A stretch of 64,000 nucleotides of DNA, from contig NZ_CP045725.1 in NCBI RefSeq assembly GCF_009646095.1, positions 744,001 to 808,000 on the forward strand, in the 5' to 3' direction. Position 1 is the first letter of the stretch; each line of letters starts with the position of its first letter. Under the pieces are notes generated by a model. It saw only the letters and a list, made by a program, of their open reading frames with translations, had not been told where the DNA came from and searched no databases. Below, piece after piece: positions 1 to 64,000 of this stretch. The position numbers and the translations under genes are program-made. This DNA comes from Raineyella fluvialis (lineage in GTDB: Bacteria > Actinomycetota > Actinomycetes > Propionibacteriales > Propionibacteriaceae).

Positions 1-1
1 G

Positions 2-112
2 CACCCCACCACCCACGAATATCCCTTCGAGGAGGCCGACCGGGCGCTGCAGTATCTGGCGCGCGGTGACATCGAGGGTGCCGGGGTGCTGCGGATCGCC
101 GAAGCGGTCTGA
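2..112 (+). CDS. C-terminal end of a zinc-type alcohol dehydrogenase (MDR superfamily), partial
   Basis: An open frame enters from the left edge and ends at a TGA at 110-112. The 36 visible residues contain YPFEEADRALQYLARG followed by a short GAGVLRI-like end. This is the usual C-terminus of medium-chain dehydrogenases/reductases, in which a conserved helix (P-x-x-x-A-x-x-A-x-x-x-x-x-x-G) precedes the last strand. The catalytic and zinc-binding parts lie outside the window, so substrate and cofactor cannot be judged. The next gene starts 75 bases downstream on the same strand. Confidence 0.55.
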   Translation, partial: HPTTHEYPFEEADRALQYLARGDIEGAGVLRIAEAV

Positions 113-187
113 GCGACGCGTGCCTGGCGGCGGCGCCGGCACGTGAGCCCTTCCCAACCGTCCGCCCGGCGCCTAGCGTGACGAAGC

Positions 188-1219
188 ATGCGACCGTTCC
201 CCACGCTGCGCGTCCCGATCATCGCCGCCCCCATGGCCGGCGGCCCCTCCACCCCCGCCCTGGTGAACGCCGTCGGCGCGGCCGGTGGGCTCGGCTTCCT
301 CGCGGGTGGCTACCGCTCGGCGGAGGATCTGGCGGCCCAGATCGCGGCGGTCCGGGCGGCCGGCACCGCCGACTTCGGGGTCAATCTCTTCGTCCCCGAC
401 ACCACACCGATCGACACCGAGGCCGTCTCCGCCTACCGTCAGGCGCTGCTCCCGCTGGCGGCCCAACTGGGCGTCGACGACCTCCCCGAGGCGCACCCCG
501 ACGACGATGGTTGGCGGGCCAAGATCGAGCTGTTGGTGGCCTCCCCCGTGCCGGTCGTCTCGTTCACCTTCGGCCTGCCTGATCGGACGACCGTCGAGCG
601 GCTGCACGGGGCCGGCAGCGTCCTGATCGGCGGCGTGACCTCGGTGCCGGACGCCCTGGCGGCCAGGGAGCGCGGGCTGGATGCCCTCGTCGTCCAGGGG
701 CCGGAGGCGGGCGGGCACCAGTTCACCTTTCATACGGCCGACCCGGCCCCGACCACGCCGCTGGAGGAATTGTTCGCCGCGGTCCGTGACGCGGTGCCGG
801 GGCCGCTGATCGCCTCGGGCGGTCTGGCGGATGCCCCCGCCGTCCGCCGGATGATCGATGCCGGCGCGGTGGCGGTGCAGCTGGGCACCGCTTTCCTGCT
901 GACCCCGGAGGCCGGCACCAACGCCACCCACCGCGCGGCCCTGACCGATCCCGGCTTCACCCGGACGATCCTGACGCGGGCCTTCTCCGGGCGGTGGGCC
1001 CGCGGCCTGGCCAATGCCTACGTCGAGGCGTACGACGCCCTCGCCCCAGCGGCCTACCCGGCCGTCAACCAGATCGCCGGGCCGATCCGGCGGATGGCTG
1101 CGGCCTCGGGCGACCCGCAGCACACGCATCTCTGGGCGGGGACGGCCTGGCGCAAGGTGATCGAGGCACCGGCCGCCGAGGTGCTGGCGGAGCTGTGGCC
1201 GGGCGGCACGAGTGACTGA
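188..1219 (+). CDS. Nitronate monooxygenase / 2-nitropropane dioxygenase family FMN enzyme
   Basis: The 343-residue protein is a TIM-barrel FMN enzyme that would oxidise alkyl nitronates (such as propionate-3-nitronate) to a carbonyl plus nitrite. The N-terminal start of the barrel is PIIAAPMAGGPSTPALVNAV. A QGPEAGGHQF segment near residue 180 corresponds to the EAGGH signature of the family, and IASGGLAD then GAVAVQLGTAFLL are the phosphate-binding strands for FMN. Length fits the family. No clear Shine-Dalgarno precedes the ATG. A TAGCGT hexamer ends 8 bases before it, so the message may be leaderless. Some family members act on enoyl or other substrates, so exact chemistry is unproven. Confidence 0.85.
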   Translation: MRPFPTLRVPIIAAPMAGGPSTPALVNAVGAAGGLGFLAGGYRSAEDLAAQIAAVRAAGTADFGVNLFVPDTTPIDTEAVSAYRQALLPLAAQLGVDDLPEAHPDDDGWRAKIELLVASPVPVVSFTFGLPDRTTVERLHGAGSVLIGGVTSVPDALAARERGLDALVVQGPEAGGHQFTFHTADPAPTTPLEELFAAVRDAVPGPLIASGGLADAPAVRRMIDAGAVAVQLGTAFLLTPEAGTNATHRAALTDPGFTRTILTRAFSGRWARGLANAYVEAYDALAPAAYPAVNQIAGPIRRMAAASGDPQHTHLWAGTAWRKVIEAPAAEVLAELWPGGTSD

Positions 1220-1241
1220 TCCCGGGACCGGGCGACCTCGC

Positions 1242-1421
1242 TCAGTGTGACCGGTCGGCGGCCGCCTCGGCCCGGAGCCGCGCCAGCTCGGCGCTGAGCT
1301 CAGGATCCTCCCGGACCAGCCACACCAAGCCACAGTCCTCCGGACCACTCGCCCCCGGATAACACAGGCTGCAGGTGTCGCCGGGGCGCACCGGGCACTT
1401 CGGGTCCGGCCGGTGAGCCAT
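1242..1421 (-). CDS. Small cysteine-rich protein, DUF6767-like
   Basis: A 59-residue protein with four cysteines, including the pattern CSLCYPGASGPEDCGLVWLV near residues 18-37, and a charged C-terminal helix. I recognise it as resembling the actinobacterial DUF6767 family; no function is known to me. An upstream in-frame ATG would add eight residues, but AGGAGGT lies 5 bases before the ATG at 1421, so that start is preferred. It precedes dnaX on the opposite side of a 58-base gap (dnaX ends at 1480). The cysteine spacing could bind a metal, which is inference only. Confidence 0.7.
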   Translation of the reverse strand: MAHRPDPKCPVRPGDTCSLCYPGASGPEDCGLVWLVREDPELSAELARLRAEAAADRSH

Positions 1422-1479
1422 CGTCACCTCCTGTTGAGGAATCAACTACGACGGTCATCGTACGCCGCCCGGGAACCGC

Positions 1480-3798
1480 TCAGCCGGCGAGGCCGGAGTC
1501 CTGCTGTTCCTCGAGCAGCAACTCCGCGCCCAACACGTTGGTGAGCAGATCCGCGGCGCTCTCGTACCCTTCACCGACCGTCACGTCCTCATCGGTGTAC
1601 GCGGCGGCCTCCTCCTCGGGCGTGAGTTCCTTGGGCGGCGGCGGGACCGCGGCCACCTGCGAGTACCGACTCGGCCGCTGCGCCGGCTCGTCCTTGGCGG
1701 GGGGCGGCGCCGTGGGCGTCGGCTCTACGGGCGCGGAAGGCCGCTCCACGGCGGCCGGAGCGGCGAACTGCGAGGCGTACAGGTCGTCCTCCGGCGGCGG
1801 CTCGTCCCAGGGGTCGTCCGGCGGTTCCGTGGGCGGGGGAGCCGAGGTCGGGCCGGCGGACGGGCGGCCACGACGGGTCCCCCGCGGTCGCTGAGGATCG
1901 GCGGACGCAGGCACAGGAGCGGTCGCCGGGGCAGGAGCGGCGGAGGGGGCCGGCACGGGCGCAGGCCGCTGGCGGCCCTCGGGCCGTTCGGGTCGGCCGC
2001 TACTGCGGCCACCGCGCGCCTGACGACCGGCATCCGGGTCGATGATCGTCTCCACCCGCAGTGCTGTCCCGAACACCTGGGTGACCGCTTCCGTGAACAC
2101 TTCGCGCTCACGGGGCCGCTCGAAGGTCGTCCGCGCGCCAGGGGAGTTGAGGGCCACCGTGAGGACGCCGCCGACGAGTGAGACGACCGCGGCATTGCCC
2201 TCGAGCACGACCTTGGTGAAGTGACGGCGACGGCCCACCTCCTCCAGCAGGTCCGACCACCGCGCCTGGGCGTCCTGGGTGGTCAGGCCGTGCACGCCTG
2301 CCGCGTCGGCTGCCGGGGCCGGCACCGATGTGACCGCCGACTCCCTCGGCACACTGACGGGCCGATCGGGGCGAGCCGGTCGCTCAGGCCGCACGGGGCG
2401 ACCGGTGGAGGCGGGTGCCGGGGTCGCCGGGGCCGCCGGGGTCGCGGGGGTCGCGGCGGCGGCAGGCTCCGGCTCGCGATGACGGGGGCGCGGCCGTTGG
2501 CCGACGGACGGCGACGGTGCTGATGCCGGCGCCGCGGGGGCGGGAGCGGGGGCCGAGGCGGCGGGAGGCCCCGCAACCTCGGTCACCGGGGCCACCGGCC
2601 CACCGGTATCGAGACCTCCCAGATTGAGCCGGCGCTCGATCCGGTCGAGCCGGGCGTTGATCCCGCGTTCGGCCACGTCGGCACCGGGCAGCAGCACGCG
2701 GGCACACATCAGTTCCAGGTGCAGGCGAGGTGCGGTCGTACCCCGCATCTGGGTCAATCCCTCGGCGATCACGTCGGCCGCCCGGGTCAGCTCCCCCAGG
2801 CCCATGGCCTTCGCCTGAGTGACGTACGTGGCCGCCTGTTCGGGAGAGACATCGACGAGTCCGGTGGACAAGGCATCCGGCACGGCCCCGACGATGACCA
2901 GGTCACGGAGGTGACCCAGCAGGTCCTCGGCGAACCGACGCGGGTCCTGCCCGGCCTCGATCACCTTGTCGATCACGGAGAAGACTCCGGAGCCCTCTCC
3001 GGTGGCGAAGGCGCCGACCATCTCGTCGAGGAGCTTGTCGGGGGTGTATCCCAGCAGACCGGTCGCGTGGTCGTACGTCACGCCCCGATCCGAGGCGCCC
3101 CCGAGCAGCTGGTCGAGGACCGACAGCGAGTCTCGCACCGAGCCGCCACCGGCCCGGACGACCAGCGGCAGCACACCCGGCTCGACGGTGATGCCCTCCT
3201 GCTCGCAGATCTCCGCCAGGTAGTGGGTGAGGACCTTGGGCGGCACCAGGCGGAACGGGTAGTGGTGCGTACGCGACCGGATGGTGCCGATCACCTTGTC
3301 CGGCTCGGTCGTCGCGAAGATGAACTTGACGTGGGGCGGCGGCTCCTCGACGAGCTTCAGCAGGGCGTTGAAGCCCTGCGTCGTCACCATGTGCGCCTCG
3401 TCGATGATGTAGACCTTGTAGCGGCTCTGCACCGGGGCGAAGAACGCGCGCTCGCGCAGATCGCGGGCATCGTCCACGCCGCCGTGCGAGGCGGCGTCGA
3501 TCTCGATGACATCGATCGACCCCGGACCGCCGGTGGCGAGGTCCAGGCAGGAGCGGCAGTGACCGCACGGCTCGGCCGCCGGCCCGTTCTCGCAGTTCAG
3601 GGCGCGGGCGAGGATGCGGGCCGACGTCGTCTTGCCACAACCGCGGGGCCCCGAGAACAGATAGGCGTGGTTGACCCTGTTGTTGGCGAGGGCGCGCTGG
3701 AGCGGCTGGGTGACGTGCTCCTGGCCGACGACCTGCGCGAACGTGTCGGGGCGGTAGCGGCGATAGAGCGCGAGGGCCTCGGTCGGCTCCGAGGTCAC
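1480..3798 (-). CDS. dnaX: DNA polymerase III subunits gamma/tau
   Basis: The 772-residue clamp-loader ATPase loads the beta sliding clamp at replication forks. Visible: RYRPDTFAQVVGQEHV at the N-terminus; Walker A GPRGCGKTTSAR near residue 50; a zinc-binding CGHCRSC loop; Walker B IIDEAH; the SRTHHYPF arginine-finger region near residue 175; and the collar domain. A long Ala/Pro-rich linker (about 400-740) follows, with an embedded conserved segment near 505-590 and an acidic C-terminus, typical of actinobacterial tau. The start is GTG at 3798. It overlaps by four bases the stop of a small acidic ORF. I did not see an obvious frameshift site that would make a separate gamma form. Confidence 0.97.
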   Translation of the reverse strand: MTSEPTEALALYRRYRPDTFAQVVGQEHVTQPLQRALANNRVNHAYLFSGPRGCGKTTSARILARALNCENGPAAEPCGHCRSCLDLATGGPGSIDVIEIDAASHGGVDDARDLRERAFFAPVQSRYKVYIIDEAHMVTTQGFNALLKLVEEPPPHVKFIFATTEPDKVIGTIRSRTHHYPFRLVPPKVLTHYLAEICEQEGITVEPGVLPLVVRAGGGSVRDSLSVLDQLLGGASDRGVTYDHATGLLGYTPDKLLDEMVGAFATGEGSGVFSVIDKVIEAGQDPRRFAEDLLGHLRDLVIVGAVPDALSTGLVDVSPEQAATYVTQAKAMGLGELTRAADVIAEGLTQMRGTTAPRLHLELMCARVLLPGADVAERGINARLDRIERRLNLGGLDTGGPVAPVTEVAGPPAASAPAPAPAAPASAPSPSVGQRPRPRHREPEPAAAATPATPAAPATPAPASTGRPVRPERPARPDRPVSVPRESAVTSVPAPAADAAGVHGLTTQDAQARWSDLLEEVGRRRHFTKVVLEGNAAVVSLVGGVLTVALNSPGARTTFERPREREVFTEAVTQVFGTALRVETIIDPDAGRQARGGRSSGRPERPEGRQRPAPVPAPSAAPAPATAPVPASADPQRPRGTRRGRPSAGPTSAPPPTEPPDDPWDEPPPEDDLYASQFAAPAAVERPSAPVEPTPTAPPPAKDEPAQRPSRYSQVAAVPPPPKELTPEEEAAAYTDEDVTVGEGYESAADLLTNVLGAELLLEEQQDSGLAG

Positions 3799-3962
3799 CG
3801 ATGCATCGTCAGCGGGCGCATCGTCAGCCGGCGGATCGAACAGTCCCTCCCCCGCCTGGGGGCGACATCCAGCTCGACGTCCTCGTCACCGTACGATCCG
3901 GCGTCGTCGAGGTCGTCGTCAGCCTCCCAGGGCTCGATCTCGTCGTCTTCGTCCACGCCCAC
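3795..3962 (-). CDS. Possible small acidic protein upstream of dnaX
   Basis: A GTG-started frame of 55 codons runs directly into dnaX with a GTGA stop/start overlap, the geometry of translational coupling. The first 35 residues are very acidic (DEDDEIEPWEADDDLDDAG) and then switch to a basic tail. I do not recognise a family and no strong ribosome site precedes it. It may be a real leader peptide or small protein, or simply open frame in the dnaX leader. Support is only its position and the overlap. Confidence 0.3.
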   Translation of the reverse strand: MGVDEDDEIEPWEADDDLDDAGSYGDEDVELDVAPRRGRDCSIRRLTMRPLTMHR

Positions 3963-4038
3963 ACCCTATGCGGTGCCACTGACACTGTTCGCCGGACCAT
4001 CGCAGCTGACCGGGCCGGGTGGTGCGGGAAACAAAAAA

Positions 4039-4132
4039 GGGGCCCCCCGCGTACCCGACAGAGCTCACTTACCCTTGCTGCCTTCCGACCCTGGGGGAGT
4101 TGGGCGAGGTAACGCCACACGGGGGACCTTCC
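4039..4132 (-). ncRNA. ffs: Signal recognition particle RNA, small bacterial (4.5S) type
   Basis: On the minus strand the segment holds the conserved SRP domain IV core GGTCGGAAGGCAGCAAGGG (about 4070-4090), where Ffh binds. It is flanked by pairing arms GGTCCCCCGTG and CGCGGGGGGCC. A run of six T follows immediately (4033-4038), a built-in terminator. The dnaX / SRP RNA / tRNA-Ser arrangement is common in Actinobacteria. The RNA directs membrane-protein ribosomes to the Sec translocon. Ends are estimated from the helix and may be off by a few bases. Confidence 0.93.
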
Positions 4133-4318
4133 GCCAAGTGTAGGGGAAGGTCGCCTACGACCCAACTCGACCGGTCCGGGGGCTTCCACCGTAACGCGCG
4201 GGCAATCTCCCCTCGCCAGACTGGTTCCGGCGCGCCTGTCCCGCGGTACGGGGGCGGGACAGGCGCCTCCGTGAGGCCGAATTGGTGAACGAGCCAGGTT
4301 CCTGTAGAGTCCTCCGAC

Positions 4319-4406
4319 GGAGGATTCGCCTAGAGGCCTATGGCGCTCGCTTGGAAAGCGGGTTGGGTTCACGCCCTCACGAGTTCGAATCTCGTATCCT
4401 CCGCCA
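4319..4406 (+). tRNA. tRNA-Ser (anticodon GGA)
   Basis: An 88-base class II tRNA with acceptor arms GGAGGAT / ATCCTCC. The anticodon loop TTGGAAA gives GGA. It has a long variable arm, a GTTCGAATC T-loop and an encoded G-CCA end. It reads UCC/UCU serine codons. A strong terminator hairpin follows at once. Confidence 0.97.
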
Positions 4407-4407
4407 C

Positions 4408-4446
4408 AGCGGGCCCGCATCGACGAGATGCGGGCCCGCTCTTTTC
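4408..4446 (+). terminator. Intrinsic terminator of tRNA-Ser(GGA)
   Basis: A perfect 14-base-pair stem (AGCGGGCCCGCATC and its complement) with a five-base loop is followed by CTTTT. It starts two bases after the tRNA CCA end. Confidence 0.9.
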
Positions 4447-4496
4447 GTTACGCGAACGACCAGCCGAGGCGCCGGTGATGGACTCTAATTGCTGCC

Positions 4497-5894
4497 ATGG
4501 ACGCGGTCGTGCCACCGCGCAATCGGTGGGCTTTCGCTGTGGGGACCGTGGGAAGAGACATGGTCTACTCGATGATGGCCGTGTTCCTCATCGTCTTCCT
4601 GACCGAGGTCCTCAACCTCGATGACACGATCATGTGGTGGATCAACGGCATCCTGCTGGGGATGCGGCTGATGGACGCTTTCGACGACCCGATCACCGGC
4701 TACTTCATCGACAACACCCACACCCGGTGGGGCCAGTACAAGCCGTGGATCGCCGTGGGAGGTGTCCTGACAGGAGTGCTGACCATCCTCCTGTTCACCG
4801 ACTTCGGCGTACGCGGGGGTGGATATGTCGCCCTCTTCGCGGTCGTGTACCTGCTGTGGGGCCTCGCATTCAGTGTGAACGACCTCGGCTACTGGTCACT
4901 GCTGCCGGCCCTCAGTCTCGACCCCCACGAACGCGAACGCATCGGCGCCCTCACCAAGGTCTTCGCCACCGTCGGGCTCTTCGTCACCGTGGTCGGCATC
5001 GTTCCCCTCACCGAGGCCCTCGGCGGGGACGCCCGGGCGTGGACGCTGTTCGCCTGCGGCGCGGTGGCGATCATGCTGCTGGGCCTGGTCGTCACCCTCA
5101 CCGGGGTCCGCGAACCGAAGATCGTCACCGAGCCCGAGCACACTCCCTTGCGTGAGATCGCCGCGATCATGGGGCGCAACGACCAACTGTTGTGGACCGC
5201 GGCGTCGATGGTGTTGTTCCTCATCGGCTACAACACGACGACGGGCTTCGGCGTCTACTTCTTCAAGTACGCCTACCGCAACGAAGGGATGTACGCGCCC
5301 TTCGCCGCCATCCTCGGCGTCGGTCAACTCCTCGGATTCGTGGCGTTCCCCCTGCTCAGCAAGTGGCTCACCCAACGCCAACTCTTCGCCATCGCCATGG
5401 GCCTGGTCACCGCCGGCTATCTCACCTTCTTCTTCTCCCCGATGAACATCATCCCGATCGGCGTCGCCGGCATGCTGGTGTTCATCGGGAACTCCTTCAT
5501 CGCCGTCCTGATGATCGTCTTCCTCAGCCAGTGCATCGAATACGGCCAATGGAAGATGGGCCGGCGCAATGCGGCCATCACCTTCGCGGTCCAGCCCCTG
5601 ATCAACAAGGTCGGCGGTGCGGTCGCCACGGCCGTCGTCGGCGTCACCGTCATCCTCACCGGGATCAACGACGCACCCACCCCCCAGGACGTCACCGCCG
5701 AAGGCCTCCTCGGCATGCGCGCGATGATGATGGGCTTCCCCTTGGCCCTGATGATCCTCAGCTTCCTGTTCAACCGACTCTTCTTCCGCCTCGACGAGAA
5801 GTTCCACGCCCAGATCGTCGCCGAACTGCGTCAACGCGGAGAGCTCCTCGACGAGGCCACCGCCCGCCGACCCGCAGCAACCGAATCTCAATGA
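4497..5894 (+). CDS. GPH-family sugar:cation symporter (MFS, MelB-like)
   Basis: The 465-residue membrane protein has about 12 hydrophobic segments. It carries the MelB/GPH hallmarks: DPITGYFID with TRWGQYKPWI after TM2, and SQCIEYGQWKMGRRNAA in the second half. The family imports glycosides, pentosides or hexuronides with Na+ or H+. The next gene is a GH2 glycosidase 21 bases downstream, so a beta-linked oligosaccharide or glycoside is the likely cargo. The ATG lacks a clear Shine-Dalgarno, and a TCTAAT hexamer ends seven bases before it, suggesting a leaderless start. Confidence 0.9.
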   Translation: MDAVVPPRNRWAFAVGTVGRDMVYSMMAVFLIVFLTEVLNLDDTIMWWINGILLGMRLMDAFDDPITGYFIDNTHTRWGQYKPWIAVGGVLTGVLTILLFTDFGVRGGGYVALFAVVYLLWGLAFSVNDLGYWSLLPALSLDPHERERIGALTKVFATVGLFVTVVGIVPLTEALGGDARAWTLFACGAVAIMLLGLVVTLTGVREPKIVTEPEHTPLREIAAIMGRNDQLLWTAASMVLFLIGYNTTTGFGVYFFKYAYRNEGMYAPFAAILGVGQLLGFVAFPLLSKWLTQRQLFAIAMGLVTAGYLTFFFSPMNIIPIGVAGMLVFIGNSFIAVLMIVFLSQCIEYGQWKMGRRNAAITFAVQPLINKVGGAVATAVVGVTVILTGINDAPTPQDVTAEGLLGMRAMMMGFPLALMILSFLFNRLFFRLDEKFHAQIVAELRQRGELLDEATARRPAATESQ

Positions 5895-5915
5895 GCACCG
5901 GGAAGGGACCCACCG

Positions 5916-7733
5916 ATGTCGAACGAAGCACGCGCGGCCGCCGTGGGACGCCGCGCCTCCAGCGGCGACGGCACGTACCCGCGCCCGATGCTCGTACGGT
6001 CACAGTTCGTGGCCCTGGACCGGCGCGTCCCCTTCGCGTACGACGACGCTGACGAAGGACTCGACGGCCGGTGGCAGGAGGACGCCGCCCGCTTCGACCG
6101 CGAGATCCAACTGCCGTTCCCCCCTGAGTCCGAGGCGTCTGGCATCGGACTGACCGACTACCACCCCTGTGTCTGGTACCGCATCCCCCTCACCGCGGCC
6201 GACCTGGCGGCGGCCGGCCATGCCGAGGGCCGCAGGCTGCTGCTGCACTTCGGCGCCGTGGACTACGCGGCGATGGTCTGGGTGGACGCGACGATGGTCG
6301 GCACCCACGAAGGAGGCCAGACTCCCTTCACGTTCGACGTCACCGCCGCCCTCGACCCTGCCGAAGAGGAGCATGCCGTGGTCGTCCGCGCGTTCGAGGA
6401 CCCGCTCGACGGCCGCATGCCCCGCGGCAAACAGGACTGGCTGCCGCAGCCCCACCTCATCTGGTACCACCGCACCACCGGCATCTGGCGCACCGCGTGG
6501 CTCGAGTCGGTCCCACCGCTGCATGTGGAACGACTCGCCTGGCGATGCGACGTCACCACCAGCCGGGTCGCTCTCACGGTCGAACTGAACCGTCGTCCCG
6601 ATCCTGCGGTCGAGCTCGACGTCGTGATCGCCCTGGCGGGTCGGGTCCTGGCGAGCGCCGTGGTCCCCGTGGAAGACCGGGTCGCCACCGTCACCCTCGA
6701 CCTCCTCGCCGCCAACTCCGGGGTCCACCACGAGGAGCTGCTGTGGAGCCCGGAGCGCCCCGTGCTGCTGGACGCCGGCGTGGCCGTCGGCGAGGACGTG
6801 GTCTCCAGCTACCTGGGGATCCGCGAGGTCACCGTCGGTCCCGACACCCTGCGTCTCAACGGCCGGCGCTTCATCCTTCGGTCGGTGCTGGAACAGGGCT
6901 ACTGGCCGGCCTCCCACCTGACCCCGCCCAGCGTCGAAGCCCTCCGGGACGAGGTGCAGCTGATCCTGAGCCTCGGGTTCAACTCGGCCCGGATCCACCA
7001 GAAGGTCGAGGACCCGCGCTTCCACTTCTGGGCGGATCGGCTCGGTCTCACCCTCTGGGGCGAGACAGGTACGGCGTACGTCTTCGACTCCCTCGCCGTC
7101 GGGCGCCTCACCCGCGAGTGGATCGACGTGGTGCGCGGCTACGAGTCGCACCCCTCGATCATCGCCTGGGTCCCGTTCAACGAGTCCTGGGGAGTGTTCC
7201 AGATCGAGCGGGCCCACGACCAGCAGGCCTATGTCCAGGCTCTCGGCGACCTGACGCGTGCCCTTGATCCCACCCGCCCCGTGGTCACCAACGACGGCTG
7301 GGAGCACACCGGCTCCGACCTGTTCACCATCCACGACTACGAGCAACGCGCCGACGTCCTGACCTCCCGCTACACCGCCGAGGGCGTGGAGCGCATGCTC
7401 GCCACCACCGGCCCCTCCGATCGTCCCCTCGCCGTGGGCGAGTGGGCCGCGCACCTGCGTTCCCGCCCCGTCCTGCTCACCGAGTTCGGCGGCATCATGT
7501 ACGTCTCCACCCCGCCGGACGAGGCGACCTGGGGGTACGCGGGCGCCACGAGTCCCGAGGACCTCGAAGGCCGCATCCGGGCGATCATGGAGGCGGTGAG
7601 GTCCGCGCCCGTCCTCGCCGGCTACTGCTGGACCCAGCTCACCGACACGCTGCAGGAGGCCAACGGGCTGGTGGATGCCGGCCGCGTCCCCAAGCTACCT
7701 GTCGAGACCCTCCGCGCGCTGATGGGGGCCTGA
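5916..7733 (+). CDS. Glycoside hydrolase family 2 (beta-galactosidase/beta-glucuronidase type)
   Basis: The 605-residue enzyme has the three GH2 parts: an N-terminal jelly-roll sugar-binding domain (about 1-190, with HFGAVDYAAMVWVD and GTHEGGQTPF), an immunoglobulin-like domain and a C-terminal TIM barrel. The acid/base is the Glu in WVPFNESWG (near residue 420) and the nucleophile the Glu in VLLTEFGG (near 525). No signal peptide is visible, so it should act in the cytoplasm on sugar brought in by the neighbouring symporter. It is shorter than LacZ and closer in size to the beta-glucuronidase group. Linkage specificity cannot be read from sequence alone. GGGAAGGG upstream serves as ribosome site. 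Confidence 0.9.
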   Translation: MSNEARAAAVGRRASSGDGTYPRPMLVRSQFVALDRRVPFAYDDADEGLDGRWQEDAARFDREIQLPFPPESEASGIGLTDYHPCVWYRIPLTAADLAAAGHAEGRRLLLHFGAVDYAAMVWVDATMVGTHEGGQTPFTFDVTAALDPAEEEHAVVVRAFEDPLDGRMPRGKQDWLPQPHLIWYHRTTGIWRTAWLESVPPLHVERLAWRCDVTTSRVALTVELNRRPDPAVELDVVIALAGRVLASAVVPVEDRVATVTLDLLAANSGVHHEELLWSPERPVLLDAGVAVGEDVVSSYLGIREVTVGPDTLRLNGRRFILRSVLEQGYWPASHLTPPSVEALRDEVQLILSLGFNSARIHQKVEDPRFHFWADRLGLTLWGETGTAYVFDSLAVGRLTREWIDVVRGYESHPSIIAWVPFNESWGVFQIERAHDQQAYVQALGDLTRALDPTRPVVTNDGWEHTGSDLFTIHDYEQRADVLTSRYTAEGVERMLATTGPSDRPLAVGEWAAHLRSRPVLLTEFGGIMYVSTPPDEATWGYAGATSPEDLEGRIRAIMEAVRSAPVLAGYCWTQLTDTLQEANGLVDAGRVPKLPVETLRALMGA

Positions 7734-7743
7734 CCCTCCGGAC

Positions 7744-8214
7744 TCACCGGGGCGGCGGCGGGATGGTGCCGAGGTCAGGGATCGAGTCGGGCCAGATCAA
7801 CTGCACGGTGCACGGCGCGTGGTCGATGATGAAGCGGGCGTGCCGGCCGAGGCTGTGCGGCCCCAGATGGGCCCGGTCGCCGTCACGGGCGACGATCAGC
7901 CAGTCCGCGTCGGCCGCCGCCGCGGTGATGACCCGCTCGGTGGGGCCGGAGACGAGCCTCGTCGCACACGTACGACCGAGCGCTGACGCCGCCTGCTCCA
8001 GCAGTGCCCGCCCCTCGTCGGCGGTCAGGTCGGCGACCTCGGGCTCGGGTTCGCGCCGATGGCGACCGATCAGTCCGCCCAGGGCTCCGGTGGGTACGGA
8101 ATCGGACGGATCGTCCGCCACGATCAGCGTGATGACGTCCGACTCGGGACGTTCACGGGCGGCGTCGACGACGGCGGGCCAGGTGCCCGGAGCGATCCAG
8201 AGAAGCACACGCAT
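7744..8214 (-). CDS. Universal stress protein (UspA)-like domain protein
   Basis: A 156-residue single-domain protein with a Usp-like alpha/beta pattern: MRVLLWIAPG at the first strand, ADWLIVARDG near residue 105, and an RHARFIIDHAPCTVQLIW end matching the family's HAPCPV motif. The ATP-binding glycine motif is poorly conserved (GPHSLGRH), so nucleotide binding is doubtful. It starts two bases after the stop of the upstream permease gene, so the two form an operon and it may be a soluble partner of that transporter. Confidence 0.7.
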   Translation of the reverse strand: MRVLLWIAPGTWPAVVDAARERPESDVITLIVADDPSDSVPTGALGGLIGRHRREPEPEVADLTADEGRALLEQAASALGRTCATRLVSGPTERVITAAAADADWLIVARDGDRAHLGPHSLGRHARFIIDHAPCTVQLIWPDSIPDLGTIPPPPR

Positions 8215-8215
8215 G

Positions 8216-9484
8216 TCAGACCCCCATCAGGCGGGCGCTCAGCCAGAGCGCGACGGTGGACAGCACCAGGATCGGAGGAACAGCCAACAGCCCGAGCCTG
8301 GTGAACTCGTTGATCTCGGCATCGTGGTCATGATCGTGCAAAATTCGCCGCCACAACAGGGTGGCCAGCGAGCCGACGTAGGTCAGGTTCGGGCCCACGT
8401 TCACCCCGATCAGGACGGCGAGCACCGCCGTCGGCCCCACCGGCGCCACCAGGGGCAGCAGGACGAGCACGGCGGGCAGGTTGTTGACGAGGTTGGCGAG
8501 GACTGCGGCGATCGCGGTCACCAGCAGCAGGCTGGGCAGGTCGTGACCGGCAGGCAGGACGCTGCGCATGGCGTCGGCCAGTCCGTGGTCGACCACCGCC
8601 TTCACCACGACGCCGAGCCCGAGAACGAAGAGCAGGAACCACGCATTGGCCGCTCGGACGAGGTCCAGCAGCTCGGCCCGGCGCCCCTCGGGGCGGGTCA
8701 GCAGCCGTTTGAGGCCGAGGACGGCCGCCCCGGCCAGCGCGGCCCAGAACGGCTCGACGTGCAGCGACGAGGACAGCACGAAACCGAGCAGCGTCAACGC
8801 CAGCACCGCCGCGGCGAAGACGGGCCACGCCTTCCGTTCCTCCCACGTACGCGCCGTCGCGACCACGGACAGCTCAGCGGCGAAGTAGCGGCGGAACACC
8901 AGGTACTCCACCAGGATCGCCACCAGCCACGGGCCCGCCATCAGGCCGGCGAAGCCCACGAAGCCGAGTCCGGCGGCCCCCATCGCCAGCAGGTTGGTCA
9001 GGTTCGACACGGGCAGCAGGAGTGAGGCCGAGTTGGCCAGGTGGGTGGTGGCGTAGACGTGAGGTTTCGGCTTGGCTCCGAGCCGGGAAGCCGTCGCGAA
9101 GACAACGGGCGTGAGCAGGACGACGGTGGCGTCAAGGCTGAGTACGGCCGTGGTGAGGGAGGCCACCCCGAAGACCAGGACGAGCAGTCGATGCGGCCTC
9201 CCCCGGGAGCGCCGGGCGATGAAGTCGCCGGCCGCCGCGAACATGCCCTCGGCCTGGCACAGGTGGGACAGCATCAGGACGCCGGCGAGGAACAGGATCG
9301 TGGGCCACATACCGTCCAGCTGCTGCCACGCCTCGCCCCACGGGATCACTCCGGTCAGGCACAGCACCACGGCGGCAGGCACGGCGGCGACAGCCTCCGG
9401 GAGCCCCGCGGGCCGCGTCAGCGCGAAGACCAGCACACCGGCCAGCAGCACAGCGGCAAGCGCCTCGGCGGCTCCACTCGGCAT
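8216..9484 (-). CDS. ArsB/NhaD/SLC13-type ion permease
   Basis: The 422-residue protein has about 11 membrane segments and the NNLPAVLVLLPLV motif seen in the ArsB/NhaD ion-transporter superfamily. A related segment in the first half is NSASLLLPVSNLTNLLA, giving the inverted-repeat hairpins expected of the fold. Candidate cargoes are arsenite, Na+/H+ exchange or dicarboxylates; nothing nearby discriminates, and no ars regulator or reductase is present. It is the first gene of a pair with the Usp-like protein. It is divergent from the cysteine desulfurase, with 50 bases between the starts. Confidence 0.85.
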   Translation of the reverse strand: MPSGAAEALAAVLLAGVLVFALTRPAGLPEAVAAVPAAVVLCLTGVIPWGEAWQQLDGMWPTILFLAGVLMLSHLCQAEGMFAAAGDFIARRSRGRPHRLLVLVFGVASLTTAVLSLDATVVLLTPVVFATASRLGAKPKPHVYATTHLANSASLLLPVSNLTNLLAMGAAGLGFVGFAGLMAGPWLVAILVEYLVFRRYFAAELSVVATARTWEERKAWPVFAAAVLALTLLGFVLSSSLHVEPFWAALAGAAVLGLKRLLTRPEGRRAELLDLVRAANAWFLLFVLGLGVVVKAVVDHGLADAMRSVLPAGHDLPSLLLVTAIAAVLANLVNNLPAVLVLLPLVAPVGPTAVLAVLIGVNVGPNLTYVGSLATLLWRRILHDHDHDAEINEFTRLGLLAVPPILVLSTVALWLSARLMGV

Positions 9485-9534
9485 GCAGGCACCTTAACCC
9501 GGGACCCGCGACGTCACAGCCGTACGCTGAGTCG

Positions 9535-10719
9535 GTGACCGCAGCGACGCACCCCGGCCTGGCCGGCCGCCCGATCTACCTCGACTACAACGCCACCACG
9601 CCGGTCGACCCGGAGGTCGTCGCGGCGATGGTGCCCTCCCTGGAGCGGGAGTTCGGCAATCCGTCCAGCACCCACGCGTACGGCCGTCCCGCCAGGGCGG
9701 CCCTCGAGGCCGCCCGCGACCGGGTGGCCGGCCTGCTGCACGCCGGCGCCGGGCGGATCGTCTTCACCGGCAGCGGCTCGGAGGCCGACGCCCTCGCCAT
9801 CCGCGGGGCGGTCCTGGCGAACCGCCGGCCCGGCCGACGACCCCACGTGATCACCCAGGCGACCGAGCATCCCGCCGTGCTGGCCGCCTGCCGCGATCTC
9901 GAGGAGCTCCACGGCGCCGAGATCGCGGTGCTCCCGGTCGGCCCCGACGGCCTGGTCGACCCGCTGGCCGTCGCCGACGCGATCACCGACGACACTCTGC
10001 TCGTGACGGTGATGCACGCCAACAACGAGACCGGCACGATCCAGCCGATCGCCGAGATCGCTGCCGCGGCCCACGAGCGGGGCGTGCTGGTGCACTGCGA
10101 CGCCGCCCAGTCGACCGGCAAGATCATCGTCGACGTGGCGGAGCTCGGGGTCGACCTGCTCACCGTGGTCGGTCACAAGATGTACGCCCCCAAGGGGATC
10201 TCGGCGCTCTACGTCCGCGACGGCGTGGCGCTGCGCCCGCTGGTCGGTGGCGGCGGCCAGGAAGGTGGCCTGCGGGCCGGCACCGAGAACGTGCCGTACG
10301 CCGTCGGCCTGGGCAGGGCCGCCGAAGTGGCCGCGGCCGCCCTGGAGGCCGGCGAGACCCGGCGCCTGACCGCGCTGCGGGACCGGCTGGAAGCGGGGCT
10401 CAAGGCCCGGCTCCCGGGCTGGGTCCACCTCAACGGTCACCGCACCCGGCGGCTGCCCAACACGCTGAACGTACGCATCGACGGGATGCGGGCGCTGACC
10501 CTGCTCGACGACGTGGCAGTGCTGGCTGCCTCCGCAGGCTCGGCCTGCCACGCCGGCGAGGACGCTCCGTCGCCGGTGCTCACCGCGATGGGCATCCCTG
10601 CCGATGAGGCGATGACCGCCGTACGCCTCTCCCTCGGCCGGTGGTCGACGGAGGCGGAGGTGGACGCCGCGGCGGCCGCTATCGCCGCAGCAGTTCCAGG
10701 ACGGTCGGTTCGTCGGTGA
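9535..10719 (+). CDS. Cysteine desulfurase (NifS/IscS family)
   Basis: The 394-residue PLP enzyme takes sulfur from cysteine for Fe-S clusters or thiolated cofactors. Visible are YLDYNATTPVDPEV at the start, HANNETGTIQPI, the PLP-aspartate region HCDAAQSTGK, the PLP lysine in VVGHKMYAPKG (near residue 205) and the persulfide Cys in SAGSACHAGED (near 330). The phosphate-cup segment is TGSGSEADALAI rather than the usual TSGGTESNN. GTG start; a TACGCT hexamer ends six bases before it with no Shine-Dalgarno, so a leaderless mRNA is likely. The 3' end overlaps the convergent SorC regulator by 41 bases. Confidence 0.9.
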   Translation: MTAATHPGLAGRPIYLDYNATTPVDPEVVAAMVPSLEREFGNPSSTHAYGRPARAALEAARDRVAGLLHAGAGRIVFTGSGSEADALAIRGAVLANRRPGRRPHVITQATEHPAVLAACRDLEELHGAEIAVLPVGPDGLVDPLAVADAITDDTLLVTVMHANNETGTIQPIAEIAAAAHERGVLVHCDAAQSTGKIIVDVAELGVDLLTVVGHKMYAPKGISALYVRDGVALRPLVGGGGQEGGLRAGTENVPYAVGLGRAAEVAAAALEAGETRRLTALRDRLEAGLKARLPGWVHLNGHRTRRLPNTLNVRIDGMRALTLLDDVAVLAASAGSACHAGEDAPSPVLTAMGIPADEAMTAVRLSLGRWSTEAEVDAAAAAIAAAVPGRSVRR

Positions 10720-11611
10720 CCAGCACCTTGACGTAGCCGGCACGGATCGCCGCGAGCAGCGCCTCCGCCTTGTCCAGTCCGGCGGCGACGACGATGACAT
10801 TGGGCAGCGATCGGAGCCGCTCCAGCGCAATACCGATCCGGCGGTCCGAGGTCGCTCCCCGCAGTGGGCGGCCACGGGAGTCGAACCACTCCCCCATCAT
10901 GTCGCCGACCGCCCCCATGGCGGCGAACCGCGCGACATCGTCGTCGGACACCAGCCCTGAGCGGACCGCCGAAGCGGCCGGCGTGGCACTTCCCACACTG
11001 CTCAGGGTGACACCGGCCTGCTCGGCGCAGGACAACGCGTCCCGAACGGCGTCCTCCTTCATGAACATCTGCGCCGCCTCGGGGCTCGAGGCGACCATCG
11101 GCGCGGGCACGAGCTTCAGATGCTTCGCCAGCACGCTGCTCGCCGCCAAGGACTCGGTGAACTGCTGGATCCACCCCGATGCCGAGGCGATCGTCACCCC
11201 GTCCAGGGATTCCTCGGTCAGCATGCCGAGGACGCGGGCGACGGTGTCACCCCAGCCGACCCCGACCACGACCCCCGGGTGCAGGAAGCGGCGCAGATAG
11301 GCGGCCGCGGCGGCGGCGACCCGCTCGTTGCGGCGCGCGAAGGGGACATCGGCGGCGTCGGCCGGCACGACCACGGCATCCTCGAGCCGGAGGGCCGAGC
11401 GTGCCTCGGACGCCAGGTGCATGGCGGCCATGTGCCCGGGTTCGATCTCGATCCGTACGATGCCCTGTTCGAGCGCCGCCTCCAGCAGGCGGCCAACCGT
11501 CTGCCGGGAGACGAACAGGCGCTTGGCGACCTGGGCCTGGGTGAGTCCGTCCCGGTAGTACAGCCAGGCCGCTCTCACCATCAGGTCCACGTCCCCTGAC
11601 CCGGACGTCAT
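10679..11611 (-). CDS. SorC/DeoR-family transcriptional regulator of the adjacent sugar cluster
   Basis: The 310-residue protein has an N-terminal helix-turn-helix (LTQAQVAKRLFVSRQTVGRLL, about 20-40). The C-terminal SorC effector domain has the GVGWGDT signature near residue 120. The family binds phosphorylated sugars and usually represses its own operon; E. coli LsrR is a member. It is the last gene after the ABC transporter. The start at 11611 has AGGAGG six bases upstream; a further in-frame ATG at 11689 lacks this. Matching inverted repeats at 16431-16447 and 18867-18883 are its likely operators (inference). Confidence 0.88.
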   Translation of the reverse strand: MTSGSGDVDLMVRAAWLYYRDGLTQAQVAKRLFVSRQTVGRLLEAALEQGIVRIEIEPGHMAAMHLASEARSALRLEDAVVVPADAADVPFARRNERVAAAAAAYLRRFLHPGVVVGVGWGDTVARVLGMLTEESLDGVTIASASGWIQQFTESLAASSVLAKHLKLVPAPMVASSPEAAQMFMKEDAVRDALSCAEQAGVTLSSVGSATPAASAVRSGLVSDDDVARFAAMGAVGDMMGEWFDSRGRPLRGATSDRRIGIALERLRSLPNVIVVAAGLDKAEALLAAIRAGYVKVLVTDEPTVLELLRR

Positions 11612-11689
11612 GGGGCCTCCTATCGACGGGGGGACGGGTGTCAACATCGTGGCCGGGCGGGGCGCACCACCCCACCCCGCCCCCACCAC

Positions 11690-12742
11690 TCAGAAGCTGT
11701 ACTTGTCGATGTTGTCGGCGGTGAAGATCAACGGCTTGTTGTAGTCGATCTCACCGTCCTTGAGGATCGTGTACTTGCCGGCCTTGCCGGCATCGACGGA
11801 CTCGCCCTCCTTACCGGCGATCTTCCCCTTGACCAGTTGGTCGGCGACGACGGTGGCGACGTAGCCCAGTTCTGCCGGATCCCACATCATGAAGGCCTTG
11901 GAGTGGCCCTTCTTGATGAAGTCACGCACCGAGCTCGGCAGCGCGACGCCGGTGGCGAACACCTGGCCGCCCTTGCCCGCGTCGATGATGGCCTGCTCCG
12001 CCGCCGGGGCCGACACGGCGGAGGAACTGATGATCACCTTCAGGTCGGGGTGGGCCTGCATCAGGTTACGGGCGAGTTCCTGGCTCTTCGTCGCGTCGTC
12101 ACCGGCGAACTGCACGGTGTCCACGTACTTGAAGACCTTGTACTTGGCGTCGTTGTCGATCAACTGCTTCATGAACTTCACGTGCGCCGTGTGGTTCGGC
12201 GCGGTGGGTGAGGCGGAGATGAACGCCACCAGACCGCCCTGGGGGGAGTTCAGCAGCGCCGCATCGAGCATGGTCTTCGCCGCGAGTTCGTACGAGAGCT
12301 GGTTGACGAAGAGGTCACGGGCATCCACGGCGGCGTCGGCGTCGTACGTGACCACCTTGATGCCCTGCTGACGGGCGTTGCGCAGCGCCGGGGCGACGGC
12401 GTCACCGTCGATGGCGCTGACCACCAGGGCATTGGGCTTCTGCGGCACCGCATTGGTCAGCGTCGCGATCTGCGCCGTCGCCTCGGCCTTGTCGGAACCG
12501 ATGTACTGGAAGTCGATCCCGTAGTCCGCGGCCGCCTGCTCGCCGCCCTTGCGCGCCACCTCGAAGTAGGCGAGGCCGGTGAACTTCGGCGCCATGAAGA
12601 TCTTGGATTTGGTGACGGCCGCCGAGCTCGACCCACCGCCAGGCGCGTTGCTCGTCGGTGCCGTGGTGGAGCAGGCGGCCAGGCCCATGGTGACTCCGGC
12701 CAAGGCCATCCCGAACGTTCGTCGACTGATCGTACCGGACAT
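11690..12742 (-). CDS. Sugar ABC transporter substrate-binding lipoprotein (RbsB/LsrB family), TAT-exported
   Basis: The 350-residue periplasmic-binding-protein-like protein opens with a twin-arginine motif, SRRTFGMAL, then a lipobox LAAC (Cys near residue 24). It should therefore be a TAT-exported lipoprotein. The mature part has the two-lobe type 1 fold: KIFMAPKFTGLAYFEVARKGGEQAA at the first strand and VVTYDADAAVDARDLFVNQ at the hinge. The FTGLAYFE segment resembles autoinducer-2/rhamnose-type binders more than ribose binders. It sits four bases from the first permease. The ligand is unknown. Confidence 0.9.
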   Translation of the reverse strand: MSGTISRRTFGMALAGVTMGLAACSTTAPTSNAPGGGSSSAAVTKSKIFMAPKFTGLAYFEVARKGGEQAAADYGIDFQYIGSDKAEATAQIATLTNAVPQKPNALVVSAIDGDAVAPALRNARQQGIKVVTYDADAAVDARDLFVNQLSYELAAKTMLDAALLNSPQGGLVAFISASPTAPNHTAHVKFMKQLIDNDAKYKVFKYVDTVQFAGDDATKSQELARNLMQAHPDLKVIISSSAVSAPAAEQAIIDAGKGGQVFATGVALPSSVRDFIKKGHSKAFMMWDPAELGYVATVVADQLVKGKIAGKEGESVDAGKAGKYTILKDGEIDYNKPLIFTADNIDKYSF

Positions 12743-12746
12743 CGAA

Positions 12747-13787
12747 CTACCTACCTTTCAGTGGGGACTCGCCTGCACTGCGCAGGCTGGGTGGTCCGTC
12801 ATGATGAAGCTGATCCGCGTGCGTCGAGCCGACGAGCTTGCGCCGCCACGACGTGATGAGTTGCAGCAGGGTGGGCACCGCCACGGCGATGACGAGCAGC
12901 GCTCCGATCACCAACGTCTGGCTGGTCCCGGGCACGTTGGCCAACTGCATGCCGGTCTGCAGGGTGCCGAGCAGGGTGAGGGAGAGCCCCACCCCGAGGG
13001 CGCGGCCACTGCCGCCCTTGATGGAGACGCCGCCGAGGACGACGGCCGTGAGGACGAACAGGATCGCGCCGTCGGCGTTGTCGCCGCGGGCCGACTGGTA
13101 CTGGGACACCCAGACGATGCCGGCCACGCCTGCCATGGCGCCGGCCAGGCCGTAGGCGCCGATCTGGGCGCGGACGACGCGGACGGCCGCCATCCTGGTC
13201 GCGGCCCGGTTGTTGCCGATGGCGTAGCACTCCCGGCCGAAGCGGGTGGCGCCCATCAGGACGGCGAAGGCCACGGCCGCGACCACCGTGAGCACCACCC
13301 AGACCGGCAGGATCCACACCCACATCCGGCCGAGGATGGTGTACTGCTTCGGCAGCCCCGTCACGCCGGCGGCCCCGGCGATGATGTAGGCGATGCCGCG
13401 GAACGCCCCGGCGGTGCCGAGGGTCACCGCGAGGGACGGCAACCCGAACCGGGCGACCAGCACCCCGTTCAGCACCCCCATCGCGACCGTGACGGCGAGG
13501 ATCGCCCCGACGGCGGCCGGCAGCGGCACGCCCCGGACGGCGAGGGTGGCGTACGTGACGGAACTGACCGCCAGGATGGACGGGAGCGACAGGTCGATCT
13601 CGCCCTGGACGACGATCGGGAACTGCCCCAGGGCCATGAAGGCGAAGATGACGAAGAAGGCCGCGGAGTTGGCCAGGTTGATCGGGTCGAGGAAGTACGG
13701 GGACAACATGCTCGACCAGACGAAGGCAGCACCGATCAGGACGACGAGCAGCAGCTCCCACGAGTAGGACTTCAGGATCGACCTCAT
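12747..13787 (-). CDS. Sugar ABC transporter permease (RbsC/LsrD family)
   Basis: The 346-residue integral membrane protein has about 9-10 hydrophobic segments and the branched-chain-permease/ribose-permease conserved stretch LGTAGAFRGIAYIIAGA near residue 120. A second conserved stretch, AVVLGGVSIKGGSGRALGVGL, lies near residue 240. Its start overlaps the stop of the upstream permease by four bases (ATGA), giving translational coupling. It pairs with the other permease to form the channel driven by the double ATPase. Confidence 0.9.
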   Translation of the reverse strand: MRSILKSYSWELLLVVLIGAAFVWSSMLSPYFLDPINLANSAAFFVIFAFMALGQFPIVVQGEIDLSLPSILAVSSVTYATLAVRGVPLPAAVGAILAVTVAMGVLNGVLVARFGLPSLAVTLGTAGAFRGIAYIIAGAAGVTGLPKQYTILGRMWVWILPVWVVLTVVAAVAFAVLMGATRFGRECYAIGNNRAATRMAAVRVVRAQIGAYGLAGAMAGVAGIVWVSQYQSARGDNADGAILFVLTAVVLGGVSIKGGSGRALGVGLSLTLLGTLQTGMQLANVPGTSQTLVIGALLVIAVAVPTLLQLITSWRRKLVGSTHADQLHHDGPPSLRSAGESPLKGR

Positions 13788-14824
13788 GCCGCAGCCCTTT
13801 CGACGCTGCGCCGCGACAGGCGTGCCGCGACCTGCTGCTGGACCAACGCGTCGATGGCGACAGCCGTCACGATGGCAGCACCCTGGATCAGCTGCCGGTA
13901 GAACTCCTGGACCCCCAGCAGGACCAGACCGTTGTTGATCGTGGCCAGCACGATGCAGCCCATGGCGGCGCCGTAGACCGAGCCCGACCCGCCCCAGATG
14001 CTCACCCCGCCGATGACCGCGGCCGCCAGGACCTGGAGCTCGAAGCCGTCACCGACCAGCGAGTTGATGTTGCCGACCTGGGCACCGAGCATCAGCCCCG
14101 CCAGCGAGGCGATGGTGCCGGAGGCGATGTAGGCGCCGATGACGATCCGGGTGGACCGCAGGCCGTACGACCTGGCGGCCTTGGGGTTCGAGCCGTACGC
14201 GTACACCGTCCGTCCGCCGGGCAGCCAGCGCAACGCCAGCCCGATGAGGATCACCACCACCAGGGCGATCCAGACGTAGGACGACACCCCGAGCAGGCGG
14301 CTGCTCGCGACCGCGCGGGTCCAGGGTGGCAACTGGCCGACGGTCACCTCGGTGGCATGGGCGTAGAACGAGACGAAACCCCGGTAGATCGACAGGGTGC
14401 CGAGGGTGGCGACGATCGACGGGATCTCCAGGACGGCCACCAGGGTCCCGTTGAGCAGGCCCAGCAGCGCGCCGATCACCAAGGCCATCAGCACCACGTA
14501 CGGTCCGAGTCCGCGATGGTGCCCGGCGATGTCGAAGACGACGTAGGCGGTCAGCCCCATCACCGACCCCACCGAGAGGTCGAGGTTGCCGGTGAGCACC
14601 ACGATCGTCTGCCCGCAGACGGCGATCGCCATGATCGCCGCGGTGAAGAGCACGCTCTGCAGGTTCGGCCAGCCGATGAACCGGGGGACCAGGGACGTGA
14701 AGGCCACCATCAGGATGAGCTGGAAGCCGATCACGCCGAGGTAGCGGATCCGTAGTGCGGCGGCACCGCCGGTGAACCCCAGTCGCTCGAACAGCCCCGG
14801 CGCGGGGGCGTACGTCTCGCTCAT
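13784..14824 (-). CDS. Sugar ABC transporter permease (RbsC/LsrC family)
   Basis: The 346-residue paralogue of the next permease shares LATLGTLSIYRGF-type and AAAVIGGVSIWGGSGSVYGA motifs. About 9-10 membrane segments are visible, with TGNLDLSVGSVMGL near residue 75, a classic RbsC motif. ATGA overlaps at both ends tie it to the ATPase and the second permease. Two different permeases in one operon is the arrangement of rhamnose, Lsr and erythritol-type systems rather than ribose systems. Confidence 0.9.
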   Translation of the reverse strand: MSETYAPAPGLFERLGFTGGAAALRIRYLGVIGFQLILMVAFTSLVPRFIGWPNLQSVLFTAAIMAIAVCGQTIVVLTGNLDLSVGSVMGLTAYVVFDIAGHHRGLGPYVVLMALVIGALLGLLNGTLVAVLEIPSIVATLGTLSIYRGFVSFYAHATEVTVGQLPPWTRAVASSRLLGVSSYVWIALVVVILIGLALRWLPGGRTVYAYGSNPKAARSYGLRSTRIVIGAYIASGTIASLAGLMLGAQVGNINSLVGDGFELQVLAAAVIGGVSIWGGSGSVYGAAMGCIVLATINNGLVLLGVQEFYRQLIQGAAIVTAVAIDALVQQQVAARLSRRSVERAAA

Positions 14825-16359
14825 GCCGCGTCCCCCTGCTCCGGGATCCGTCCGGTGGCCGCCGCGAGGATGCTCTCCTGGGTCGCCTCCGCGACCGGGA
14901 CATCGGCGGCGATCCGGCCCTGTCGGATGACCAGGACCCGATCACTCACCGCCAGCACCTCGGGCAGGTCCGAGGACACCATCACGATCGCCATCCTTTC
15001 CTTGCGGGCCAGGTTGCGCATGATGTCGTGGACCTGGGCCTTCGTCCCGACGTCGATGCCATGGGTGGGTTCGTCGAGCAGCAGGACGCGGGGCCTGGTC
15101 GCCAGCCACCTGGCCAGCGCGACCTTCTGGCGGTTGCCTCCGGACAAGGAGGAGACCAGGTCCTCGAGGCGGCCCTTGATGCTGAGCGCCGACTTCTCCT
15201 GCTCGGCGAGTTCGCGCTCCTTGTGCCGGCTCATGAATCCCCACCGGCCGAGCCGGACCAGGCTGGGCAGGGCGATGTTGGCCTCGATCGGCATTGCGGC
15301 GATGACGCCCTCCGCGTCCCGGTCCTCCGGCAAGTAGCTGACGCCCTTGGCGGCCATCCGGCGCGGACTGGTGGGGCGTACGGTCACCCCGTCCACCTTC
15401 ACCTCCCCCTCGAGCCCCGGCGCCAGGCCGAAGATCGCCTGGGCGATCTCCGTACGTCCGGCGCCGACCAGGCCGGCGACTCCGACGATCTCTCCCTCAG
15501 CCACGTCGAACGACACGTCCTGGAAGACCCCGGGCCGGGTGAGCCCGCGGACGGACAGCCGCGTCGGCCCCAGCGGCACGTCGTTGGGGACCGCCTGCAG
15601 CACGACCGAGCGTCCCACCATCAGGCGGATCATCTCGTCGTCGTCGAGGTCGGCCGCCGGGGCGGTGCGGACGTGCTGCCCGTCCCGCATCACGGTGATC
15701 CGGTCGGCGAGCAGGTGGATCTCCTCCATCCGGTGGGAGATCCAGATGATGCTGGTCCCGGCCGCCTTGAGCCGGCGGACCAAGGTGTAGAGCTTGGCGG
15801 CCTCGTCGGGCGTGAGGGCGCTGGTCGGCTCGTCGAGGATGAGCAGCTTCAGACCGGTGTCGACGGCGCGGGCGATCTCGACGAACTGGGCCTCCGCGAC
15901 CGTGAGGCCGGCGACCATCTGGTCGGGATCCAGGTCGAAGCCGAGCGCCGACAGCTTCTCCTTGGCCCGGCGCGACATCAACGGACGGTTCACCACCGGG
16001 CCGGCCATCGGGTACTGACCGGTGAAGATGTTCTCGGCCACCGACAGGTGCGGGAACATGTTGGGATCCTGGAACACGGCCGCGATGCCGGCCCGCCTCG
16101 CGTCCTGCGTGGAGCGGACCCGCAGTTCCTCGCCGTCGAGCAGGACGGTGCCCGAGTCGGGCTGGTGCAGCCCGGTGATGACCCCCACCAGGGTGGACTT
16201 CCCCGCGCCGTTCTCGCCCACCAGCGCGTGGATCTCTCCCGGTTCCACCGTCATGGTCACCGACGACAACGCCTGCACGGCGTCGAATCGCTTCGAGACG
16301 GATCGGATCTCCAGGCGAGGAATGCCTGTGCTCGAGTCGCTCCGTTGCGGTGTGTCCAT
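14821..16359 (-). CDS. Sugar ABC transporter ATP-binding protein, two ATPase domains (RbsA/LsrA family)
   Basis: The 512-residue protein has tandem ABC domains. The first has Walker A GENGAGKST (near residue 45), Q-loop AVFQDPNMFPHLSV and Walker B LLILDEPTSAL. The second has the usual degenerate Walker A GLVGAGRTE and a good SGGNRQKVALARWLATRP signature. The frame is open up to 16437, but that start would lie inside the inverted-repeat operator at 16431-16447. The ATG at 16359 has GGAG seven bases upstream, so 16359 is preferred. It is probably the first gene of the ATPase/permease/binding-protein/regulator unit. Confidence 0.92.
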   Translation of the reverse strand: MDTPQRSDSSTGIPRLEIRSVSKRFDAVQALSSVTMTVEPGEIHALVGENGAGKSTLVGVITGLHQPDSGTVLLDGEELRVRSTQDARRAGIAAVFQDPNMFPHLSVAENIFTGQYPMAGPVVNRPLMSRRAKEKLSALGFDLDPDQMVAGLTVAEAQFVEIARAVDTGLKLLILDEPTSALTPDEAAKLYTLVRRLKAAGTSIIWISHRMEEIHLLADRITVMRDGQHVRTAPAADLDDDEMIRLMVGRSVVLQAVPNDVPLGPTRLSVRGLTRPGVFQDVSFDVAEGEIVGVAGLVGAGRTEIAQAIFGLAPGLEGEVKVDGVTVRPTSPRRMAAKGVSYLPEDRDAEGVIAAMPIEANIALPSLVRLGRWGFMSRHKERELAEQEKSALSIKGRLEDLVSSLSGGNRQKVALARWLATRPRVLLLDEPTHGIDVGTKAQVHDIMRNLARKERMAIVMVSSDLPEVLAVSDRVLVIRQGRIAADVPVAEATQESILAAATGRIPEQGDAA

Positions 16360-16430
16360 CCGGCTTCTCCATCGATCGGCGAGTGGGCCTGACTGATTTC
16401 TAACGCGCCGCGAGGACGCCTGCAGCATTT

Positions 16431-16447
16431 TGCTCACCGGCTGAGCA
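16431..16447. promoter_or_regulatory. Predicted SorC operator 1 (inverted repeat TGCTCA-N5-TGAGCA)
   Basis: A perfect 6-base inverted repeat with a 5-base spacer lies in the 103-base gap between the FGGY kinase and the ATPase start. The same architecture with one mismatch occurs at 18867-18883 before the aldolase gene. In both copies the right arm continues as TGAGCA-N2-TGCCC. The recurrence in front of both presumed transcription units makes this the likely binding site of the cluster's SorC regulator. Confidence 0.6.
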
Positions 16448-16462
16448 TTTGCCCACTGCCTC

Positions 16463-18016
16463 CTATTCGGAGGACCAAGCGAGTTCCTCGAGGAGCCGTG
16501 CGCAGGTGAGGTAACGGCCGAACCGCTGCTCGACCGCGTCGCGGCGGCGGGGGTCGGGACGGGAGACGCTCCATTCCCCGCCCAGACGGTGGACGACCGA
16601 GGCCAGTTCGTCCGCCACTGAGACGGTCACGGCGGCCAGCCCTGCCGCGCCCACCGACCCCAGCTCGGCGACAGGCGAGGAGAGCACCTCCCGGCCGAGG
16701 GCATCGGCGAACCGCTGGACCCACACCGGCGACCGGGTGGCGCCCCCGGACAGGCGTACGGGCAGCGCCTCCGCACCGCCGGCCCGGCCGAGCCGCTCGA
16801 CGTGGCGTCGGTGCTCGAAGCAGATGCCCTCGATCACCGCGCCGACCAACTCGACGTCGGTCGTCGCCGACGACAGACCCAGCCACGCTCCCCTGGCTCC
16901 CGAGTCGAGCCGGCTGCCGTCGATGTAGGGGAGGAACACCGGGTCGTCGAGTCGGGGCACCCGTTCCCCTTCCCGCTCCAGGGCGAGTGCATGGACGTTG
17001 CGCCCGGCGGCCTCGGCCTCGCGACGCAGCCCACCCAACGCCTCGTGGAGGGCCCAGTCGAGATTGGACGCCGAGGTGGGTGAGGCCTCCGACAGCAGCG
17101 CGTGATGGTCCAGCGCCACACACGCGGCCAGCGGCCGGGTGGCCCCCAGGGCGCCGTCGGGGGTCATCGCCTGCTCGTCGACGAGCAACTGGTTGACACT
17201 CCAGGTGCCGGCGCCGACACAGATGGCCTCCGGCCCGGTCACTCCGGAGCCGTACTGCAGGGCCAGGTTGTCCACCACTCCGGCGACCACGGGGGTGCCC
17301 GCCAGCAGGCCGGTCGCCGCCGCGGCCGACGGCGACAGCGTCCGCGACTCGAGCGGGGAGACGGTGGGCGGCAGGAAGAGCCGTCGAGACCCCTCGATCC
17401 CGAGGGCGCCCAGCAGGTCCTCCGAGACGCGCAGGGGCTCCCCGGTCGCCACGTACGCCGCGTTGTCGTAGAGCCCATTGCAGGAGGCGTCGGTCAGCTC
17501 GCTCTCCACCCGCCCGGTGAGCCGCCCGCGCAGGTAGTCCTTGCAGGACACGACGGCCTGGGCGCGGGCCAGCGAGCCGGGGTCGTGGCGGGAGAGCCAG
17601 GCCACGATCGGTCCGGGCTGACCGGCCCAGAAGGCGCTCCACGAGCGCTCCCGCACCAGGTCCCCGACCCCCTGGGCCTGCCAGCGGCGCAGCTCGAACC
17701 GGGCCCGGGTGTCCGCGGCCATCACCGCGGGACGGGTGGGACGGCCCACCTCGTCGACGATGTAGGCGCCGTTGCCGTGGCCGGTGAGTCCGATCGCCGC
17801 CACCCGCACCGGGTCGGCGTCCCCCAGCGCACTGCGTAGCGCCGAGGACGCCGCGGCCCAGAGCTCCTCGGCGTCGCGCTCCGACCAACCGGGCTCGGGA
17901 TGCCGGGGGCGTACGTCCCTGGCGACGGTGGTCGACGAGCCCTGCCCGAGGTCGAAGAGGGTGGCCTTGACGTACGATCCGCCGGCGTCGACGGCCAGGA
18001 CCAGGTCAGCCTTCAC
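16463..18016 (-). CDS. FGGY-family carbohydrate kinase (L-xylulose kinase/LyxK-like)
   Basis: The 517-residue kinase has the FGGY N-lobe VLAVDAGGSYVKATLFD and the phosphate segment TGHGNGAYIVD. EASPTSASNLDWALHEA and the C-lobe LSGGATRSPVWVQRFADALG with LGSVGAAGLAAV follow, all in order. The EASPTSxxNL segment is closer to L-xylulose kinase than to LsrK or glycerol kinase as I remember them. It would phosphorylate the imported sugar or ketose in the cytoplasm. GTG start, overlapping the end of the aldolase gene by 11 bases, so the two are co-transcribed. Substrate remains open (pentulose, tetritol or AI-2-like). Confidence 0.87.
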   Translation of the reverse strand: MKADLVLAVDAGGSYVKATLFDLGQGSSTTVARDVRPRHPEPGWSERDAEELWAAASSALRSALGDADPVRVAAIGLTGHGNGAYIVDEVGRPTRPAVMAADTRARFELRRWQAQGVGDLVRERSWSAFWAGQPGPIVAWLSRHDPGSLARAQAVVSCKDYLRGRLTGRVESELTDASCNGLYDNAAYVATGEPLRVSEDLLGALGIEGSRRLFLPPTVSPLESRTLSPSAAAATGLLAGTPVVAGVVDNLALQYGSGVTGPEAICVGAGTWSVNQLLVDEQAMTPDGALGATRPLAACVALDHHALLSEASPTSASNLDWALHEALGGLRREAEAAGRNVHALALEREGERVPRLDDPVFLPYIDGSRLDSGARGAWLGLSSATTDVELVGAVIEGICFEHRRHVERLGRAGGAEALPVRLSGGATRSPVWVQRFADALGREVLSSPVAELGSVGAAGLAAVTVSVADELASVVHRLGGEWSVSRPDPRRRDAVEQRFGRYLTCARLLEELAWSSE

Positions 18017-18791
18017 CGGAGCCGTCCCCGTGGACGAGCGCGCGGATCCGGCTCGCGACCTCTCCCGAGTCCTCCCGCTGCCAGATGTTGCGGCCGTAGA
18101 TTACTCCACGCACTCCCGCGTCGAGGGCGTCGCGGGTGAAGTCGAGCAGTTGGGGGACACCCACGCGCGGGCCGCCGAGCACCATCACCGGCACCGCGCA
18201 CGAGTCGACGACATGGGCCATCGCCTCGACCGATCCGGGGTACTCGGTCTTGATGATGTCGGCACCCAGCTCCACGGCGATCCGGGACAGCCGGGTGACA
18301 GCCTCCGGATCGGTGTTCGCGACGTGCGGACCCCACGCGACGGCCTCGACGATGACCGGGACGCCGAGGGGGCGAGCGGCGGCCACCACGTCGGCCACGC
18401 CACGGATGTTGTCGGCGAAGACGGCCCGGCCGTCGTTGCCGCCGACCAGAAGGAGCACCACCGCGTCGGCACCGTAGCCGACGGCGTCTTCGACGCTGCA
18501 GATGAGCCGGAACTCCTCCCCCGGCCCCTGCAGGTCACCGCCCATGAAGGGGAAGTCGATGCGCGCGACGAGGGCCGGCCCACCCCGATAGCCGGCGAGG
18601 TGGCCGTGGCGGCGGATCAGCCCCGGGCTCAGCAGCAGGGCGTCGGCCCCGCAGGCCACCCCGGACCGCACCAGGGCCTCGGAGTCCACGGCGAAGGGCT
18701 CCGCTCCCCCGGAGAGGGTGCGGTCCATCGCCACCATGAAGGATCGCCCCGAGGAGCGGTCGAAGAGTCGTCCGAGGCGAGCTGAGGTCAT
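18006..18791 (-). CDS. Class I aldolase of the DeoC/FbaB (LsrF-like) family
   Basis: The 261-residue TIM-barrel protein has the Schiff-base lysine in ADIIKTEYPGS (near residue 180) and the phosphate-binding VMVLGGPRVG. It ends with GVIYGRNIWQRED, the typical finish of the class I FbaB/LsrF/ADTH group. It should cleave or transfer an acyl unit from the phosphorylated product of the neighbouring kinase. First gene of a two-gene unit with the kinase. A predicted SorC operator lies 76-92 bases upstream of its start. TCCTGTTCC-rich sequence upstream holds no strong Shine-Dalgarno. Confidence 0.85.
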   Translation of the reverse strand: MTSARLGRLFDRSSGRSFMVAMDRTLSGGAEPFAVDSEALVRSGVACGADALLLSPGLIRRHGHLAGYRGGPALVARIDFPFMGGDLQGPGEEFRLICSVEDAVGYGADAVVLLLVGGNDGRAVFADNIRGVADVVAAARPLGVPVIVEAVAWGPHVANTDPEAVTRLSRIAVELGADIIKTEYPGSVEAMAHVVDSCAVPVMVLGGPRVGVPQLLDFTRDALDAGVRGVIYGRNIWQREDSGEVASRIRALVHGDGSGEG

Positions 18792-18866
18792 CGGGGTGCC
18801 ACCTGACTGTGGAGGAACAGGAACACCTCCGACTCAACCCGAGTCACCCGCAGCGTGTCAGGCACC

Positions 18867-18883
18867 TGCCCAGGATCTGAGCA
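18867..18883. promoter_or_regulatory. Predicted SorC operator 2 (TGCCCA-N5-TGAGCA)
   Basis: This near-identical copy of the inverted repeat at 16431-16447, with one mismatch in the left arm and the same 5-base spacer, lies in the 116-base gap between the carboxylase gene end and the aldolase start. It shares the TGAGCA-N2-TGCCC extension. It would place the aldolase-kinase unit under the same regulator as the transporter. Confidence 0.6.
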
Positions 18884-18907
18884 GATGCCCGCACGCCTAC
18901 TCAGCTC

Positions 18908-21900
18908 TCAGCCGTGGGTGGCCAGGTAGTCCTCGATCGTCGCCACGATGGCCGGGCGCAACTCGGCGGTGCTGATCACCCGGTCGACGGAGCCGACCCG
19001 CACGGCACGGTAGATGTCGTGGACGCCGTCGAACTCCGCCGCGACCTCGCTGATCTTCTCCGCGCGGACGGCCGGGCGCAGATCGTCCAGTTCGAGCTGG
19101 AGCTCGGCCCGCTCGGCCGGGGCGGCCGAGCGCAGCCGGGTCTCCAGGTCGGCGATCCGCGGGTCGGCCGCGGTGCGCTTGTCCACGTCCCGGCCGAAGA
19201 CCACCGCCGCGGCGGGGGCGCCGCCGATCACGGAGGCGTACGAGCCCTCGAGCGCCAGCACGGTCATGTTCTCGTTCAGCCGCTTGCTGAACACGACGAA
19301 CGCGCCGCCGTGGTAGCGGGAGATGACGACGAAGACGATCGGCCCGTCGAAGTTGACGATCGCCCGCCCGATCTCGGCGCCATACTCCAACTGCAGGTTG
19401 CGCATCGACTCCGGCGACCCGTCGAAGCCTGACAGGTTCGCCAGCACGACCACCGGCCGGTTACCGGAGGCGGCGTTGAGCGCACGGGCCACCTTCTTGC
19501 TCGACTGCGGGAACAGGGTGCCCGCGGTGTAGGTGTCCGGGCCGTCCGTGGGCGGGAAGCCGGCCCGCTTGACCGGCGTGGACTCGATCCCGAGCACCGA
19601 GACGGAGTGGCCACCTACCCGGGCGTCGATGACGACGGCGGTCTCCGCGTCCGCCATCCCGGCCCAGCGCTCGACCCGCGGATGGTCCTGGTCGCAGACC
19701 GCCGCGATGACCGTACGGATGTCGAACGGCTTCTTGCGGTCACGGTTGTGCTCAGCGCTGAAGATCTCGCCGACCGTGGAGAAGTCGGTGCCGAACGGGT
19801 GCGGGAAGCCGGACACGTCCCGATCGCTCGGGTCGGACGTCGGCGCCTTCCGCGGCCCGGCCTCGCCCGGCGCCACGTACGTACGGTCGTAGTGCCCCAG
19901 CAGGATGCCGAAGGCCGAGCCGAGGTCCGGCGCCCAGTACTGCGCCTGCCCGTTGGGCCCCATCACCCGGTCGTAGCCACCGATGCCGAAGTTGTCCTCG
20001 GCGGACACGCCCCCGGAGAAGTCCAGCGACTGCTTGCCGGTCAGCACCATCGCCGAGTCCGGCGTCATGACCAGGATGCCCTTGGTGTGCATGAGCATCG
20101 TGGCCTCGGCGTTCCAGTACGGCTGGGCGCCCACGTTGATGCCGGCCACGACGACGTTCACCACGCCACCGGCCTGGGTGTACTCGACGACGCGGCGCAG
20201 TGCCGCGGCGACCCAGTCCAGGTTCTCGCTGCCGGAATCCATCGAGATCCGCGCGCCCGAGCTGAGCGTGTACCACTCGATCGGGACACCCTCCGCCTCG
20301 GCCAGGTCGAGCGCCGCGATGACGCGGCGGCACTCGGGCTCGGCGAGCGCACCCAGTCCCTTGGTCGGGTCGCCGCAGAGCAGGATCCGGGTGACGCCCT
20401 CGGGGTGGACGGCGGTCGGTGTGGTGACGCGGGCCGCGATGATGCCGGCCGTGTTCTGACCGTACGGGCGCTCGACCGGCACCAGCCGGTCGGGCTCACC
20501 GGCTCCGACGCCGGGGTCGAGGTCGAGTTCGACCACGGAGCCGCCGTCGGCCATCGCACCGGCCAGCTCGTACGGGTAGACCAGGCCGCGCCGCTTGGCC
20601 CGCAGCACCTTGGCGGTGTAGTCGTCGAGCGGCTTGAGCGGCTCCGAGGGCGGCGCCTCGACCGACGCGGTCACCCCGCCACCGGGCCGGGTGTGGAAGC
20701 GGATCGCCAGCGGCACGACGCCGTCGCCCGGCTGGACGAACGAGCCGTGGGTGACGACCTCCTCGATGCCGGTTCCGTCGCTGAGCGGGGTGATCTTGTG
20801 CCGCAGCGCCATCACGTCACGCAGGTCGAGTTCGACCTCGGGCCAGACCCGCACCCAGACGTGGTTCATGTCCAGCCGGCCACCGGCAGACCCCATCGAG
20901 CTGCGCGTGCGGCGGATCGCCTCCAGGCAGTTCTCCACCGCGCGCTCGGCGTGCGGGATGCCGATCAGGCGCCCCTCCTCGTCGCGGACCGCCGCGAGTT
21001 GGCGGACCTGTGCCAGCGCCACGAGGCGCCGGTCGGCCGGGTTGGACCGGGCGACGCAGTCGAACAGCAGCACCCCCCGCGGCGCGGGCAGCCGGGTGTA
21101 GTCGAAGTTCTGCAGCCGCCACAGGTCCAGGCGGCGGAACACCATCGGGTGCAGGCCGCGCAGCCTGGCATCCTCGACGAGGCCGGCGCCACCCTCGGGT
21201 GCCGGGCGGAAGGTGAGGTAGTCGACGTCACCCTCGGCGGTGCACAGACCGACGACGACGCGGCGCAGCCGGTCGGGCCATCCCCAGCCGGACAGCACCG
21301 GACACAGTTCGGCGGCCGCCTCGTCCAGGTCGATGGCCCGGGGCCACAACACGTAGAGACCGACGGCGGCATCCTCATCGGGCCCACGGCGCGTCAGCAG
21401 GTCGGCGACCATCGTCGCGACCGGGCCACCGGCGCTCAATTCGTCGGCGCGCCCCAGCGAGGACAGCAGCATGGTCGGCTGGCCGTCCAGAACACACCGG
21501 GCGGTGACGACCGCGCGGCCGTCGACAGTGGCGGGGACCAGGTCAGAGAGTTCGTGGTCACTGTAGCGACGCCGCAGCAGCACTTCGAGCATCGGCTCGT
21601 GCGCGGGCACCCCGCGGGCGAGCCGCTCGGCCAGGAACGGGACGACCCGCTCGGGCACTGCCGCCAGCTCCTCGATGCGCTCGGCGTAGTCCTCGGCCTG
21701 GGGATCGGCGGCCAGCGCGGCGACCTCGGCCCGGGCGCGGGCCAGGACGTCGTCGCGCTCCGCGTCCACCTGCGGCTGATCGAACCACCGGAACCGCACC
21801 GAGCGCGCCAGGTCACCCACGGCGGGGAAACGACGCTGGGTGGCGCGGACGAGCCGCTCCAGTTCGGCGCGGGCGGTGGCGCCGACCGAGGCCTCGGGGG

Positions 21901-24436
21901 CCGGCTCCCCGATCCAGCGATCGAGCACCGCCAGCACCTTCTGGACATCGCGCGGCAGCCGCTGCAGCTCGGCGAAGATCCGGGCGACGGCCGCCTCAAG
22001 AGCGGGCGTCCGGTCGAGGGAGTCGACGCCGTAGTGGGCGAGGACGCGGGTCAGCCGCGCGGTGAACTGGGCGGGCAGGCCGGCGCGGGAGGAGTCCAGA
22101 CTCCTCAGGTACTGGTGGAAGTACTCGCGGTCGGAGTGGATGCGCAGCTCGGTACCCGCCTGCTCACCGAACGGGCGGTTACGGCTCAGCGCGGCGAGGT
22201 CGGCGAACAGCCCGACGAGCTCGATCTCCCCCGCCAGCACATCCGCACCGGCGTCGCGGGCCGCATCACGGGCCTGCAGGTAACGCCGCAGCGTCTGCGC
22301 GGCGGGGTCGACGTCGTAACCCAGCAACGAGGCGGACAGATCCGCCCGCAGGGCGTCCGCGAGCGCGGCCGGATCGGCTTCGCTGAGGGGCGCCGGCAGT
22401 TCGACGACGCCGGTCTCGGCCGCCGCGGCGACCTCGTCGGTGTCCCCGATCGGCTCCAGCCGGATCAGCGGGGCCAGGGTCTCGACCTGGCTGCCGGTCA
22501 TCACCTGCAGTTCCTTGACCCGGGCGGTGAACGGTGCCGGCAGGACCGTCTCCATCTTCATCGACTCGAGCACGATCACCGGGGCCCCGGCCTCCACGAC
22601 GTCACCGACGGCGACGGGGGTGGCGACGACGAGTGCCGGCGCGGGGGAACGGACGACGCCGCCCTCGTCGCGGCTGACCCGGTGGGTGACGCCGTTGACC
22701 TCGACGAGCTGCACCGGACCGTGGGTGGCGGTCGCCAGCCGGTACGTGTGCCCGTTGACGGTGATCCGCCCGTGGACGTCGTCGAGCCGGCCCACCCGGG
22801 CGTCGACGACCTGATCGCCGACGCTGACACGGTAGCGGTCCGGGCCGGTCTTCCAGGCGGTCACGATGTGGACGACGCCGCGCAGCTTGAGGTCGACCGA
22901 CCGGCCCGGCGAAGACTGCCACTGGGGACGGCCGCCGTACGCGGTCTCGAGCAGGCGGGCGATGTCGACCGCCTCGTCCTCGTCGTAGGCCTGGATGGCC
23001 GCGGCGACCAGGGCGATGCCGGAATGCTGGTCGGCGACCAGGCCGCCCGCGGCCCGGGTCCGGTCGATCCAGCCGGTGTCCGCCCAGTCGGGCGTGCTGC
23101 CGTCGGCCAGCGGGTGGCCGGTGACCTCGGGGCGGTCGAGCAGTTCGAGGATGAAGCTCTTGTTGGTGGCACCGCCGTCGATCACGACGGTCGTCTCGGC
23201 GAGGGCGCGGCGCAACCGGCCCAACGCCTCGGCGCGGGTGCGGCCGAAGGCGATGATCTTGGCGATCATCGAGTCGAAGTCGGCGGGGATGGTGTCGCCC
23301 TCGGCGACGCCGGTGTCGACGCGGATGCCGGGGCCGGCCGGCAGGTCGAGCCGGGTGATGCGTCCGGGAGCGGGGGCGAAGTCCCGATCCGGGTCCTCCG
23401 CGTTCAGCCGGGCCTCCACGGCGTGACCGGACTCGGTCGGCCGTTCGACGAGACGGCCACCGCCGGCGACGTGGATCTGCGCCTTGACGAGGTCGAACTC
23501 GTTGGTGATCTCGGTGATCGGGTGCTCGACCTGCAGGCGGGTGTTGACCTCGAGGAACGCGAACTGCCGCTCCACCGGCTGGTAGAGGAACTCGACGGTG
23601 CCGGCACCCCGGTAGCCGACGGCCAGGGCGAGCCGCTCGGCGGAGGCCTTCAGGTCGTCGGTCTGTTCGGGGGTGAGCAGCGGGGAGGCCGACTCCTCGA
23701 CCACCTTCTGGTTGCGCCGCTGGACGGTGCAGTCGCGCACACCGATCGCCCAGGCGGTGCCCTGGCCGTCGGCGATGATCTGCACCTCGACGTGGCGGGC
23801 GCCGGTGACCAGCTTCTCCAGGAACACCACACCGGAGCCGAAGGCACGCTCCGCCTCGTCACGGGTCCGCTGGTAGGCGTCGGCGAGATCCGCCGCCGAC
23901 TCGACCTTGCGGATACCGCGACCGCCACCACCGGCGGTCGCCTTGAGCATCAGCGGGTAGCCGACCCGGTCGGCTGTTGCGAGGGCCTCGTCCAGGGTGT
24001 CGACACCACCGCGGGACCACGGCGCGACGGGGACGCCGACCTCCTCGGCGATGAGCTTGCTGCCGATCTTGTCGCCCAGCTTGCGCATCGCGTCACCGCT
24101 GGGGCCGATGAAGGTGATGCCGAGGCTCTCGACGAGGTCGGCGAAGCCGGCGTCCTCGGCGACGAATCCCCAGCCGACCCAGACCGCGTCGGCACGTACG
24201 TCCTGCAGGGTCTTCGCCAGCAGTGCGTGGTTGAGGTACGGGCGCCCGCTGGCGGGGCCGATCGAGTACGCCTCATCCGCCTCACGGGCGAACATCGCCG
24301 TACGTTCCGCGTCGGTGTACAACGCGATGGTGGTGATCGGTGGCTCGTCGGGCCGCTCGGCATTCAGGTCGCGGACGGCGTGGATGAGCCGCATGGCGGC
24401 CTCACCACGGTTGACGATCGCGATGCGCTGGAACAC
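18908..24436 (-). CDS. Single-chain biotin-dependent acyl-CoA carboxylase (BC-BCCP-CT fusion)
   Basis: The protein of about 1842 residues contains a whole carboxylase. Biotin carboxylase (1-490) has IAIVNRGEAAMRLIHAV, an ATP-grasp glycine loop TAGGGGRGIRKVE and VNTRLQVEHPITE. A biotin carrier has ESMKM (lysine near 625). A central region of about 550 residues has no motif I know. Carboxyltransferase halves (about 1270-1842) have LVYPYELAGAM, NLSGFDGSPESM and a final YHGGAFVVFSK...EGSYASVIGGAPAAAVVF block. It would carboxylate acetyl-, propionyl- or a longer acyl-CoA. The GTG start has AGGAG seven bases upstream; the longer open frame to 25144 is antisense to the FGGY kinase and rejected. Most actinobacterial carboxylases use separate alpha and beta chains. 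Confidence 0.9.
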   Translation of the reverse strand: MFQRIAIVNRGEAAMRLIHAVRDLNAERPDEPPITTIALYTDAERTAMFAREADEAYSIGPASGRPYLNHALLAKTLQDVRADAVWVGWGFVAEDAGFADLVESLGITFIGPSGDAMRKLGDKIGSKLIAEEVGVPVAPWSRGGVDTLDEALATADRVGYPLMLKATAGGGGRGIRKVESAADLADAYQRTRDEAERAFGSGVVFLEKLVTGARHVEVQIIADGQGTAWAIGVRDCTVQRRNQKVVEESASPLLTPEQTDDLKASAERLALAVGYRGAGTVEFLYQPVERQFAFLEVNTRLQVEHPITEITNEFDLVKAQIHVAGGGRLVERPTESGHAVEARLNAEDPDRDFAPAPGRITRLDLPAGPGIRVDTGVAEGDTIPADFDSMIAKIIAFGRTRAEALGRLRRALAETTVVIDGGATNKSFILELLDRPEVTGHPLADGSTPDWADTGWIDRTRAAGGLVADQHSGIALVAAAIQAYDEDEAVDIARLLETAYGGRPQWQSSPGRSVDLKLRGVVHIVTAWKTGPDRYRVSVGDQVVDARVGRLDDVHGRITVNGHTYRLATATHGPVQLVEVNGVTHRVSRDEGGVVRSPAPALVVATPVAVGDVVEAGAPVIVLESMKMETVLPAPFTARVKELQVMTGSQVETLAPLIRLEPIGDTDEVAAAAETGVVELPAPLSEADPAALADALRADLSASLLGYDVDPAAQTLRRYLQARDAARDAGADVLAGEIELVGLFADLAALSRNRPFGEQAGTELRIHSDREYFHQYLRSLDSSRAGLPAQFTARLTRVLAHYGVDSLDRTPALEAAVARIFAELQRLPRDVQKVLAVLDRWIGEPAPEASVGATARAELERLVRATQRRFPAVGDLARSVRFRWFDQPQVDAERDDVLARARAEVAALAADPQAEDYAERIEELAAVPERVVPFLAERLARGVPAHEPMLEVLLRRRYSDHELSDLVPATVDGRAVVTARCVLDGQPTMLLSSLGRADELSAGGPVATMVADLLTRRGPDEDAAVGLYVLWPRAIDLDEAAAELCPVLSGWGWPDRLRRVVVGLCTAEGDVDYLTFRPAPEGGAGLVEDARLRGLHPMVFRRLDLWRLQNFDYTRLPAPRGVLLFDCVARSNPADRRLVALAQVRQLAAVRDEEGRLIGIPHAERAVENCLEAIRRTRSSMGSAGGRLDMNHVWVRVWPEVELDLRDVMALRHKITPLSDGTGIEEVVTHGSFVQPGDGVVPLAIRFHTRPGGGVTASVEAPPSEPLKPLDDYTAKVLRAKRRGLVYPYELAGAMADGGSVVELDLDPGVGAGEPDRLVPVERPYGQNTAGIIAARVTTPTAVHPEGVTRILLCGDPTKGLGALAEPECRRVIAALDLAEAEGVPIEWYTLSSGARISMDSGSENLDWVAAALRRVVEYTQAGGVVNVVVAGINVGAQPYWNAEATMLMHTKGILVMTPDSAMVLTGKQSLDFSGGVSAEDNFGIGGYDRVMGPNGQAQYWAPDLGSAFGILLGHYDRTYVAPGEAGPRKAPTSDPSDRDVSGFPHPFGTDFSTVGEIFSAEHNRDRKKPFDIRTVIAAVCDQDHPRVERWAGMADAETAVVIDARVGGHSVSVLGIESTPVKRAGFPPTDGPDTYTAGTLFPQSSKKVARALNAASGNRPVVVLANLSGFDGSPESMRNLQLEYGAEIGRAIVNFDGPIVFVVISRYHGGAFVVFSKRLNENMTVLALEGSYASVIGGAPAAAVVFGRDVDKRTAADPRIADLETRLRSAAPAERAELQLELDDLRPAVRAEKISEVAAEFDGVHDIYRAVRVGSVDRVISTAELRPAIVATIEDYLATHG

Positions 24437-24666
24437 GGGGTTCTCCTCTGCTCGGGCGGCGGACGCTGACGTTGAGGAGACTGACACTCCGGCGCGGTGA
24501 TCCGCCAGCCCGGACGGGGCCTTCCGGCCGCAGAACCCCCTTCCGCCGCGGCCGATCCAAAATCGACCCGAGAACCTTTGTCGGATTCCCACACCGTCGC
24601 CGGGCCATGCTGCGGAACGCCTCCGGCCCGGTATCGGCCGTCTTGACCGGCTGGCAGACTGGGGCC

Positions 24667-26427
24667 ATGTGCAACGGTGTCGTGCTCGGAGTGGACATCG
24701 GGACGTCCAGCACGAAAGCGGTCGCCCTGGGCCTCGACGGACGGATCCTGGGCACCGCCACCCGCCTGCACGGGGTCGAGCGTGACCAGCCCGGACAGGT
24801 GTCGATGGACGGCGAGATGTGGTGGGCCGAGTTCGTCGACCTCTGCACGGAGCTGAGCCTGCACGCCCCCGAGGGCTTCGCCGCCGTCGGCGTCTCCGGC
24901 ATGGGACCGACACTGATGCTGTGTGACGACGAGGGACACGGCGTCGCCTCCGCCGCCCTGTACGGCGTGGACTCCCGATCGGTGGAGCAGATCCGGCAAC
25001 TGGAGGACCTCTTCGGTGCCGACGAGATCTACCGCACCGGGGATTCCTACCTCTCCACACAGTCCGTCGGCCCGAAGTTCGCCTGGTTCCGCCAGCACCG
25101 ACCCGAGGCGTACGCGTCGGCGCGGACCTTCCACATGCCGGCAAGCCTGCTGGTGCAGCGACTGACGGGCGAGTACGTCCTCGACCACCAGTCGGCAGGC
25201 CAGTGCACCCCGCTCTACGACTCCGGTCGGCTGGACTGGTATCCCGACCGGTGCGAGCTGGTCGCCCCGGGCATCACCTTCCCGCGGCTCGCCTGGGCCG
25301 GTGACCGCGCCGGCGAGGTCACCTCCGCCGTCGCCGCAGGCGTGCCGGGCCTGCGGGCCGGGGCCCCGGTCACCGTCGGCAGCATCGACGCCTGGGCCGA
25401 GGCGTACTCCGTCGGCGCGACCGATGTCGGGGACCTGATGGTGATGTACGGGACGACGATGTGTCTCGTCGCCACGCAGGATCATCGGGTCCGCCACCCG
25501 ATGATCTGGGGCAGTCCCGGCCTGGAGCCGGGGCGCTGGAGCCTGTCCGGCGGGATGGGGACGTCCGGCGCCATCACCGCCTGGATGCGGGACCTGCTCG
25601 GCTCCTCGACGTACGACAGCCTCACCTGCGACGCGTCGGCCTCCGGGCCGGGGGCACGGGGGCTACTGATGCTGCCGTACTTCGACGGGGAACGGACGCC
25701 GATCCTCGACCCTGGGGCGCGGGGGACGATCTGCGGGCTCACCGTGCGCCACACCCGCGGGGACCTGTTCCGGGCCACCCTCGAGTCGGTCGGCTACGCC
25801 GTCCGCCACCATCTGGAGGCGTTCCGGGAGGCGGGAGTCGGACCGGACCGGGCCGTGGCGGTGGGCGGCGGGGTGCGCTCCTCCCTGTCGGCCCAGCTCG
25901 TCAGCGACATCACCGGCCTGCCGCAGCAGATCACCCGCGTCACCATCGGCGCCTCGTACGGCGACGCCCACCTGGCCGCCCGGCTGGTCACCGATGTCCC
26001 CGCGGTGGCGGAGTGGAACCCCGTCGTCCGCATCATCGAGCCCTGCCCCGAGCCCGCGTACGAGGAGTTGTACGGGCTCTACCGCCAGCTGTACGAGGCC
26101 ACCAGCGGGATCCAGCACGCCCTGGCGGCCTACGGGCCAGGGACACGAAAAGGGCCGAAGACCTGTCGGTCTCCAGCCCTGTGGATGTCGGTTGACGGAC
26201 CGCGCTGTCCGCCACCAGGAAATCTCAGAAACGCACGCCGTAGTCGGTGGACTTGGCCTGCTCCGCGCCCAGCTGACGGAAGCCGTTCAGCCAGATGTCG
26301 ACGAGGGACTTCTTGGGGGTCTCGTTGCGGTCCTGCATGGGGTTCTCCTTCTCGTACGCTCCCGGATCCGACATCACCGGGACATGCAAAAGGGGCCTCC
26401 CCGGTGAACCGGTTCGTGCCCCTTTGA
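24667..26427 (+). CDS. FGGY-family carbohydrate kinase (xylulokinase-like) with abnormal C-terminal extension
   Basis: The first ~490 residues are a normal FGGY kinase: VVLGVDIGTSSTKAVALG at the N-terminus, HMPASLLVQRLTGEYVLDHQSAG, MMYGTTMCLV-like adenosine pocket sequence, and AVGGGVRSSLSAQLVSDITGLPQQ in the C-lobe. Family members end near LYRQLYEATSGIQHALAAYG (about 26130). Here the frame runs on for about 95 codons to 26427. That tail is low-complexity, reads through the terminator of the opposite-strand peptide gene and covers that gene completely. A single extra base near 26131 would instead end the protein at 26195. The tail is probably not real protein. It is divergent from the carboxylase with a 230-base shared control region that shows no site I can name. 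Confidence 0.8.
   Translation: MCNGVVLGVDIGTSSTKAVALGLDGRILGTATRLHGVERDQPGQVSMDGEMWWAEFVDLCTELSLHAPEGFAAVGVSGMGPTLMLCDDEGHGVASAALYGVDSRSVEQIRQLEDLFGADEIYRTGDSYLSTQSVGPKFAWFRQHRPEAYASARTFHMPASLLVQRLTGEYVLDHQSAGQCTPLYDSGRLDWYPDRCELVAPGITFPRLAWAGDRAGEVTSAVAAGVPGLRAGAPVTVGSIDAWAEAYSVGATDVGDLMVMYGTTMCLVATQDHRVRHPMIWGSPGLEPGRWSLSGGMGTSGAITAWMRDLLGSSTYDSLTCDASASGPGARGLLMLPYFDGERTPILDPGARGTICGLTVRHTRGDLFRATLESVGYAVRHHLEAFREAGVGPDRAVAVGGGVRSSLSAQLVSDITGLPQQITRVTIGASYGDAHLAARLVTDVPAVAEWNPVVRIIEPCPEPAYEELYGLYRQLYEATSGIQHALAAYGPGTRKGPKTCRSPALWMSVDGPRCPPPGNLRNARRSRWTWPAPRPADGSRSARCRRGTSWGSRCGPAWGSPSRTLPDPTSPGHAKGASPVNRFVPL
26148..26180 (-). terminator. Intrinsic terminator of the small-peptide gene 1
   Basis: On the minus strand a stem of AGGGC plus GGAGACC pairs with GGTCTTC plus GCCCT around a GACA loop and is followed by TTTT. 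It lies 45 bases after the stop of the peptide gene at 26225. Its presence supports a genuine short minus-strand transcript. Confidence 0.75.
26225..26338 (-). CDS. Uncharacterised 37-residue peptide, paired copy 1
   Basis: The peptide begins MQDRNETPKKS and ends STDYGVRF, with a central W-x-x-GFR. AAGGAG sits seven bases before the ATG. It is 19/37 identical, with no gaps, to the peptide at 26498-26611: MQDR, ET, KKS, W16, GFR (19-21), Q27, K29 and the C-terminal GVRF are shared. No signal peptide, membrane segment or cysteine is present; the middle (11-31) looks like an amphipathic helix. It has its own -10 box, hairpin leader and terminator. I do not recognise the family. An in-frame upstream ATG at 26374 would add 12 residues but is less likely given the ribosome site. 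Confidence 0.75.
   Translation of the reverse strand: MQDRNETPKKSLVDIWLNGFRQLGAEQAKSTDYGVRF
26388..26425 (-). promoter_or_regulatory. Hairpin leader of peptide gene 1 (attenuator-like)
   Basis: On the minus strand AAAGGGGC pairs with GCCCCTTTT, and an inner CCGG-TTCA-CCGG hairpin sits inside. The outer stem followed by TTTT has terminator form and lies between the promoter and the ribosome site. It starts within a few bases of the transcript start predicted from the -10 box. The second peptide gene carries the same two-tier structure at 26664-26702, followed in both cases by CATGTC. Confidence 0.65.
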
Positions 26428-26435
26428 CGTGGTAA

Positions 26436-26441
26436 ATACTA
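26436..26441 (-). promoter_or_regulatory. -10 element of peptide gene 1
   Basis: TAGTAT on the minus strand ends 10 bases before the hairpin leader, so transcription should begin right at the hairpin. No good -35 hexamer is visible 16-18 bases upstream, so activator dependence or an alternative sigma factor is possible. Confidence 0.45.
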
Positions 26442-26497
26442 CGCCCTCCGCAGATCGGTCCCGCCGGGGGGTAGCCCTTCGTCTCGGGGGCGGCGGC

Positions 26498-26611
26498 TCA
26501 GAACCGCACGCCGTGTTCCAGGGCCTTGGACTGGGCCTCAGCGATCTCGCGGAACCCGTCCATCCAGAGTTCGGTGAAGGACTTCTTCGAGGTCTCCTGA
26601 CGATCCTGCAT
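26498..26611 (-). CDS. Uncharacterised 37-residue peptide, paired copy 2
   Basis: The peptide begins MQDRQETSKKS and ends ALEHGVRF. Length is identical to copy 1 and the conserved positions are listed there. AGAAGGAG lies seven bases before the ATG. Substitutions between the copies are mostly conservative (D/E, L/I, K and R kept), which argues for selection on protein sequence rather than a chance open frame. It is upstream of copy 1 in the direction of transcription, with 159 bases between the two coding regions. Each copy has a separate promoter and leader, so they could be expressed under different conditions. Function unknown. Confidence 0.75.
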   Translation of the reverse strand: MQDRQETSKKSFTELWMDGFREIAEAQSKALEHGVRF

Positions 26612-26663
26612 GACTGTCTCCTTCTTACGGGTTTGTCGTCGGTCGGCAGATCGGCGACATGAC

Positions 26664-26702
26664 AGAAGGGGTCGGCCCGGTGTCCCGGAACCTTCCCCTT
26701 CG
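26664..26702 (-). promoter_or_regulatory. Hairpin leader of peptide gene 2
   Basis: On the minus strand GAAGGGG pairs with CCCCTTC and encloses a CCGG-GACA-CCGG hairpin. Layout and following CATGTC match the leader of peptide gene 1, while the loop differs (GACA versus TTCA). The structure begins about 8 bases after the -10 box at 26711-26716, so it is the very 5' end of the transcript. Confidence 0.6.
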
Positions 26703-26710
26703 ACAGCCTC

Positions 26711-26739
26711 AGTTTATGACTCCTACAAAACTAAATCAA
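26711..26739 (-). promoter_or_regulatory. Sigma-70-type promoter of peptide gene 2
   Basis: TTGATT (26734-26739) and TAAACT (26711-26716) on the minus strand are separated by exactly 17 bases. It is one of the clearest housekeeping promoters in the window and sits in an unusually AT-rich patch of 40 bases. Confidence 0.7.
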
Positions 26740-26761
26740 TGACCCGTGCCACCTCGAGGCG

Positions 26762-27544
26762 TCACAGTCCCACGCCGTCGACCGTCAGCTCGAGCCGCTC
26801 GGTGTAGAACGCCAGGAGGCCCTTGACCGGGAGCCCGTCGTGCAGCGGCTCCTCGTACGACCAGACGACGTCGGGCAGGGTCTCGTCACCCACGCTCGCC
26901 GACCAGTACGAGGCCCGGCCCTTGTAGGCGCACACGGTGTGGGAATCGGTGGGCACCAGCAGGTCGGTGGCGACGTCCTCGCGGGGTATGTAGTACCGAG
27001 GGCTGAGTCCGGTCTCGAAGAGCACGATCGCCCGCCTGGTGTCCGCCAGGACCAGCCCGCGATGGCTGACCACCACGTGCCGGTCGGTGGGCAGACAGTC
27101 GATCCTCGAGAACGGGTCGCGCGGACTTCCTATCGCCTGCTGGTCCTCCTCGAGCCACTGGTCGAAGGCGGTCCAGTCGAGGACGACCATCCCGGCCAGG
27201 TCGGGGTCCGCCGGTCGGAAGGCGGCGCCGACCAGGTCGCGCTCCGGTAGTCGTACGGTCAGCGACCCACCCGGAGTGCTGTGCAGGGTGAAGGGGTCCC
27301 GCGGGGTGAGGATACCCGGCCTGCCCTCCGGGGCCGGCCGCTCGTCGGGGACGAGATCCCCGACGAGGTCGGCCTCAGGCACGGCGTAGGACGGCACCAC
27401 CCGCCGGGGCTCCCAGACGAGGACGGCGGCCCGGCTGTCCACCACGGTTCGGTCCCCGGACAGAGCCCTGATCCGTTTCGGCGTCGGTTCGAAGCGCAGC
27501 TGCTCCCGGGCTCCGGCGAGCAGGTCCTGTACGCGAGTGGCCAT
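26762..27544 (-). CDS. DUF427 domain protein, two tandem copies
   Basis: The 260-residue protein carries two DUF427 units. The first (about 30-120) has VVDSRAAVLVWEPRRVVPSYAVPE. The second (about 160-255) has VLADTRRAIVLFETGLSPRYYIPREDV and YKGRASYWS. The family is widespread in Actinobacteria and of unknown biochemical role; I know of no proven activity. The gene ends 23 bases before the peptide-gene-2 promoter and lies downstream of the Nramp-related transporter, 15 bases away, so it may belong to that operon. Confidence 0.88.
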   Translation of the reverse strand: MATRVQDLLAGAREQLRFEPTPKRIRALSGDRTVVDSRAAVLVWEPRRVVPSYAVPEADLVGDLVPDERPAPEGRPGILTPRDPFTLHSTPGGSLTVRLPERDLVGAAFRPADPDLAGMVVLDWTAFDQWLEEDQQAIGSPRDPFSRIDCLPTDRHVVVSHRGLVLADTRRAIVLFETGLSPRYYIPREDVATDLLVPTDSHTVCAYKGRASYWSASVGDETLPDVVWSYEEPLHDGLPVKGLLAFYTERLELTVDGVGL

Positions 27545-27559
27545 GCCCCCAGTGTGACC

Positions 27560-28855
27560 TCACTGGCCGAAGAAGGTCAGCCACAGCATCGCCGCGATGC
27601 ACACCACGACCAGGGCGATGACGATGTAGTAGACCGACGTCACCGCCCGCCCGGCGACGTAGGTCCCCATCAGCCGTGAGTCGCGCGCGATGCCGGCCAT
27701 GTAGGCAAGCAGCGGCAGTAGCAGGACCGCATTGAGCACCTGGGTGAGCACGAGGATGGGAACCAGGGAGACCCCCGGCAGCAGGACCAGCACGACCCCG
27801 ACCACGGTCACTGCGGCGAAGGTCCCGTAGAACAGCGGCGCCTCGCGCGGACTGTCGTCCAACGCGGCCGGCCGACCGGCGACGTCGCAGACGGAGTAGG
27901 CCGTCGACAAGGGCAGGATCGAGGCGGCCAGTAGTGCGGCACCGAGCAGCCCCACGGCGAAGAGCATCTCGGCGAGTGGACCGGCGAGCGGCTGGAGGGC
28001 CACGGCGGCGCTGGCGGCGTCGGTGATCTCGATCCCGTGCGCGTGCATCGTGGCGGCGGTGGCGACGACGACGAAGAAGCCGATGACGCCGGTGAGGATG
28101 GCCCCGGTGACAACGTCGATCCGCAGCAGGCCGAGTTCCTTGGTGCCGAGCTTCTTGTCGACCGCGTACGACTGGATGAACGCCAGGCCCCACGGTGCCA
28201 GGGTGGTGCCGAAGGTCGCGGTGATGATCAGGACGGCGTCGCGGGTGAGCGGCATCCGCGGGACAACCATGCCCTGCACGGCGGCCCCCCAGTCGGGACC
28301 GGAGAGGAAACCCGCGCCGACGTACGCCAGGAAGACCGCTGAGAGGACGATCAGCACCCGCTCCACGCCCCGGAAGCCACCGCGCAGCACCAGCATCGAC
28401 ACCGCGATAGCCGCGATCGGCACGGAGATGTAGCGGGAGACCCCGAAGATCTCGGTGCCGGCGGCGATGCCCGCGAACTCGGCGGTGGTGGTGCCGATGT
28501 TCGCGACGACGAGGGCGGCAATGCTCAGCACCCCCGCCCTGGCACCGTAGCGCTGCCGGATCAGGCCCGCCAGGCCCTGCCCGGTCACCACACCGATCCG
28601 CGCGCCGAGGTCCTGGAAGAGGATGAGGGCGATGGTCGAGACGACCAGGACCCAGAGCAACTCGTAGCCGTACGAGGCGCCCAGCGAGGAGTACGTGGTG
28701 ATGCCGGCGGGATCGTCGTCCGAGAGGCCGGCGATGAGGCCTGGGCCGACCACGGCCCCCAGGGCGGTAGCACTCATGGCCATCCGGCGCAGGCGTCCGA
28801 CCCTGGTGGTCCCGGCCTCCTCGGTCGTCTCGACCTGTTGCGTCAGGGTGTTCAT
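27560..28855 (-). CDS. Nramp-family divalent metal transporter, Nramp-related Mg2+ transporter type
   Basis: The 431-residue protein has about 11 membrane segments and the Nramp fold. The metal-site motif of TM1 is DPAG (48-51) instead of DPGN, and TM6 has APW (near 220-222) instead of MPH. It therefore lacks the methionine and histidine of manganese/iron Nramps. This change is the hallmark of Nramp-related Mg2+ transporters (NRMTs). Its start overlaps by four bases the stop of an MgtE_N-CBS protein, whose domains sense Mg2+ in MgtE channels. Mg2+ (or Mn2+) import is inferred. The longer open frame to 29119 is antisense noise. Confidence 0.85.
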   Translation of the reverse strand: MNTLTQQVETTEEAGTTRVGRLRRMAMSATALGAVVGPGLIAGLSDDDPAGITTYSSLGASYGYELLWVLVVSTIALILFQDLGARIGVVTGQGLAGLIRQRYGARAGVLSIAALVVANIGTTTAEFAGIAAGTEIFGVSRYISVPIAAIAVSMLVLRGGFRGVERVLIVLSAVFLAYVGAGFLSGPDWGAAVQGMVVPRMPLTRDAVLIITATFGTTLAPWGLAFIQSYAVDKKLGTKELGLLRIDVVTGAILTGVIGFFVVVATAATMHAHGIEITDAASAAVALQPLAGPLAEMLFAVGLLGAALLAASILPLSTAYSVCDVAGRPAALDDSPREAPLFYGTFAAVTVVGVVLVLLPGVSLVPILVLTQVLNAVLLLPLLAYMAGIARDSRLMGTYVAGRAVTSVYYIVIALVVVCIAAMLWLTFFGQ

Positions 28856-30149
28856 GCGTTCCCTCCCTTGAAGCGCTGCCACGGCCAGCGGCGTTCGATC
28901 TGGCCTAGGGCGTCGATGAGGTCGTCGGCCAGGATCCGGCCGAGCGGCCGGTTGTCCTCGTCCACCACGACGACTGAGGCCCCGGTGTTGCTCTGGACGG
29001 CCTCCACGACGTCGTCCAGCGGCGCGTCGGCGGGCACGGTGGTGGGCCAGGGGCCCCGATGAGCTCGGCCAGCGGACGAGCGGGGTCCTCGCCCAGGAGG
29101 TCGAGGGCGCTGACGTCATCGACCAGGGAACCCGCGTCGTCGACGAGGAGCACCACGTCCGACTGGCCCGAGTCGCCGCGCGCCTCGCGCAGGGCCCGCA
29201 CCGCGTCCGCCACTGTCGAGTCGGCTGGGACGACCAGCATCGCCGACGTCATCATGCCGCCGGCGGTGTCCTCGTCGAACCCCAGCAGGGAACGCAGCTC
29301 CCCCTCGTCCTCCTCGGCCAGCGCCTCGAGCAGGGTCTCCCGCTCGTCACTGGAGAGTTCACGCAGGGCCTCGACGGCCTCGTCCGGCTCCATCGTGGCG
29401 AGCAGTTCGGCGGCCCGTTCGACGTCGACGTCGCCGAGCACGCTCGCGGAGTCCTCGGCGGACATCAGCTCCAGGGCGTCGGCGGCGTCCTCGGTGTCGA
29501 GGTCGTCCATCAGCTCCTGCCGCTCGCTGCGGCCCAGATCGCCCAGCAGGTCGGCGAGGTCGGCCGGCGTGAGGAGCCGGAGCTGGGTGTTCGGGACGTC
29601 GATCTGGACGCCCTTCTCCTCCGAGACGGCCATCGAGTGGATGCCGGCCCAGTCCAGCACGACCGACGGCGACGGGTGCCGGCCCCGGCTCCCCGGCAGG
29701 GCCCGGCGCAGGAAGGTGGTCCAGGAGGTGTCCACGGCCACCAGCCGCCAGCCGTCGCCGACGTCGCTGAGATAGAGGTCGGAGGCCCGGACCACCTGGA
29801 CCCCGTGCAGGTCGACCAGTTGGTGGTCGACGACGTCGTGGTAGAGCTGGATCTCCAGCGGGCGACGGCGCACGTCCTGCAGGTCGAACTTCGCCGCCTG
29901 CAGCCGCAGCTGGCCCTGCTCGACGCCGGCCACGTCCCGGCCGTGCAGCCAGACCCGGCGCGGTCCGATCTGTACGGTGAAACCGACGACCGGCGGGTGG
30001 GGATCACCGGCGAGCACGACGACGTCGTCCAGACGCCCGACCGGGGCCCCGTCCACCCCGCGGACCGGGCGGCCGACCAACCCGGCCACAGAGACCAGCA
30101 GCCCGGAGACTTCGCGACGTGCGACGGATTGTCGGCGTGGAGATTCCAT
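28852..30149 (-). pseudogene. MgtE N-domain/CBS protein with one-base frameshift
   Basis: Conceptual protein of about 432 residues. It has an N-terminal PRC-barrel-like part (PVGRLDDVVVLAGDPHPPVVGF), an MgtE_N helical superhelix (LADLLGDLGRSERQELMDDLDTEDAADALELM, roughly 175-280) and two CBS motifs. It has no MgtE membrane domain, so it is a soluble Mg2+-sensing-type partner for the coupled Nramp-related transporter. The frame breaks inside the second CBS at the GGGG run 29050-29053 (plus strand). One extra base restores ELIGAPWPTTVPADAPLDDV and the ATGA overlap with the transporter. Because everything else is intact, a consensus error is more likely than a true pseudogene. GGAGG precedes the ATG at 30149. 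Confidence 0.8.
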
Positions 30150-30348
30150 GTCTGCTGCCTCCCTCGCTGGGCTTGCGGCACCCGTTCCGGCGCCACGGAC
30201 GATCATCCTCTCCCCCTCCCCGACTGGCCAATCCCCCGGGGCTCCGGGAGTGGCGACCCGGCGGCCCAGTGTCACATCTTCCTAACAGGGTGGCCTTCGC
30301 CGCGGTGGCCTTCCCGATCGACCCGGCGCGGCACGTAACGTAGGGCAT

Positions 30349-30642
30349 GTGATTTTCAAGCGCGTGGGTGATGGCCGTCCCTACCCGGACCACGGGTACG
30401 TCCAGAAGCAGTGGGCCGCCATCCCTCCGCACCAGGTGCGGCTCGACCAACTGGTGACGACCAAGCGGACGCTGGACCTGGAGGCGCTGCTGGAGGAGGA
30501 CTCCACCTTCTACGGCGATCTGTTCGCCCATGTCGTCTCGTGGCACGGCGAGCTCTACCTGGAGGACGGTCTGCACCGGGCCCTGCGGGCGGCGCTCCAG
30601 CAACGTCAGACAATGCATGCGCGGGTGCTCGAACTCACCTAA
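30349..30642 (+). CDS. VapB-family-like conserved actinobacterial protein
   Basis: A 97-residue protein with the highly conserved opening IFKRVGDGRPYPDHGY and a LEDGLHRALRAALQQRQTMHARVLEL end. Databases label this group a VapB-type antitoxin, but no PIN toxin gene is adjacent. It is found with a LytR_C protein in many actinobacteria, as here. The central segment AHVVSWHGELYLEDG resembles a ParB/Srx-like nucleotide-binding pocket, which is my reading only. GTG start seven bases after a TAACGT hexamer, so possibly leaderless. Confidence 0.75.
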   Translation: MIFKRVGDGRPYPDHGYVQKQWAAIPPHQVRLDQLVTTKRTLDLEALLEEDSTFYGDLFAHVVSWHGELYLEDGLHRALRAALQQRQTMHARVLELT

Positions 30643-30683
30643 GATCCCGTTCACCCCGATCACCACCCCGCGAGGAGCCCGCG

Positions 30684-31220
30684 ATGGACGCCCAGAAGTT
30701 GTGGCGGGCCGCCCGCACGCCCTTGGTGTTGCTCGCCCTCATCGCGGTCGTCGCCCTCGGCACCCTCTGGGCCTGGCAAGAGATCCTCAAGCCACCGCCC
30801 GCCGCGCAACCGGCGCCCTGTGTTCCCCAGCAGGTGCGTGACGGCAAGCTGCTCTCCCAGCAGGTGACCGTCGCGGTGGACAACTCCGGCACGAAGCGGG
30901 GACTGGCCAGCCAGGTCGCACGCTCGCTGACGAGCCAGAAGTTCGTCGTCTCGAGCATCGGCAACTCGACCACCGTCTCCACCCAGGACATCGTGGTGCT
31001 CGGGTATGCCGTCGACGCGCCCGAGGTGAAGCTCGTGGCCGCCCAGTTCCCCAAGGCCGAGGTGCGGGCCGACACGAAGATGACCGACCACCTGGTCCGG
31101 GTCGTCGTGGGCGATCAGTTCGGCGGTATGAAGGACAAGGCCGCCGCGGCCATCGCGGTGGACGTCGGATCGGTGTGCCTCCCGGCGTTGCCGTCACCGT
31201 CGGCGTCACCCTCCCGCTGA
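30684..31220 (+). CDS. LytR C-terminal domain protein, membrane anchored
   Basis: The 178-residue protein has an N-terminal membrane helix (about 14-32, LVLLALIAVVALGTLWAW) and an extracellular LytR_C domain (about 55-165: VTVAVDNSGTKRGLASQVARSL, VLGYAVDAPEVKLVAAQFP). A short Pro/Ser-rich tail follows. LytR_C domains occur in cell-wall related proteins, but their ligand is unknown. GAGGAG lies 8-9 bases before the ATG. It follows the VapB-like gene by 41 bases on the same strand and probably shares its transcript. Confidence 0.8.
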   Translation: MDAQKLWRAARTPLVLLALIAVVALGTLWAWQEILKPPPAAQPAPCVPQQVRDGKLLSQQVTVAVDNSGTKRGLASQVARSLTSQKFVVSSIGNSTTVSTQDIVVLGYAVDAPEVKLVAAQFPKAEVRADTKMTDHLVRVVVGDQFGGMKDKAAAAIAVDVGSVCLPALPSPSASPSR

Positions 31221-31231
31221 AAGGATCTTTC

Positions 31232-32059
31232 ATGACCGCTCCTGTCGCCATCGTCACCGGCGGCTCGTCCGGAATCGGTGAGCTCACCGCCCACCAGCTG
31301 AACGAGCGCGGCTTCACCGTCTACGCCGCGGCGCGGCGGACGGACCGGATGAAGGGACTGGAGCGCAGCGGCATCCGTACCCGGGCACTGGACCTCACCG
31401 TCGACCGGTCGATGCAGGACCTCGTCGAGGGCGTCGTCGCCGAGCAGGGCCGGGTCGATCTACTGATCAACAACGCCGGGTTCGGTGCCTTCGGTGCGGT
31501 GGAGACCGTGGCGATGGCCGACGCGAAGGCCCAGTTCGAGGTGAACGTCTTCGGGCTGGCGAGGATGACCCAACTCGTCCTCCCCCACATGCGCGCCGCC
31601 CGCCGCGGCCGCGTCATCAACGTGTCGTCGATCGCCGGTTACGTCGCCGAACCGTACGGCGGCTGGTACCACGCCTCCAAGCATGCGGTGGAGGGGCTGT
31701 CGGACTGCCTGCGGATGGAGATGAAGCCCTTCGGCGTCGACATCATCCTGGTCGAGCCGGGCCCGGTCCGCACCGAGTGGAACGCCATCGCCGCCAACTC
31801 GCTGGTCGCGTCGTCGAAGGGCACCCCGTACGCCAAGCAGGCGAAGGCGACCCGCCGGGCGCTGAAGGCGATGAACTCCAGCATCCTCGCGGTGCCGGCT
31901 TCTCGCGTCGCGGAGGTCATCGTCACGGCGGCCCTGAATGAGAAGCCGTCGGCCCGCTACCCCGTCGGTCGGCGTGCGGCGGCCATCATGATCGCCGGGA
32001 AGTACCTGCCGACCAAGGCGGTCGACGCCGTCACGGGGCTGCTCTACCACGCCCGTTGA
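31232..32059 (+). CDS. Short-chain dehydrogenase/reductase
   Basis: The 275-residue classical SDR has the cofactor loop TGGSSGIG (8-15), NNAG (near 82) and the catalytic Ser in VSSIAGY with Tyr-x-x-x-Lys in YHASK (near 150). The RR pair after the second strand (AAARRTDR) favours NADP(H). Substrate cannot be told. AAAGGATC is a moderate ribosome site. The ORF follows the LytR_C gene by 11 bases. Confidence 0.88.
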   Translation: MTAPVAIVTGGSSGIGELTAHQLNERGFTVYAAARRTDRMKGLERSGIRTRALDLTVDRSMQDLVEGVVAEQGRVDLLINNAGFGAFGAVETVAMADAKAQFEVNVFGLARMTQLVLPHMRAARRGRVINVSSIAGYVAEPYGGWYHASKHAVEGLSDCLRMEMKPFGVDIILVEPGPVRTEWNAIAANSLVASSKGTPYAKQAKATRRALKAMNSSILAVPASRVAEVIVTAALNEKPSARYPVGRRAAAIMIAGKYLPTKAVDAVTGLLYHAR

Positions 32060-32108
32060 CCGGGGCGAAACCTACCGCTCACCCCTGAGGAGTACCTAGA
32101 CTCCGACC

Positions 32109-32942
32109 ATGGGACGAGTGACGCAGCGCCGCCGCATCACCACCATCGAGCCTGGCGGGACGACCAGGACCCGGATCGACTCCCTGGTGGTCGAGGAGCC
32201 CTTGGAGATCCGCCTCAACGGTGAACCATGGGCCGTCACGATGCGTACTCCCGGGCACGACATCGAACTGGTGCACGGCTTCCTGCTGTCCGAGGGGATC
32301 ATCACCTCGGCGGAGGACATCCGAACCGCCCGCTACTGCGAGGGCTCGGTGATGTCCGACGAGACCGGCACCGACGTCAACACCTACAACGTGCTCAGCC
32401 TCGCCCTGGCCCCGGGGGTCGCCATGCCCGAGCCCCGGCGCTCGACGGTGGCGACCTCCTCGTGCGGGGTCTGCGGCCAGGCGTCCATCGACACGATCCG
32501 CACCCGGTCGCCCTGGCCCTTGCCGGCGGATCGTACGCCCGTCGATCCGGCCCTACTGGCGGTGCTGCCGGAGCGGCTCCGCCAGGCCCAGCGGCAATTC
32601 GCGGCCACCGGCGGCCTGCACGCCTCGGGAATCTTCAGCACCGACGGCGAGCTGCTCGTGGCCCGGGAGGACGTCGGCCGTCACAACGCCGCGGACAAGG
32701 CCATCGGCTGGGCGATGCTGCGTGATCGGCTGCCGCTGCACGACGCGGTGCTCGTGCTGTCGGGGCGTACGTCGTTCGAGCTGATCCAGAAGGCGATGGT
32801 GGCCGGTATCCCGACCGTGGTAGCCATCTCCGCACCGTCGTCGCTGGCGGTCGAGCTCGCCGAGGACGCCGGGATGACGCTGACCGGGTTCGTCCGGGAG
32901 GGCCGGATGAACGTCTACTCAGGCGCAGAGCACCTGCACTGA
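32109..32942 (+). CDS. fdhD: Formate dehydrogenase accessory sulfurtransferase
   Basis: The 277-residue FdhD moves sulfur from a cysteine desulfurase onto the molybdenum cofactor of formate dehydrogenases. The conserved catalytic loop is SSCGVCGQAS (Cys-x-x-Cys near 119-122). Other family stretches are HDIELVHGFLLSEGI, FSTDGELLVAREDVGRHNAADKAIG and LSGRTSFELIQKAMVAGIP. The ATG has no Shine-Dalgarno, and TAGACT ends six bases before it, so the mRNA is probably leaderless. No formate dehydrogenase gene is in the window; the cysteine desulfurase at 9535 is a possible sulfur donor. Confidence 0.97.
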   Translation: MGRVTQRRRITTIEPGGTTRTRIDSLVVEEPLEIRLNGEPWAVTMRTPGHDIELVHGFLLSEGIITSAEDIRTARYCEGSVMSDETGTDVNTYNVLSLALAPGVAMPEPRRSTVATSSCGVCGQASIDTIRTRSPWPLPADRTPVDPALLAVLPERLRQAQRQFAATGGLHASGIFSTDGELLVAREDVGRHNAADKAIGWAMLRDRLPLHDAVLVLSGRTSFELIQKAMVAGIPTVVAISAPSSLAVELAEDAGMTLTGFVREGRMNVYSGAEHLH

Positions 32943-32957
32943 GCCCGAGCGCCAGAA

Positions 32958-32988
32958 AGCCCGGACCCTCACGAGGAGGACCCGGGCT
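32958..32988. terminator. Shared terminator between fdhD and tRNA-Ser
   Basis: AGCCCGG (32958-32964) and CCGGGCT (32982-32988) form a stem around a 17-base loop. On the minus strand it is followed by TTTC, so it best serves the tRNA gene; it also lies 15 bases after fdhD. Confidence 0.6.
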
Positions 32989-32995
32989 GTTCCGA

Positions 32996-33083
32996 TGGCG
33001 GTGACGGTGGGATTTGAACCCACGGTAGGTCTCCCTACACTCGCTTTCGAGGCGAGCTCCTTCGGCCGCTCAGACACGTCACC
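32996..33083 (-). tRNA. tRNA-Ser (anticodon CGA)
   Basis: An 88-base class II tRNA. Acceptor arm GGTGACG / CGTCACC, anticodon loop CTCGAAA with CGA, a long variable arm, GGTTCAAATCC T-arm and an encoded CCA. It reads the UCG serine codon, frequent in high-GC genes. Confidence 0.97.
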
Positions 33084-33140
33084 GTCGAGAACATTACAAC
33101 GAGGTGGCCTCCGGGTGCCAATCGGGCGAAGGGCGAGACA

Positions 33141-33574
33141 TCAGCCCCGCTGCCCCTCGAAGAACGCCAGCAACGGCGCGGCGCACTCCTCCGCCATGAA
33201 GCCCCCGGTCACCTCGGGTCGGTGGTTGAGCCGGGGGTCGCGGACCACGTCCCAGAGCGACGCGACGGCGCCGGCCTTGGGGTCGTACGCCCCGAAGACG
33301 AGACGGGCGATCCGGGCGCCGACGATCGCTCCCGCGCACATCGTGCAAGGCTCCAGGGTGACGACGAGAGTGCACCCTTCGAGCCGCCACTCCCCACCGT
33401 CTGCGCGGCGCGCCGGATGGCGACGATCTCGGCATGGGCGGTCGGGTCGCCGTGCAGTTCCCGCTCGTTGTGTCCGACAGCGAGCAGCTCACCATCGGGG
33501 CCCAGCAGGACCGCGCCGATCGGGACGTCGCCGTGACCGGGCGCGCGCGACGCCTCCTCGAGGGCCCGCAGCAT
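33141..33574 (-). pseudogene. tadA: tRNA-specific adenosine deaminase, frameshifted in this sequence
   Basis: TadA converts A34 to inosine in tRNA-Arg(ACG), which is itself encoded at 60495. The first frame holds GDVPIGAVLLGPDG and the zinc/proton-shuttle motif HAEI. The second frame holds the second zinc motif PCTMCAGAIVGARI. The frames meet at the CCCC run 33392-33395 (plus strand). One more base restores the continuous EWRLEGCTLVVTLEPC. Deaminase activity is normally essential for CGN decoding, so a consensus error is far more likely than loss. The acidic partner gene lies 35 bases upstream. Confidence 0.9.
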
Positions 33575-33609
33575 CGGGCCGCGCCAGCCGCCGTCGGGGA
33601 TCGTGGCGG

Positions 33610-34260
33610 TCAGTCCTCGAACTCCTCCTGGACGGTGGACCGCACCTGCGGGCCCATCCCGATCCGGTCGGCGAGCTGGAGGAGCGCCTCATCGCTGGAG
33701 GTGTCGATGTCCTCGGCGAGCTGTTCGAGGTCGAAGTCGCCCACACCGAGGTCCCGCAGGATCTCGGAGTCGCCGACCGGCACGATCTCGTCGTCGTCGG
33801 CACCGGGGGCCTCGTCCAGGCCGAGGTAGTCGAGGATGTCGCGGGCGATCGGCCACTCGTCGGCCGCCGCACCATCGGACAGGAAGACCTGCACGACCGC
33901 CCCGCGGACACGGACGATGACGAAGACCTCCTCGACGAGGGACAACATGCCCATTGCCCCGGCCTCGCCCGGCAACCTGCGCAGGTGGTTGATCATCTCG
34001 TCGAGGTCGTTGGCCTTCACCAGGTCGAGGGCGACGACGACCGGATGCCCGTCCTCGCGGTAGGCGGCGACCACGAAATCGACGTCCTCATCGGTGGCGT
34101 CGTCGAGTTCCTCGTAGTCGTCGTCATCGTCCTCGTCGATGTCGTCGTCCTCGAACTGATCGTCATCGTCGTCAAGCTCGTCCTCGGAATCGAGGTCGAG
34201 GTCGTCGAGTTCCTCGTCGTCGTAGTCAGACACGCCAACCTCCTGATCGCCCATAGCCAC
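33610..34260 (-). CDS. tRNA adenosine deaminase-associated protein
   Basis: A 216-residue very acidic protein. Residues 12-60 are almost wholly Asp/Glu. A folded domain follows ([40 protein letters not shown], near 60-100), and the end is [21 protein letters not shown]. Actinobacterial genomes carry this family directly before tadA, as here. Its role is not established. The acidic block could shield or bind a basic partner (inference). Start at 34260; an alternative ATG lies two codons later. Confidence 0.85.
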
Positions 34261-34363
34261 CCTATGCTCTCAGAGATCCACGAGCGGCGACAGCCGAACC
34301 CCAGCGGGGGGAACCCTGGGGCCGCGACCTCACCGGCGGCGCGGATGTGACACCCTGAGGGGC

Positions 34364-35004
34364 GTGGAACTTCATGTGGTCGATCATCCCCTGGTGGCAC
34401 ACAAGCTGACCCTGCTGCGCGACTCCTCGACGGCGTCGCCGGTCTTCCGCCAGCTCACCGACGAACTCGTCACCCTGCTCGCGTACGAAGCCACCCGTAA
34501 CGTACGGGTCGAGCACTGCACCGTCCGGACCCCCATCCAGGAGGCCCCGGCGTCCGGCTGTCCACCCCCGAACCCCTGGTGGTGCCCATCCTGCGCGCGG
34601 GCCTGGGGATGCTCGGCGGCATGACCCGGTTGCTCCCCACGTCCGAGGTCGGCTTCGTCGGGATGGCGCGCAACGAGCAGACGCTCCAGCCGGTGACGTA
34701 CGCCGAACGGCTCCCCGCGGACCTCTCCGGGCGCCAGTGCTACGTCCTGGACCCGATGCTGGCCACCGGCGGATCACTGGCCGGGACCATCAAGTTCCTG
34801 GTCAATCGGGGCGCGGACCACGTCACCGCGATCTGCCTGCTCGCCGCTCCCGAGGGCATCCAGCATGTCCGGGAGGTGTGTGACAGCCTCGGCGTGCCGT
34901 GTCACCTGGTGGTGGCCGCGGTCGACGAGCGGCTCAACGAGCACGGCTACATCGTGCCGGGCCTGGGCGATGCCGGCGATCGGCTGTACGGGCTGACGGA
35001 CTGA
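34364..35004 (+). pseudogene. upp: Uracil phosphoribosyltransferase, frameshifted in this sequence
   Basis: Upp makes UMP from uracil and PRPP. The first frame carries [16 protein letters not shown] and [18 protein letters not shown]. The second carries [14 protein letters not shown], the PRPP loop [20 protein letters not shown] and a typical GDAGDRLYG end. The switch lies at the CCCC run 34545-34548; one extra C restores [22 protein letters not shown] start. As all motifs are intact, the break is probably a base-calling error. Confidence 0.9.
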
Positions 35005-35050
35005 ATCGAGACCGAATCGTCACCTTCCCCAGGGGGCTGAGGGGAGAAAA

Positions 35051-35066
35051 TGTGAACTGGGTCACA
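35051..35066. promoter_or_regulatory. CRP/GlxR-type palindrome TGTGA-N6-TCACA
   Basis: TGTGAACTGGGTCACA is a perfect match to the CRP-family consensus. It lies 37 bases before the ATG of the small membrane protein at 35103. A second imperfect half (TCACA at 35092) follows. The position over or just upstream of the promoter could give activation or repression. Confidence 0.7.
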
Positions 35067-35102
35067 GAGACCTGTGCCCTCGTCACATGTCTAGGGGATG
35101 AC

Positions 35103-35546
35103 ATGAAGAACACCCTCAAGTACCTGTCCCACCTCATCGCCCTCCTCGTCGTGTTCCAAGCCGCCGTCGCGGTCTGGAGCGTCGCCGAGGAGATCACGGC
35201 CCAGAGTGCCAATCCGGGAGCGACGGCGACGCCACCGCTCGGGGCGATCATGCACGGCATGGTCGGGATGTTCGTCATCCCGGCGGCCGCCCTGATCCTG
35301 CTCGTGCTGGCCCTGATCGCCCGGACCGGACGGCTGTGGGCCGGTCTCACCCTGGCCTCCGCCGTACTGCAGGTGCTGTTGGGGATCGGCGGTCTGTCCG
35401 TGACGCCTTACCTCGGCCTCCTGCACGGCATCAACGCCTTCGTCCTGGTGGCGATGGCTGAACTCACCGCTCGCGCGGCGGCGAGGGCCGAGGCGGCCGA
35501 ACCGCACGTGGCCCGTCATCAGCGCCACGCCCAGCCCGTCGGCTGA
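35103..35546 (+). CDS. Small four-helix membrane protein
   Basis: The 147-residue protein has four hydrophobic segments (about 7-28, 48-70, 76-96, 100-118) and a charged, Ala-rich C-terminus. I do not recognise a named family with certainty; it resembles DUF6220-like proteins. AGGGGATGAC before the ATG offers a weak ribosome site. The perfect CRP/GlxR-type palindrome upstream is the only hint to function, suggesting response to carbon status. Confidence 0.65.
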   Translation: MKNTLKYLSHLIALLVVFQAAVAVWSVAEEITAQSANPGATATPPLGAIMHGMVGMFVIPAAALILLVLALIARTGRLWAGLTLASAVLQVLLGIGGLSVTPYLGLLHGINAFVLVAMAELTARAAARAEAAEPHVARHQRHAQPVG

Positions 35547-35707
35547 AGCCGCCCTACCCAGGGCATTGGGGTCGAGGGCTCGCACCCTCGACCCCCTTCG
35601 CGTTCCTGTGGAAACAGGCCGACGCAACGACAACGGATTGGACGCGTCCGCAGCCGGGTGCCTATGGTCGAACGACTCGTGCCGGCCCCCACCGCAAGGA
35701 GCGCCCG

Positions 35708-36154
35708 TTGTCCTTCCTCAGTTCGCTGCTGCGACCGCCGGACGTCGTACGTGACCTCGGCCTCCTGGTCACCCGGCTGGCCCTGGCGGCGATCTTCATC
35801 GCCCACGGTCTGCAGAAGCTCCTGACCTGGACCCTTCCCGGCACCGCCCACGTCCTGCACGAGCAGGGCGTGCCGCTCACCAGCGTTGCCGCGCCGGTGA
35901 GCACGGTGGTCGAACTGGTCGCGGGCGTGGCGCTCCTGCTCGGGCTCTTCACCACGGTCGCCGGCGCGCTGCTGGTGGCCGACATGCTGGCCCTGCTCGT
36001 CCTCGTCCACCTGCCGTACGGGCTGTTCGCCAGCAACGGCGGCTACGAGACGGTCCTCGGGCTGGCCGCCGGCGCGCTGGCCGTCGCGGTGGGCGCCGGA
36101 CGCTGGAGCCTCGACGCCCTCATCCTGCGCCGGCTCAGGCGGCGACCTTCGTGA
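35708..36154 (+). CDS. DoxX-family membrane protein
   Basis: The 148-residue protein has four membrane helices and the DoxX opening LVTRLALAAIFIAHGLQKLL. The family includes quinone-linked and redox-associated membrane proteins, with roles mostly unproven. TTG start supported by AAGGAG seven bases upstream. Its 3' end overlaps the convergent gene by 20 bases. Confidence 0.82.
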   Translation: MSFLSSLLRPPDVVRDLGLLVTRLALAAIFIAHGLQKLLTWTLPGTAHVLHEQGVPLTSVAAPVSTVVELVAGVALLLGLFTTVAGALLVADMLALLVLVHLPYGLFASNGGYETVLGLAAGALAVAVGAGRWSLDALILRRLRRRPS

Positions 36155-36527
36155 CCTGCTTGTTGACCATCGGCACCAGGGCGGCGACGCCGGCGACGAT
36201 CAGGACGCCGAGGATGATGTGCACGACGACCGCGCGCATCTCGGCCAGGCCGATCTGAACGATCATCAACACCGGCAGCGACACGGCGTGGAAGAAGATG
36301 CCCTTCGAGCCGACCAGCTTCGCCGCCTGCCAGGCGAAGACGGCGGTGACCGCGCTCGCGAGCAGGCTGAGATAGCCGACACCGCCATGGATCTCACTGA
36401 TCGCGTGGCCGCCGATACGGGTCGCCAGGGTCACGCCCAGTGCCAACTGGACGAGGACGAGGACGGCGGTCACGCTCGCGCTGATGCGGAGGCGGTGCAG
36501 GGACGTGGGGACGGTGTTCTCAGCCAT
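36135..36527 (-). CDS. Uncharacterised four-helix membrane protein
   Basis: The 130-residue protein has four hydrophobic segments (about 14-36, 48-70, 78-95, 98-118). A histidine lies in the second loop/helix (SEIHGGVGYLSL), one in the third (FFHAVSLPVLMIVQIG) and one in the fourth (VHIILGVLIVAG). The His positions in helices recall small haem- or quinone-binding membrane proteins, but this is a weak resemblance only. Convergent with the DoxX gene. Confidence 0.65.
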   Translation of the reverse strand: MAENTVPTSLHRLRISASVTAVLVLVQLALGVTLATRIGGHAISEIHGGVGYLSLLASAVTAVFAWQAAKLVGSKGIFFHAVSLPVLMIVQIGLAEMRAVVVHIILGVLIVAGVAALVPMVNKQVTKVAA

Positions 36528-36614
36528 GGCTCGACCCTAGTCAGCCATCTCCCCGCGGCAACTCGACGGGGTGTTCCGTGCCGCAGGATGGCGTCAGCGT
36601 GTCGGCATCTTGTG

Positions 36615-37514
36615 TCAGTAGTAGTACGGGAAGGCAGACCAGTCCGGATCCCGCTTCTGCAGGAACGAGTCCCGGCCCTCCACCGCTTCGTCGGTCATGT
36701 ACGCCAACCGGGTCGTCTCGCCGGCGAAGATCTGCTGGCCGACCATCCCGTCGTCGATCGCATTGAAGGCGAACTTCAGCATCCGCTGAGCCGTCGGCGA
36801 CTTGGCACAGATCTTCCTTGCCCAGTCCAGGGCCTCGACCTCGAGCTGGTCATGGTCGACGACCTTGTTGACGGTGCCCATCTCGTACGCGCGTTGGGCG
36901 TCGTACGTGTCGCCGAGGAAGAAGATCTCCCGAGCCACCTTCTGCCCGACCTGGCGGGCGAGGTAGGCCGACCCGAAGCCACCGTCGAAGGAGCCGACGT
37001 CGGCATCGGTCTGCTTGAACCGCGCGTGCTCCCGGCTGGCCAGCGTCAGGTCGCAGACGACGTGCAGGGAGTGGCCTCCCCCGGCGGCCCAGCCGTTGAC
37101 CAGCGCGATGACGACCTTGGGCATGAAGCGGATCAGTCGCTGGACCTCAAGGATGTGCAGGCGGCCGAGTTTTGCCGGATCGACGGTTTCGGCGGTCTCC
37201 CCCTCGGCGTACTGGTAGCCGGCCTTGCCGCGGATCCGCTGGTCACCACCGGAGCAGAAGGCCCAGCCGCCGTCCTTGGGTGAGGGGCCGTTGCCGGTGA
37301 GCAGGACACAGCCGATGTCGGAGCTCATCCGGGCATGGTCAAGGGCCCGGTAGAGCTCATCCACGGTCTGGGGCCGGAAGGCGTTGCGCACCTCCGGCCG
37401 GTCGAAGGCGATCCGCACCGCGGGCACGTCCTTGGCCCGGTGATAGGTGATGTCGGTGAAGTCATCGAAGCCGGCCACCGGCTCCCACAGTGCGGGATCC
37501 CACGATTGCGTCAT
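36615..37514 (-). CDS. menB: 1,4-dihydroxy-2-naphthoyl-CoA synthase
   Basis: The 299-residue crotonase-fold enzyme of menaquinone synthesis closes the second ring from o-succinylbenzoyl-CoA. Visible are FCSGGDQRIRGKAGY (oxyanion hole), GWAAGGGHSLHVVCDLTLAS, DADVGSFDGGFGSAYLARQVG and the C-terminal DWSAFPYYY, all specific for MenB rather than other crotonases. The rest of the men pathway is not in the window. The last gene before it, an SDR at 37532, reads in the same direction with a 17-base gap. Confidence 0.95.
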   Translation of the reverse strand: MTQSWDPALWEPVAGFDDFTDITYHRAKDVPAVRIAFDRPEVRNAFRPQTVDELYRALDHARMSSDIGCVLLTGNGPSPKDGGWAFCSGGDQRIRGKAGYQYAEGETAETVDPAKLGRLHILEVQRLIRFMPKVVIALVNGWAAGGGHSLHVVCDLTLASREHARFKQTDADVGSFDGGFGSAYLARQVGQKVAREIFFLGDTYDAQRAYEMGTVNKVVDHDQLEVEALDWARKICAKSPTAQRMLKFAFNAIDDGMVGQQIFAGETTRLAYMTDEAVEGRDSFLQKRDPDWSAFPYYY

Positions 37515-37531
37515 GGGCCCAACCTAGCCCC

Positions 37532-38179
37532 TCACAGCGCGGCGAAAGCCTCCGCGATCGGCACCTCACCGTCGGCGAACGGGATGAACCTACCGAAGGT
37601 GGCCGGCTCGTCGAGCGCCTCCCGGATGGCGAGTGCGACGTTCGCCCGCGACGTCGGTCGCCCGGAGCCGACCCCGGTCTCGATCCGTCCGGTGGGCTCG
37701 TCGAGGGTGAGAGTGCCGGGCCCGAGGATCGTCCAGTCCAGGTCGCTGTCGCGCAGCGCGTCGTCCGCAGCCAGCTTGGCATCGGCGTACGGGAAGAACG
37801 AGCTGTCGGCGGGGATCCCGAGGTCCGGCACCGATCCCGCCCAGGAGACCATCAGGTAGCGCCGTACGCCGGCCTGCTCGGCGGCCCGGATCGATCGGAT
37901 GGCCGCATCGCGGTCCACCGCGTACGTCCGGGTCGGGTCTCCGCCACCGGCACCGGCGGACCAGACGACGGCGTCCACGCCCGCCATCCGCTGAGCCATC
38001 GCCTCGGTGTCCAGGAGCTCGGCGTCAGCGAGGACGGGCTCCGCGCCGGTGGCGCGGACCTCGGCGACATGCTCTTCGTTCCGCACCCATGAGAGCACCC
38101 GGTGCCCATGCGCGGTGAGCAACGGAGCGAGCCGCAGCGCCACCTTGCCGTGCCCACCGATGATCAGGATCGTTGCCAT
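37532..38179 (-). CDS. Atypical SDR, NAD(P)-binding protein
   Basis: The 215-residue protein has the Rossmann loop IIGGHGKVALRLAPLL (5-20), then VVWSAGAGGGD and RYLMVSWAG. It ends in a small C-terminal domain (SRANVALAIREALDE). It belongs to the NmrA/SDR5-like group that lacks a full Tyr-x-x-x-Lys in the usual place, so it may be a sensor or reductase. Probably co-transcribed with menB. Confidence 0.8.
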   Translation of the reverse strand: MATILIIGGHGKVALRLAPLLTAHGHRVLSWVRNEEHVAEVRATGAEPVLADAELLDTEAMAQRMAGVDAVVWSAGAGGGDPTRTYAVDRDAAIRSIRAAEQAGVRRYLMVSWAGSVPDLGIPADSSFFPYADAKLAADDALRDSDLDWTILGPGTLTLDEPTGRIETGVGSGRPTSRANVALAIREALDEPATFGRFIPFADGEVPIAEAFAAL

Positions 38180-38299
38180 GCACTCACGCTACCCGGATGG
38201 CACGCCCTTTCCCCGCCCCCGGAGCAGGGAATATGATTGAGCGGTCAACTGTTATGGAGTCACCGCCCGTCCCGGGCGGGATCCATCCGAGGAGTAGCC

Positions 38300-39280
38300 A
38301 TGCCTGCCGTGACCGCCGAGACCCTGTCGCTGCCACGCATCACCCCCGCACGTCCGGACGAGACGGAACGTCACGCCCTGGCCGTGACGACCGCGCCCAG
38401 CTCGTTCGAGGGCGAGGGATTCCCCGTCCGCCGGGCGTTCGCCGGCGTCCCCCACGAGCTGCTCGACCCCTTCGTCCACATGGACCAGATGGGCGAGGTC
38501 GAGTACGCGCCGGGCGAGGCCCGGGGCACCGACTGGCACCCGCACCGCGGCTTCGAGACCGTCACCTACATCCTCGACGGGCGCTTCCAGCACCAGGACT
38601 CCCACGGCGGTGGCGGGATGATCACCGACGGCGCCACCCAGTGGATGACCGCGGGCCAGGGCGTGCTGCACATCGAGACCCCGCCCGCCGAACTGGTCGA
38701 CTCCGGCGGCCTGTTCCACGGCATCCAGCTGTGGGTCAACCTGCCCGCCAAGGACAAGATGATCGCGCCGCGCTACCAGAACCTCGAGGGTGGCCAGGTC
38801 GGCCTGCTCGCCTCCTCCGACGCCGGCTCCCTCGTCCGGCTGATCGCCGGTGACCTCGACGGCCATGTCGGCCCCGGCTCGACGCACACGCCGATCACGA
38901 TGGCTCACGCGACGATCAATCCGGGTGAGCGTCTGTCGCTGCCGTGGCGCAAGGACTTCAACAGCCTCGTCTACGTCCTCGCCGGGCGAGGCACCGTCGG
39001 CGGCGACGCCAGGCCGGTCCACGTCGGCCAGCTGGCCGTGATGGGCGAGGGGGATCGGCTGACCATCGCTGCGGACGCCGTCCAGTCCGGTAAGGAGCCG
39101 ACCCTGGAGGTACTGCTGCTCGGCGGCCAGCCGATCGGTGACCCGGTGGTGCAGTACGGCCCGTTCGTGATGAACACCCGCGCCGAGATCATGCAGGCCT
39201 TCGAGGACTTCCAGCACGGCCGCCTCGGCCAGGTGCCGGTGGACGGCCTGCGGCCCTACCACGGCAAGGGCCAGTACTGA
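38300..39280 (+). CDS. Pirin family bicupin protein
   Basis: The 326-residue pirin has the metal-binding motif DWHPHRGFETVTYILDG (His-x-His near residue 77) and a further His/Glu in GQGVLHIETPP. A second cupin follows with a conserved pirin C-terminus. Pirins are Fe(II)-binding cupins, some with quercetinase activity or a role in pyruvate metabolism; the role here is unknown. GAGGAG precedes the ATG at 38300; a longer frame from 38237 is not needed. Confidence 0.9.
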   Translation: MPAVTAETLSLPRITPARPDETERHALAVTTAPSSFEGEGFPVRRAFAGVPHELLDPFVHMDQMGEVEYAPGEARGTDWHPHRGFETVTYILDGRFQHQDSHGGGGMITDGATQWMTAGQGVLHIETPPAELVDSGGLFHGIQLWVNLPAKDKMIAPRYQNLEGGQVGLLASSDAGSLVRLIAGDLDGHVGPGSTHTPITMAHATINPGERLSLPWRKDFNSLVYVLAGRGTVGGDARPVHVGQLAVMGEGDRLTIAADAVQSGKEPTLEVLLLGGQPIGDPVVQYGPFVMNTRAEIMQAFEDFQHGRLGQVPVDGLRPYHGKGQY

Positions 39281-39344
39281 CCGGTACTGACCACCCACCA
39301 GGACCCGCCGGGGACGTATCCACTCTGCCCCTCCCCGGCGACCG

Positions 39345-39387
39345 ACGACCCCCGGCGGCCCACCAGGCCGCCGGGGGTCGTTGTCTC
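39345..39387. terminator. Bidirectional terminator between pirin and the osmoprotectant operon
   Basis: A perfect 16-base-pair stem (ACGACCCCCGGCGGCC) with a five-base loop CACCA is followed on the plus strand by TGTCTCTC. It sits between two convergent genes and can end both transcripts. Confidence 0.85.
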
Positions 39388-39395
39388 TCCTCTGG

Positions 39396-40322
39396 TCAGA
39401 CGAGGTTCTTCTGCTTCAGCCAATCCTTGGCCACCTGGGCCGGGGAGGCCTTGTCCGAGCCCTGGTTGCGGCCGTTCATCGCCAGCAGGTCATCGGTGGT
39501 GAGGGCCGCCGACACCTTGTTCAGGGTGTCGGAGACGGTCGCCGAGTTCGCCTTGGCGCTGATCAGCGGGACGACGTTCTGCGGCATGATCATGTTCTTC
39601 GGGTCGGCCAAGGTGACGAACCCGTTGTCCTTGATCGCCGGGGTGGTCGAGTAGATGTCGGCCAGGTCCACCTGACCGTCCTTGAGCGCCTTCACGGTCA
39701 GCGGGCCACCGCCGTCGGAGATCGCGGTGAAGCTGATCCGGTCGGACGCCACCCCGTAGGTCGCGGTGAGCCCCTTCGGCCCGTACGGACGCTCGGCCAT
39801 CTCCGGGTTGCCACCGACCTTGAGCTTGCCGGAGTAGGCCGCCAGGTCGGCCAGCGAGGTGATGTTGTTCTTCTGCGAGAAGTCCTTGGTGACGTTGTAG
39901 GAGTCCTTGTCCTCGGCGGGTGCCGGGGTGAGGACGGAGAAGCCGGAGGGGGTAGCGGTGGACAGCGCCTTGTTGACCTCGTCGGGGGTCTTCGCGGTCG
40001 TCTTGGCGTCGAAGTACTGCAGCAGGTTGCCGGTGTACTCGGGCACCAGGTCGATCGAGCCGTCCTTCAGGGCGCCGATGTAGATGTCACGGGCACCGAT
40101 CTGCATGTGCCGCTCGACCTTGACCCCCTTGGCCTCGAGCGCCTGGGCGTAGACCTCGGCAACGATCTCGGATTCGGGGAAGTTCGCCGAGCCGACCCGG
40201 ACGGTGCCGGCGGCGGCGGAGGACGAGGGAGAACCACTGGAGGTCGGGTTGGAGGTGGCGCAGCCGGCCAGGGCGAGCGTGAGCGCGGCGACCAACGCCA
40301 GGGCGCGTACGGGGCGGTTCAT
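39396..40322 (-). CDS. Osmoprotectant (glycine betaine/choline/carnitine) ABC substrate-binding lipoprotein
   Basis: The 308-residue protein has a lipoprotein signal ending in LALAGC (Cys near 18). An OpuAC-like fold follows: VRVGSANFPESEIVAEVYAQALEAKG, MQIGARDIYIGALKDGSIDLVPEYTGNLL and a final VSAALTTDDLLAMNGR. It delivers a quaternary amine to the permeases. Start chosen at 40322 because AGGAAGG precedes it and the signal peptide begins there. The frame from 40373 would overlap the permease end. Confidence 0.9.
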   Translation of the reverse strand: MNRPVRALALVAALTLALAGCATSNPTSSGSPSSSAAAGTVRVGSANFPESEIVAEVYAQALEAKGVKVERHMQIGARDIYIGALKDGSIDLVPEYTGNLLQYFDAKTTAKTPDEVNKALSTATPSGFSVLTPAPAEDKDSYNVTKDFSQKNNITSLADLAAYSGKLKVGGNPEMAERPYGPKGLTATYGVASDRISFTAISDGGGPLTVKALKDGQVDLADIYSTTPAIKDNGFVTLADPKNMIMPQNVVPLISAKANSATVSDTLNKVSAALTTDDLLAMNGRNQGSDKASPAQVAKDWLKQKNLV

Positions 40323-40369
40323 GGGTTTCCTTCCTGTTGTCGTGCGGGGTGGGGAGGTGCTGCTCCGGA

Positions 40370-41059
40370 TCAACCGGAGCCGATCGCGGCGCGGACGCCG
40401 GCGGTGGTCAGCAGTCGTTGCAGGAGGGTGAGCACTGCGTCGATCACCAGGGCGAGCAGGGTGACGAGCAGGGCACCCGCCAGCATCCTGGGGTAGTCCC
40501 GCACCGGCAGGCCGTCCAGGATCAACCGACCCAGCCCGCCGAGGCCGAGGTAGGCGGCGATCGTCGCCGTGGCGATCACCTGCAGGGTGGCCGACCGGAT
40601 GCCTCCGAGGATCATCGGCGCGGCTAGGGGCATCTCCACCCCGGTGACGATCTGTCGTTCACTCATCCCGACGGCGCGGGCCCCGTCGATCACGTCGTGG
40701 TCGATCGCCTCGACCCCCGCGTACGCCCCGGCCAGCATCGGCGGCGCGGCGAGCACGGCCAGCACGATCGTGGACGGCAGCAGGACCTGGTTGATGCCGA
40801 CGCCCATCGCCACGGTGAGGAAGGTCAGCAGCCCCAGGGAGGGCAGTGCCCGCAGCGCACCCGACAGCCCGATCGCCACCGTCCGGCCGCGACCGGTGTG
40901 ACCGATCCACAACCCCAGCGGCAGCGCGATCACGGCGGCGACCACCAGAGCCAGCACCGAGTAGAGCAGGTGCTGGATGAGCCGGTCGGCGATACCGCCG
41001 GGACCGCCCCAGTGAGCCGGGTCAACCATCCAGGCGAAGGCGGCGAGGACGAAGCTCAT
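40370..41059 (-). CDS. Osmoprotectant ABC transporter permease 2
   Basis: The 229-residue permease of the OpuCB/ProW type has five to six membrane helices. The EAA-like cytoplasmic loop IDGARAVGMSERQIVTGVEMPLAAPMILGGIR is near residue 130. It starts by an ATGA overlap with permease 1. A longer open frame reaches 41920 but is antisense noise through the neighbour. Confidence 0.9.
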   Translation of the reverse strand: MSFVLAAFAWMVDPAHWGGPGGIADRLIQHLLYSVLALVVAAVIALPLGLWIGHTGRGRTVAIGLSGALRALPSLGLLTFLTVAMGVGINQVLLPSTIVLAVLAAPPMLAGAYAGVEAIDHDVIDGARAVGMSERQIVTGVEMPLAAPMILGGIRSATLQVIATATIAAYLGLGGLGRLILDGLPVRDYPRMLAGALLVTLLALVIDAVLTLLQRLLTTAGVRAAIGSG

Positions 41060-41712
41060 GCGGCCCCCGTCCGGGTGTCGGTGGCTCTGACCCACGGCAG
41101 CAGGATCCGACCACCGAGCACCAGGAGCGCATCGAAGGCCAGCGCCAGCACGACCGTGCCGAGGATGCCGACGGCGATCTCGGTGACGAAGCTGCGGGTG
41201 TACCCGTCGGTGAAGAAGTAGCCCAGTGAGCGCACGCCGATCAGGGCGCCGACGGAGACCAGGGACAGGGTGGAGGCGCTGACCACCCGCAGCCCGGCGA
41301 GCAGTGGTGGTCCCGCGAGCGGCAGGTCGACCCGCCAGAAGCGCTGGGCGGGGCTGTGGCCGACCGCGACGGCATTCTCCCGGACGGTCCCGTCGACCGC
41401 GTCGAAGGCCTCCGTCGCCGTCCGCACCATCAACGCCAGGCCGTACAGGGTCAGCGCCACCACCACGTTGAGCGGGTCGAGGATCCGCGTGCCGATCAGC
41501 ACCGGCAGGATGACGAACAGCGGCAGCGACGGCAGCGCGTACAGGAAGCCGCTGCCGGTGAGCAGCACCTGGCGCACCGTCCCGTGCCGATGCGCCCACC
41601 AGCCCAACGGGATGGCCAGCACGAGGGACAACACGATCGGCGGCGCGGCGATCACGAGGTGGTTCAGCGTCAGCGACCAGATCTGGCCGGCGTTCTCGAG
41701 TGCCCACCGCAC
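41056..41712 (-). CDS. Osmoprotectant ABC transporter permease 1
   Basis: The 218-residue permease is a paralogue of permease 2. Its EAA loop is VRENAVAVGHSPAQRFWRVDLPLAGPPLLAGLR. GTG start two bases after the ATPase stop. The four genes form a compact ATPase-permease-permease-binding protein operon like opuC. Confidence 0.9.
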   Translation of the reverse strand: MRWALENAGQIWSLTLNHLVIAAPPIVLSLVLAIPLGWWAHRHGTVRQVLLTGSGFLYALPSLPLFVILPVLIGTRILDPLNVVVALTLYGLALMVRTATEAFDAVDGTVRENAVAVGHSPAQRFWRVDLPLAGPPLLAGLRVVSASTLSLVSVGALIGVRSLGYFFTDGYTRSFVTEIAVGILGTVVLALAFDALLVLGGRILLPWVRATDTRTGAA

Positions 41713-41714
41713 GA

Positions 41715-42533
41715 TCAGCCCGCCCAGTCCTCGGCGTAGCCGGTGAGGCGCCCGTCGGCATCGACAACCGCCAGCACCCCGTCGCGGTCCTCGGTGTGGA
41801 GCCGGCGCCGGGCCCCGCCGATGAACTCGGCGACGAAGTCGTCGGCCGGATGCGCCATGATCTGCTCGGCCGTGCCGGACTGCGCGATCTCGGCGCCGGT
41901 GCGGAGCACGAGGATCTCATCGCCGAGCAGGAAGGCCTCGTCGACGTCGTGGGTGACGAAGACGATGGTCTTGCCGAGCTCCGACTGGATCCGCAACAAC
42001 TCGTGCTGCAGGTCGCGGCGCACGACGGGGTCGACGGCGCCGAAGGGCTCGTCCATCAGCAGGATGTTGGGGTCGGAGGCCAGCGCGCGGGCCACACCGA
42101 CCCGCTGGCGCTGCCCACCCGAGAGCTGCGAGGGATAACGACGGGCCAGCGACCCGGCGTCGAGTCCGACGAGTTCGAGGAGTTCATGGGCACGCCGGTG
42201 CGCCGTCCTGCGATCGGCGCCCTCGAGCAGCGGAACCGTCGCCACGTTGTCGGCCACGGTCCGATGCGGCAGCAGTCCGGCGCTCTGCATGACGTACCCG
42301 ATCCTGCGGCGCAGCGCGACCGGGTCGAGGTCGGTCGCCTTGACGTCGTCGATCCAGACGGCCCCGCTGGTGGGATCGACCATCCGATTGACCATCCGCA
42401 GCAGTGTCGTCTTGCCGCACCCCGACGACCCGAGGAGCACCCCGACCTGGTGTGAGGGCACCTCGAGCGAGAAGTCCGCCACAGCGACCGTGCCGTCGGG
42501 AAAACGCTTGTGGACGTGGTCGAACCGGATCAT
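41715..42533 (-). CDS. Osmoprotectant ABC transporter ATP-binding protein
   Basis: The 272-residue ATPase has Walker A GSSGCGKTT (33-41), Q-loop YVMQSAGLLPH, signature LSGGQRQRVGVARAL, Walker B ILLMDEPFGAVD and an H-loop FVTHD. It is shorter than OpuAA and lacks a full pair of C-terminal CBS domains. The final stretch VLAVVDADGRLTGYAEDW looks like half a CBS, so ionic-strength gating may be reduced. First gene of the operon. Confidence 0.92.
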   Translation of the reverse strand: MIRFDHVHKRFPDGTVAVADFSLEVPSHQVGVLLGSSGCGKTTLLRMVNRMVDPTSGAVWIDDVKATDLDPVALRRRIGYVMQSAGLLPHRTVADNVATVPLLEGADRRTAHRRAHELLELVGLDAGSLARRYPSQLSGGQRQRVGVARALASDPNILLMDEPFGAVDPVVRRDLQHELLRIQSELGKTIVFVTHDVDEAFLLGDEILVLRTGAEIAQSGTAEQIMAHPADDFVAEFIGGARRRLHTEDRDGVLAVVDADGRLTGYAEDWAG

Positions 42534-42581
42534 GGTCCTCCTGTCATGGAGTGGCGCCTAGTCAAGCACAGCCCGCCGACA

Positions 42582-43427
42582 TCAGCCCCGCTGTCGGGGG
42601 AAGAGGTCCTTCACGGCGGTCGCCGGCCGTCCCAGCACAGTGGCCACGTCGTTCGTAGCGGGCCCCATTTCTCCCTTCGCAATCGCTTCGTACGTCGACA
42701 CCCAGGCCTCGATCTGCCAGTCGGGCGCCCCGTAGTGCGACCGGGACGCGTACGCCTCCTCGCGGCTCTCCTCCTCATACCGGATCGGCCGGCCCTGGGC
42801 TTCGGAGAGGACCCGGGCGATGTCGGCCAGGCCGAGCTCCTCCGGCCCGGTGAGATCGTACGTACGCCCGGCGTGAACCGAGGGGCGCAGCAGGATCGCT
42901 GCGGCCACGTCGGCGATGTCGTCCTGGGCGACCGCGGCGACCCGGCCGCTGCCGGCCGGACCCCGGATCACGCCCCCGTCGGCGTCGTCCTCGACCATGC
43001 CCGGCAGGAAATCGGCGTAGAGACAGTCACGCAGGAAGGTCCAGGCCGGCCCTGCGGCCTTCAGCGCCTGCTCGGTGTGCCAATGCGTACGGGCCAGCCG
43101 GAAGGTCGCCTCGGGAGCGGCACCGAAGAACGAGGTGTAGACGATGTGACCCACCCCTGCGGCACGCGCGGCGCGGACGAAGGCGAGATGGTGCTGCAGC
43201 CGGTCCTCGGACTCCGAGGCGGAGATCATCAACACGGTGTCGATGCCCCGCAGTGCGTGGCGGACCGCCTCGGCGTCGGAGTAGGACGCGGTGACCGCGG
43301 TTGCGCCCGGCAGGACCGGTGCGCGGCGGACGTCACGGACGAGGAGACGCTGCCTGACTCCGGCATCTGCGAGACGGCGGGCGATCCTGCCGCCGAGCTG
43401 CCCCGTGGCTCCGGTCACAGCGATCAT
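42582..43427 (-). CDS. NmrA/QorB-like NAD(P)-binding oxidoreductase
   Basis: The 281-residue protein has the Rossmann loop VTGATGQLGGRIARRL (4-19). The sequence VLMISASESEDRLQHHLAFVRAARAAGVGHIVYTSFFGA matches the YtfG/QorB quinone reductase group. A basic pair after strand two (RDVRRAP) suggests NADP(H). It is divergent from the alpha/beta hydrolase, with 85 bases between starts. Confidence 0.85.
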   Translation of the reverse strand: MIAVTGATGQLGGRIARRLADAGVRQRLLVRDVRRAPVLPGATAVTASYSDAEAVRHALRGIDTVLMISASESEDRLQHHLAFVRAARAAGVGHIVYTSFFGAAPEATFRLARTHWHTEQALKAAGPAWTFLRDCLYADFLPGMVEDDADGGVIRGPAGSGRVAAVAQDDIADVAAAILLRPSVHAGRTYDLTGPEELGLADIARVLSEAQGRPIRYEEESREEAYASRSHYGAPDWQIEAWVSTYEAIAKGEMGPATNDVATVLGRPATAVKDLFPRQRG

Positions 43428-43512
43428 GGGGCCACGGTAGGCGCACGAGGGTCATCACACCACCCTTCGAAAGGCATATCCCTCGATTGTGCGGACTGGC
43501 ACGATGGAGCCC

Positions 43513-44316
43513 ATGACGAAACTCGCCTGGCAACGCCATGGCACAACTGCCGCCGAGGGGTCGATCGACGCTCTCCCGCTGGTACTCCTGCACGCCTTCC
43601 CCTTCGACTCCTCGATGTGGCACGACGTGGTGGCGGAACTCGACGACCTGCCGGTCCTCACCGTCGACGCGCCCGGTTTCGGCGCCTCCCCGCTCCTGCC
43701 CGGGGAACCGTCACTGGACGCGTACGCCGAGGCGGTCGTCTCCGACCTCGCCGAGCTCGGCGTGGACCGCGCCGTCATCGCCGGATTGTCGATGGGCGGC
43801 TATGCGGCGTTGGCGATCGCCGCCGCGCGCCCCGCGGTGATCGCCGGACTGGGCCTGTTGGACACCAAGGCCGAGGCGGACAGCGAGCAGGCGATGGCGA
43901 ACCGGTTGGCGATGGCGAGCCAGGCCGAAGGTGAGGAGGGCAGCGCCGTCGTGCTGGGACTCGTCCAGGCGGGGCTGAGCCCGGTCACGCTCGCCCACCG
44001 GCCCCAGGTCGTCGAAGCGGTCCGCCAGGCGCTGGAGAACGCTCCCCGGGAGGGGATCGCCTGGGCCCAGCGGGCGATGGCCGCCCGCCCGGATCGGCTC
44101 CGCACGCTGGAGATGATCAGCGCCCCGGCCCTGGTGCTCCGCGGCCAACACGATGGCATGACCGGGGCCGTCGAAGCGCGCCACCTGGCCGGCCACCTCG
44201 CCCATGTCGATCTGGTGGAGGTCCCCGAAGCCGGTCACTTCGCCCATGTCGAGGCCCCGGCCGCCGTCGCGGGGGCCCTGCACGCCCTCTACCTGCGCTC
44301 GATCAGGGCGCGCTGA
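43513..44316 (+). CDS. Alpha/beta hydrolase
   Basis: The 267-residue serine hydrolase has the oxyanion segment LLHAFPFDSSMW, nucleophile elbow GLSMGGY (Ser near residue 92), an Asp in LRGQHDGMTG and the His in PEAGHFAHVEAP. Sequence resembles 3-oxoadipate enol-lactonase and esterase relatives, but no aromatic pathway genes are near. In-frame starts exist at 43504 and 43489; 43513 is chosen for GGAG just upstream. The 3' end overlaps the convergent VIT gene by 14 bases. Confidence 0.85.
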   Translation: MTKLAWQRHGTTAAEGSIDALPLVLLHAFPFDSSMWHDVVAELDDLPVLTVDAPGFGASPLLPGEPSLDAYAEAVVSDLAELGVDRAVIAGLSMGGYAALAIAAARPAVIAGLGLLDTKAEADSEQAMANRLAMASQAEGEEGSAVVLGLVQAGLSPVTLAHRPQVVEAVRQALENAPREGIAWAQRAMAARPDRLRTLEMISAPALVLRGQHDGMTGAVEARHLAGHLAHVDLVEVPEAGHFAHVEAPAAVAGALHALYLRSIRAR

Positions 44317-45172
44317 CCCCCAGCAGGGTGCCGATGCCGTAGGTGATCGCCATCCCCAGGCCACCACCCACGAGCAGCCGCACGACCGCCGGACCCTTGC
44401 GAGCACCGCCGAGCCGGGCGCTGAGGACCCCCGTGAGGGCCAGCGCCAGCAGCACGACGCCGAAGGTCACCGGGATCCGCTCCATGGGCAGCGGGGTCAC
44501 CAACATCGCCAGGATGGGCAGGACCGCACCGGCGGTGAACGCGATGGCGGAGGCCATCGCCGCCTGCCAGGGGTTCGTCAACTGGTCCTCGTCGATGCCC
44601 AGTTCGATGTGCAGGTGGCTGCCCAGGGCGTCGTGGGCGGTCAGTTCGTGGGCCACCCGGGTCGCGGTCTCCTTCGACAGGCCCTGGTGGCGGTACAGCC
44701 CGACAAGTTCGGCGAACTCCTGGTCGGGGTAGTTCTCGAGCTCGTACGTCTCCTTCTCGATCAGCGCTTTCTCCGTGTCGCGCTGGGTGGACACGGACAC
44801 GTACTCACCCAGGGCCATCGACACCGCGCCGGAAATCAGTCCCGCGACGCCGGCGACGAGGATCGCACTCGTCGCGCCCGGGTTCACCGCGGCCACACCG
44901 ATGATCAGGCCGGCGATCGAGACGATGCCGTCGTTCGCGCCGAGCACCCCCGCCCGGAGCCAGTTCAGCTTGCCGGCTACCTCGGACGTATGCGGCTCCG
45001 GAGCACCGCTGGGGTGCGCGGCGGTGGCCGACTGGACGACCGCGTCCGATTCCTCGACGGCCCGCGCCTCGGCCTCGGGGCCGATCCGGGCGGCCTCGTC
45101 GGCGCGGGTGGCTTCGTCCACGCCGGAGTCCCCCTCGTCCCGAGGCGGGGGCTGGGGAGTGCTGTCGATCAT
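44303..45172 (-). CDS. VIT1/CCC1-family iron/manganese transporter
   Basis: The 289-residue protein has a hydrophilic N-terminal 60 residues. Five membrane helices follow, with the family motif WLRAGVLGANDGIVSIAGLIIGV (near 70-92), GAVSMALGEYVSVSTQRDTEKALI and the cytoplasmic metal-binding helical domain (about 125-190). Family members export Fe2+ or Mn2+ in exchange for protons. No ferritin is fused at the N-terminus. Confidence 0.9.
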   Translation of the reverse strand: MIDSTPQPPPRDEGDSGVDEATRADEAARIGPEAEARAVEESDAVVQSATAAHPSGAPEPHTSEVAGKLNWLRAGVLGANDGIVSIAGLIIGVAAVNPGATSAILVAGVAGLISGAVSMALGEYVSVSTQRDTEKALIEKETYELENYPDQEFAELVGLYRHQGLSKETATRVAHELTAHDALGSHLHIELGIDEDQLTNPWQAAMASAIAFTAGAVLPILAMLVTPLPMERIPVTFGVVLLALALTGVLSARLGGARKGPAVVRLLVGGGLGMAITYGIGTLLGVSAP

Positions 45173-45203
45173 GAGGCGCCTTTCGCTGCGGCTGGTGGGC
45201 CGG

Positions 45204-46565
45204 TCAGGGCAACTGCCGGACGGCGTCCTCGACAGCCCGGTGGAAGCTCGGATAGGCGTAGATCATCTCGCGCAACCGGCTCACCGGGGTGCGTTCGTGC
45301 ACCGCCAGGGTGAGCATCGACAGTACCTCGCCGCCGGACGGCCCCGCGGCGGTGGCGCCGACGAGGATCCCACGATCGGTGTCGGCGACCAGCTTGATCA
45401 GCCCCTGGTTGCCGACCTTGTGGATCCAGCCGCGGGTGGAATCGGGGATCCTCGACAGCGCAGTGGCCACCGGCAGCCCTTGGTCCCGGGCCTGCTTCTC
45501 GGTGAGCCCGACCGACCCCACCTCGGGGTCGGTGAACGTCACCCGCGGGACGGCGTGGTACTCCGCCGACGCGGCACCGTCACCGGAACCGAGGATGTGG
45601 CGGGCCACGATGCCGGCCTGGTACATGGACATGTGGGTGAAGGCGCCGTGCCCGGTGATGTCGCCGATGGCGTAGACCCCATCGACCACCCTCAGGTGGG
45701 CGTCGGTCTCCACCGAGCGCGCGTTGGTGTCGACGCCGATCGCCGCGAGGCCGAGACCGGCGAGGTCCACCCGTCGTCCGGTGGCGACCAGCAGGTGCCG
45801 AGCGATGAACTCGGCGCCACCGGCCGTCACGGTGAACGAGTGTCCGTCGTGTCGCACCGACTCGGCAGCGGTGCCGGTGTGCACGCCGATGCCCTCGCCG
45901 ACCAGGACGTCCTCGACCAGCCGGCTGGATTCGGGCTCCTCGGGCGGGAGCAGGCGCTCGGCGGACTCCACGACGTCGACCCGGGTGCCGAAGCGGGCGA
46001 AGGCCTGCGCCAGCTCGAGTCCGATCGCCCCGCCACCGAGGACGATCAGCGACTCGGGTGCCGTCTCGACCGCGACGGCCTCCCGGTTGGTCCAGTACGG
46101 TGTGCCGGCCAGTCCGGGGATCGGCGGAATGGACGGCTCAGTGCCGGTGTTGAGGACGATCGCCCGAGCGGCGACGTACTCCCGGTCCCCGACGACGACC
46201 GTCGACGGACCGGTGAGCCGCCCCGTGCCGCGGACGAAGGTCCCGCCGGCCTTCTCGAAGCGTTCCACCGCCACCCGGTCGTCCCAGTCGTCGGTGGCCT
46301 CGGCGCGGATCCGGGCGGCGACAGGACCGAAGTCCGCCCGGACCGAGGACGTGCCGGCCAGGTCGGGGATCCGGCGGCCCTCGGCGAGGACATCAGCGGC
46401 CCTCACCATCATCTTGGTCGGGATACACCCGTAGTAGGGACACTCCCCACCCACGAGCCGCCTCTCGATGCCGACCACGGAGAGCCCGGCGCCGGCCAGT
46501 TGCGACGCGACGGACTCCCCTCCGGGTCCCATCCCGATGACGATGACGTCAGCATGCTCGGACAT
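45204..46565 (-). CDS. FAD/NAD(P)-dependent disulfide oxidoreductase (dihydrolipoamide/mercuric reductase type)
   Basis: The 453-residue flavoprotein has FAD loop VIGMGPGGESVASQLAGAGLSV (8-29). The redox motif is written GGECPYYGCIPTK (Cys near 42 and 47), so both active cysteines are kept, with unusual PYY between them. An NAD(P) loop ILGGGAIGLELAQAFARFG and the dimerisation domain follow. The usual HP-E C-terminal catalytic pair of lipoamide dehydrogenase is replaced by a YAYPSFHRAVEDA end. The substrate is therefore uncertain; a soluble quinone or mycothiol-linked reductase is possible. Confidence 0.85.
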   Translation of the reverse strand: MSEHADVIVIGMGPGGESVASQLAGAGLSVVGIERRLVGGECPYYGCIPTKMMVRAADVLAEGRRIPDLAGTSSVRADFGPVAARIRAEATDDWDDRVAVERFEKAGGTFVRGTGRLTGPSTVVVGDREYVAARAIVLNTGTEPSIPPIPGLAGTPYWTNREAVAVETAPESLIVLGGGAIGLELAQAFARFGTRVDVVESAERLLPPEEPESSRLVEDVLVGEGIGVHTGTAAESVRHDGHSFTVTAGGAEFIARHLLVATGRRVDLAGLGLAAIGVDTNARSVETDAHLRVVDGVYAIGDITGHGAFTHMSMYQAGIVARHILGSGDGAASAEYHAVPRVTFTDPEVGSVGLTEKQARDQGLPVATALSRIPDSTRGWIHKVGNQGLIKLVADTDRGILVGATAAGPSGGEVLSMLTLAVHERTPVSRLREMIYAYPSFHRAVEDAVRQLP

Positions 46566-46602
46566 CGGCCGGTTCCTTTCCCGACTGGCTTCGGCGACAA
46601 GC

Positions 46603-47907
46603 TCAGACGTACTGCTCGTACGCCGCCAGGTCCAGCACCCCGTTGCCGGACAGGCCGATCACGACGACCTCACCGTCTTCAGCGGAGGTGCGCAGGTAAT
46701 CCATCGCGCCGGCGACGGCGTGGCAGGACTCCGGCGCCGGGATGATGCCCTCGGCCCGGGCGAACTCGATGCCCGCCGTGAACGCCGTGTCCTGGTCGAC
46801 GGCGATCGCCGAGATGTGGCCGAGGTTGACCGCGTGGGAGACCATCGGCGACATGCCGTGGTAGCGCAGACCGCCCGCATGGATGGCCGGTGGGACGAAG
46901 TCACGCCCCAGCGTGTACATCTTCAGCAGCGGTGTCATGCCGGCCACGTCACCGAAGTCGTAGCGGTACTCCCCCTGGGTGAGGCTGGGGCACGCCGCCG
47001 GCTCGCAGGCGACGACCTGGGTGGTGGACCCCTCGCGGAGGTTGCGCCCGATGAAGGGGAAGGAGAGCCCGGCGAGGTTGGAGCCGCCACCGGCGCAGCC
47101 GAAGACGATGTCGGCCTGGCGCTCGTTCGCCTCCTCCAACTGAACCAGCGCCTCCTGGCCGATCACCGTCTGGTGCAGCATCACGTGGTTGAGCACCGAG
47201 CCGAGGGCGTAGTGGGCGTTCGGGTCCTCGACGGCCGACTCCACCGCCTCGGAGATCGCCATGCCGAGCGAGCCGGTCGTCTCCGGGTACTTCTCCAGCA
47301 GCTCCCGGCCGGCCTTGGTCAGGTCCGAGGGCGAGGAGTGGCAGGTCCCGCCGTACGTCTCCATCTGCATCCGGCGGTACGGCTTGCTGTCGTACGACGC
47401 CCGTACCTGCCAGACCTCGCACTCCAGCCCGAGCAGGGCGCAGGCCATCGACAGCGAGGCGCCCCACTGCCCGGCTCCGGTCTCGGTGGTGAGGCGGGTG
47501 ATGCCCTCGGCGGCGTTGAAGTAGGCCTGGGCGACCGCGGAGTTGGGCTTGTGGGAGCCGGCCGGCGAGACGCCTTCGTACTTGTAGTAGACGTGGGCCT
47601 TGGTGCCGAGGGCGCGCTCCAGGCGATGGGCTCGCACCAGGGGCGAGGGACGCCAGCCGGCGTAGATCTCCCGGATCGTCTGCGGGATCTCGATCCAGCG
47701 CTCGGTGGAGACCTCCTGGGCGATCAGGCTCATCGGGAACAGCGGGGCGAGGTCGTCCGGCGTGAGCGGCTCGCGCGTGCCCGGGTGGAGGTGCGGCGGC
47801 ACCGGCTCGGGGAGGTCAGCCGCCAGGTTGTACCAGTGGGTCGGGACGGTCGACGGTACGGCGAAGCCCAGCGGCTCCAGTTGGCGCGGGGTGACGAGCT
47901 CGCTCAC
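46603..47907 (-). CDS. TrpB2-type tryptophan synthase beta-like PLP enzyme
   Basis: The 434-residue protein belongs to the TrpB2 group. It has the PLP lysine in [14 protein letters not shown] (near 115), [20 protein letters not shown] and [16 protein letters not shown] for phosphate, and it keeps the longer TrpB2 N-terminus with [12 protein letters not shown]. No trpA is adjacent and no other trp gene is in the window, as is usual for TrpB2. It may condense free indole with serine or act as a salvage or serine-deaminase enzyme. Confidence 0.9.
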
Positions 47908-47980
47908 GAGGAATCCTTCCGTGGATCGGTAGCCTGACTCTAGCCAGCAGCCCAGACATCGGCGAGTGCACCCCTCGACT

Positions 47981-48615
47981 TCAGGCCGGATCGACGAGCG
48001 GCGGGAAGTTGCGGCGTGCCGCTGCGGCGATCCGACGCACCTGACGCACGTCGTAGGCTGCCCCGACGATGCCGCCGAAGGCCGGGATCACTCGCCCGAA
48101 GTGCACCAGTCCACCCTCCACGAACCGCCGCAGCAGTCGGAAGCCCACCGCCTTGTTGACCAGCATCAGGGCCCCGGGGGCATCCGGCCGGTCAATTGGT
48201 CGGTGAGCCGCCCGGAGATACCGCCCAGACCCAGACCCGCCTGTCGGAGGATGGCGTGGGAGTCGTCGCCGGCCACGCTGAGCAGCACGGCTGTGCGCAC
48301 CCGCTCATCGGTCAGGTCGTAGCCGCGCAGCCGCGCGATCGCCCCCACCATTCGGATCGCCTGCAGGTGGAACTCCACGACGTTCACCGGCAGCGCGACG
48401 AGCAGCGTGAGGAATCCCCCCAGACCGGTCAGGAAGCCGCCGACCGCCACCCCGTTGGCGTGTCGGCGCACCACGGTGGCGATCGCCGCCTCGGGGTGGC
48501 GGGCACGGCCTCCGGCGCGGGCGGCCATCCGCCCCGCGGACGTGAAGGCCAGGGTGCCGTCCAGCGCGATGTCGCGCAGTCCCTCCACGGCGTGAGCGAT
48601 GTTCCAGCTGCGCAT
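47981..48615 (-). pseudogene. EcsC family protein, frameshifted in this sequence
   Basis: Conceptual protein of about 211 residues. The first frame has VALPVNVVEFHLQAIRMVGAIARLRGYDL and RVRTAVLLSVAGDDS, typical of EcsC. The second has [37 protein letters not shown], the normal EcsC end. They meet at the CCCC run 48172-48175 (plus strand), where one extra base joins MPPGALMLVNKAVG. Start at 48615 follows AGGAG. Function of the family is not firmly known. Confidence 0.8.
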
Positions 48616-48693
48616 GGGTCTCTCCTCACTTCGAACGTTGAGACCCTTCCATCGTGACACGCGCCACAGCCGGACCCCAGCTCACCGAGCACT

Positions 48694-49623
48694 TCACGGG
48701 ACGAGGGCCAACTTCCCACCCGCATGGCCCGAGGCGAGACGCGCGATCGCCTCCTCGGCCTCGGCCAGTGGATAGGTCGCGGCCACGTGAACCACGACGG
48801 TGCCGGCCGCCGCGAGGTCGACGAGTTCCTGGCGGATGCGCCGTCGATAGGCAGCACTCTGGGGCAGGAAACCCCTCAGCGCCCGAAAGCCGTCCTGCTC
48901 CGCCCGCGCGAAGGCCTTGACGGTGACGAGCCGATCCGGGTCGCCCAAGAGCTCGAGGGAGACGTCGACCGCCTCGTCGGTGCCCACGCAGTCGACAGCT
49001 GCCGCGATGCCCTCGGGCGCCATCGCCCGGACCCGATCCGCCAGTCCTGGCCCGTACGTCACCGGCTCACCACCGCTGGAACTGACGAGGTGCGCGTGCT
49101 GGGCCGACGTCGTGCCGAGGACATGGACCCCACCGGCGACCGCCAACTGGACCAGCATGGTGCCGACCGCACCCGAGGCTCCGTGCACCAGGAGCGTGCC
49201 CCCGGGACCGACGGTCACGGCGTGGAGCGCCTCGTACGCCGTCGTCCCGGCCAGCAGGAGATTCGCCGCAGCCGGGAAGGAGAGATCGCCCGGCTTGGCC
49301 AGGACGTCGTCGCCGGGCACGGTGATCGCCTCACTCCACGCACCGCGGGCAGGGTGCACCAGCACCGCATCACCGACGGCGACCGGACCGGAAGCGATGC
49401 GGGTATCGGGCCCCACGGCGGTCACCACGCCCGCCGCCTCGGCCCCCACCGGCAACGGGAGCCTGGCGGGGTCGGCGCGGAGGGTGAGCAGGTCGGCGGG
49501 GTTCATGCCCGCCGCCCTGATCTCGACGGTCAGTTCGCCGGGTCCGGGAACTGGCACCTCGACCTCGACGAACTCGAAGGCCGGCGCCCCGTCCCGGAGC
49601 GCAACGACCCAGTGCTTCACCAC
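48694..49623 (-). CDS. NADP-dependent quinone oxidoreductase-like MDR protein
   Basis: The protein of about 309 residues is a zinc-free medium-chain reductase. It has GMNPADLLTLRADPARLPLPVGAEAAGVVTAVG near the N-terminus, the cofactor loop VHGASGAVGTMLVQLAV and the C-terminal YPLAEAEEAIARLASGHAGGKLAL. No structural-zinc cysteine cluster is seen. GTG start at 49623 or 49620; the first has no convincing ribosome site. The gene starts 20 bases from the end of the YcaQ-like gene. Confidence 0.85.
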   Translation of the reverse strand: MVKHWVVALRDGAPAFEFVEVEVPVPGPGELTVEIRAAGMNPADLLTLRADPARLPLPVGAEAAGVVTAVGPDTRIASGPVAVGDAVLVHPARGAWSEAITVPGDDVLAKPGDLSFPAAANLLLAGTTAYEALHAVTVGPGGTLLVHGASGAVGTMLVQLAVAGGVHVLGTTSAQHAHLVSSSGGEPVTYGPGLADRVRAMAPEGIAAAVDCVGTDEAVDVSLELLGDPDRLVTVKAFARAEQDGFRALRGFLPQSAAYRRRIRQELVDLAAAGTVVVHVAATYPLAEAEEAIARLASGHAGGKLALVP

Positions 49624-49642
49624 ACCCCCATGGTGATCCTGG

Positions 49643-50872
49643 TCACATGCGAAGTAAAGGCAGCGGACGCCCGTTGCCCGGAAGCCTCCACTCCGCCGGA
49701 GGAACCGTCCGGACGGCACCAAGGCCGAGCCACGCGGCCATCAGCTCCAGCTCTCCGAGCAGCGCGGGACTGACCACCGCCGGGTCAGTGCCCTCCTCCA
49801 GCCAGGCGGACCGGACGACCAGCTCGCCGGTTTGCCGGTCGGCCTTGATGTCGACCCGGGCGACCAGCCGCTCACCGAGCAGGAACGGGTAGACGTAGTA
49901 GCCGTACCGGCGGCGCGGCCCGGGGACATAGATCTCCAGGCCGTAGTCGAAATCGAACAGCCCCCGCAGCCGGCGACGCTCGAAGACCAGGGAGTCGAAC
50001 GGGCTCACCACGGCCGAGGCCTCGATCCGCCGCGGGCGCCGGGCCTCGTGCCACAGCCACGCCTGCCGGGTCCACCCGGGCACCTCAACCGGGATCAGCT
50101 CCCCGGACTGCTCGAGCGCGGCGACCGCCGCCGCGGTCTCCGCGCGGTCGAGCCGGAAGTAGTCGGTCAGGCAGCCCAGCGAGCCGATGCCCAGGGCTGC
50201 CGCCGCCCGACGGACCAGTGTGACGACCGCTTCGGGATCCGTCGGCGTGAGGGCGCTCGCCACGTCGCCCGGCAACACCCTTGCTGGCAGGTCGAAGACC
50301 CGCTCGAACTGTGGCGTACGACGGGCGACCGAGATCTGCCCCGACCACAACAGCCACTCGGTGGCGGCCTTGACCTCCGACCAGTTCCAGCCCCAGCGCG
50401 GCGGGCGCCCTCCCGGCACGGGGACCTCGTCGGCCAGTCGGACCTCGAGCTGCCGGGCGGTGCCGGGCCCCCTGCCGACCTCGGCGAGCACGGCGGCCAC
50501 GAGCTCGGGATGCTCGTGGCGGACCCGCTGCATGCCGCCCCAGGCCTCGTCCTCGGCCCGGGCCATCCGGAAGCGCAACGACGGCTCGAGCCGTACGTCG
50601 ACCAGGCTCGCCGCGTGGCCCCAGTACTCGAAGAGGCGGCGCGGCGCGGCCCCTCCCGCCCGATCGAGCAGGCCGGTGTCGTACGGTCCGAGGCGGCTGA
50701 AGAGAGGCAGGTAGTGGGCCCGCTGCACGACGTTGACGGAGTCGATCTGGAATTGCGCGACCCGGTCGAGGATGCGCTGGAGGTGGCGCATCGTCACCGG
50801 CCCGGCCAACGGACGGGCCGCGCCGAAGCCCTGCGCAGCCAGGGCGATCCGCCGCGCCGCCGGGAGCGACAC
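49643..50872 (-). CDS. YcaQ-like winged-helix DNA glycosylase (HTH_42)
   Basis: The 409-residue protein has the family opening LPAARRIALAAQGFG and then FQIDSVNVVQRAHYLPLFSRLGPY, the catalytic-region QID motif of crosslink glycosylases. FEYWGHAASLV, SPFDSLVFERRRLRGLFDFDY and YGYYVYPFLLGERLVARVDIKADR follow. YcaQ/AlkX excises interstrand crosslink bases in E. coli; the same role here is inferred. An ATG at 50908 lies in the loop of the cold-shock gene terminator and lacks a ribosome site, so GTG 50872 is preferred. Confidence 0.85.
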   Translation of the reverse strand: MSLPAARRIALAAQGFGAARPLAGPVTMRHLQRILDRVAQFQIDSVNVVQRAHYLPLFSRLGPYDTGLLDRAGGAAPRRLFEYWGHAASLVDVRLEPSLRFRMARAEDEAWGGMQRVRHEHPELVAAVLAEVGRGPGTARQLEVRLADEVPVPGGRPPRWGWNWSEVKAATEWLLWSGQISVARRTPQFERVFDLPARVLPGDVASALTPTDPEAVVTLVRRAAAALGIGSLGCLTDYFRLDRAETAAAVAALEQSGELIPVEVPGWTRQAWLWHEARRPRRIEASAVVSPFDSLVFERRRLRGLFDFDYGLEIYVPGPRRRYGYYVYPFLLGERLVARVDIKADRQTGELVVRSAWLEEGTDPAVVSPALLGELELMAAWLGLGAVRTVPPAEWRLPGNGRPLPLLRM

Positions 50873-50892
50873 GATCCCCGCGGGAGGACGCC

Positions 50893-50923
50893 GAAGGCCC
50901 CCGGTCATTGACCGGGGGCCTTC
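50893..50923 (-). terminator. Terminator of the cold-shock gene
   Basis: A 14-base-pair stem (GAAGGCCCCCGGTC and complement) with a tiny loop lies 20 bases after the cold-shock stop. Only TTC follows, so it is of the poor-U actinobacterial kind. Confidence 0.75.
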
Positions 50924-50943
50924 AGGGATACGTGACGCGGAGG

Positions 50944-51150
50944 TCAGCGAATCACGGAGATGTTGGCCGCCTGCATGCCCTTGGGGCCCTCGACGGTCTC
51001 GAACTCGACCCGATCGCCCTCGTTGAGCGAGCGGTAGCCGTTGGAGTTGATGGCGGAGAAGTGAGCGAAAACGTCGGGGGAGCCGTCCTCGGGTGCGATG
51101 AAGCCGAAGCCCTTCTCGGCGTTGAACCACTTGACGGTACCGGTGTTCAT
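50944..51150 (-). CDS. Cold-shock protein (CspA family)
   Basis: The 68-residue single OB-fold RNA/DNA chaperone has both nucleic-acid motifs: [10 protein letters not shown] (RNP1, 14-23) and VFAHFSAI (RNP2). The opening [14 protein letters not shown] is standard. It has a long AT-richer leader of about 200 bases upstream (51151-51351). An AAGGA site stands unusually far (11 bases) from the ATG. Such leaders often fold differently in the cold, but I cannot show that here. Confidence 0.96.
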
Positions 51151-51351
51151 GTAAATCTATGTCCTTCAGATGGGAGGTTTTACTGGGCAGATCGTACCAC
51201 CCAGTGGGGTGATGCTGGTCAGACGCCTTCCCAGAAAGACTGTCCACCCTGGCTGGGTGTCCTGCTTGTCCAGATACTGCGAACCGCACAACTGTGATTC
51301 ATCCTACAACCGTAGGGGTCATGGACCTAATCCTGGTGCAACAGTGGTCCC

Positions 51352-51993
51352 ATGACACCGTTCCGCGGCTTCGCCCCGGTCGCCCTCGAGTTCTATCGCG
51401 GGCTGGAGGCCGACAACTCCCGGGCGTACTGGCAGGCCCATCGGGAGACGTACGAGCAGGCGGTCCGCGCGCCGATGGAGGCCCTCCTCGCCGAGCTGAC
51501 CGATGCCTTCGGCGACGCGAAGGTCTTCCGCCCCAACCGGGATGTCCGGTTCAGCAACGACAAGTCCCCGTACAAGACCCACCTGGGCGCGTACGTGGGG
51601 ACGGCGCCCGCGACCGGCTGGTACCTGGAGCTCTCCGCCCTCGGGATGCACACCGGCGCCGGCTTCTACCACGCCTCGTCCGAGGGTCTCGCCGCATTGC
51701 GGGAGCGGATCGACGAGGACGGCGAGGAACTCGAGGCGATCGTGGCGGCGTTGCGCGAGGACGGTTGGCAGATCGGCGGGGACACACTGAAGACCGCACC
51801 GAAGGGCTGGAGCGTCGACCACCCCCGGATCGACCTGCTGCGTCACAAGACCCTCTCGGCGGCCCGTCAGGTCGAGGACGAGGTGGTCTTCTCGGCCGAC
51901 CTGGTCGACCGGGTGCGCGACGACTGGGAGGAACTACGCCCCCTGGTCACCTGGGTGTCACCCGCCCTGGAGGGGACGCTCAGATCCGAGTGA
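51352..51993 (+). CDS. DUF2461 family protein
   Basis: The 213-residue protein has the family signatures FYRGLEADNSRAYWQAHRETYE near the start, VFRPNRDVRFSNDKSPYKTHLGAYV (near 65) and AGFYHASSEGLAALRERID. The family is widespread and uncharacterised (TIGR02453 type). Convergent with the NUDIX gene, overlapping by 14 bases. Confidence 0.88.
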   Translation: MTPFRGFAPVALEFYRGLEADNSRAYWQAHRETYEQAVRAPMEALLAELTDAFGDAKVFRPNRDVRFSNDKSPYKTHLGAYVGTAPATGWYLELSALGMHTGAGFYHASSEGLAALRERIDEDGEELEAIVAALREDGWQIGGDTLKTAPKGWSVDHPRIDLLRHKTLSAARQVEDEVVFSADLVDRVRDDWEELRPLVTWVSPALEGTLRSE

Positions 51994-52462
51994 CGGTCGC
52001 GCCGGTGGGTCGTCCCCCGTCGTACGGGATGACCGCGTGGAACGGCCGCGGATCGTCGTCGAAGAGCAGCGGCAGGAAGTGGCGGTCACCCTCCCACATG
52101 TCCAGCCCCATCAGGTCCTCCAGCGGGACCCAGGCCAACTCGCCCTCGGCGTTGCGCTCCGGCGGCTCGCCGTCGAAGTCGGTGACCAGGAAGACGAGAC
52201 CGAACACGTGCCCCTCGGGGCCGGAGAATCCGGGCCAGTTCAGCGTGCCCCGCAGGGTCATCGCGGTCGGGACGATCCCCGCCTCCTCCCGCAACTCCCT
52301 GATGATGCAGGCACCCGCGTCCTCGCCCTGCTCGACCTTGCCGCCCAGGCCGTTCCACTTGCCGTACTGCTCGTCGGACTCCCGCGCGATCCGGTGGCAC
52401 ATGAGCACCCGGCCGTCACGGACGACGTAGGCAAGGGTGGTGAGGACGGGAGCGTATGGCAC
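51980..52462 (-). CDS. NUDIX hydrolase (MutT/8-oxo-dGTPase-like)
   Basis: The 160-residue protein has a full NUDIX box, GKVEQGEDAGACIIRELREE followed by AGI (about 40-62). LMCHRIARESDEQYGKWNGLGG and a C-terminal PFHAVIPYDGG follow, close to 8-oxo-dGTP diphosphatases. A GTG start at 52462 is chosen from family length. The frame remains open to 52561, but those residues show no homology-like pattern and overlap the cob promoter. Confidence 0.85.
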   Translation of the reverse strand: MPYAPVLTTLAYVVRDGRVLMCHRIARESDEQYGKWNGLGGKVEQGEDAGACIIRELREEAGIVPTAMTLRGTLNWPGFSGPEGHVFGLVFLVTDFDGEPPERNAEGELAWVPLEDLMGLDMWEGDRHFLPLLFDDDPRPFHAVIPYDGGRPTGATVTRI

Positions 52463-52495
52463 CAGCTGAGGGTACGACGACCAGACTCCGTAACC

Positions 52496-52506
52496 TGTAG
52501 TACTCC
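52496..52506. promoter_or_regulatory. Shared cob promoter motif TGTAGTACTC, copy 1
   Basis: The 10-base word, centred on AGTACT, occurs here 46 bases before cobI, with a TAGGAT -10-like box six bases after it. The same word recurs at 58918-58927 before cobH, the first gene of the opposite cobalamin operon. I saw it nowhere else in the window by eye. Confidence 0.45.
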
Positions 52507-52551
52507 TCACGTAGGATGGGCCCGACATCGAGGGCGACGTGAGGAGACGAT

Positions 52552-53313
52552 GTGGAGGCACTGCACGAGCCGCGGCTGGTCGGCGTGGGAGTGGGCCCGG
52601 GCGATCCCGAACTCATCACGGTGAAAGCGGTCCGGGCCCTCGAGGAGGCCGACATCATCCTCGTGCCCCGGACCGAGCGGTCGGCGAACACCGCCGGACG
52701 CGCCGACACGATCGTCACGACCGCCGTCCCGTCCGCCGCCGGACGGATCGTCGCCACACCCTTCAGCATGCGGGAGCGCAGCGGTGTCGGGCCGGAGCGC
52801 CGGGCCGCCTGGGCGGAGTCCCGCGACGCTGCGGTGCGGGCCTTCCGCGAGGGTGCCCGGACGGTGTGCTTCGCCACGGTCGGCGACCCCAGCGTGTATT
52901 CCACCTTCAGCTATCTCGCCGCGGAGGTCGCCGGCGAGATCGAGGACCTGCGGATCGAGGTCGTTCCCGGCATCACCGCCATGCAGGCGCTGGCGGCGGC
53001 GGGGCGTACGCCGCTGGTGGAAGGCCGCGAAGTGCTGGCCCTGGTCCCGGTCACCGGCGGGGTCGACGTGCTGACCGCCGCACTGGAGACGGCCGACACC
53101 GTGGTCGCCTACAAGGCCGGCCGGCACCTGCCCGAGGTCCTGGACGCCATCGCGGCGACCCGCCCCGAGCACGACGTGACGATCGGCACCGATGTCGGGC
53201 TGGCCGGGGAAGTGCTGAGGGACGGCAAGGACCCGGCGGCCCGCGAGGCCGCGCCCTACTTCAGTACGGTCCTCGTCACCCCCGCCCGCCCCACGACGGG
53301 GGGCCGGTTGTGA
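52552..53313 (+). CDS. cobI: Precorrin-2 / cobalt-factor II C20-methyltransferase
   Basis: The 253-residue SAM methyltransferase (cobI/cbiL) has the GVGVGPGDPELITVKAVRALEEAD opening and CFATVGDPSVYSTFSYL near 105. VVPGITAMQALAAAGRTPLVEG and the C-terminal VGLAGEVL region follow. It adds the C20 methyl in the corrin ring. GTG start with GAGGAG eight bases upstream. Its stop overlaps the cobM start by GTGA, beginning a four-gene operon. No cobalamin riboswitch with a B12 box was recognised upstream. Confidence 0.95.
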   Translation: MEALHEPRLVGVGVGPGDPELITVKAVRALEEADIILVPRTERSANTAGRADTIVTTAVPSAAGRIVATPFSMRERSGVGPERRAAWAESRDAAVRAFREGARTVCFATVGDPSVYSTFSYLAAEVAGEIEDLRIEVVPGITAMQALAAAGRTPLVEGREVLALVPVTGGVDVLTAALETADTVVAYKAGRHLPEVLDAIAATRPEHDVTIGTDVGLAGEVLRDGKDPAAREAAPYFSTVLVTPARPTTGGRL

Positions 53314-54121
53314 CCGGGCTCGTGGTGTTCGTCGGCGCCGGTCCCGGCGCGGCGGACCTGATCACCGTCCGCGGCGCACGGGTCGTGGCCGAGGCCGACA
53401 TCGTCATCTGGGCCTCCAGCCTCGTCCACCCCGACATCGTCGCCGCCGCACGGCCCGACGCCGAGATCATCGACTCGGCGGCCCTCCCCTGGAGGCGCTG
53501 CGTCCCACCCTCGAGCGCGCCCGCGACGAAGGCCTGCTCGTGGCCCGGGTGCACACCGGCGACCCGTCGATCTACGGCGCGATGGGCGAGCAACGCGAGC
53601 TCTGCGACGAGATCGGGATCGGCTACGAGACCGTCCCCGGCGTGTCGGCGTTCTCGGCCGCCGCGGCGCGCGCCGACGTGGAGATCACCGTCCCCCAGGT
53701 CTCGCAGTCCCTGGTCCTCACCCGCCTCGAGGGTGGCCGGACGCCGATGCCGGACCGAGAGACCGTACGGTCCTTCGCCGAGCACGGCACCACGATGGCG
53801 CTCTACCTCTCGGCGGCCCGCAACAAGGTGCTCCAGGAGGAACTGCTGGCCGGCGGCTACCCGGCGGACACCCCGTGCATCATCGGCTACCGGGTCACCT
53901 GGCCGGACGAGCTCATGCTGCGCTGCGCGCTGAGCGAACTGTCCGCGACGATGCGCGAGCACAAGCTGTGGAAGCACACGGTCGTCCTCGTCGGCCCCGC
54001 CCTCCGCGAGGGGCCGAGCGGCACCCGCAGCCACCTCTACCACCCAGGGTTCCGCCACGCCTACCGGGCCGCGGACCCATCGGCCGCCGCCACCCTGACC
54101 CCGAAGGAGACCCGCGTATGA
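53310..54121 (+). pseudogene. cobM: Precorrin-4 C11-methyltransferase, frameshifted in this sequence
   Basis: The cobM/cbiF enzyme. The first frame has VVFVGAGPGAADLITVRGARVVAEADIVIWASSLV. The second has ARVHTGDPSIYGAMGEQ, VPGVSAFSAAAARADVEIT and LYHPGFRHAYR. They join at the CCCC run 53486-53489, where one added C gives SAALPLEALRPTLERARDEG. The total of 812 bases becomes 271 codons with the repair. Overlaps at both ends (GTGA with cobI, ATGA with cbiGH) keep operon geometry, so the defect is probably a consensus error. Confidence 0.88.
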
Positions 54122-55848
54122 GCCGGGAAGTCGCAGCCGCCCGCATCGGCCAGGTGACCAACAGCCCCGCCACGCGGCGCCACGCCGACCGGATCGACCA
54201 GATCCTCGAGCGGGAGACGCTGCGGTTCGACGGACCGGCCTCGACCGGGCTGCCCGCGGCCTGGCATTCCTGCGATCTGATCGTCAGCCATCTGGCGCTG
54301 GGGGCGACGACAAGGATCATCGCTCCGCTGCTGGTCGACAAGACCCACGATCCGGGCGTGGTGGTGCTCGACGAGGCAGGCAGGTTCGCGATCCCCGTGG
54401 TCGGCGGTCACTCCGGCGCGGCGAACGCCCTGGCCCGGGTCCTCGCCGACGGGATGGGTGCCGTCCCCGTCCTGACCACCGCCACCGACGCCCTCGGGCT
54501 GCCGGCGCTCGACATGCTGGGCTGGCCCTGGTCCGGTGATCTGGCCCGGGTGACCCGGGCGATCCTCGACGGCAGGCCCGTACGGCTCGACCGGACCAGC
54601 CCCTGGCCACTGCCACCGCTGCCGGACAACGTCTCCGAGGACTGCGAGTCCCCACGTGCCCATGTGGTCGTCACCGACCTCGCCAAGGGGCCCTCTGCCG
54701 GCGCGGGGCTGCCCGAGGTGGTGGTGCACCCCCGGTCGCTGGTGGCCGGAATGGGCTGCAACCGCGGCACCACCGAGGAGCAGTTGGCCGGCCTGCTCGC
54801 CACCACCCTCGAGGAGGCGGGCCTGGCCCAGGACAGCATCGGCGCCCTGGCCAGCGTCGACGTCAAGGCCTCCGAGCCCGGACTGGTGGCACTGGCCGCG
54901 CGCCTGGGCGTCCCCCTGGTGACGTACACCGCCGACATGCTGGCCGCCCAGTCCGTCCCGCACCCCAGCCCCGTGGTCGACGGACACGTCGGCACCCCGA
55001 GCGTCGCCGAGGCGTCGGTCCTGGCCCATGGCGCGGACCTGGTCATCAGCAAGCGCCGCACCGCCGACGCCACCTGCGCGATCGGCCGGGTCGCGCCGCG
55101 CGGGCAGCTGAGTGTCGTCGGCCTCGGGCCCGGCGCCCGTGACCTGATCACGCCCCGGGCCCGGCACGCCGTCACCTCGGCAAGCGTCGTCGTCGGCTAC
55201 GCACCCTATGTCGACCAGGTCCGCGACCTGCTGAGCCCCGGCACCACGGTGTACGCATCGGGGATGGGCACCGAGGAGGCCCGGAGCGCCTACGCCATCG
55301 CCGCGGCCCGGGAGGGGCGCCGGGTCGCGCTCGTCTGCTCCGGTGACCCGGCCCTCTACGCGATGGCCAGCCCCGTCCTGGAGCAGGGCACCGAGGGTGT
55401 CGACGTGGAGATCGTCCCGGGGGTGACCGCGAGCCTCGCCGTGTCGGCGATCCTCGGCGCGCCGCTCGGCCACGACCACGTCACGCTGTCGCTGTCCGAT
55501 CTGCACACCGACTGGCCGACCATCGAACGGCGGCTGCAGGCCGCCGCGGAGGGCGACTTCGTCGTGGTGCTGTACAACCCACGCAGCCGCACCCGGACCA
55601 CCCAACTGCCCCGTGCCCTGGAGATCCTCGGTGCGCACCGACCCGCCGACACCCCCGTCGCCGCGGTGCACGAGGCCTGCCGGCCGGACCAGCGGACGTA
55701 CCTGGCGACGATGGAGACGTTCGACCCGACCTGGGTGGACATGAACTCACTCGTCGTCGTCGGCTCCTCGACGACCCGCTACACCACCAGCGGCGCCGGT
55801 GAGAAAGTCATGGTCACTCCCCGCGACTACACCTGGATGAGGCCATGA
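54118..55848 (+). CDS. Fused CbiG-CbiH: cobalt-precorrin-5A hydrolase and precorrin-3B C17-methyltransferase
   Basis: The 576-residue fusion. Residues 1-325 are CbiG, with IVSHLALGATTRIIAPLLVDKTHDPGVVVLDE, PVVGGHSGAANALARVLADG and GMGCNRGTTEEQLAGLL. Residues 328-576 are CbiH/CobJ, with LSVVGLGPGARDLITPRA, VCSGDPALYAMASP, VPGVTASLAVSAILGAPLGHD and VVLYNPRSRTR. CbiH methylates C17 and contracts the ring; CbiG opens the lactone that results. The presence of CbiG rather than CobG marks the oxygen-independent route. Propionibacteria carry a cbiEGH fusion, and here CbiE is not included. Confidence 0.93.
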   Translation: MSREVAAARIGQVTNSPATRRHADRIDQILERETLRFDGPASTGLPAAWHSCDLIVSHLALGATTRIIAPLLVDKTHDPGVVVLDEAGRFAIPVVGGHSGAANALARVLADGMGAVPVLTTATDALGLPALDMLGWPWSGDLARVTRAILDGRPVRLDRTSPWPLPPLPDNVSEDCESPRAHVVVTDLAKGPSAGAGLPEVVVHPRSLVAGMGCNRGTTEEQLAGLLATTLEEAGLAQDSIGALASVDVKASEPGLVALAARLGVPLVTYTADMLAAQSVPHPSPVVDGHVGTPSVAEASVLAHGADLVISKRRTADATCAIGRVAPRGQLSVVGLGPGARDLITPRARHAVTSASVVVGYAPYVDQVRDLLSPGTTVYASGMGTEEARSAYAIAAAREGRRVALVCSGDPALYAMASPVLEQGTEGVDVEIVPGVTASLAVSAILGAPLGHDHVTLSLSDLHTDWPTIERRLQAAAEGDFVVVLYNPRSRTRTTQLPRALEILGAHRPADTPVAAVHEACRPDQRTYLATMETFDPTWVDMNSLVVVGSSTTRYTTSGAGEKVMVTPRDYTWMRP

Positions 55849-57119
55849 CCATCGTCGAGAGGGCCCGCGAGGCGGCCCGCACCGCCCGTCCACCACTGGT
55901 CATCGCCGCCCACGGCACCCGCGATCCGGAGGGAGCCGCCGCGGCTCGCGCGCTGGCCGACCGGGTCCGCGAGGCGCTGCCCGGCATCGACGTCGGCCTC
56001 GGGTTCGTGGAACTCACCGCACCCGGTATCGCGGACGCGGTGGCCGCCGCGGCGAGCAGCGGTGCGGGCAGGGTGGTGGTGGTCCCGCTGATGCTGGGCA
56101 GCGGCGGCCATGTCCGCCGCGACATCCCCGAGGCGATCGAGGTCGGCCGCACCCGCGTGCCCGGCAGCACGGTGGCGTACGCCCCCCACCTCGGCCCGGA
56201 CCCCCTCCTGCGGACCCTCACGCTGGACCGAATCCGCGCCGTGCTCGGCGACTGGTCCGCGGCGTCGACCACCATCGTGCTGGTCGGGCGCGGGTGCAGC
56301 ATTGCCGAGACCAACGCCCAGCACGTCGCCCTGGCGCGCCTGGTGGAGGAGGAGGGTGGCTTCGACCGGGTGCTGCCCGCGTTCATCCAGGTGACCGGCC
56401 CGGATCTACCCGCCGCACTGGACCAGGCCGCGCTGCTCGGCGCGAAGCAGATCGTCGTCGTTCCGAACTTCCTCTTTCCCGGAGCGATGCGCACCTGGAC
56501 CCGCGAACAGACCGCCGGATGGAGAAGTCACCACCCTAACGGGCCCGAGGTCCGCGTCGCCGAGGTGATCGGCCCCTGCGCCGAACTGGCCGCCGTCGTG
56601 GCCGAGCGCTACCGGGCGGAGGCCAGACGGCTGGACGACGCCGGTTCGACACCTGTCTATCTCAGTGGGCTGGTGCTGCGCGGTCGGGACGTCCTCATCG
56701 TCGGCGGCGGCCGGGTCGCGGAACGCCGGGTCATGGCGCTGCTCGATGCCGGTGCCCGGGTCCGGGTGGTGTCCCCGACGCTGACCGCGGTGCTCTCCGC
56801 GCTGGAACTGGCCGGGCGGATCACCTGGTCGGCCCGGGCATACCGGGCCGGTGACGTCGGCGAAGCCTGGTACGTGCTCGCGCTCAGCGACGACCCGGGG
56901 GTGAACACCCGGGTGGCGACGGAGGCCGAGACGGCGCACGCCTTCTGTGTCCGCGGGGACCACGCGGGCGGTGGCAGTGCCTGGACACCGGCGACGGGGC
57001 GCAGTGCCGGACTGCTCGTCGGTGTGGTGGGCCGGCGCGAACCCCGACGGACGGCGGCGGTCCGCGACGCGCTGGTCGAGACGGTCCGTACGCTGCCGGT
57101 CCCGGATCCGTTGGACTAG
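55845..57119 (+). CDS. Fused cobalt chelatase (CbiX) and precorrin-2 dehydrogenase (Met8/CysG-N)
   Basis: The 424-residue fusion. Residues 1-265 form a two-lobe CbiX with LVIAAHGTRDPEGAAAARALADRV (His near 22), VPLMLGSGGHVRRDIPEA (second His, near 87) and VVVPNFLFPGAMRTW. Residues 270-424 form the NAD-binding half of siroheme synthase with VYLSGLVLRGRDVLIVGGGRVAERRVMALLDAG and WYVLALSDDPGVN. The protein should oxidise precorrin-2 to sirohydrochlorin and insert cobalt (or iron), feeding cobI. The start overlaps the cbiGH stop by ATGA. The stop overlaps the convergent cbiD by four bases. Confidence 0.92.
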   Translation: MTIVERAREAARTARPPLVIAAHGTRDPEGAAAARALADRVREALPGIDVGLGFVELTAPGIADAVAAAASSGAGRVVVVPLMLGSGGHVRRDIPEAIEVGRTRVPGSTVAYAPHLGPDPLLRTLTLDRIRAVLGDWSAASTTIVLVGRGCSIAETNAQHVALARLVEEEGGFDRVLPAFIQVTGPDLPAALDQAALLGAKQIVVVPNFLFPGAMRTWTREQTAGWRSHHPNGPEVRVAEVIGPCAELAAVVAERYRAEARRLDDAGSTPVYLSGLVLRGRDVLIVGGGRVAERRVMALLDAGARVRVVSPTLTAVLSALELAGRITWSARAYRAGDVGEAWYVLALSDDPGVNTRVATEAETAHAFCVRGDHAGGGSAWTPATGRSAGLLVGVVGRREPRRTAAVRDALVETVRTLPVPDPLD

Positions 57120-58252
57120 GCGGGGGCGCAGCGGCCGACCACCGCTCCCGCCCGGTCGACGCACACCACGTCCACCCGCACCGGCGCCTCGTCCAGGATC
57201 CGCTTGGCCTGGTCCCGCGCGGCGAGCGCGACGGCGTCACCGAGCGGTACGCCGGCGGCCGTGGCGACATGCAGGGCCTGCAGCCCGGTCCCGCTGGCGG
57301 CGACGGCCTCAGCGACGCCGGGATCCGCTCCGGCGACGGCGGCGAGCCGCCCCAGGAAGGAGAGGTCCAGCCGGGACCGGCCGGAGTGCAGGTCGAGATG
57401 GCCGTCGGCCAGCTTGGCGAACTTGGCGAAGCCCCCGCACAACGTCAGGCGCTCCACCGGGTGGCGGCGCAGGTGCTTGAGCACGGCCCCGGCGAAGTCG
57501 CCCATGTCGAGCAGGCCCACCTCGGGCAGGCGATAGAGGTCACGGACGGTCCGCTCCGACGTCGACCCGGTGGTCGCGGCGACGTGGGTGAGCCCACGGG
57601 CCCGGGCGACGTCGATGCCCAGCCGGATGCTGTCGATCCAGGCCGAACAGGAGTACGGGATCACCACGCCGGTCGTCCCCAGCACCGACAGGCCGCCGAC
57701 GATGCCGAGGCGCCCGTTGAGGGTGTGCGAGGCCAGTTCCTCACCGTCGACGATGCCGACGCTCACCTCGAGGTCGGGCGTACGCCCCCCGGCCACCACC
57801 GCCAGGTTGTCCCGGATCATCGCCCGGGGTGCCGGATTGATGGCGGGCTCCCCCACCGTCAGCTGCAGCCCCGCCCGGGTGATCGTGCCGACCCCCGGGC
57901 CGGCGCGGAAGACGACCCCCTCCCCCGTCGGCAGGGATCGTACGGTCACCTCGACGACCGCGCCGTGGGTGACGTCCGGGTCGTCCCCGGCGTCCTTCGT
58001 GACGGCCGCGGTCGCGGCGACGACCCGGCCGTTGTCGTCACGGTCCAGGTGGTGGCGGGTGAGCGCGAAGGCAGGCGTACGGCCCTGCGGGAGCCGGACC
58101 ACCACCGGGTCGGGGAACTCCGCGCCGACCAGCGCGACGTAGGCCGCCGTGGCGGCCGCGGTGGCGCAGGCGCCGGTGGTCCAGCCGGGCCGCAGCCCGG
58201 ACGTCTCCAGCTGCCCGCGCCGGCCCCCTGTCATCGGAGCGACAGGGTTCAC
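57116..58252 (-). CDS. cbiD: Cobalt-precorrin-5B C1-methyltransferase
   Basis: The 378-residue CbiD has GLRPGWTTGACATAAATAAY near the N-terminus and VTKDAGDDPDVTHGA. NPAPRAMIRDNL, VVIPYSCSAWIDSIRLGIDVARA and FAKFAKLADGHLDLHSGRS follow. It is the S-adenosylmethionine-dependent C1 methylase of the oxygen-independent route. GTG start overlaps the cobH stop (GTGA), giving a two-gene operon that converges on the larger cob operon. Confidence 0.95.
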   Translation of the reverse strand: MNPVAPMTGGRRGQLETSGLRPGWTTGACATAAATAAYVALVGAEFPDPVVVRLPQGRTPAFALTRHHLDRDDNGRVVAATAAVTKDAGDDPDVTHGAVVEVTVRSLPTGEGVVFRAGPGVGTITRAGLQLTVGEPAINPAPRAMIRDNLAVVAGGRTPDLEVSVGIVDGEELASHTLNGRLGIVGGLSVLGTTGVVIPYSCSAWIDSIRLGIDVARARGLTHVAATTGSTSERTVRDLYRLPEVGLLDMGDFAGAVLKHLRRHPVERLTLCGGFAKFAKLADGHLDLHSGRSRLDLSFLGRLAAVAGADPGVAEAVAASGTGLQALHVATAAGVPLGDAVALAARDQAKRILDEAPVRVDVVCVDRAGAVVGRCAPA

Positions 58253-58896
58253 CGGATCGACATGGCGTTGACCGCTGCTGCCGCGACCGCGCTCCCGCCC
58301 CGTCGGCCGAGCAGCGTGAGGTATTCCAGGCCCCAGGGGTTGGCGGCCAAGGCCTCCTTGGAGCGGTCCGCCCCGACGAAACCGACCGGGATCCCCACGA
58401 TCGCCGCCGGGCGGGGGCCACCGGCGCCGATGGTCTCGAGCAGGTGGAAGAGAGCGGTCGGGGCGTTACCGATCGCCACGATCGCCCCCTCCAGGCGCTC
58501 GGCCCACAGGTCGATGGCCGCGGCGGCCTTCGTGGTGCCGAGGCGGCGGGCCAGCTCCGGCAGCTGGGGGTCGGCGAGGCGGCAGATCACCTCGTTGTCG
58601 GCCGGCAGCGTGGAGCGGATGATCCCGTGGGCCACCATGGTCGAGTCGCACAGGATCGGCGCCCCTGCGGCCAGGGCCTCACGGCACGCGGCGACCACCC
58701 CGGGCGAGTACCGCAGGTCGTCGACGATGTCCGGCTGGGCCGAGGCATGCACCATCCGGACGGCCACATGGGCGACGTCCGCGGGCAGGTGCTCCAGGCG
58801 CGTCTCGCTGCGGATGATCGCGAACGATTCCCGGTAGATGTCCGCGCCGTCACGCAGATAGTCGTACGGGGGGTGGAGGGCAGGTGTCGGGGCCAC
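58249..58896 (-). CDS. cobH: Precorrin-8X methylmutase
   Basis: The 215-residue protein (cobH/cbiC) moves the C11 methyl to C12 to yield hydrogenobyrinate or cobyrinate. Visible are YRESFAIIRSETRLEHLP, the catalytic His in VAVRMVHASAQPDIV, ILCDSTMVAHGI and IVGIPVGFVGADRSKEAL. GTG start with no ribosome site. TATAGT on the minus strand ends exactly six bases before it, so the message should begin at the start codon. The open frame to 59175 is antisense to the BBE gene. Confidence 0.95.
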   Translation of the reverse strand: MAPTPALHPPYDYLRDGADIYRESFAIIRSETRLEHLPADVAHVAVRMVHASAQPDIVDDLRYSPGVVAACREALAAGAPILCDSTMVAHGIIRSTLPADNEVICRLADPQLPELARRLGTTKAAAAIDLWAERLEGAIVAIGNAPTALFHLLETIGAGGPRPAAIVGIPVGFVGADRSKEALAANPWGLEYLTLLGRRGGSAVAAAAVNAMSIR

Positions 58897-58902
58897 CCCC
58901 CG

Positions 58903-58927
58903 ACTATAACGACACGGTGTAGTACTC
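58903..58927 (-). promoter_or_regulatory. cobH promoter with shared cob motif, copy 2
   Basis: On the minus strand GAGTACTACA (58918-58927) lies at the -35 region and TATAGT (58903-58908) is the -10 box; the GTG of cobH begins six bases on. The 10-base word is the reverse complement of the one at 52496-52505 before cobI. It also abuts the 3' end of the BBE gene. Confidence 0.5.
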
Positions 58928-60340
58928 AGACGGCCGGTGCCAACTCCGGGTTGATGTTGTGGTTGGAGCGGAACAGGTTGGTCGGGTCCCAGCGACCCTT
59001 GAGCTCGACGAGCCGGGAGTACTTGTCCTGCCCGAAGCCGGCCAGCAGGTCGTGGTGGCTGGTTCCGGGCTCGAAGTTGAGGTACGTGCCGCCGGTGGTC
59101 GCCGGTGCGAACGCCGCCGAGAACTTCGCCACCCAGTCCAATTCGTAGGCGTCCTCGGCCGTCGTCAGCCAGCACGCGATCGGGTGCGCCATGAATGGCG
59201 CCGCACGGTTCCCCGCCGCGGTGTCGTCCTCGGCGACGCGGCTGATGGCGCCACCGTTCTGGAAGACGAGGCCCTGGGTCAGCGGCGAGTGGATGTCGCG
59301 GCCGGCGGCGAGGTAGGGCCCCATCACCTCATCGCTGAAGCCGGTCAGGTGCAGGCCGCGGTGGTAGTTGCGGCCACCCTTCTGGTTGAAGGCGTCGACG
59401 ATGGCCTGGAACGTGGTGTAGGGCATCGGCTGGACCAGGTCCATCCCGCCGGCCTGGGCGACGACCGACCGCAGCGGCGCCAGCGCCTCCGCGGCCTCCG
59501 TCTGGTCACCGAAGTGCCCGACCAGGAAGGCCAGCACGGGCGCCCCGATCAGTGGCGGCGGCACGAACTCGGCCGGCGGGGCGAGGATCGTGGCCGTCGC
59601 GGTGGAGACGTCCTCCGGGGCGGCGGCAGCGAATTCACGGTAGGCCTGCAGGAGTTGGACGGCGGACCCGTCGTCCATGTTGGGGACCACGAGCATGCCG
59701 GCGAGGACCAGCGGAGCGATCGGGTGCACCCGCAGTTCGTACGACATGACGACTCCGAAGTTGGCGCCGGCACCCCGGAGCCCCAGAGCAGGTCGGCGTT
59801 CTCCGTCTCCGAGGCGTGGACCAGCCGGCCGTCAGCCGTCACGACGTCCGCGCCGACCAGGTTGTCACAGGCGAGACCGTGCCGGCGCGACAGCCAGCCA
59901 TAGCCACCCCCGAGCGTGAAACCACCGAGACCCGTCGTCGTCACCCGCCCACCGGGCGTCGCCAGGCCACGCAGTGTGGTCTCGCGATCGTATTCGCCCC
60001 ACAACACCCCGGCCTGGGCCACGGCGACGCCTCGCTGCGGGTCGACGTGGACGCCCTTGAGGCTGGACAGGTCGATCAGCACACCGCCATCGCTGGCCGA
60101 GGTCCCGGCCACGGCGTGTCCGCCACATTTGACGACCAGTGGCAGACCGGAACTGCGGGCGTACGCGACGGCGTCGGCGACGTCGGCCGCACCCGTGGGC
60201 CGTACGATCAGCGCGGGGCGTCGGTCGATCGATGCGTTGTAGACCGCGCGGGCCCGGTCGTAGTCCGGATCTCCCGGACCGATGAGTTGTCCCTTGAATT
60301 CGGGGCTGATCGTCAGCCCCACCGCTGCCGATTCGGACAT
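58926..60340 (-). pseudogene. BBE-like FAD-linked oxidoreductase, frameshifted in this sequence
   Basis: Conceptual protein of about 471 residues of the berberine-bridge-enzyme-like family. The FAD-binding domain has KCGGHAVAGTSASDGG (His for 8-alpha linkage) and GGYGWLSRRHGLACDNLVGADVV (Cys for the second covalent bond). The C-terminal frame has a substrate domain and a BBE end, TYLNFEPG...YSRLVELKGRWDPTNLFRSNHNI. The frames meet at the CCCC run 59781-59784 (plus strand), where one added base restores DLLWGLRGAGANFGVV. A perfect CRP/GlxR palindrome ends 20 bases before the ATG. It oxidises an unknown alcohol, sugar or natural product. Confidence 0.85.
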
Positions 60341-60359
60341 GTGTCGACTCCCTCGAACC

Positions 60360-60375
60360 TGTGACCTGGGTCACA
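60360..60375. promoter_or_regulatory. CRP/GlxR-type palindrome before the BBE gene
   Basis: TGTGACCTGGGTCACA is a perfect TGTGA-N6-TCACA site. It lies 20 bases before the BBE start codon, a position that favours repression. Confidence 0.7.
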
Positions 60376-60447
60376 CCCCCGTGTTGTCAGGATCGGCCTT
60401 GTCGGCGAAGCAGAGGCTGAGAAGGAGCAGGCGCTCCGGGAGACGAG

Positions 60448-60490
60448 AAAGCCCCCGCCGGCAGGCACGAGGCTTTCCGACAGGGGCTTC
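60448..60490 (-). terminator. Terminator after tRNA-Arg
   Basis: On the minus strand AAGCCCC-TGTCGG pairs with CCGGCGGGGGCTT around an 11-15 base loop and is followed by TTCTC. It begins five bases after the tRNA 3' end. Confidence 0.7.
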
Positions 60491-60494
60491 AATC

Positions 60495-60570
60495 TGGCGC
60501 GCCCGGAGGGATTCGAACCCCCAACCTTCTGATCCGTAGTCAGATGCTCTATCCGTTAAGCTACGGGCGC
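60495..60570 (-). tRNA. tRNA-Arg (anticodon ACG)
   Basis: A 76-base tRNA. Acceptor arm GCGCCCG, D-arm TAGCTTAACGGATAGAGCA, anticodon loop CTACGGA with ACG, T-arm GGGGGTTCGAATCC and encoded CCA. A34 is the substrate of TadA (gene at 33141), giving inosine that reads CGU, CGC and CGA. Confidence 0.97.
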
Positions 60571-60901
60571 TTACTCGTTCCAGGTGCTCCCTGCAACGAG
60601 TTAGAACAATAGACCTTCGCCGCAGCGAAGCCAAATCGGCACCTCAGGCACGCCACGTCAACAGGACCAGTGGTCCACTGGCAAGGCCCGGACCCGCCCC
60701 CTGCACCGAGGAATGGCACGCCTGCGTCCGATGGACCCCGCATGGTGACGGGGATCGACGCCACTTGTGATCTGTTTCACGTATACCTTTTGGCATAAGC
60801 TCTTGTAATACCAGTCGGTGCAGTGGCCTAGACTCTCTCCAACATCCACAGGCATCTGTCCTAGTCCCAGCCGGTTCATCCATCTCAATGAGGAGCGCAC
60901 C
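60571..60901. other. Gene-free control region of the PEP carboxykinase gene
   Basis: This 331-base stretch holds no convincing gene. It is AT-richer around 60760-60840. It contains a CRP/GlxR-type site (60766-60781), several candidate -10 boxes (TAATAC near 60806, TAGACT near 60829) and GAGGAG before the GTG at 60902. The transcript start cannot be fixed from sequence. Confidence 0.6.
60766..60781. promoter_or_regulatory. CRP/GlxR-type site before PEP carboxykinase
   Basis: TGTGATCTGTTTCACG matches TGTGA-N6-TCACA with one mismatch at the last base. It lies about 120 bases before the start codon and upstream of the likely -10 boxes, suiting activation of a gluconeogenic or anaplerotic gene. 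Confidence 0.6.
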
Positions 60902-62725
60902 GTGTCCGTTGACACCACTCAGGCACCCACCACCCATAAGGCCCTACTGGAGTGGGTCTCCGAGGTTGCGGCACTGACCGAACCCGACTCGATCTACTGG
61001 TGTGACGGCTCCCAGGAGGAGTACGACCGCCTCGGTGCCGAGCTCGTCGCCGCCGGCACTGCCATCCGCCTGAACGAGGACAAGAAGAAGAACTCGTACT
61101 ACTTCGCCTCCGACCCCGACGACGTCGCCCGGGTCGAGGACCGTACGTTCATCTGCTCGCAGAATGAGGCCGACGCCGGCCCCACCAACAACTGGCGCGA
61201 CCCGGCCGAGATGAAGGCCACGCTCACCGAGCTCTACCGCGGTTGCATGCACGGTCGGACGATGTACGTCATCCCGTTCTGCATGGGCCCCATCGACGCC
61301 GAGGACCCGACGTTCGGCGTGGAGATCTCCGACTCGGCCTACGTCGCGATGTCGATGCGGATCATGACCCGGATGGGCAAGGCTCCGCTCGAGGCGATGA
61401 CCAAGGGCGGCGACCGCGCGTTCGTCCCCTGCCTGCACTCGGTCGGCTACCCGCTCGAGCCCGGCCAGGCCGACGTCGCCTGGCCGTGCAACACCGAGAA
61501 GTACATCGTCCACTTCCCCGAGGACCGCGCGATCTGGTCGTACGGCTCCGGCTACGGCGGCAACGCCCTGCTGGGCAAGAAGTGCTACTCGCTGCGCATC
61601 GCCTCGGTGATGGCCCGCGACGAGGGCTGGCTCGCCGAGCACATGCTGATCCTCAAGCTGACCTCGCCGGCGGGCAAGGTCTACCACATCGCCGGCGCCT
61701 TCCCGTCCGCCTGCGGCAAGACCAACCTGGCCATGATCGAGCCGACCCTGCCCGGCTGGAAGGCCGAGACCCTCGGTGACGACATCGCCTGGATGCGCTT
61801 CGACGAGGAGGGCTACCTGCGCGCCGTCAACCCGGAGAACGGCTTCTTCGGCGTGGCCCCCGGCACCGGCGAGTCGTCCAACCCGAACGCCATGAAGACG
61901 ATCAACATCGGCAACTCGATCTTCACCAATGTCGCCCGTACGCTCGACGGCGACGTGTGGTGGGAGGGCATGACCGACGAGAAGCCGGCCGAGCTGATCG
62001 ACTGGAAGGGCAACCCCTGGACCCCGGCCTCCGGGACCAAGGCCGCCCACCCGAACAGCCGCTTCACCACCCCGATGGAGCAGGCTCCGACGCTGGGTGC
62101 CGAGTGGAACGACGGCAAGGGCGTCCGCATCGACGCGATCCTCTTCGGTGGCCGCCGCGCTACCACCGTCCCGCTGGTGACCGAGACCTCCGACTGGGCG
62201 CACGGCGTCTTCATGGGGGCGACCTGCTCCTCGGAGACCACCGCCGCCGCCACCGGTGCGGTCGGCGTCGTCCGCCGCGACCCGATGGCGATGCTGCCCT
62301 TCATCGGCTACAACGCCGGTGACTACATCCAGCACTGGCTGGACATGCCGTCGCTGCACGAGAACGCGCACATGCCGAAGGTGTTCTACGTGAACTGGTT
62401 CCGCAAGTCCGCGGACGGCAAGTTCCTCTGGCCGGGCTTCGGCGACAACAGCCGCGTACTGGCCTGGATCGTCGGCCGCCTCGAGGGCACCGCCGACGCC
62501 GCCCGGACGCCGATCGGCTACGTCCCGACCCTCGACGCGATCGACCGCACCGGGATCGAGGACGAGGTCGACGACGCCACCATGGCCGAGGTGCTCAAGG
62601 TGGACACCGAGGAGTGGCAGCGTGAGCTCCCGCTGATCAAGGAGTGGTTCACCAAGCTCGGCGAGCGCCTGCCGCAGCAGCTGTGGAGTGACCTCGACCA
62701 GCTGAAGGCCGCTCTGGAGGCCTGA
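60902..62725 (+). CDS. pckG: Phosphoenolpyruvate carboxykinase (GTP)
   Basis: The 607-residue enzyme interconverts oxaloacetate and PEP with GTP and links the C4 pool to glycolysis. Visible are [47 protein letters not shown] and the P-loop [12 protein letters not shown] (Cys near 270). [11 protein letters not shown] and [14 protein letters not shown] follow. Length and motifs are of the GTP form found in Actinobacteria, not the ATP form. GTG start with GAGGAG eight bases upstream. Confidence 0.97.
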
Positions 62726-62738
62726 CCCCTCCCTGGAC

Positions 62739-62777
62739 GTGACCCCTCGAGCCGACGGCCCCGGCTCGGGGGGTCAC
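62739..62777. terminator. Bidirectional terminator between pckG and M20 peptidase
   Basis: GTGACCCC-CGAGCC pairs with GGCTCG-GGGGTCAC with small bulges and a five- to nine-base loop. It lies 14 bases after the pckG stop and includes the stop codon of the convergent peptidase gene. No T-run on either side. Confidence 0.65.
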
Positions 62778-63877
62778 CGCGTCAACAGGGCCACCAGTAG
62801 CGCGCTGCGCTGCACCAGGCTGGAGAAGAGGATGTGCTCGTCGAGAGCATGGGCTCCGCCTCCGCGGGGGCCGAAGCCGTCGACGGTCGGCACGCCGAGC
62901 GCACCGGTGAGATTCGTGTCGCCCGCCCCTGCCGCCTTCCGGTACCCCGGCGTCGGCAGGCCGAGGGCCGCCGCGATCGCACCGATCGATGCCGCCAGGG
63001 CGCGATCCGCCGATCCCGGCGCCCACGGGGGTCGATGACTGAGCACGTCCACCTCGAGTCGGGCACCCGCACGGATCGGACGCAATGCCCCTAAGGCCGC
63101 GAGCACGTCGTGCTCGGTGGCCGTATCGAGGAACCGCAGCCCCAGTTCACACTCCGCCGCCTCGGGCACGACGTTGGCCCGCCCGCCACCGGAGATGGTG
63201 CCGACGTTGCAGAGAACCTCGCTGCGTGCACTCGCCGTCGCCACCAGGCGCCGGATCCCGACGAGCTGGTCGACCAGTTCGTCGATCGCGGAGACCCCCG
63301 CCGTCGGATCGACCGCGGCGTGCGCGGCCCTGCCCCGTACGACGAGCCGGACCCGGGTGCTCCCCCGCCGGCCGACCTTGAGCGCACCGTCCTCGTGCGG
63401 CGACTCGAACCCGATCACGCCGGCGACCCCGTCGAGGCAGTCCCGGACGAGGTCCTGCGAGGTCGGTGACCCGGCCTCCTCGTCGCACACGATGACGATG
63501 CGCACCGGGCGGTGCGCCCGTGCGCGCAGCGCTTCCAGGGCGGTCAGCATGACGATGAGCCCGCCCTTCATGTCGTAGACACCGGGCCCCCGTACGACGT
63601 CACCCTCGACCGACCATGGCATCCGGTCGGCCAGGGTGCCGACCGGCCAGACCGTGTCGCAGTGGCCGACCAGCAGCAGCGGCGCGCGGCCGTCGCCGGC
63701 CACCTCGAGGCGCAGGTGCGTGCCGGCGATGCTCCGGACGAACTCGACCGTCGCCCCGACGTCTGCGAACCATCCGGCGAGGAGATCGGTGACCGCCGCG
63801 CTGGCGGCGGGGTCGAACGAAGGGGTCTCCACCTCCACGAGTTGACGCAGTCGCTCGAGTGCCGTCCGGGCCGCCAT
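62774..63877 (-). CDS. M20 family metallopeptidase (glutamate carboxypeptidase/ArgE-like)
   Basis: The 367-residue zinc hydrolase has LLLVGHCDTVWPVG (metal His/Asp near 80), GVYDMKGGLIVML (bridging Asp), VCDEEAGSPTS (catalytic Glu and metal Glu), a lid/dimerisation domain (about 170-285) and GAHALDEH near the C-terminus. No signal peptide. Closest in form to carboxypeptidase G2-type M20 proteins; substrate unknown. The ATG at 63877 has GGAGGGAG upstream; an earlier ATG at 63892 lacks it. Confidence 0.9.
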   Translation of the reverse strand: MAARTALERLRQLVEVETPSFDPAASAAVTDLLAGWFADVGATVEFVRSIAGTHLRLEVAGDGRAPLLLVGHCDTVWPVGTLADRMPWSVEGDVVRGPGVYDMKGGLIVMLTALEALRARAHRPVRIVIVCDEEAGSPTSQDLVRDCLDGVAGVIGFESPHEDGALKVGRRGSTRVRLVVRGRAAHAAVDPTAGVSAIDELVDQLVGIRRLVATASARSEVLCNVGTISGGGRANVVPEAAECELGLRFLDTATEHDVLAALGALRPIRAGARLEVDVLSHRPPWAPGSADRALAASIGAIAAALGLPTPGYRKAAGAGDTNLTGALGVPTVDGFGPRGGGAHALDEHILFSSLVQRSALLVALLTR

Positions 63878-63898
63878 CGCGACTCCCTCCACTCGGCC

Positions 63899-63939
63899 TG
63901 CCGGGTGGTGACGGTCGACCTCGCCGCCACCACCCGGCT
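63899..63939. terminator. Possible terminator upstream of the M20 gene
   Basis: An 11-base-pair perfect stem (GCCGGGTGGTG with its complement) around a long loop lies between the partial gene at 63952 and the peptidase. No T-run, so evidence is the stem alone. Confidence 0.4.
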
Positions 63940-63951
63940 CCAGCCTGACGG

Positions 63952-64000
63952 TCAGGCGCCGGTGTCCATCGTCGACAGGTCGCCGACGTCCTCACCGAGC
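63952..64000 (-). CDS. C-terminal end of an unidentified protein, partial
   Basis: A minus-strand frame entering from the right edge ends with ...GEDVGDLSTMDTGA and a TGA at 63952-63954. Fifteen residues are too few to identify it. It would be upstream of the M20 gene on the same strand. Confidence 0.35.
   Translation of the reverse strand, partial: LGEDVGDLSTMDTGA

Follow-up and report, generated by a model that had tools for sequence, protein, structure and literature searches.

A family of 37-residue small proteins in Raineyella, with two tandem paralogous genes in Raineyella fluvialis

Results and discussion

The 64,000-nucleotide stretch of Raineyella fluvialis DNA analysed here (the window) carries two tandem minus-strand genes, w1 and w2, which encode related proteins of 37 residues and belong to what looks, from sequence comparison, like a young family of small proteins (36–37 amino acids) restricted to Raineyella. 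On our leading reading, to which we give about an even chance, the genes of this family are expressed from promoters of their own as short mRNAs, and the product would be a soluble helix that alters the activity of a partner protein on which it docks. Coding and the structure of the units are supported by the sequences; the docking, the partner and any regulation are what we infer from them. The family is new, none of the profile libraries searched contains it, and small proteins of this sort are ordinary in kind. It is a well-bounded, taxonomically restricted family: comparative tests mark it as coding, it is duplicated, one species lacks it, one locus shows it in decay, and its likely unit borders are mapped here. 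Families of this sort illustrate how new small proteins originate and become distributed within one genus. We know of no open question that hinges on this one before its partner is found.

Two paralogous genes and their relatives

The upstream gene (w1, positions 26498–26611, minus strand; MQDRQETSKKSFTELWMDGFREIAEAQSKALEHGVRF) was identified from the open reading frame (ORF) listing and coding tests, and the downstream gene (w2, positions 26225–26338, minus strand; MQDRNETPKKSLVDIWLNGFRQLGAEQAKSTDYGVRF) from the listing and a homologue in another Raineyella genome (G003). An earlier sequence-only reading had described two 37-codon frames identical at 19 of 37 residues in an ungapped alignment, and this was confirmed. 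As a chance control, we took the 23 window frames that measure exactly 37 codons from an ATG, GTG or TTG to the stop, with the first residue set to M; the runner-up among their 253 pairs reached only 12 of 37 identities, so the similarity of w1 and w2 is not chance. Each ATG is preceded by the Shine–Dalgarno sequence AAGGAG (26618–26623 for w1 and 26345–26350 for w2, both minus strand) at a gap of 6 nt rather than the seven first given. Both genes had also been called too short for most gene callers, although their 114 nt (stop included) is not below common limits, the minimum gene length in Prodigal being 90 nt. A search of the window genome with w1 (E up to 1) returned these two copies only.

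A two-row profile (w1 and w2), run at E 0.01 over 96 genomes of relatives with the window genome (G000) included, found four further intact copies, namely L003, L005 and L006 in Raineyella antarctica LZ-22 (G002) and L004 in G003. Intact copies occur in two of the three other Raineyella genomes (G001, G002 and G003), with one to three per genome that has any; the profile search found none in G001, where a 30-base match is not a copy and sits inside a 552-codon ORF. With the frame kept in all four relatives, the view that w1 and w2 are real paralogous small-protein genes was borne out. Multi-copy arrays in actinobacteria at large, which the sequence-only reading had proposed to look for, were not found: among the genomes sampled, all members belong to Raineyella, and the window genome alone has the pair in tandem. 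The family is dispensable, because one Raineyella genome is without it and R. antarctica also holds a decayed copy.

Wider searches with a six-row profile matched four of 198 genomes of the family (E 0.05), three of 391 of the order (E 0.01), two of 394 of the class (E 0.01) and one of 396 of the phylum (E 0.001), besides the three matched among the relatives; these samples overlap between ranks and contain the window genome, and the family, order and phylum limits could hide remote members. Two partial weak matches aside, every match fell in one of three Raineyella genomes (G000, G002 and G003), and no convincing member was seen outside Raineyella in the sampled family, order, class and phylum genomes. 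Candidate L007 (18 residues within a 5699-residue open frame, E 0.027) was judged chance from its table row only, and L010 (20 residues, E 6.9e-4, with WMIGFR and without the conserved ends) from its translation. A profile scan of viral contigs gave no match, and the same type of scan misses members on genome contigs, because R. antarctica copies were overlooked there: the two-row scan returned nothing from a genome-contig collection that includes R. antarctica, and the six-row scan two of the three copies in that species. Plasmid and phage records, searched with the single member L003, yielded none.

The earlier statement that the peptides belong to no named family held, in that NCBIfam and PDB sequences gave no match and Pfam and PHROGs only strays, each touching one of the six members (E 0.014 for DUF7168, 0.044 for Spike_JR2, 0.15 for RMF and 0.21 for Dec-1 in Pfam; 0.0052 for phrog_1757 and 0.18 for phrog_26055 in PHROGs). 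Judging by titles and abstract openings, none of the papers listed by literature searches dealt with this family, and the name 'Raineyella' was absent from the titles and abstracts listed.

Evidence for coding

Frame-specific conservation and the codon-position composition of the homologues mark the family as protein-coding, and on this comparative basis w1 and w2 are genes and not frames open by chance. Neither the start nor the stop shifts among the six copies. Frame-disrupting indels, which the sequence-only reading had named as a sign of chance frames, are absent from the four intact homologues, whose only indel is a single in-frame codon missing from L006. GC3 is 0.86–0.95 and GC2 0.32–0.43 over the six copies. 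When the observed substitutions were re-placed at random (300 nulls, BLOSUM62 conservation, all 15 pairs pooled), conservation in the sense frame exceeded the null with a z of 12.6, which none of the 300 nulls reached and which is inflated, the 15 pooled pairs not being independent and the six related sequences coming from three species. The other five frames gave z values of −5.65 to 2.49, the highest from antisense frame 0, which passes weakly (one of 300 nulls reaches its value); single-pair frame tests on five pairs gave p values of 0.0002 to 0.0022.

These results bear on the idea that the frames are chance or an antisense tail of the FGGY kinase gene, which is already contradicted and which we regard as scarcely tenable. 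The kinase frame in the window does lack a stop until 26427 and covers w2 in antisense, but the sense score stands against antisense values of 2.49 or less, the G003 kinase frame stops before the peptide, and no kinase gene of this sort overlaps w1 or any of the three copies in R. antarctica.

By the simple synonymous/nonsynonymous ratio that had been proposed as a check, purifying selection is weak: pooled pN is 0.262 and pS 0.342, and pN/pS runs from 0.35 to 1.28 over the 15 pairs, with three above 1 and one at 1.00. Such values speak against very strong selection, and we ascribe them to moderate constraint, with synonymous change perhaps partly held down by the high GC3.

Promoters, leaders and the 3′ element

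All six copies are preceded by a −10-like box and a Shine–Dalgarno sequence, and in each a hairpin is predicted where the transcript would begin. The promoter-like site of w1 (26711–26739, minus strand), located by pattern search, consists of TTGATT (26739–26734), a 17-nt spacer and TAAACT (26716–26711); position 26739, where the sequence-only reading ended its feature, is the base at which the −35-like box begins. The motif TTGAYT-N17-TAAA[CG]T lies upstream of w1, L003, L005 and L006, and a longer pattern, TTGAYTTNGTT-N10-CATAAA, itself derived from these four copies, has four matches in the four Raineyella genomes, all before the same copies, and none when reversed as a control. A consensus promoter scan of the window region reported none, the w1 site having 8 of 12 matches where the scan asks for 9. 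Upstream of w2, a putative −10 box, TAGTAT (26436–26441, minus strand), stands 7 nt before GTCAAAGGGG; both w2 and L004 have TAGTAT or TACGAT at this place and no −35 consensus, and the likeness of the two boxes suggests a second promoter type. The separate promoters of the sequence-only reading are to this extent upheld, as the promoter-like regions of w1 and w2 appear to differ.

In all six copies GTC, followed by purines and GGGG, lies 6–7 nt past the −10-like box and opens the predicted 5′ hairpin, so hairpin leaders can be predicted throughout, as had been proposed; not all of them are unusually stable. In some cases the stretch that was folded extends a few bases beyond the inferred 5′ end on its upstream side. 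The w1 leader hairpin (GAAGGGG...CCCCTTC, 26665–26701, minus strand) folds with a z of −2.64, and the folds of w1, L003, L004 and L005 are more stable than those of shuffled sequences (z −2.15 to −4.97), but those of w2 (AAAGGGGC...GCCCCTTTTG, 26386–26428, minus strand; z −0.28) and L006 (z −1.27) are no better than shuffles.

Five of the six units (w2, L003, L004, L005 and L006) share a conserved 3′ element, placed by alignment, folding and a terminator scan at 26146–26211 (minus strand) in the window, in which a CGGAC-n6-GTCCG hairpin is followed by an intrinsic terminator, GGGCTGGAGACC-n4-GGTCTTCGGCCCTTTT (26180–26151). Because no such element follows w1, transcripts of w1 may read into w2 or end at the w2 leader hairpin, which finishes in TTTT and was not listed by the terminator scan. 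Under strict filters, a model of the element finds the five units and one further locus in R. antarctica (L026). It also has weak matches in four of 191 family genomes outside the genus (E 0.004–0.08), which we judged by eye to be chance, their flanks looking coding or like a plain terminator with nothing unit-like. Rfam at gathering score has four matches in the window (tRNAs and SRP RNA), none at the peptide genes, and none of its nine matches below threshold in 25900–27600 comes near the gathering score.

The 3′ hairpin and terminator might themselves function as a small RNA, by base pairing or by binding a protein, with the peptide a second or secondary output of a dual-function RNA. Consistent with this, 31 of the 68 aligned columns, the CGGAC/GTCCG stem among them, are invariant over the five copies, and the decayed R. 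antarctica copy keeps the element. We nevertheless think such an RNA rather unlikely: conservation at the protein level is specific to the frame, so the peptide is a selected product, a strong terminator accounts for much of the 3′ conservation, w1 is without the element, and under the strict filters the element is found only in Raineyella, the weak matches elsewhere apart. The small stem, being invariant, gives no covariation signal, and when folded alone the L005 element (z −1.16) pairs differently, as does the first stem of w2. Quite unlikely, in our estimation, is a combined form, in which a self-contained mRNA module born in the genus (dedicated promoter, 5′ hairpin, mini-protein and invariant 3′ hairpin) would serve as a small RNA and at the same time supply an adaptor mini-protein, its paralogues having arisen by multiplication and using separate types of promoter.

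On the preferred reading, that of a helix docking on a partner protein, each unit would have a promoter of its own and give rise to a short mRNA that carries a 5′ hairpin, is ended by the strong terminator in w2 and the four relatives, and is translated from the good Shine–Dalgarno sequence; the paralogues, with their different promoter types, would supply the peptide under different conditions.

The peptides and their proposed function

The residues M1, R4, W16, G19, F20, R21, Q27, G34 and F37 are invariant over the six copies. The pattern of conserved ends around a variable middle read from the window pair does not survive the comparison, as W16, G19-F20-R21 and Q27 are invariant and V35 and R36 vary, and neither does a fixed C-terminal GVRF, the six ends being GVRF, GVRF, GISF, GKRF, GLRF and GLRF. 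Cysteine is absent from w1 and w2, as noted earlier, but L006 has one. Net charge lies between −2 and +2, and inspection of the peptides revealed no signal sequence and no membrane or hydrophobic segment. AlphaFold2, run on four rows, predicts one helix over residues 5–32 with modest confidence (mean pLDDT 73.9, pTM 0.38; mean pLDDT 86 for residues 11–20 and 82 for residues 21–30). The amphipathic middle of the sequence-only reading is thus predicted to be helical and is amphipathic to a varying degree: the helical moment of the central 18 residues is matched by 0.4% to 15% of shuffles, and by fewer than 5% in three of the six members.

With these properties, the product is most likely a cytosolic small protein that, as modelled, binds a partner protein through an amphipathic helix. 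The soluble, near-neutral helix (about residues 5–32) would dock through its invariant W16/F20 face, together with R21 and Q27, and so change the activity of the partner, which is probably encoded elsewhere, as the neighbours of the copies are not conserved. Small regulatory proteins occur in bacteria and archaea; SgrT and MntS are examples from E. coli. Like them, and like a Methanosarcina mazei small protein reported to inhibit ammonium transport (PMC10714827), the peptides come from very short stand-alone genes and presumably bind a larger partner; unlike them, they have no sequence-family match, are confined to one genus and are duplicated.

The W-[LM]-x-G-F-R stretch could alternatively form a helix that binds the ribosome in stationary phase in the manner of RMF, a weak rival that we consider improbable. 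RMF binds the ribosome, with dimer formation in stationary phase, and is a basic protein. The likeness to RMF (PF04957) is a W-L/M-x-G-aromatic-R motif in a 14-residue local match (TELWMDGFREIAEA against RSQWLGGWREAMAD), for which hhalign against E. coli RMF, a comparison chosen after the Pfam RMF match had been seen, gave E and P values of 0.0036 for the single pair and a probability of only 9%. Membership was rejected, as the one member of six that matches Pfam RMF scores 12.6 bits against a gathering cut-off of 27.9; moreover, the peptides are near neutral, and none of their loci is among the matches of the RMF model over the four Raineyella genomes (E up to 10).

A secreted or processed signal peptide, or the precursor of a ribosomally synthesized and modified peptide (RiPP), with the C-terminal G-x-x-F as its active end, would suit the invariant G34 and F37 and the tandem copies in one genome. 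We hold this very improbable. No signal sequence is seen, the centre is the most conserved block, the end has GKRF and GISF variants, and the conserved adjacent modification, export and receptor genes expected of RiPP or quorum-sensing precursors were not found: over five loci (the window and the four relatives), with ORFs up to about 1.5 kb away judged by eye and partly by Pfam, no processing, export, modification, protease or receptor gene was seen to recur beside the copies. The suggestion of a signalling or modified peptide made from the window sequence is not supported.

Evolution and genomic context

The w2 gene and L004 each lie next to the same FGGY kinase gene, at its 3′ end and in convergent orientation, and are mutual closest relatives (27 of 37 residues identical); by position and sequence, w2 is the orthologue of the single G003 copy. 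As w1 is nearer to L003 (24 of 37) and L005 (23 of 37) of R. antarctica than to w2, the tandem likely joins two older paralogues with different promoter types and is not a fresh duplication, a view drawn from pairwise identities in a small sample. In G001, which has no peptide gene here, the carboxylase stop and the kinase segment that aligns are about 100 bp apart. Loss in G001 would be the simplest reading, because its kinase (87% to that of G003 against 82–83% to that of the window) makes it sister to G003, yet the kinase site is without the peptide.

The R. antarctica locus (L026:430–550) is, from its sequence, a decayed copy of the unit, in which the 3′ element is kept and only the last residues of the ORF remain, their end being shifted. 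Beside the copy are a short tandem repeat and what we take by eye, from its motif, to be an ISL3-type insertion-sequence end. The proximity of the latter, the one to three intact copies at different sites and the position of one copy near a Fic/Doc ORF would fit a small mobile or selfish cassette, or half of a toxin–antitoxin pair, but similarity fades outside the promoter and terminator in the unit alignment, two species share the position of the copy next to the FGGY 3′ end, and no conserved partner ORF was seen. Type I toxins, furthermore, are hydrophobic membrane-spanning small proteins with antisense RNA, unlike the near-neutral, probably soluble helix predicted here, and inspection of the peptides shows no hydrophobic segment. 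We place the chances of a cassette or toxin–antitoxin half as low as those of a secreted or processed signal.

The copies are found at four types of site and have no neighbour in common (in loci of about 3 kb, where ORFs up to about 1.5 kb away were assessed by eye and Pfam was used to name six proteins): an FGGY kinase lies beside w2 and L004, DUF427 beside w1 and L005, an aminotransferase class V beside L006, the Fic/Doc ORF near L003 and a carboxyl transferase beside L004. Since the sites differ in this way, the FGGY kinase and DUF427 neighbours are probably incidental. A link between DUF427 and the peptide was dropped, the DUF427 gene being upstream of w1, on the opposite side (downstream) of L005 in R. 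antarctica, and 0.92 Mb away from the peptide gene in G003. In the window, positions 26762–27544 (minus strand) encode a 260-residue DUF427 protein (Pfam match at residues 158–249), which the three peptide-bearing Raineyella genomes have and G001, searched at E 1e-20, lacks, four genomes being too few to read more into this.

The FGGY kinase frame of the window (24667–26427, plus strand) lacks the stop at which its G003 homologue finishes and runs on for about 80–100 codons, antisense through w2; a gene caller may have annotated this extended kinase, hiding w2. The carboxylase/FGGY kinase region is rearranged by gene order, as the genes for the large carboxylase and the kinase point away from each other in the window (18908–26427) and towards each other in G001 and G003 (L015 and L016).
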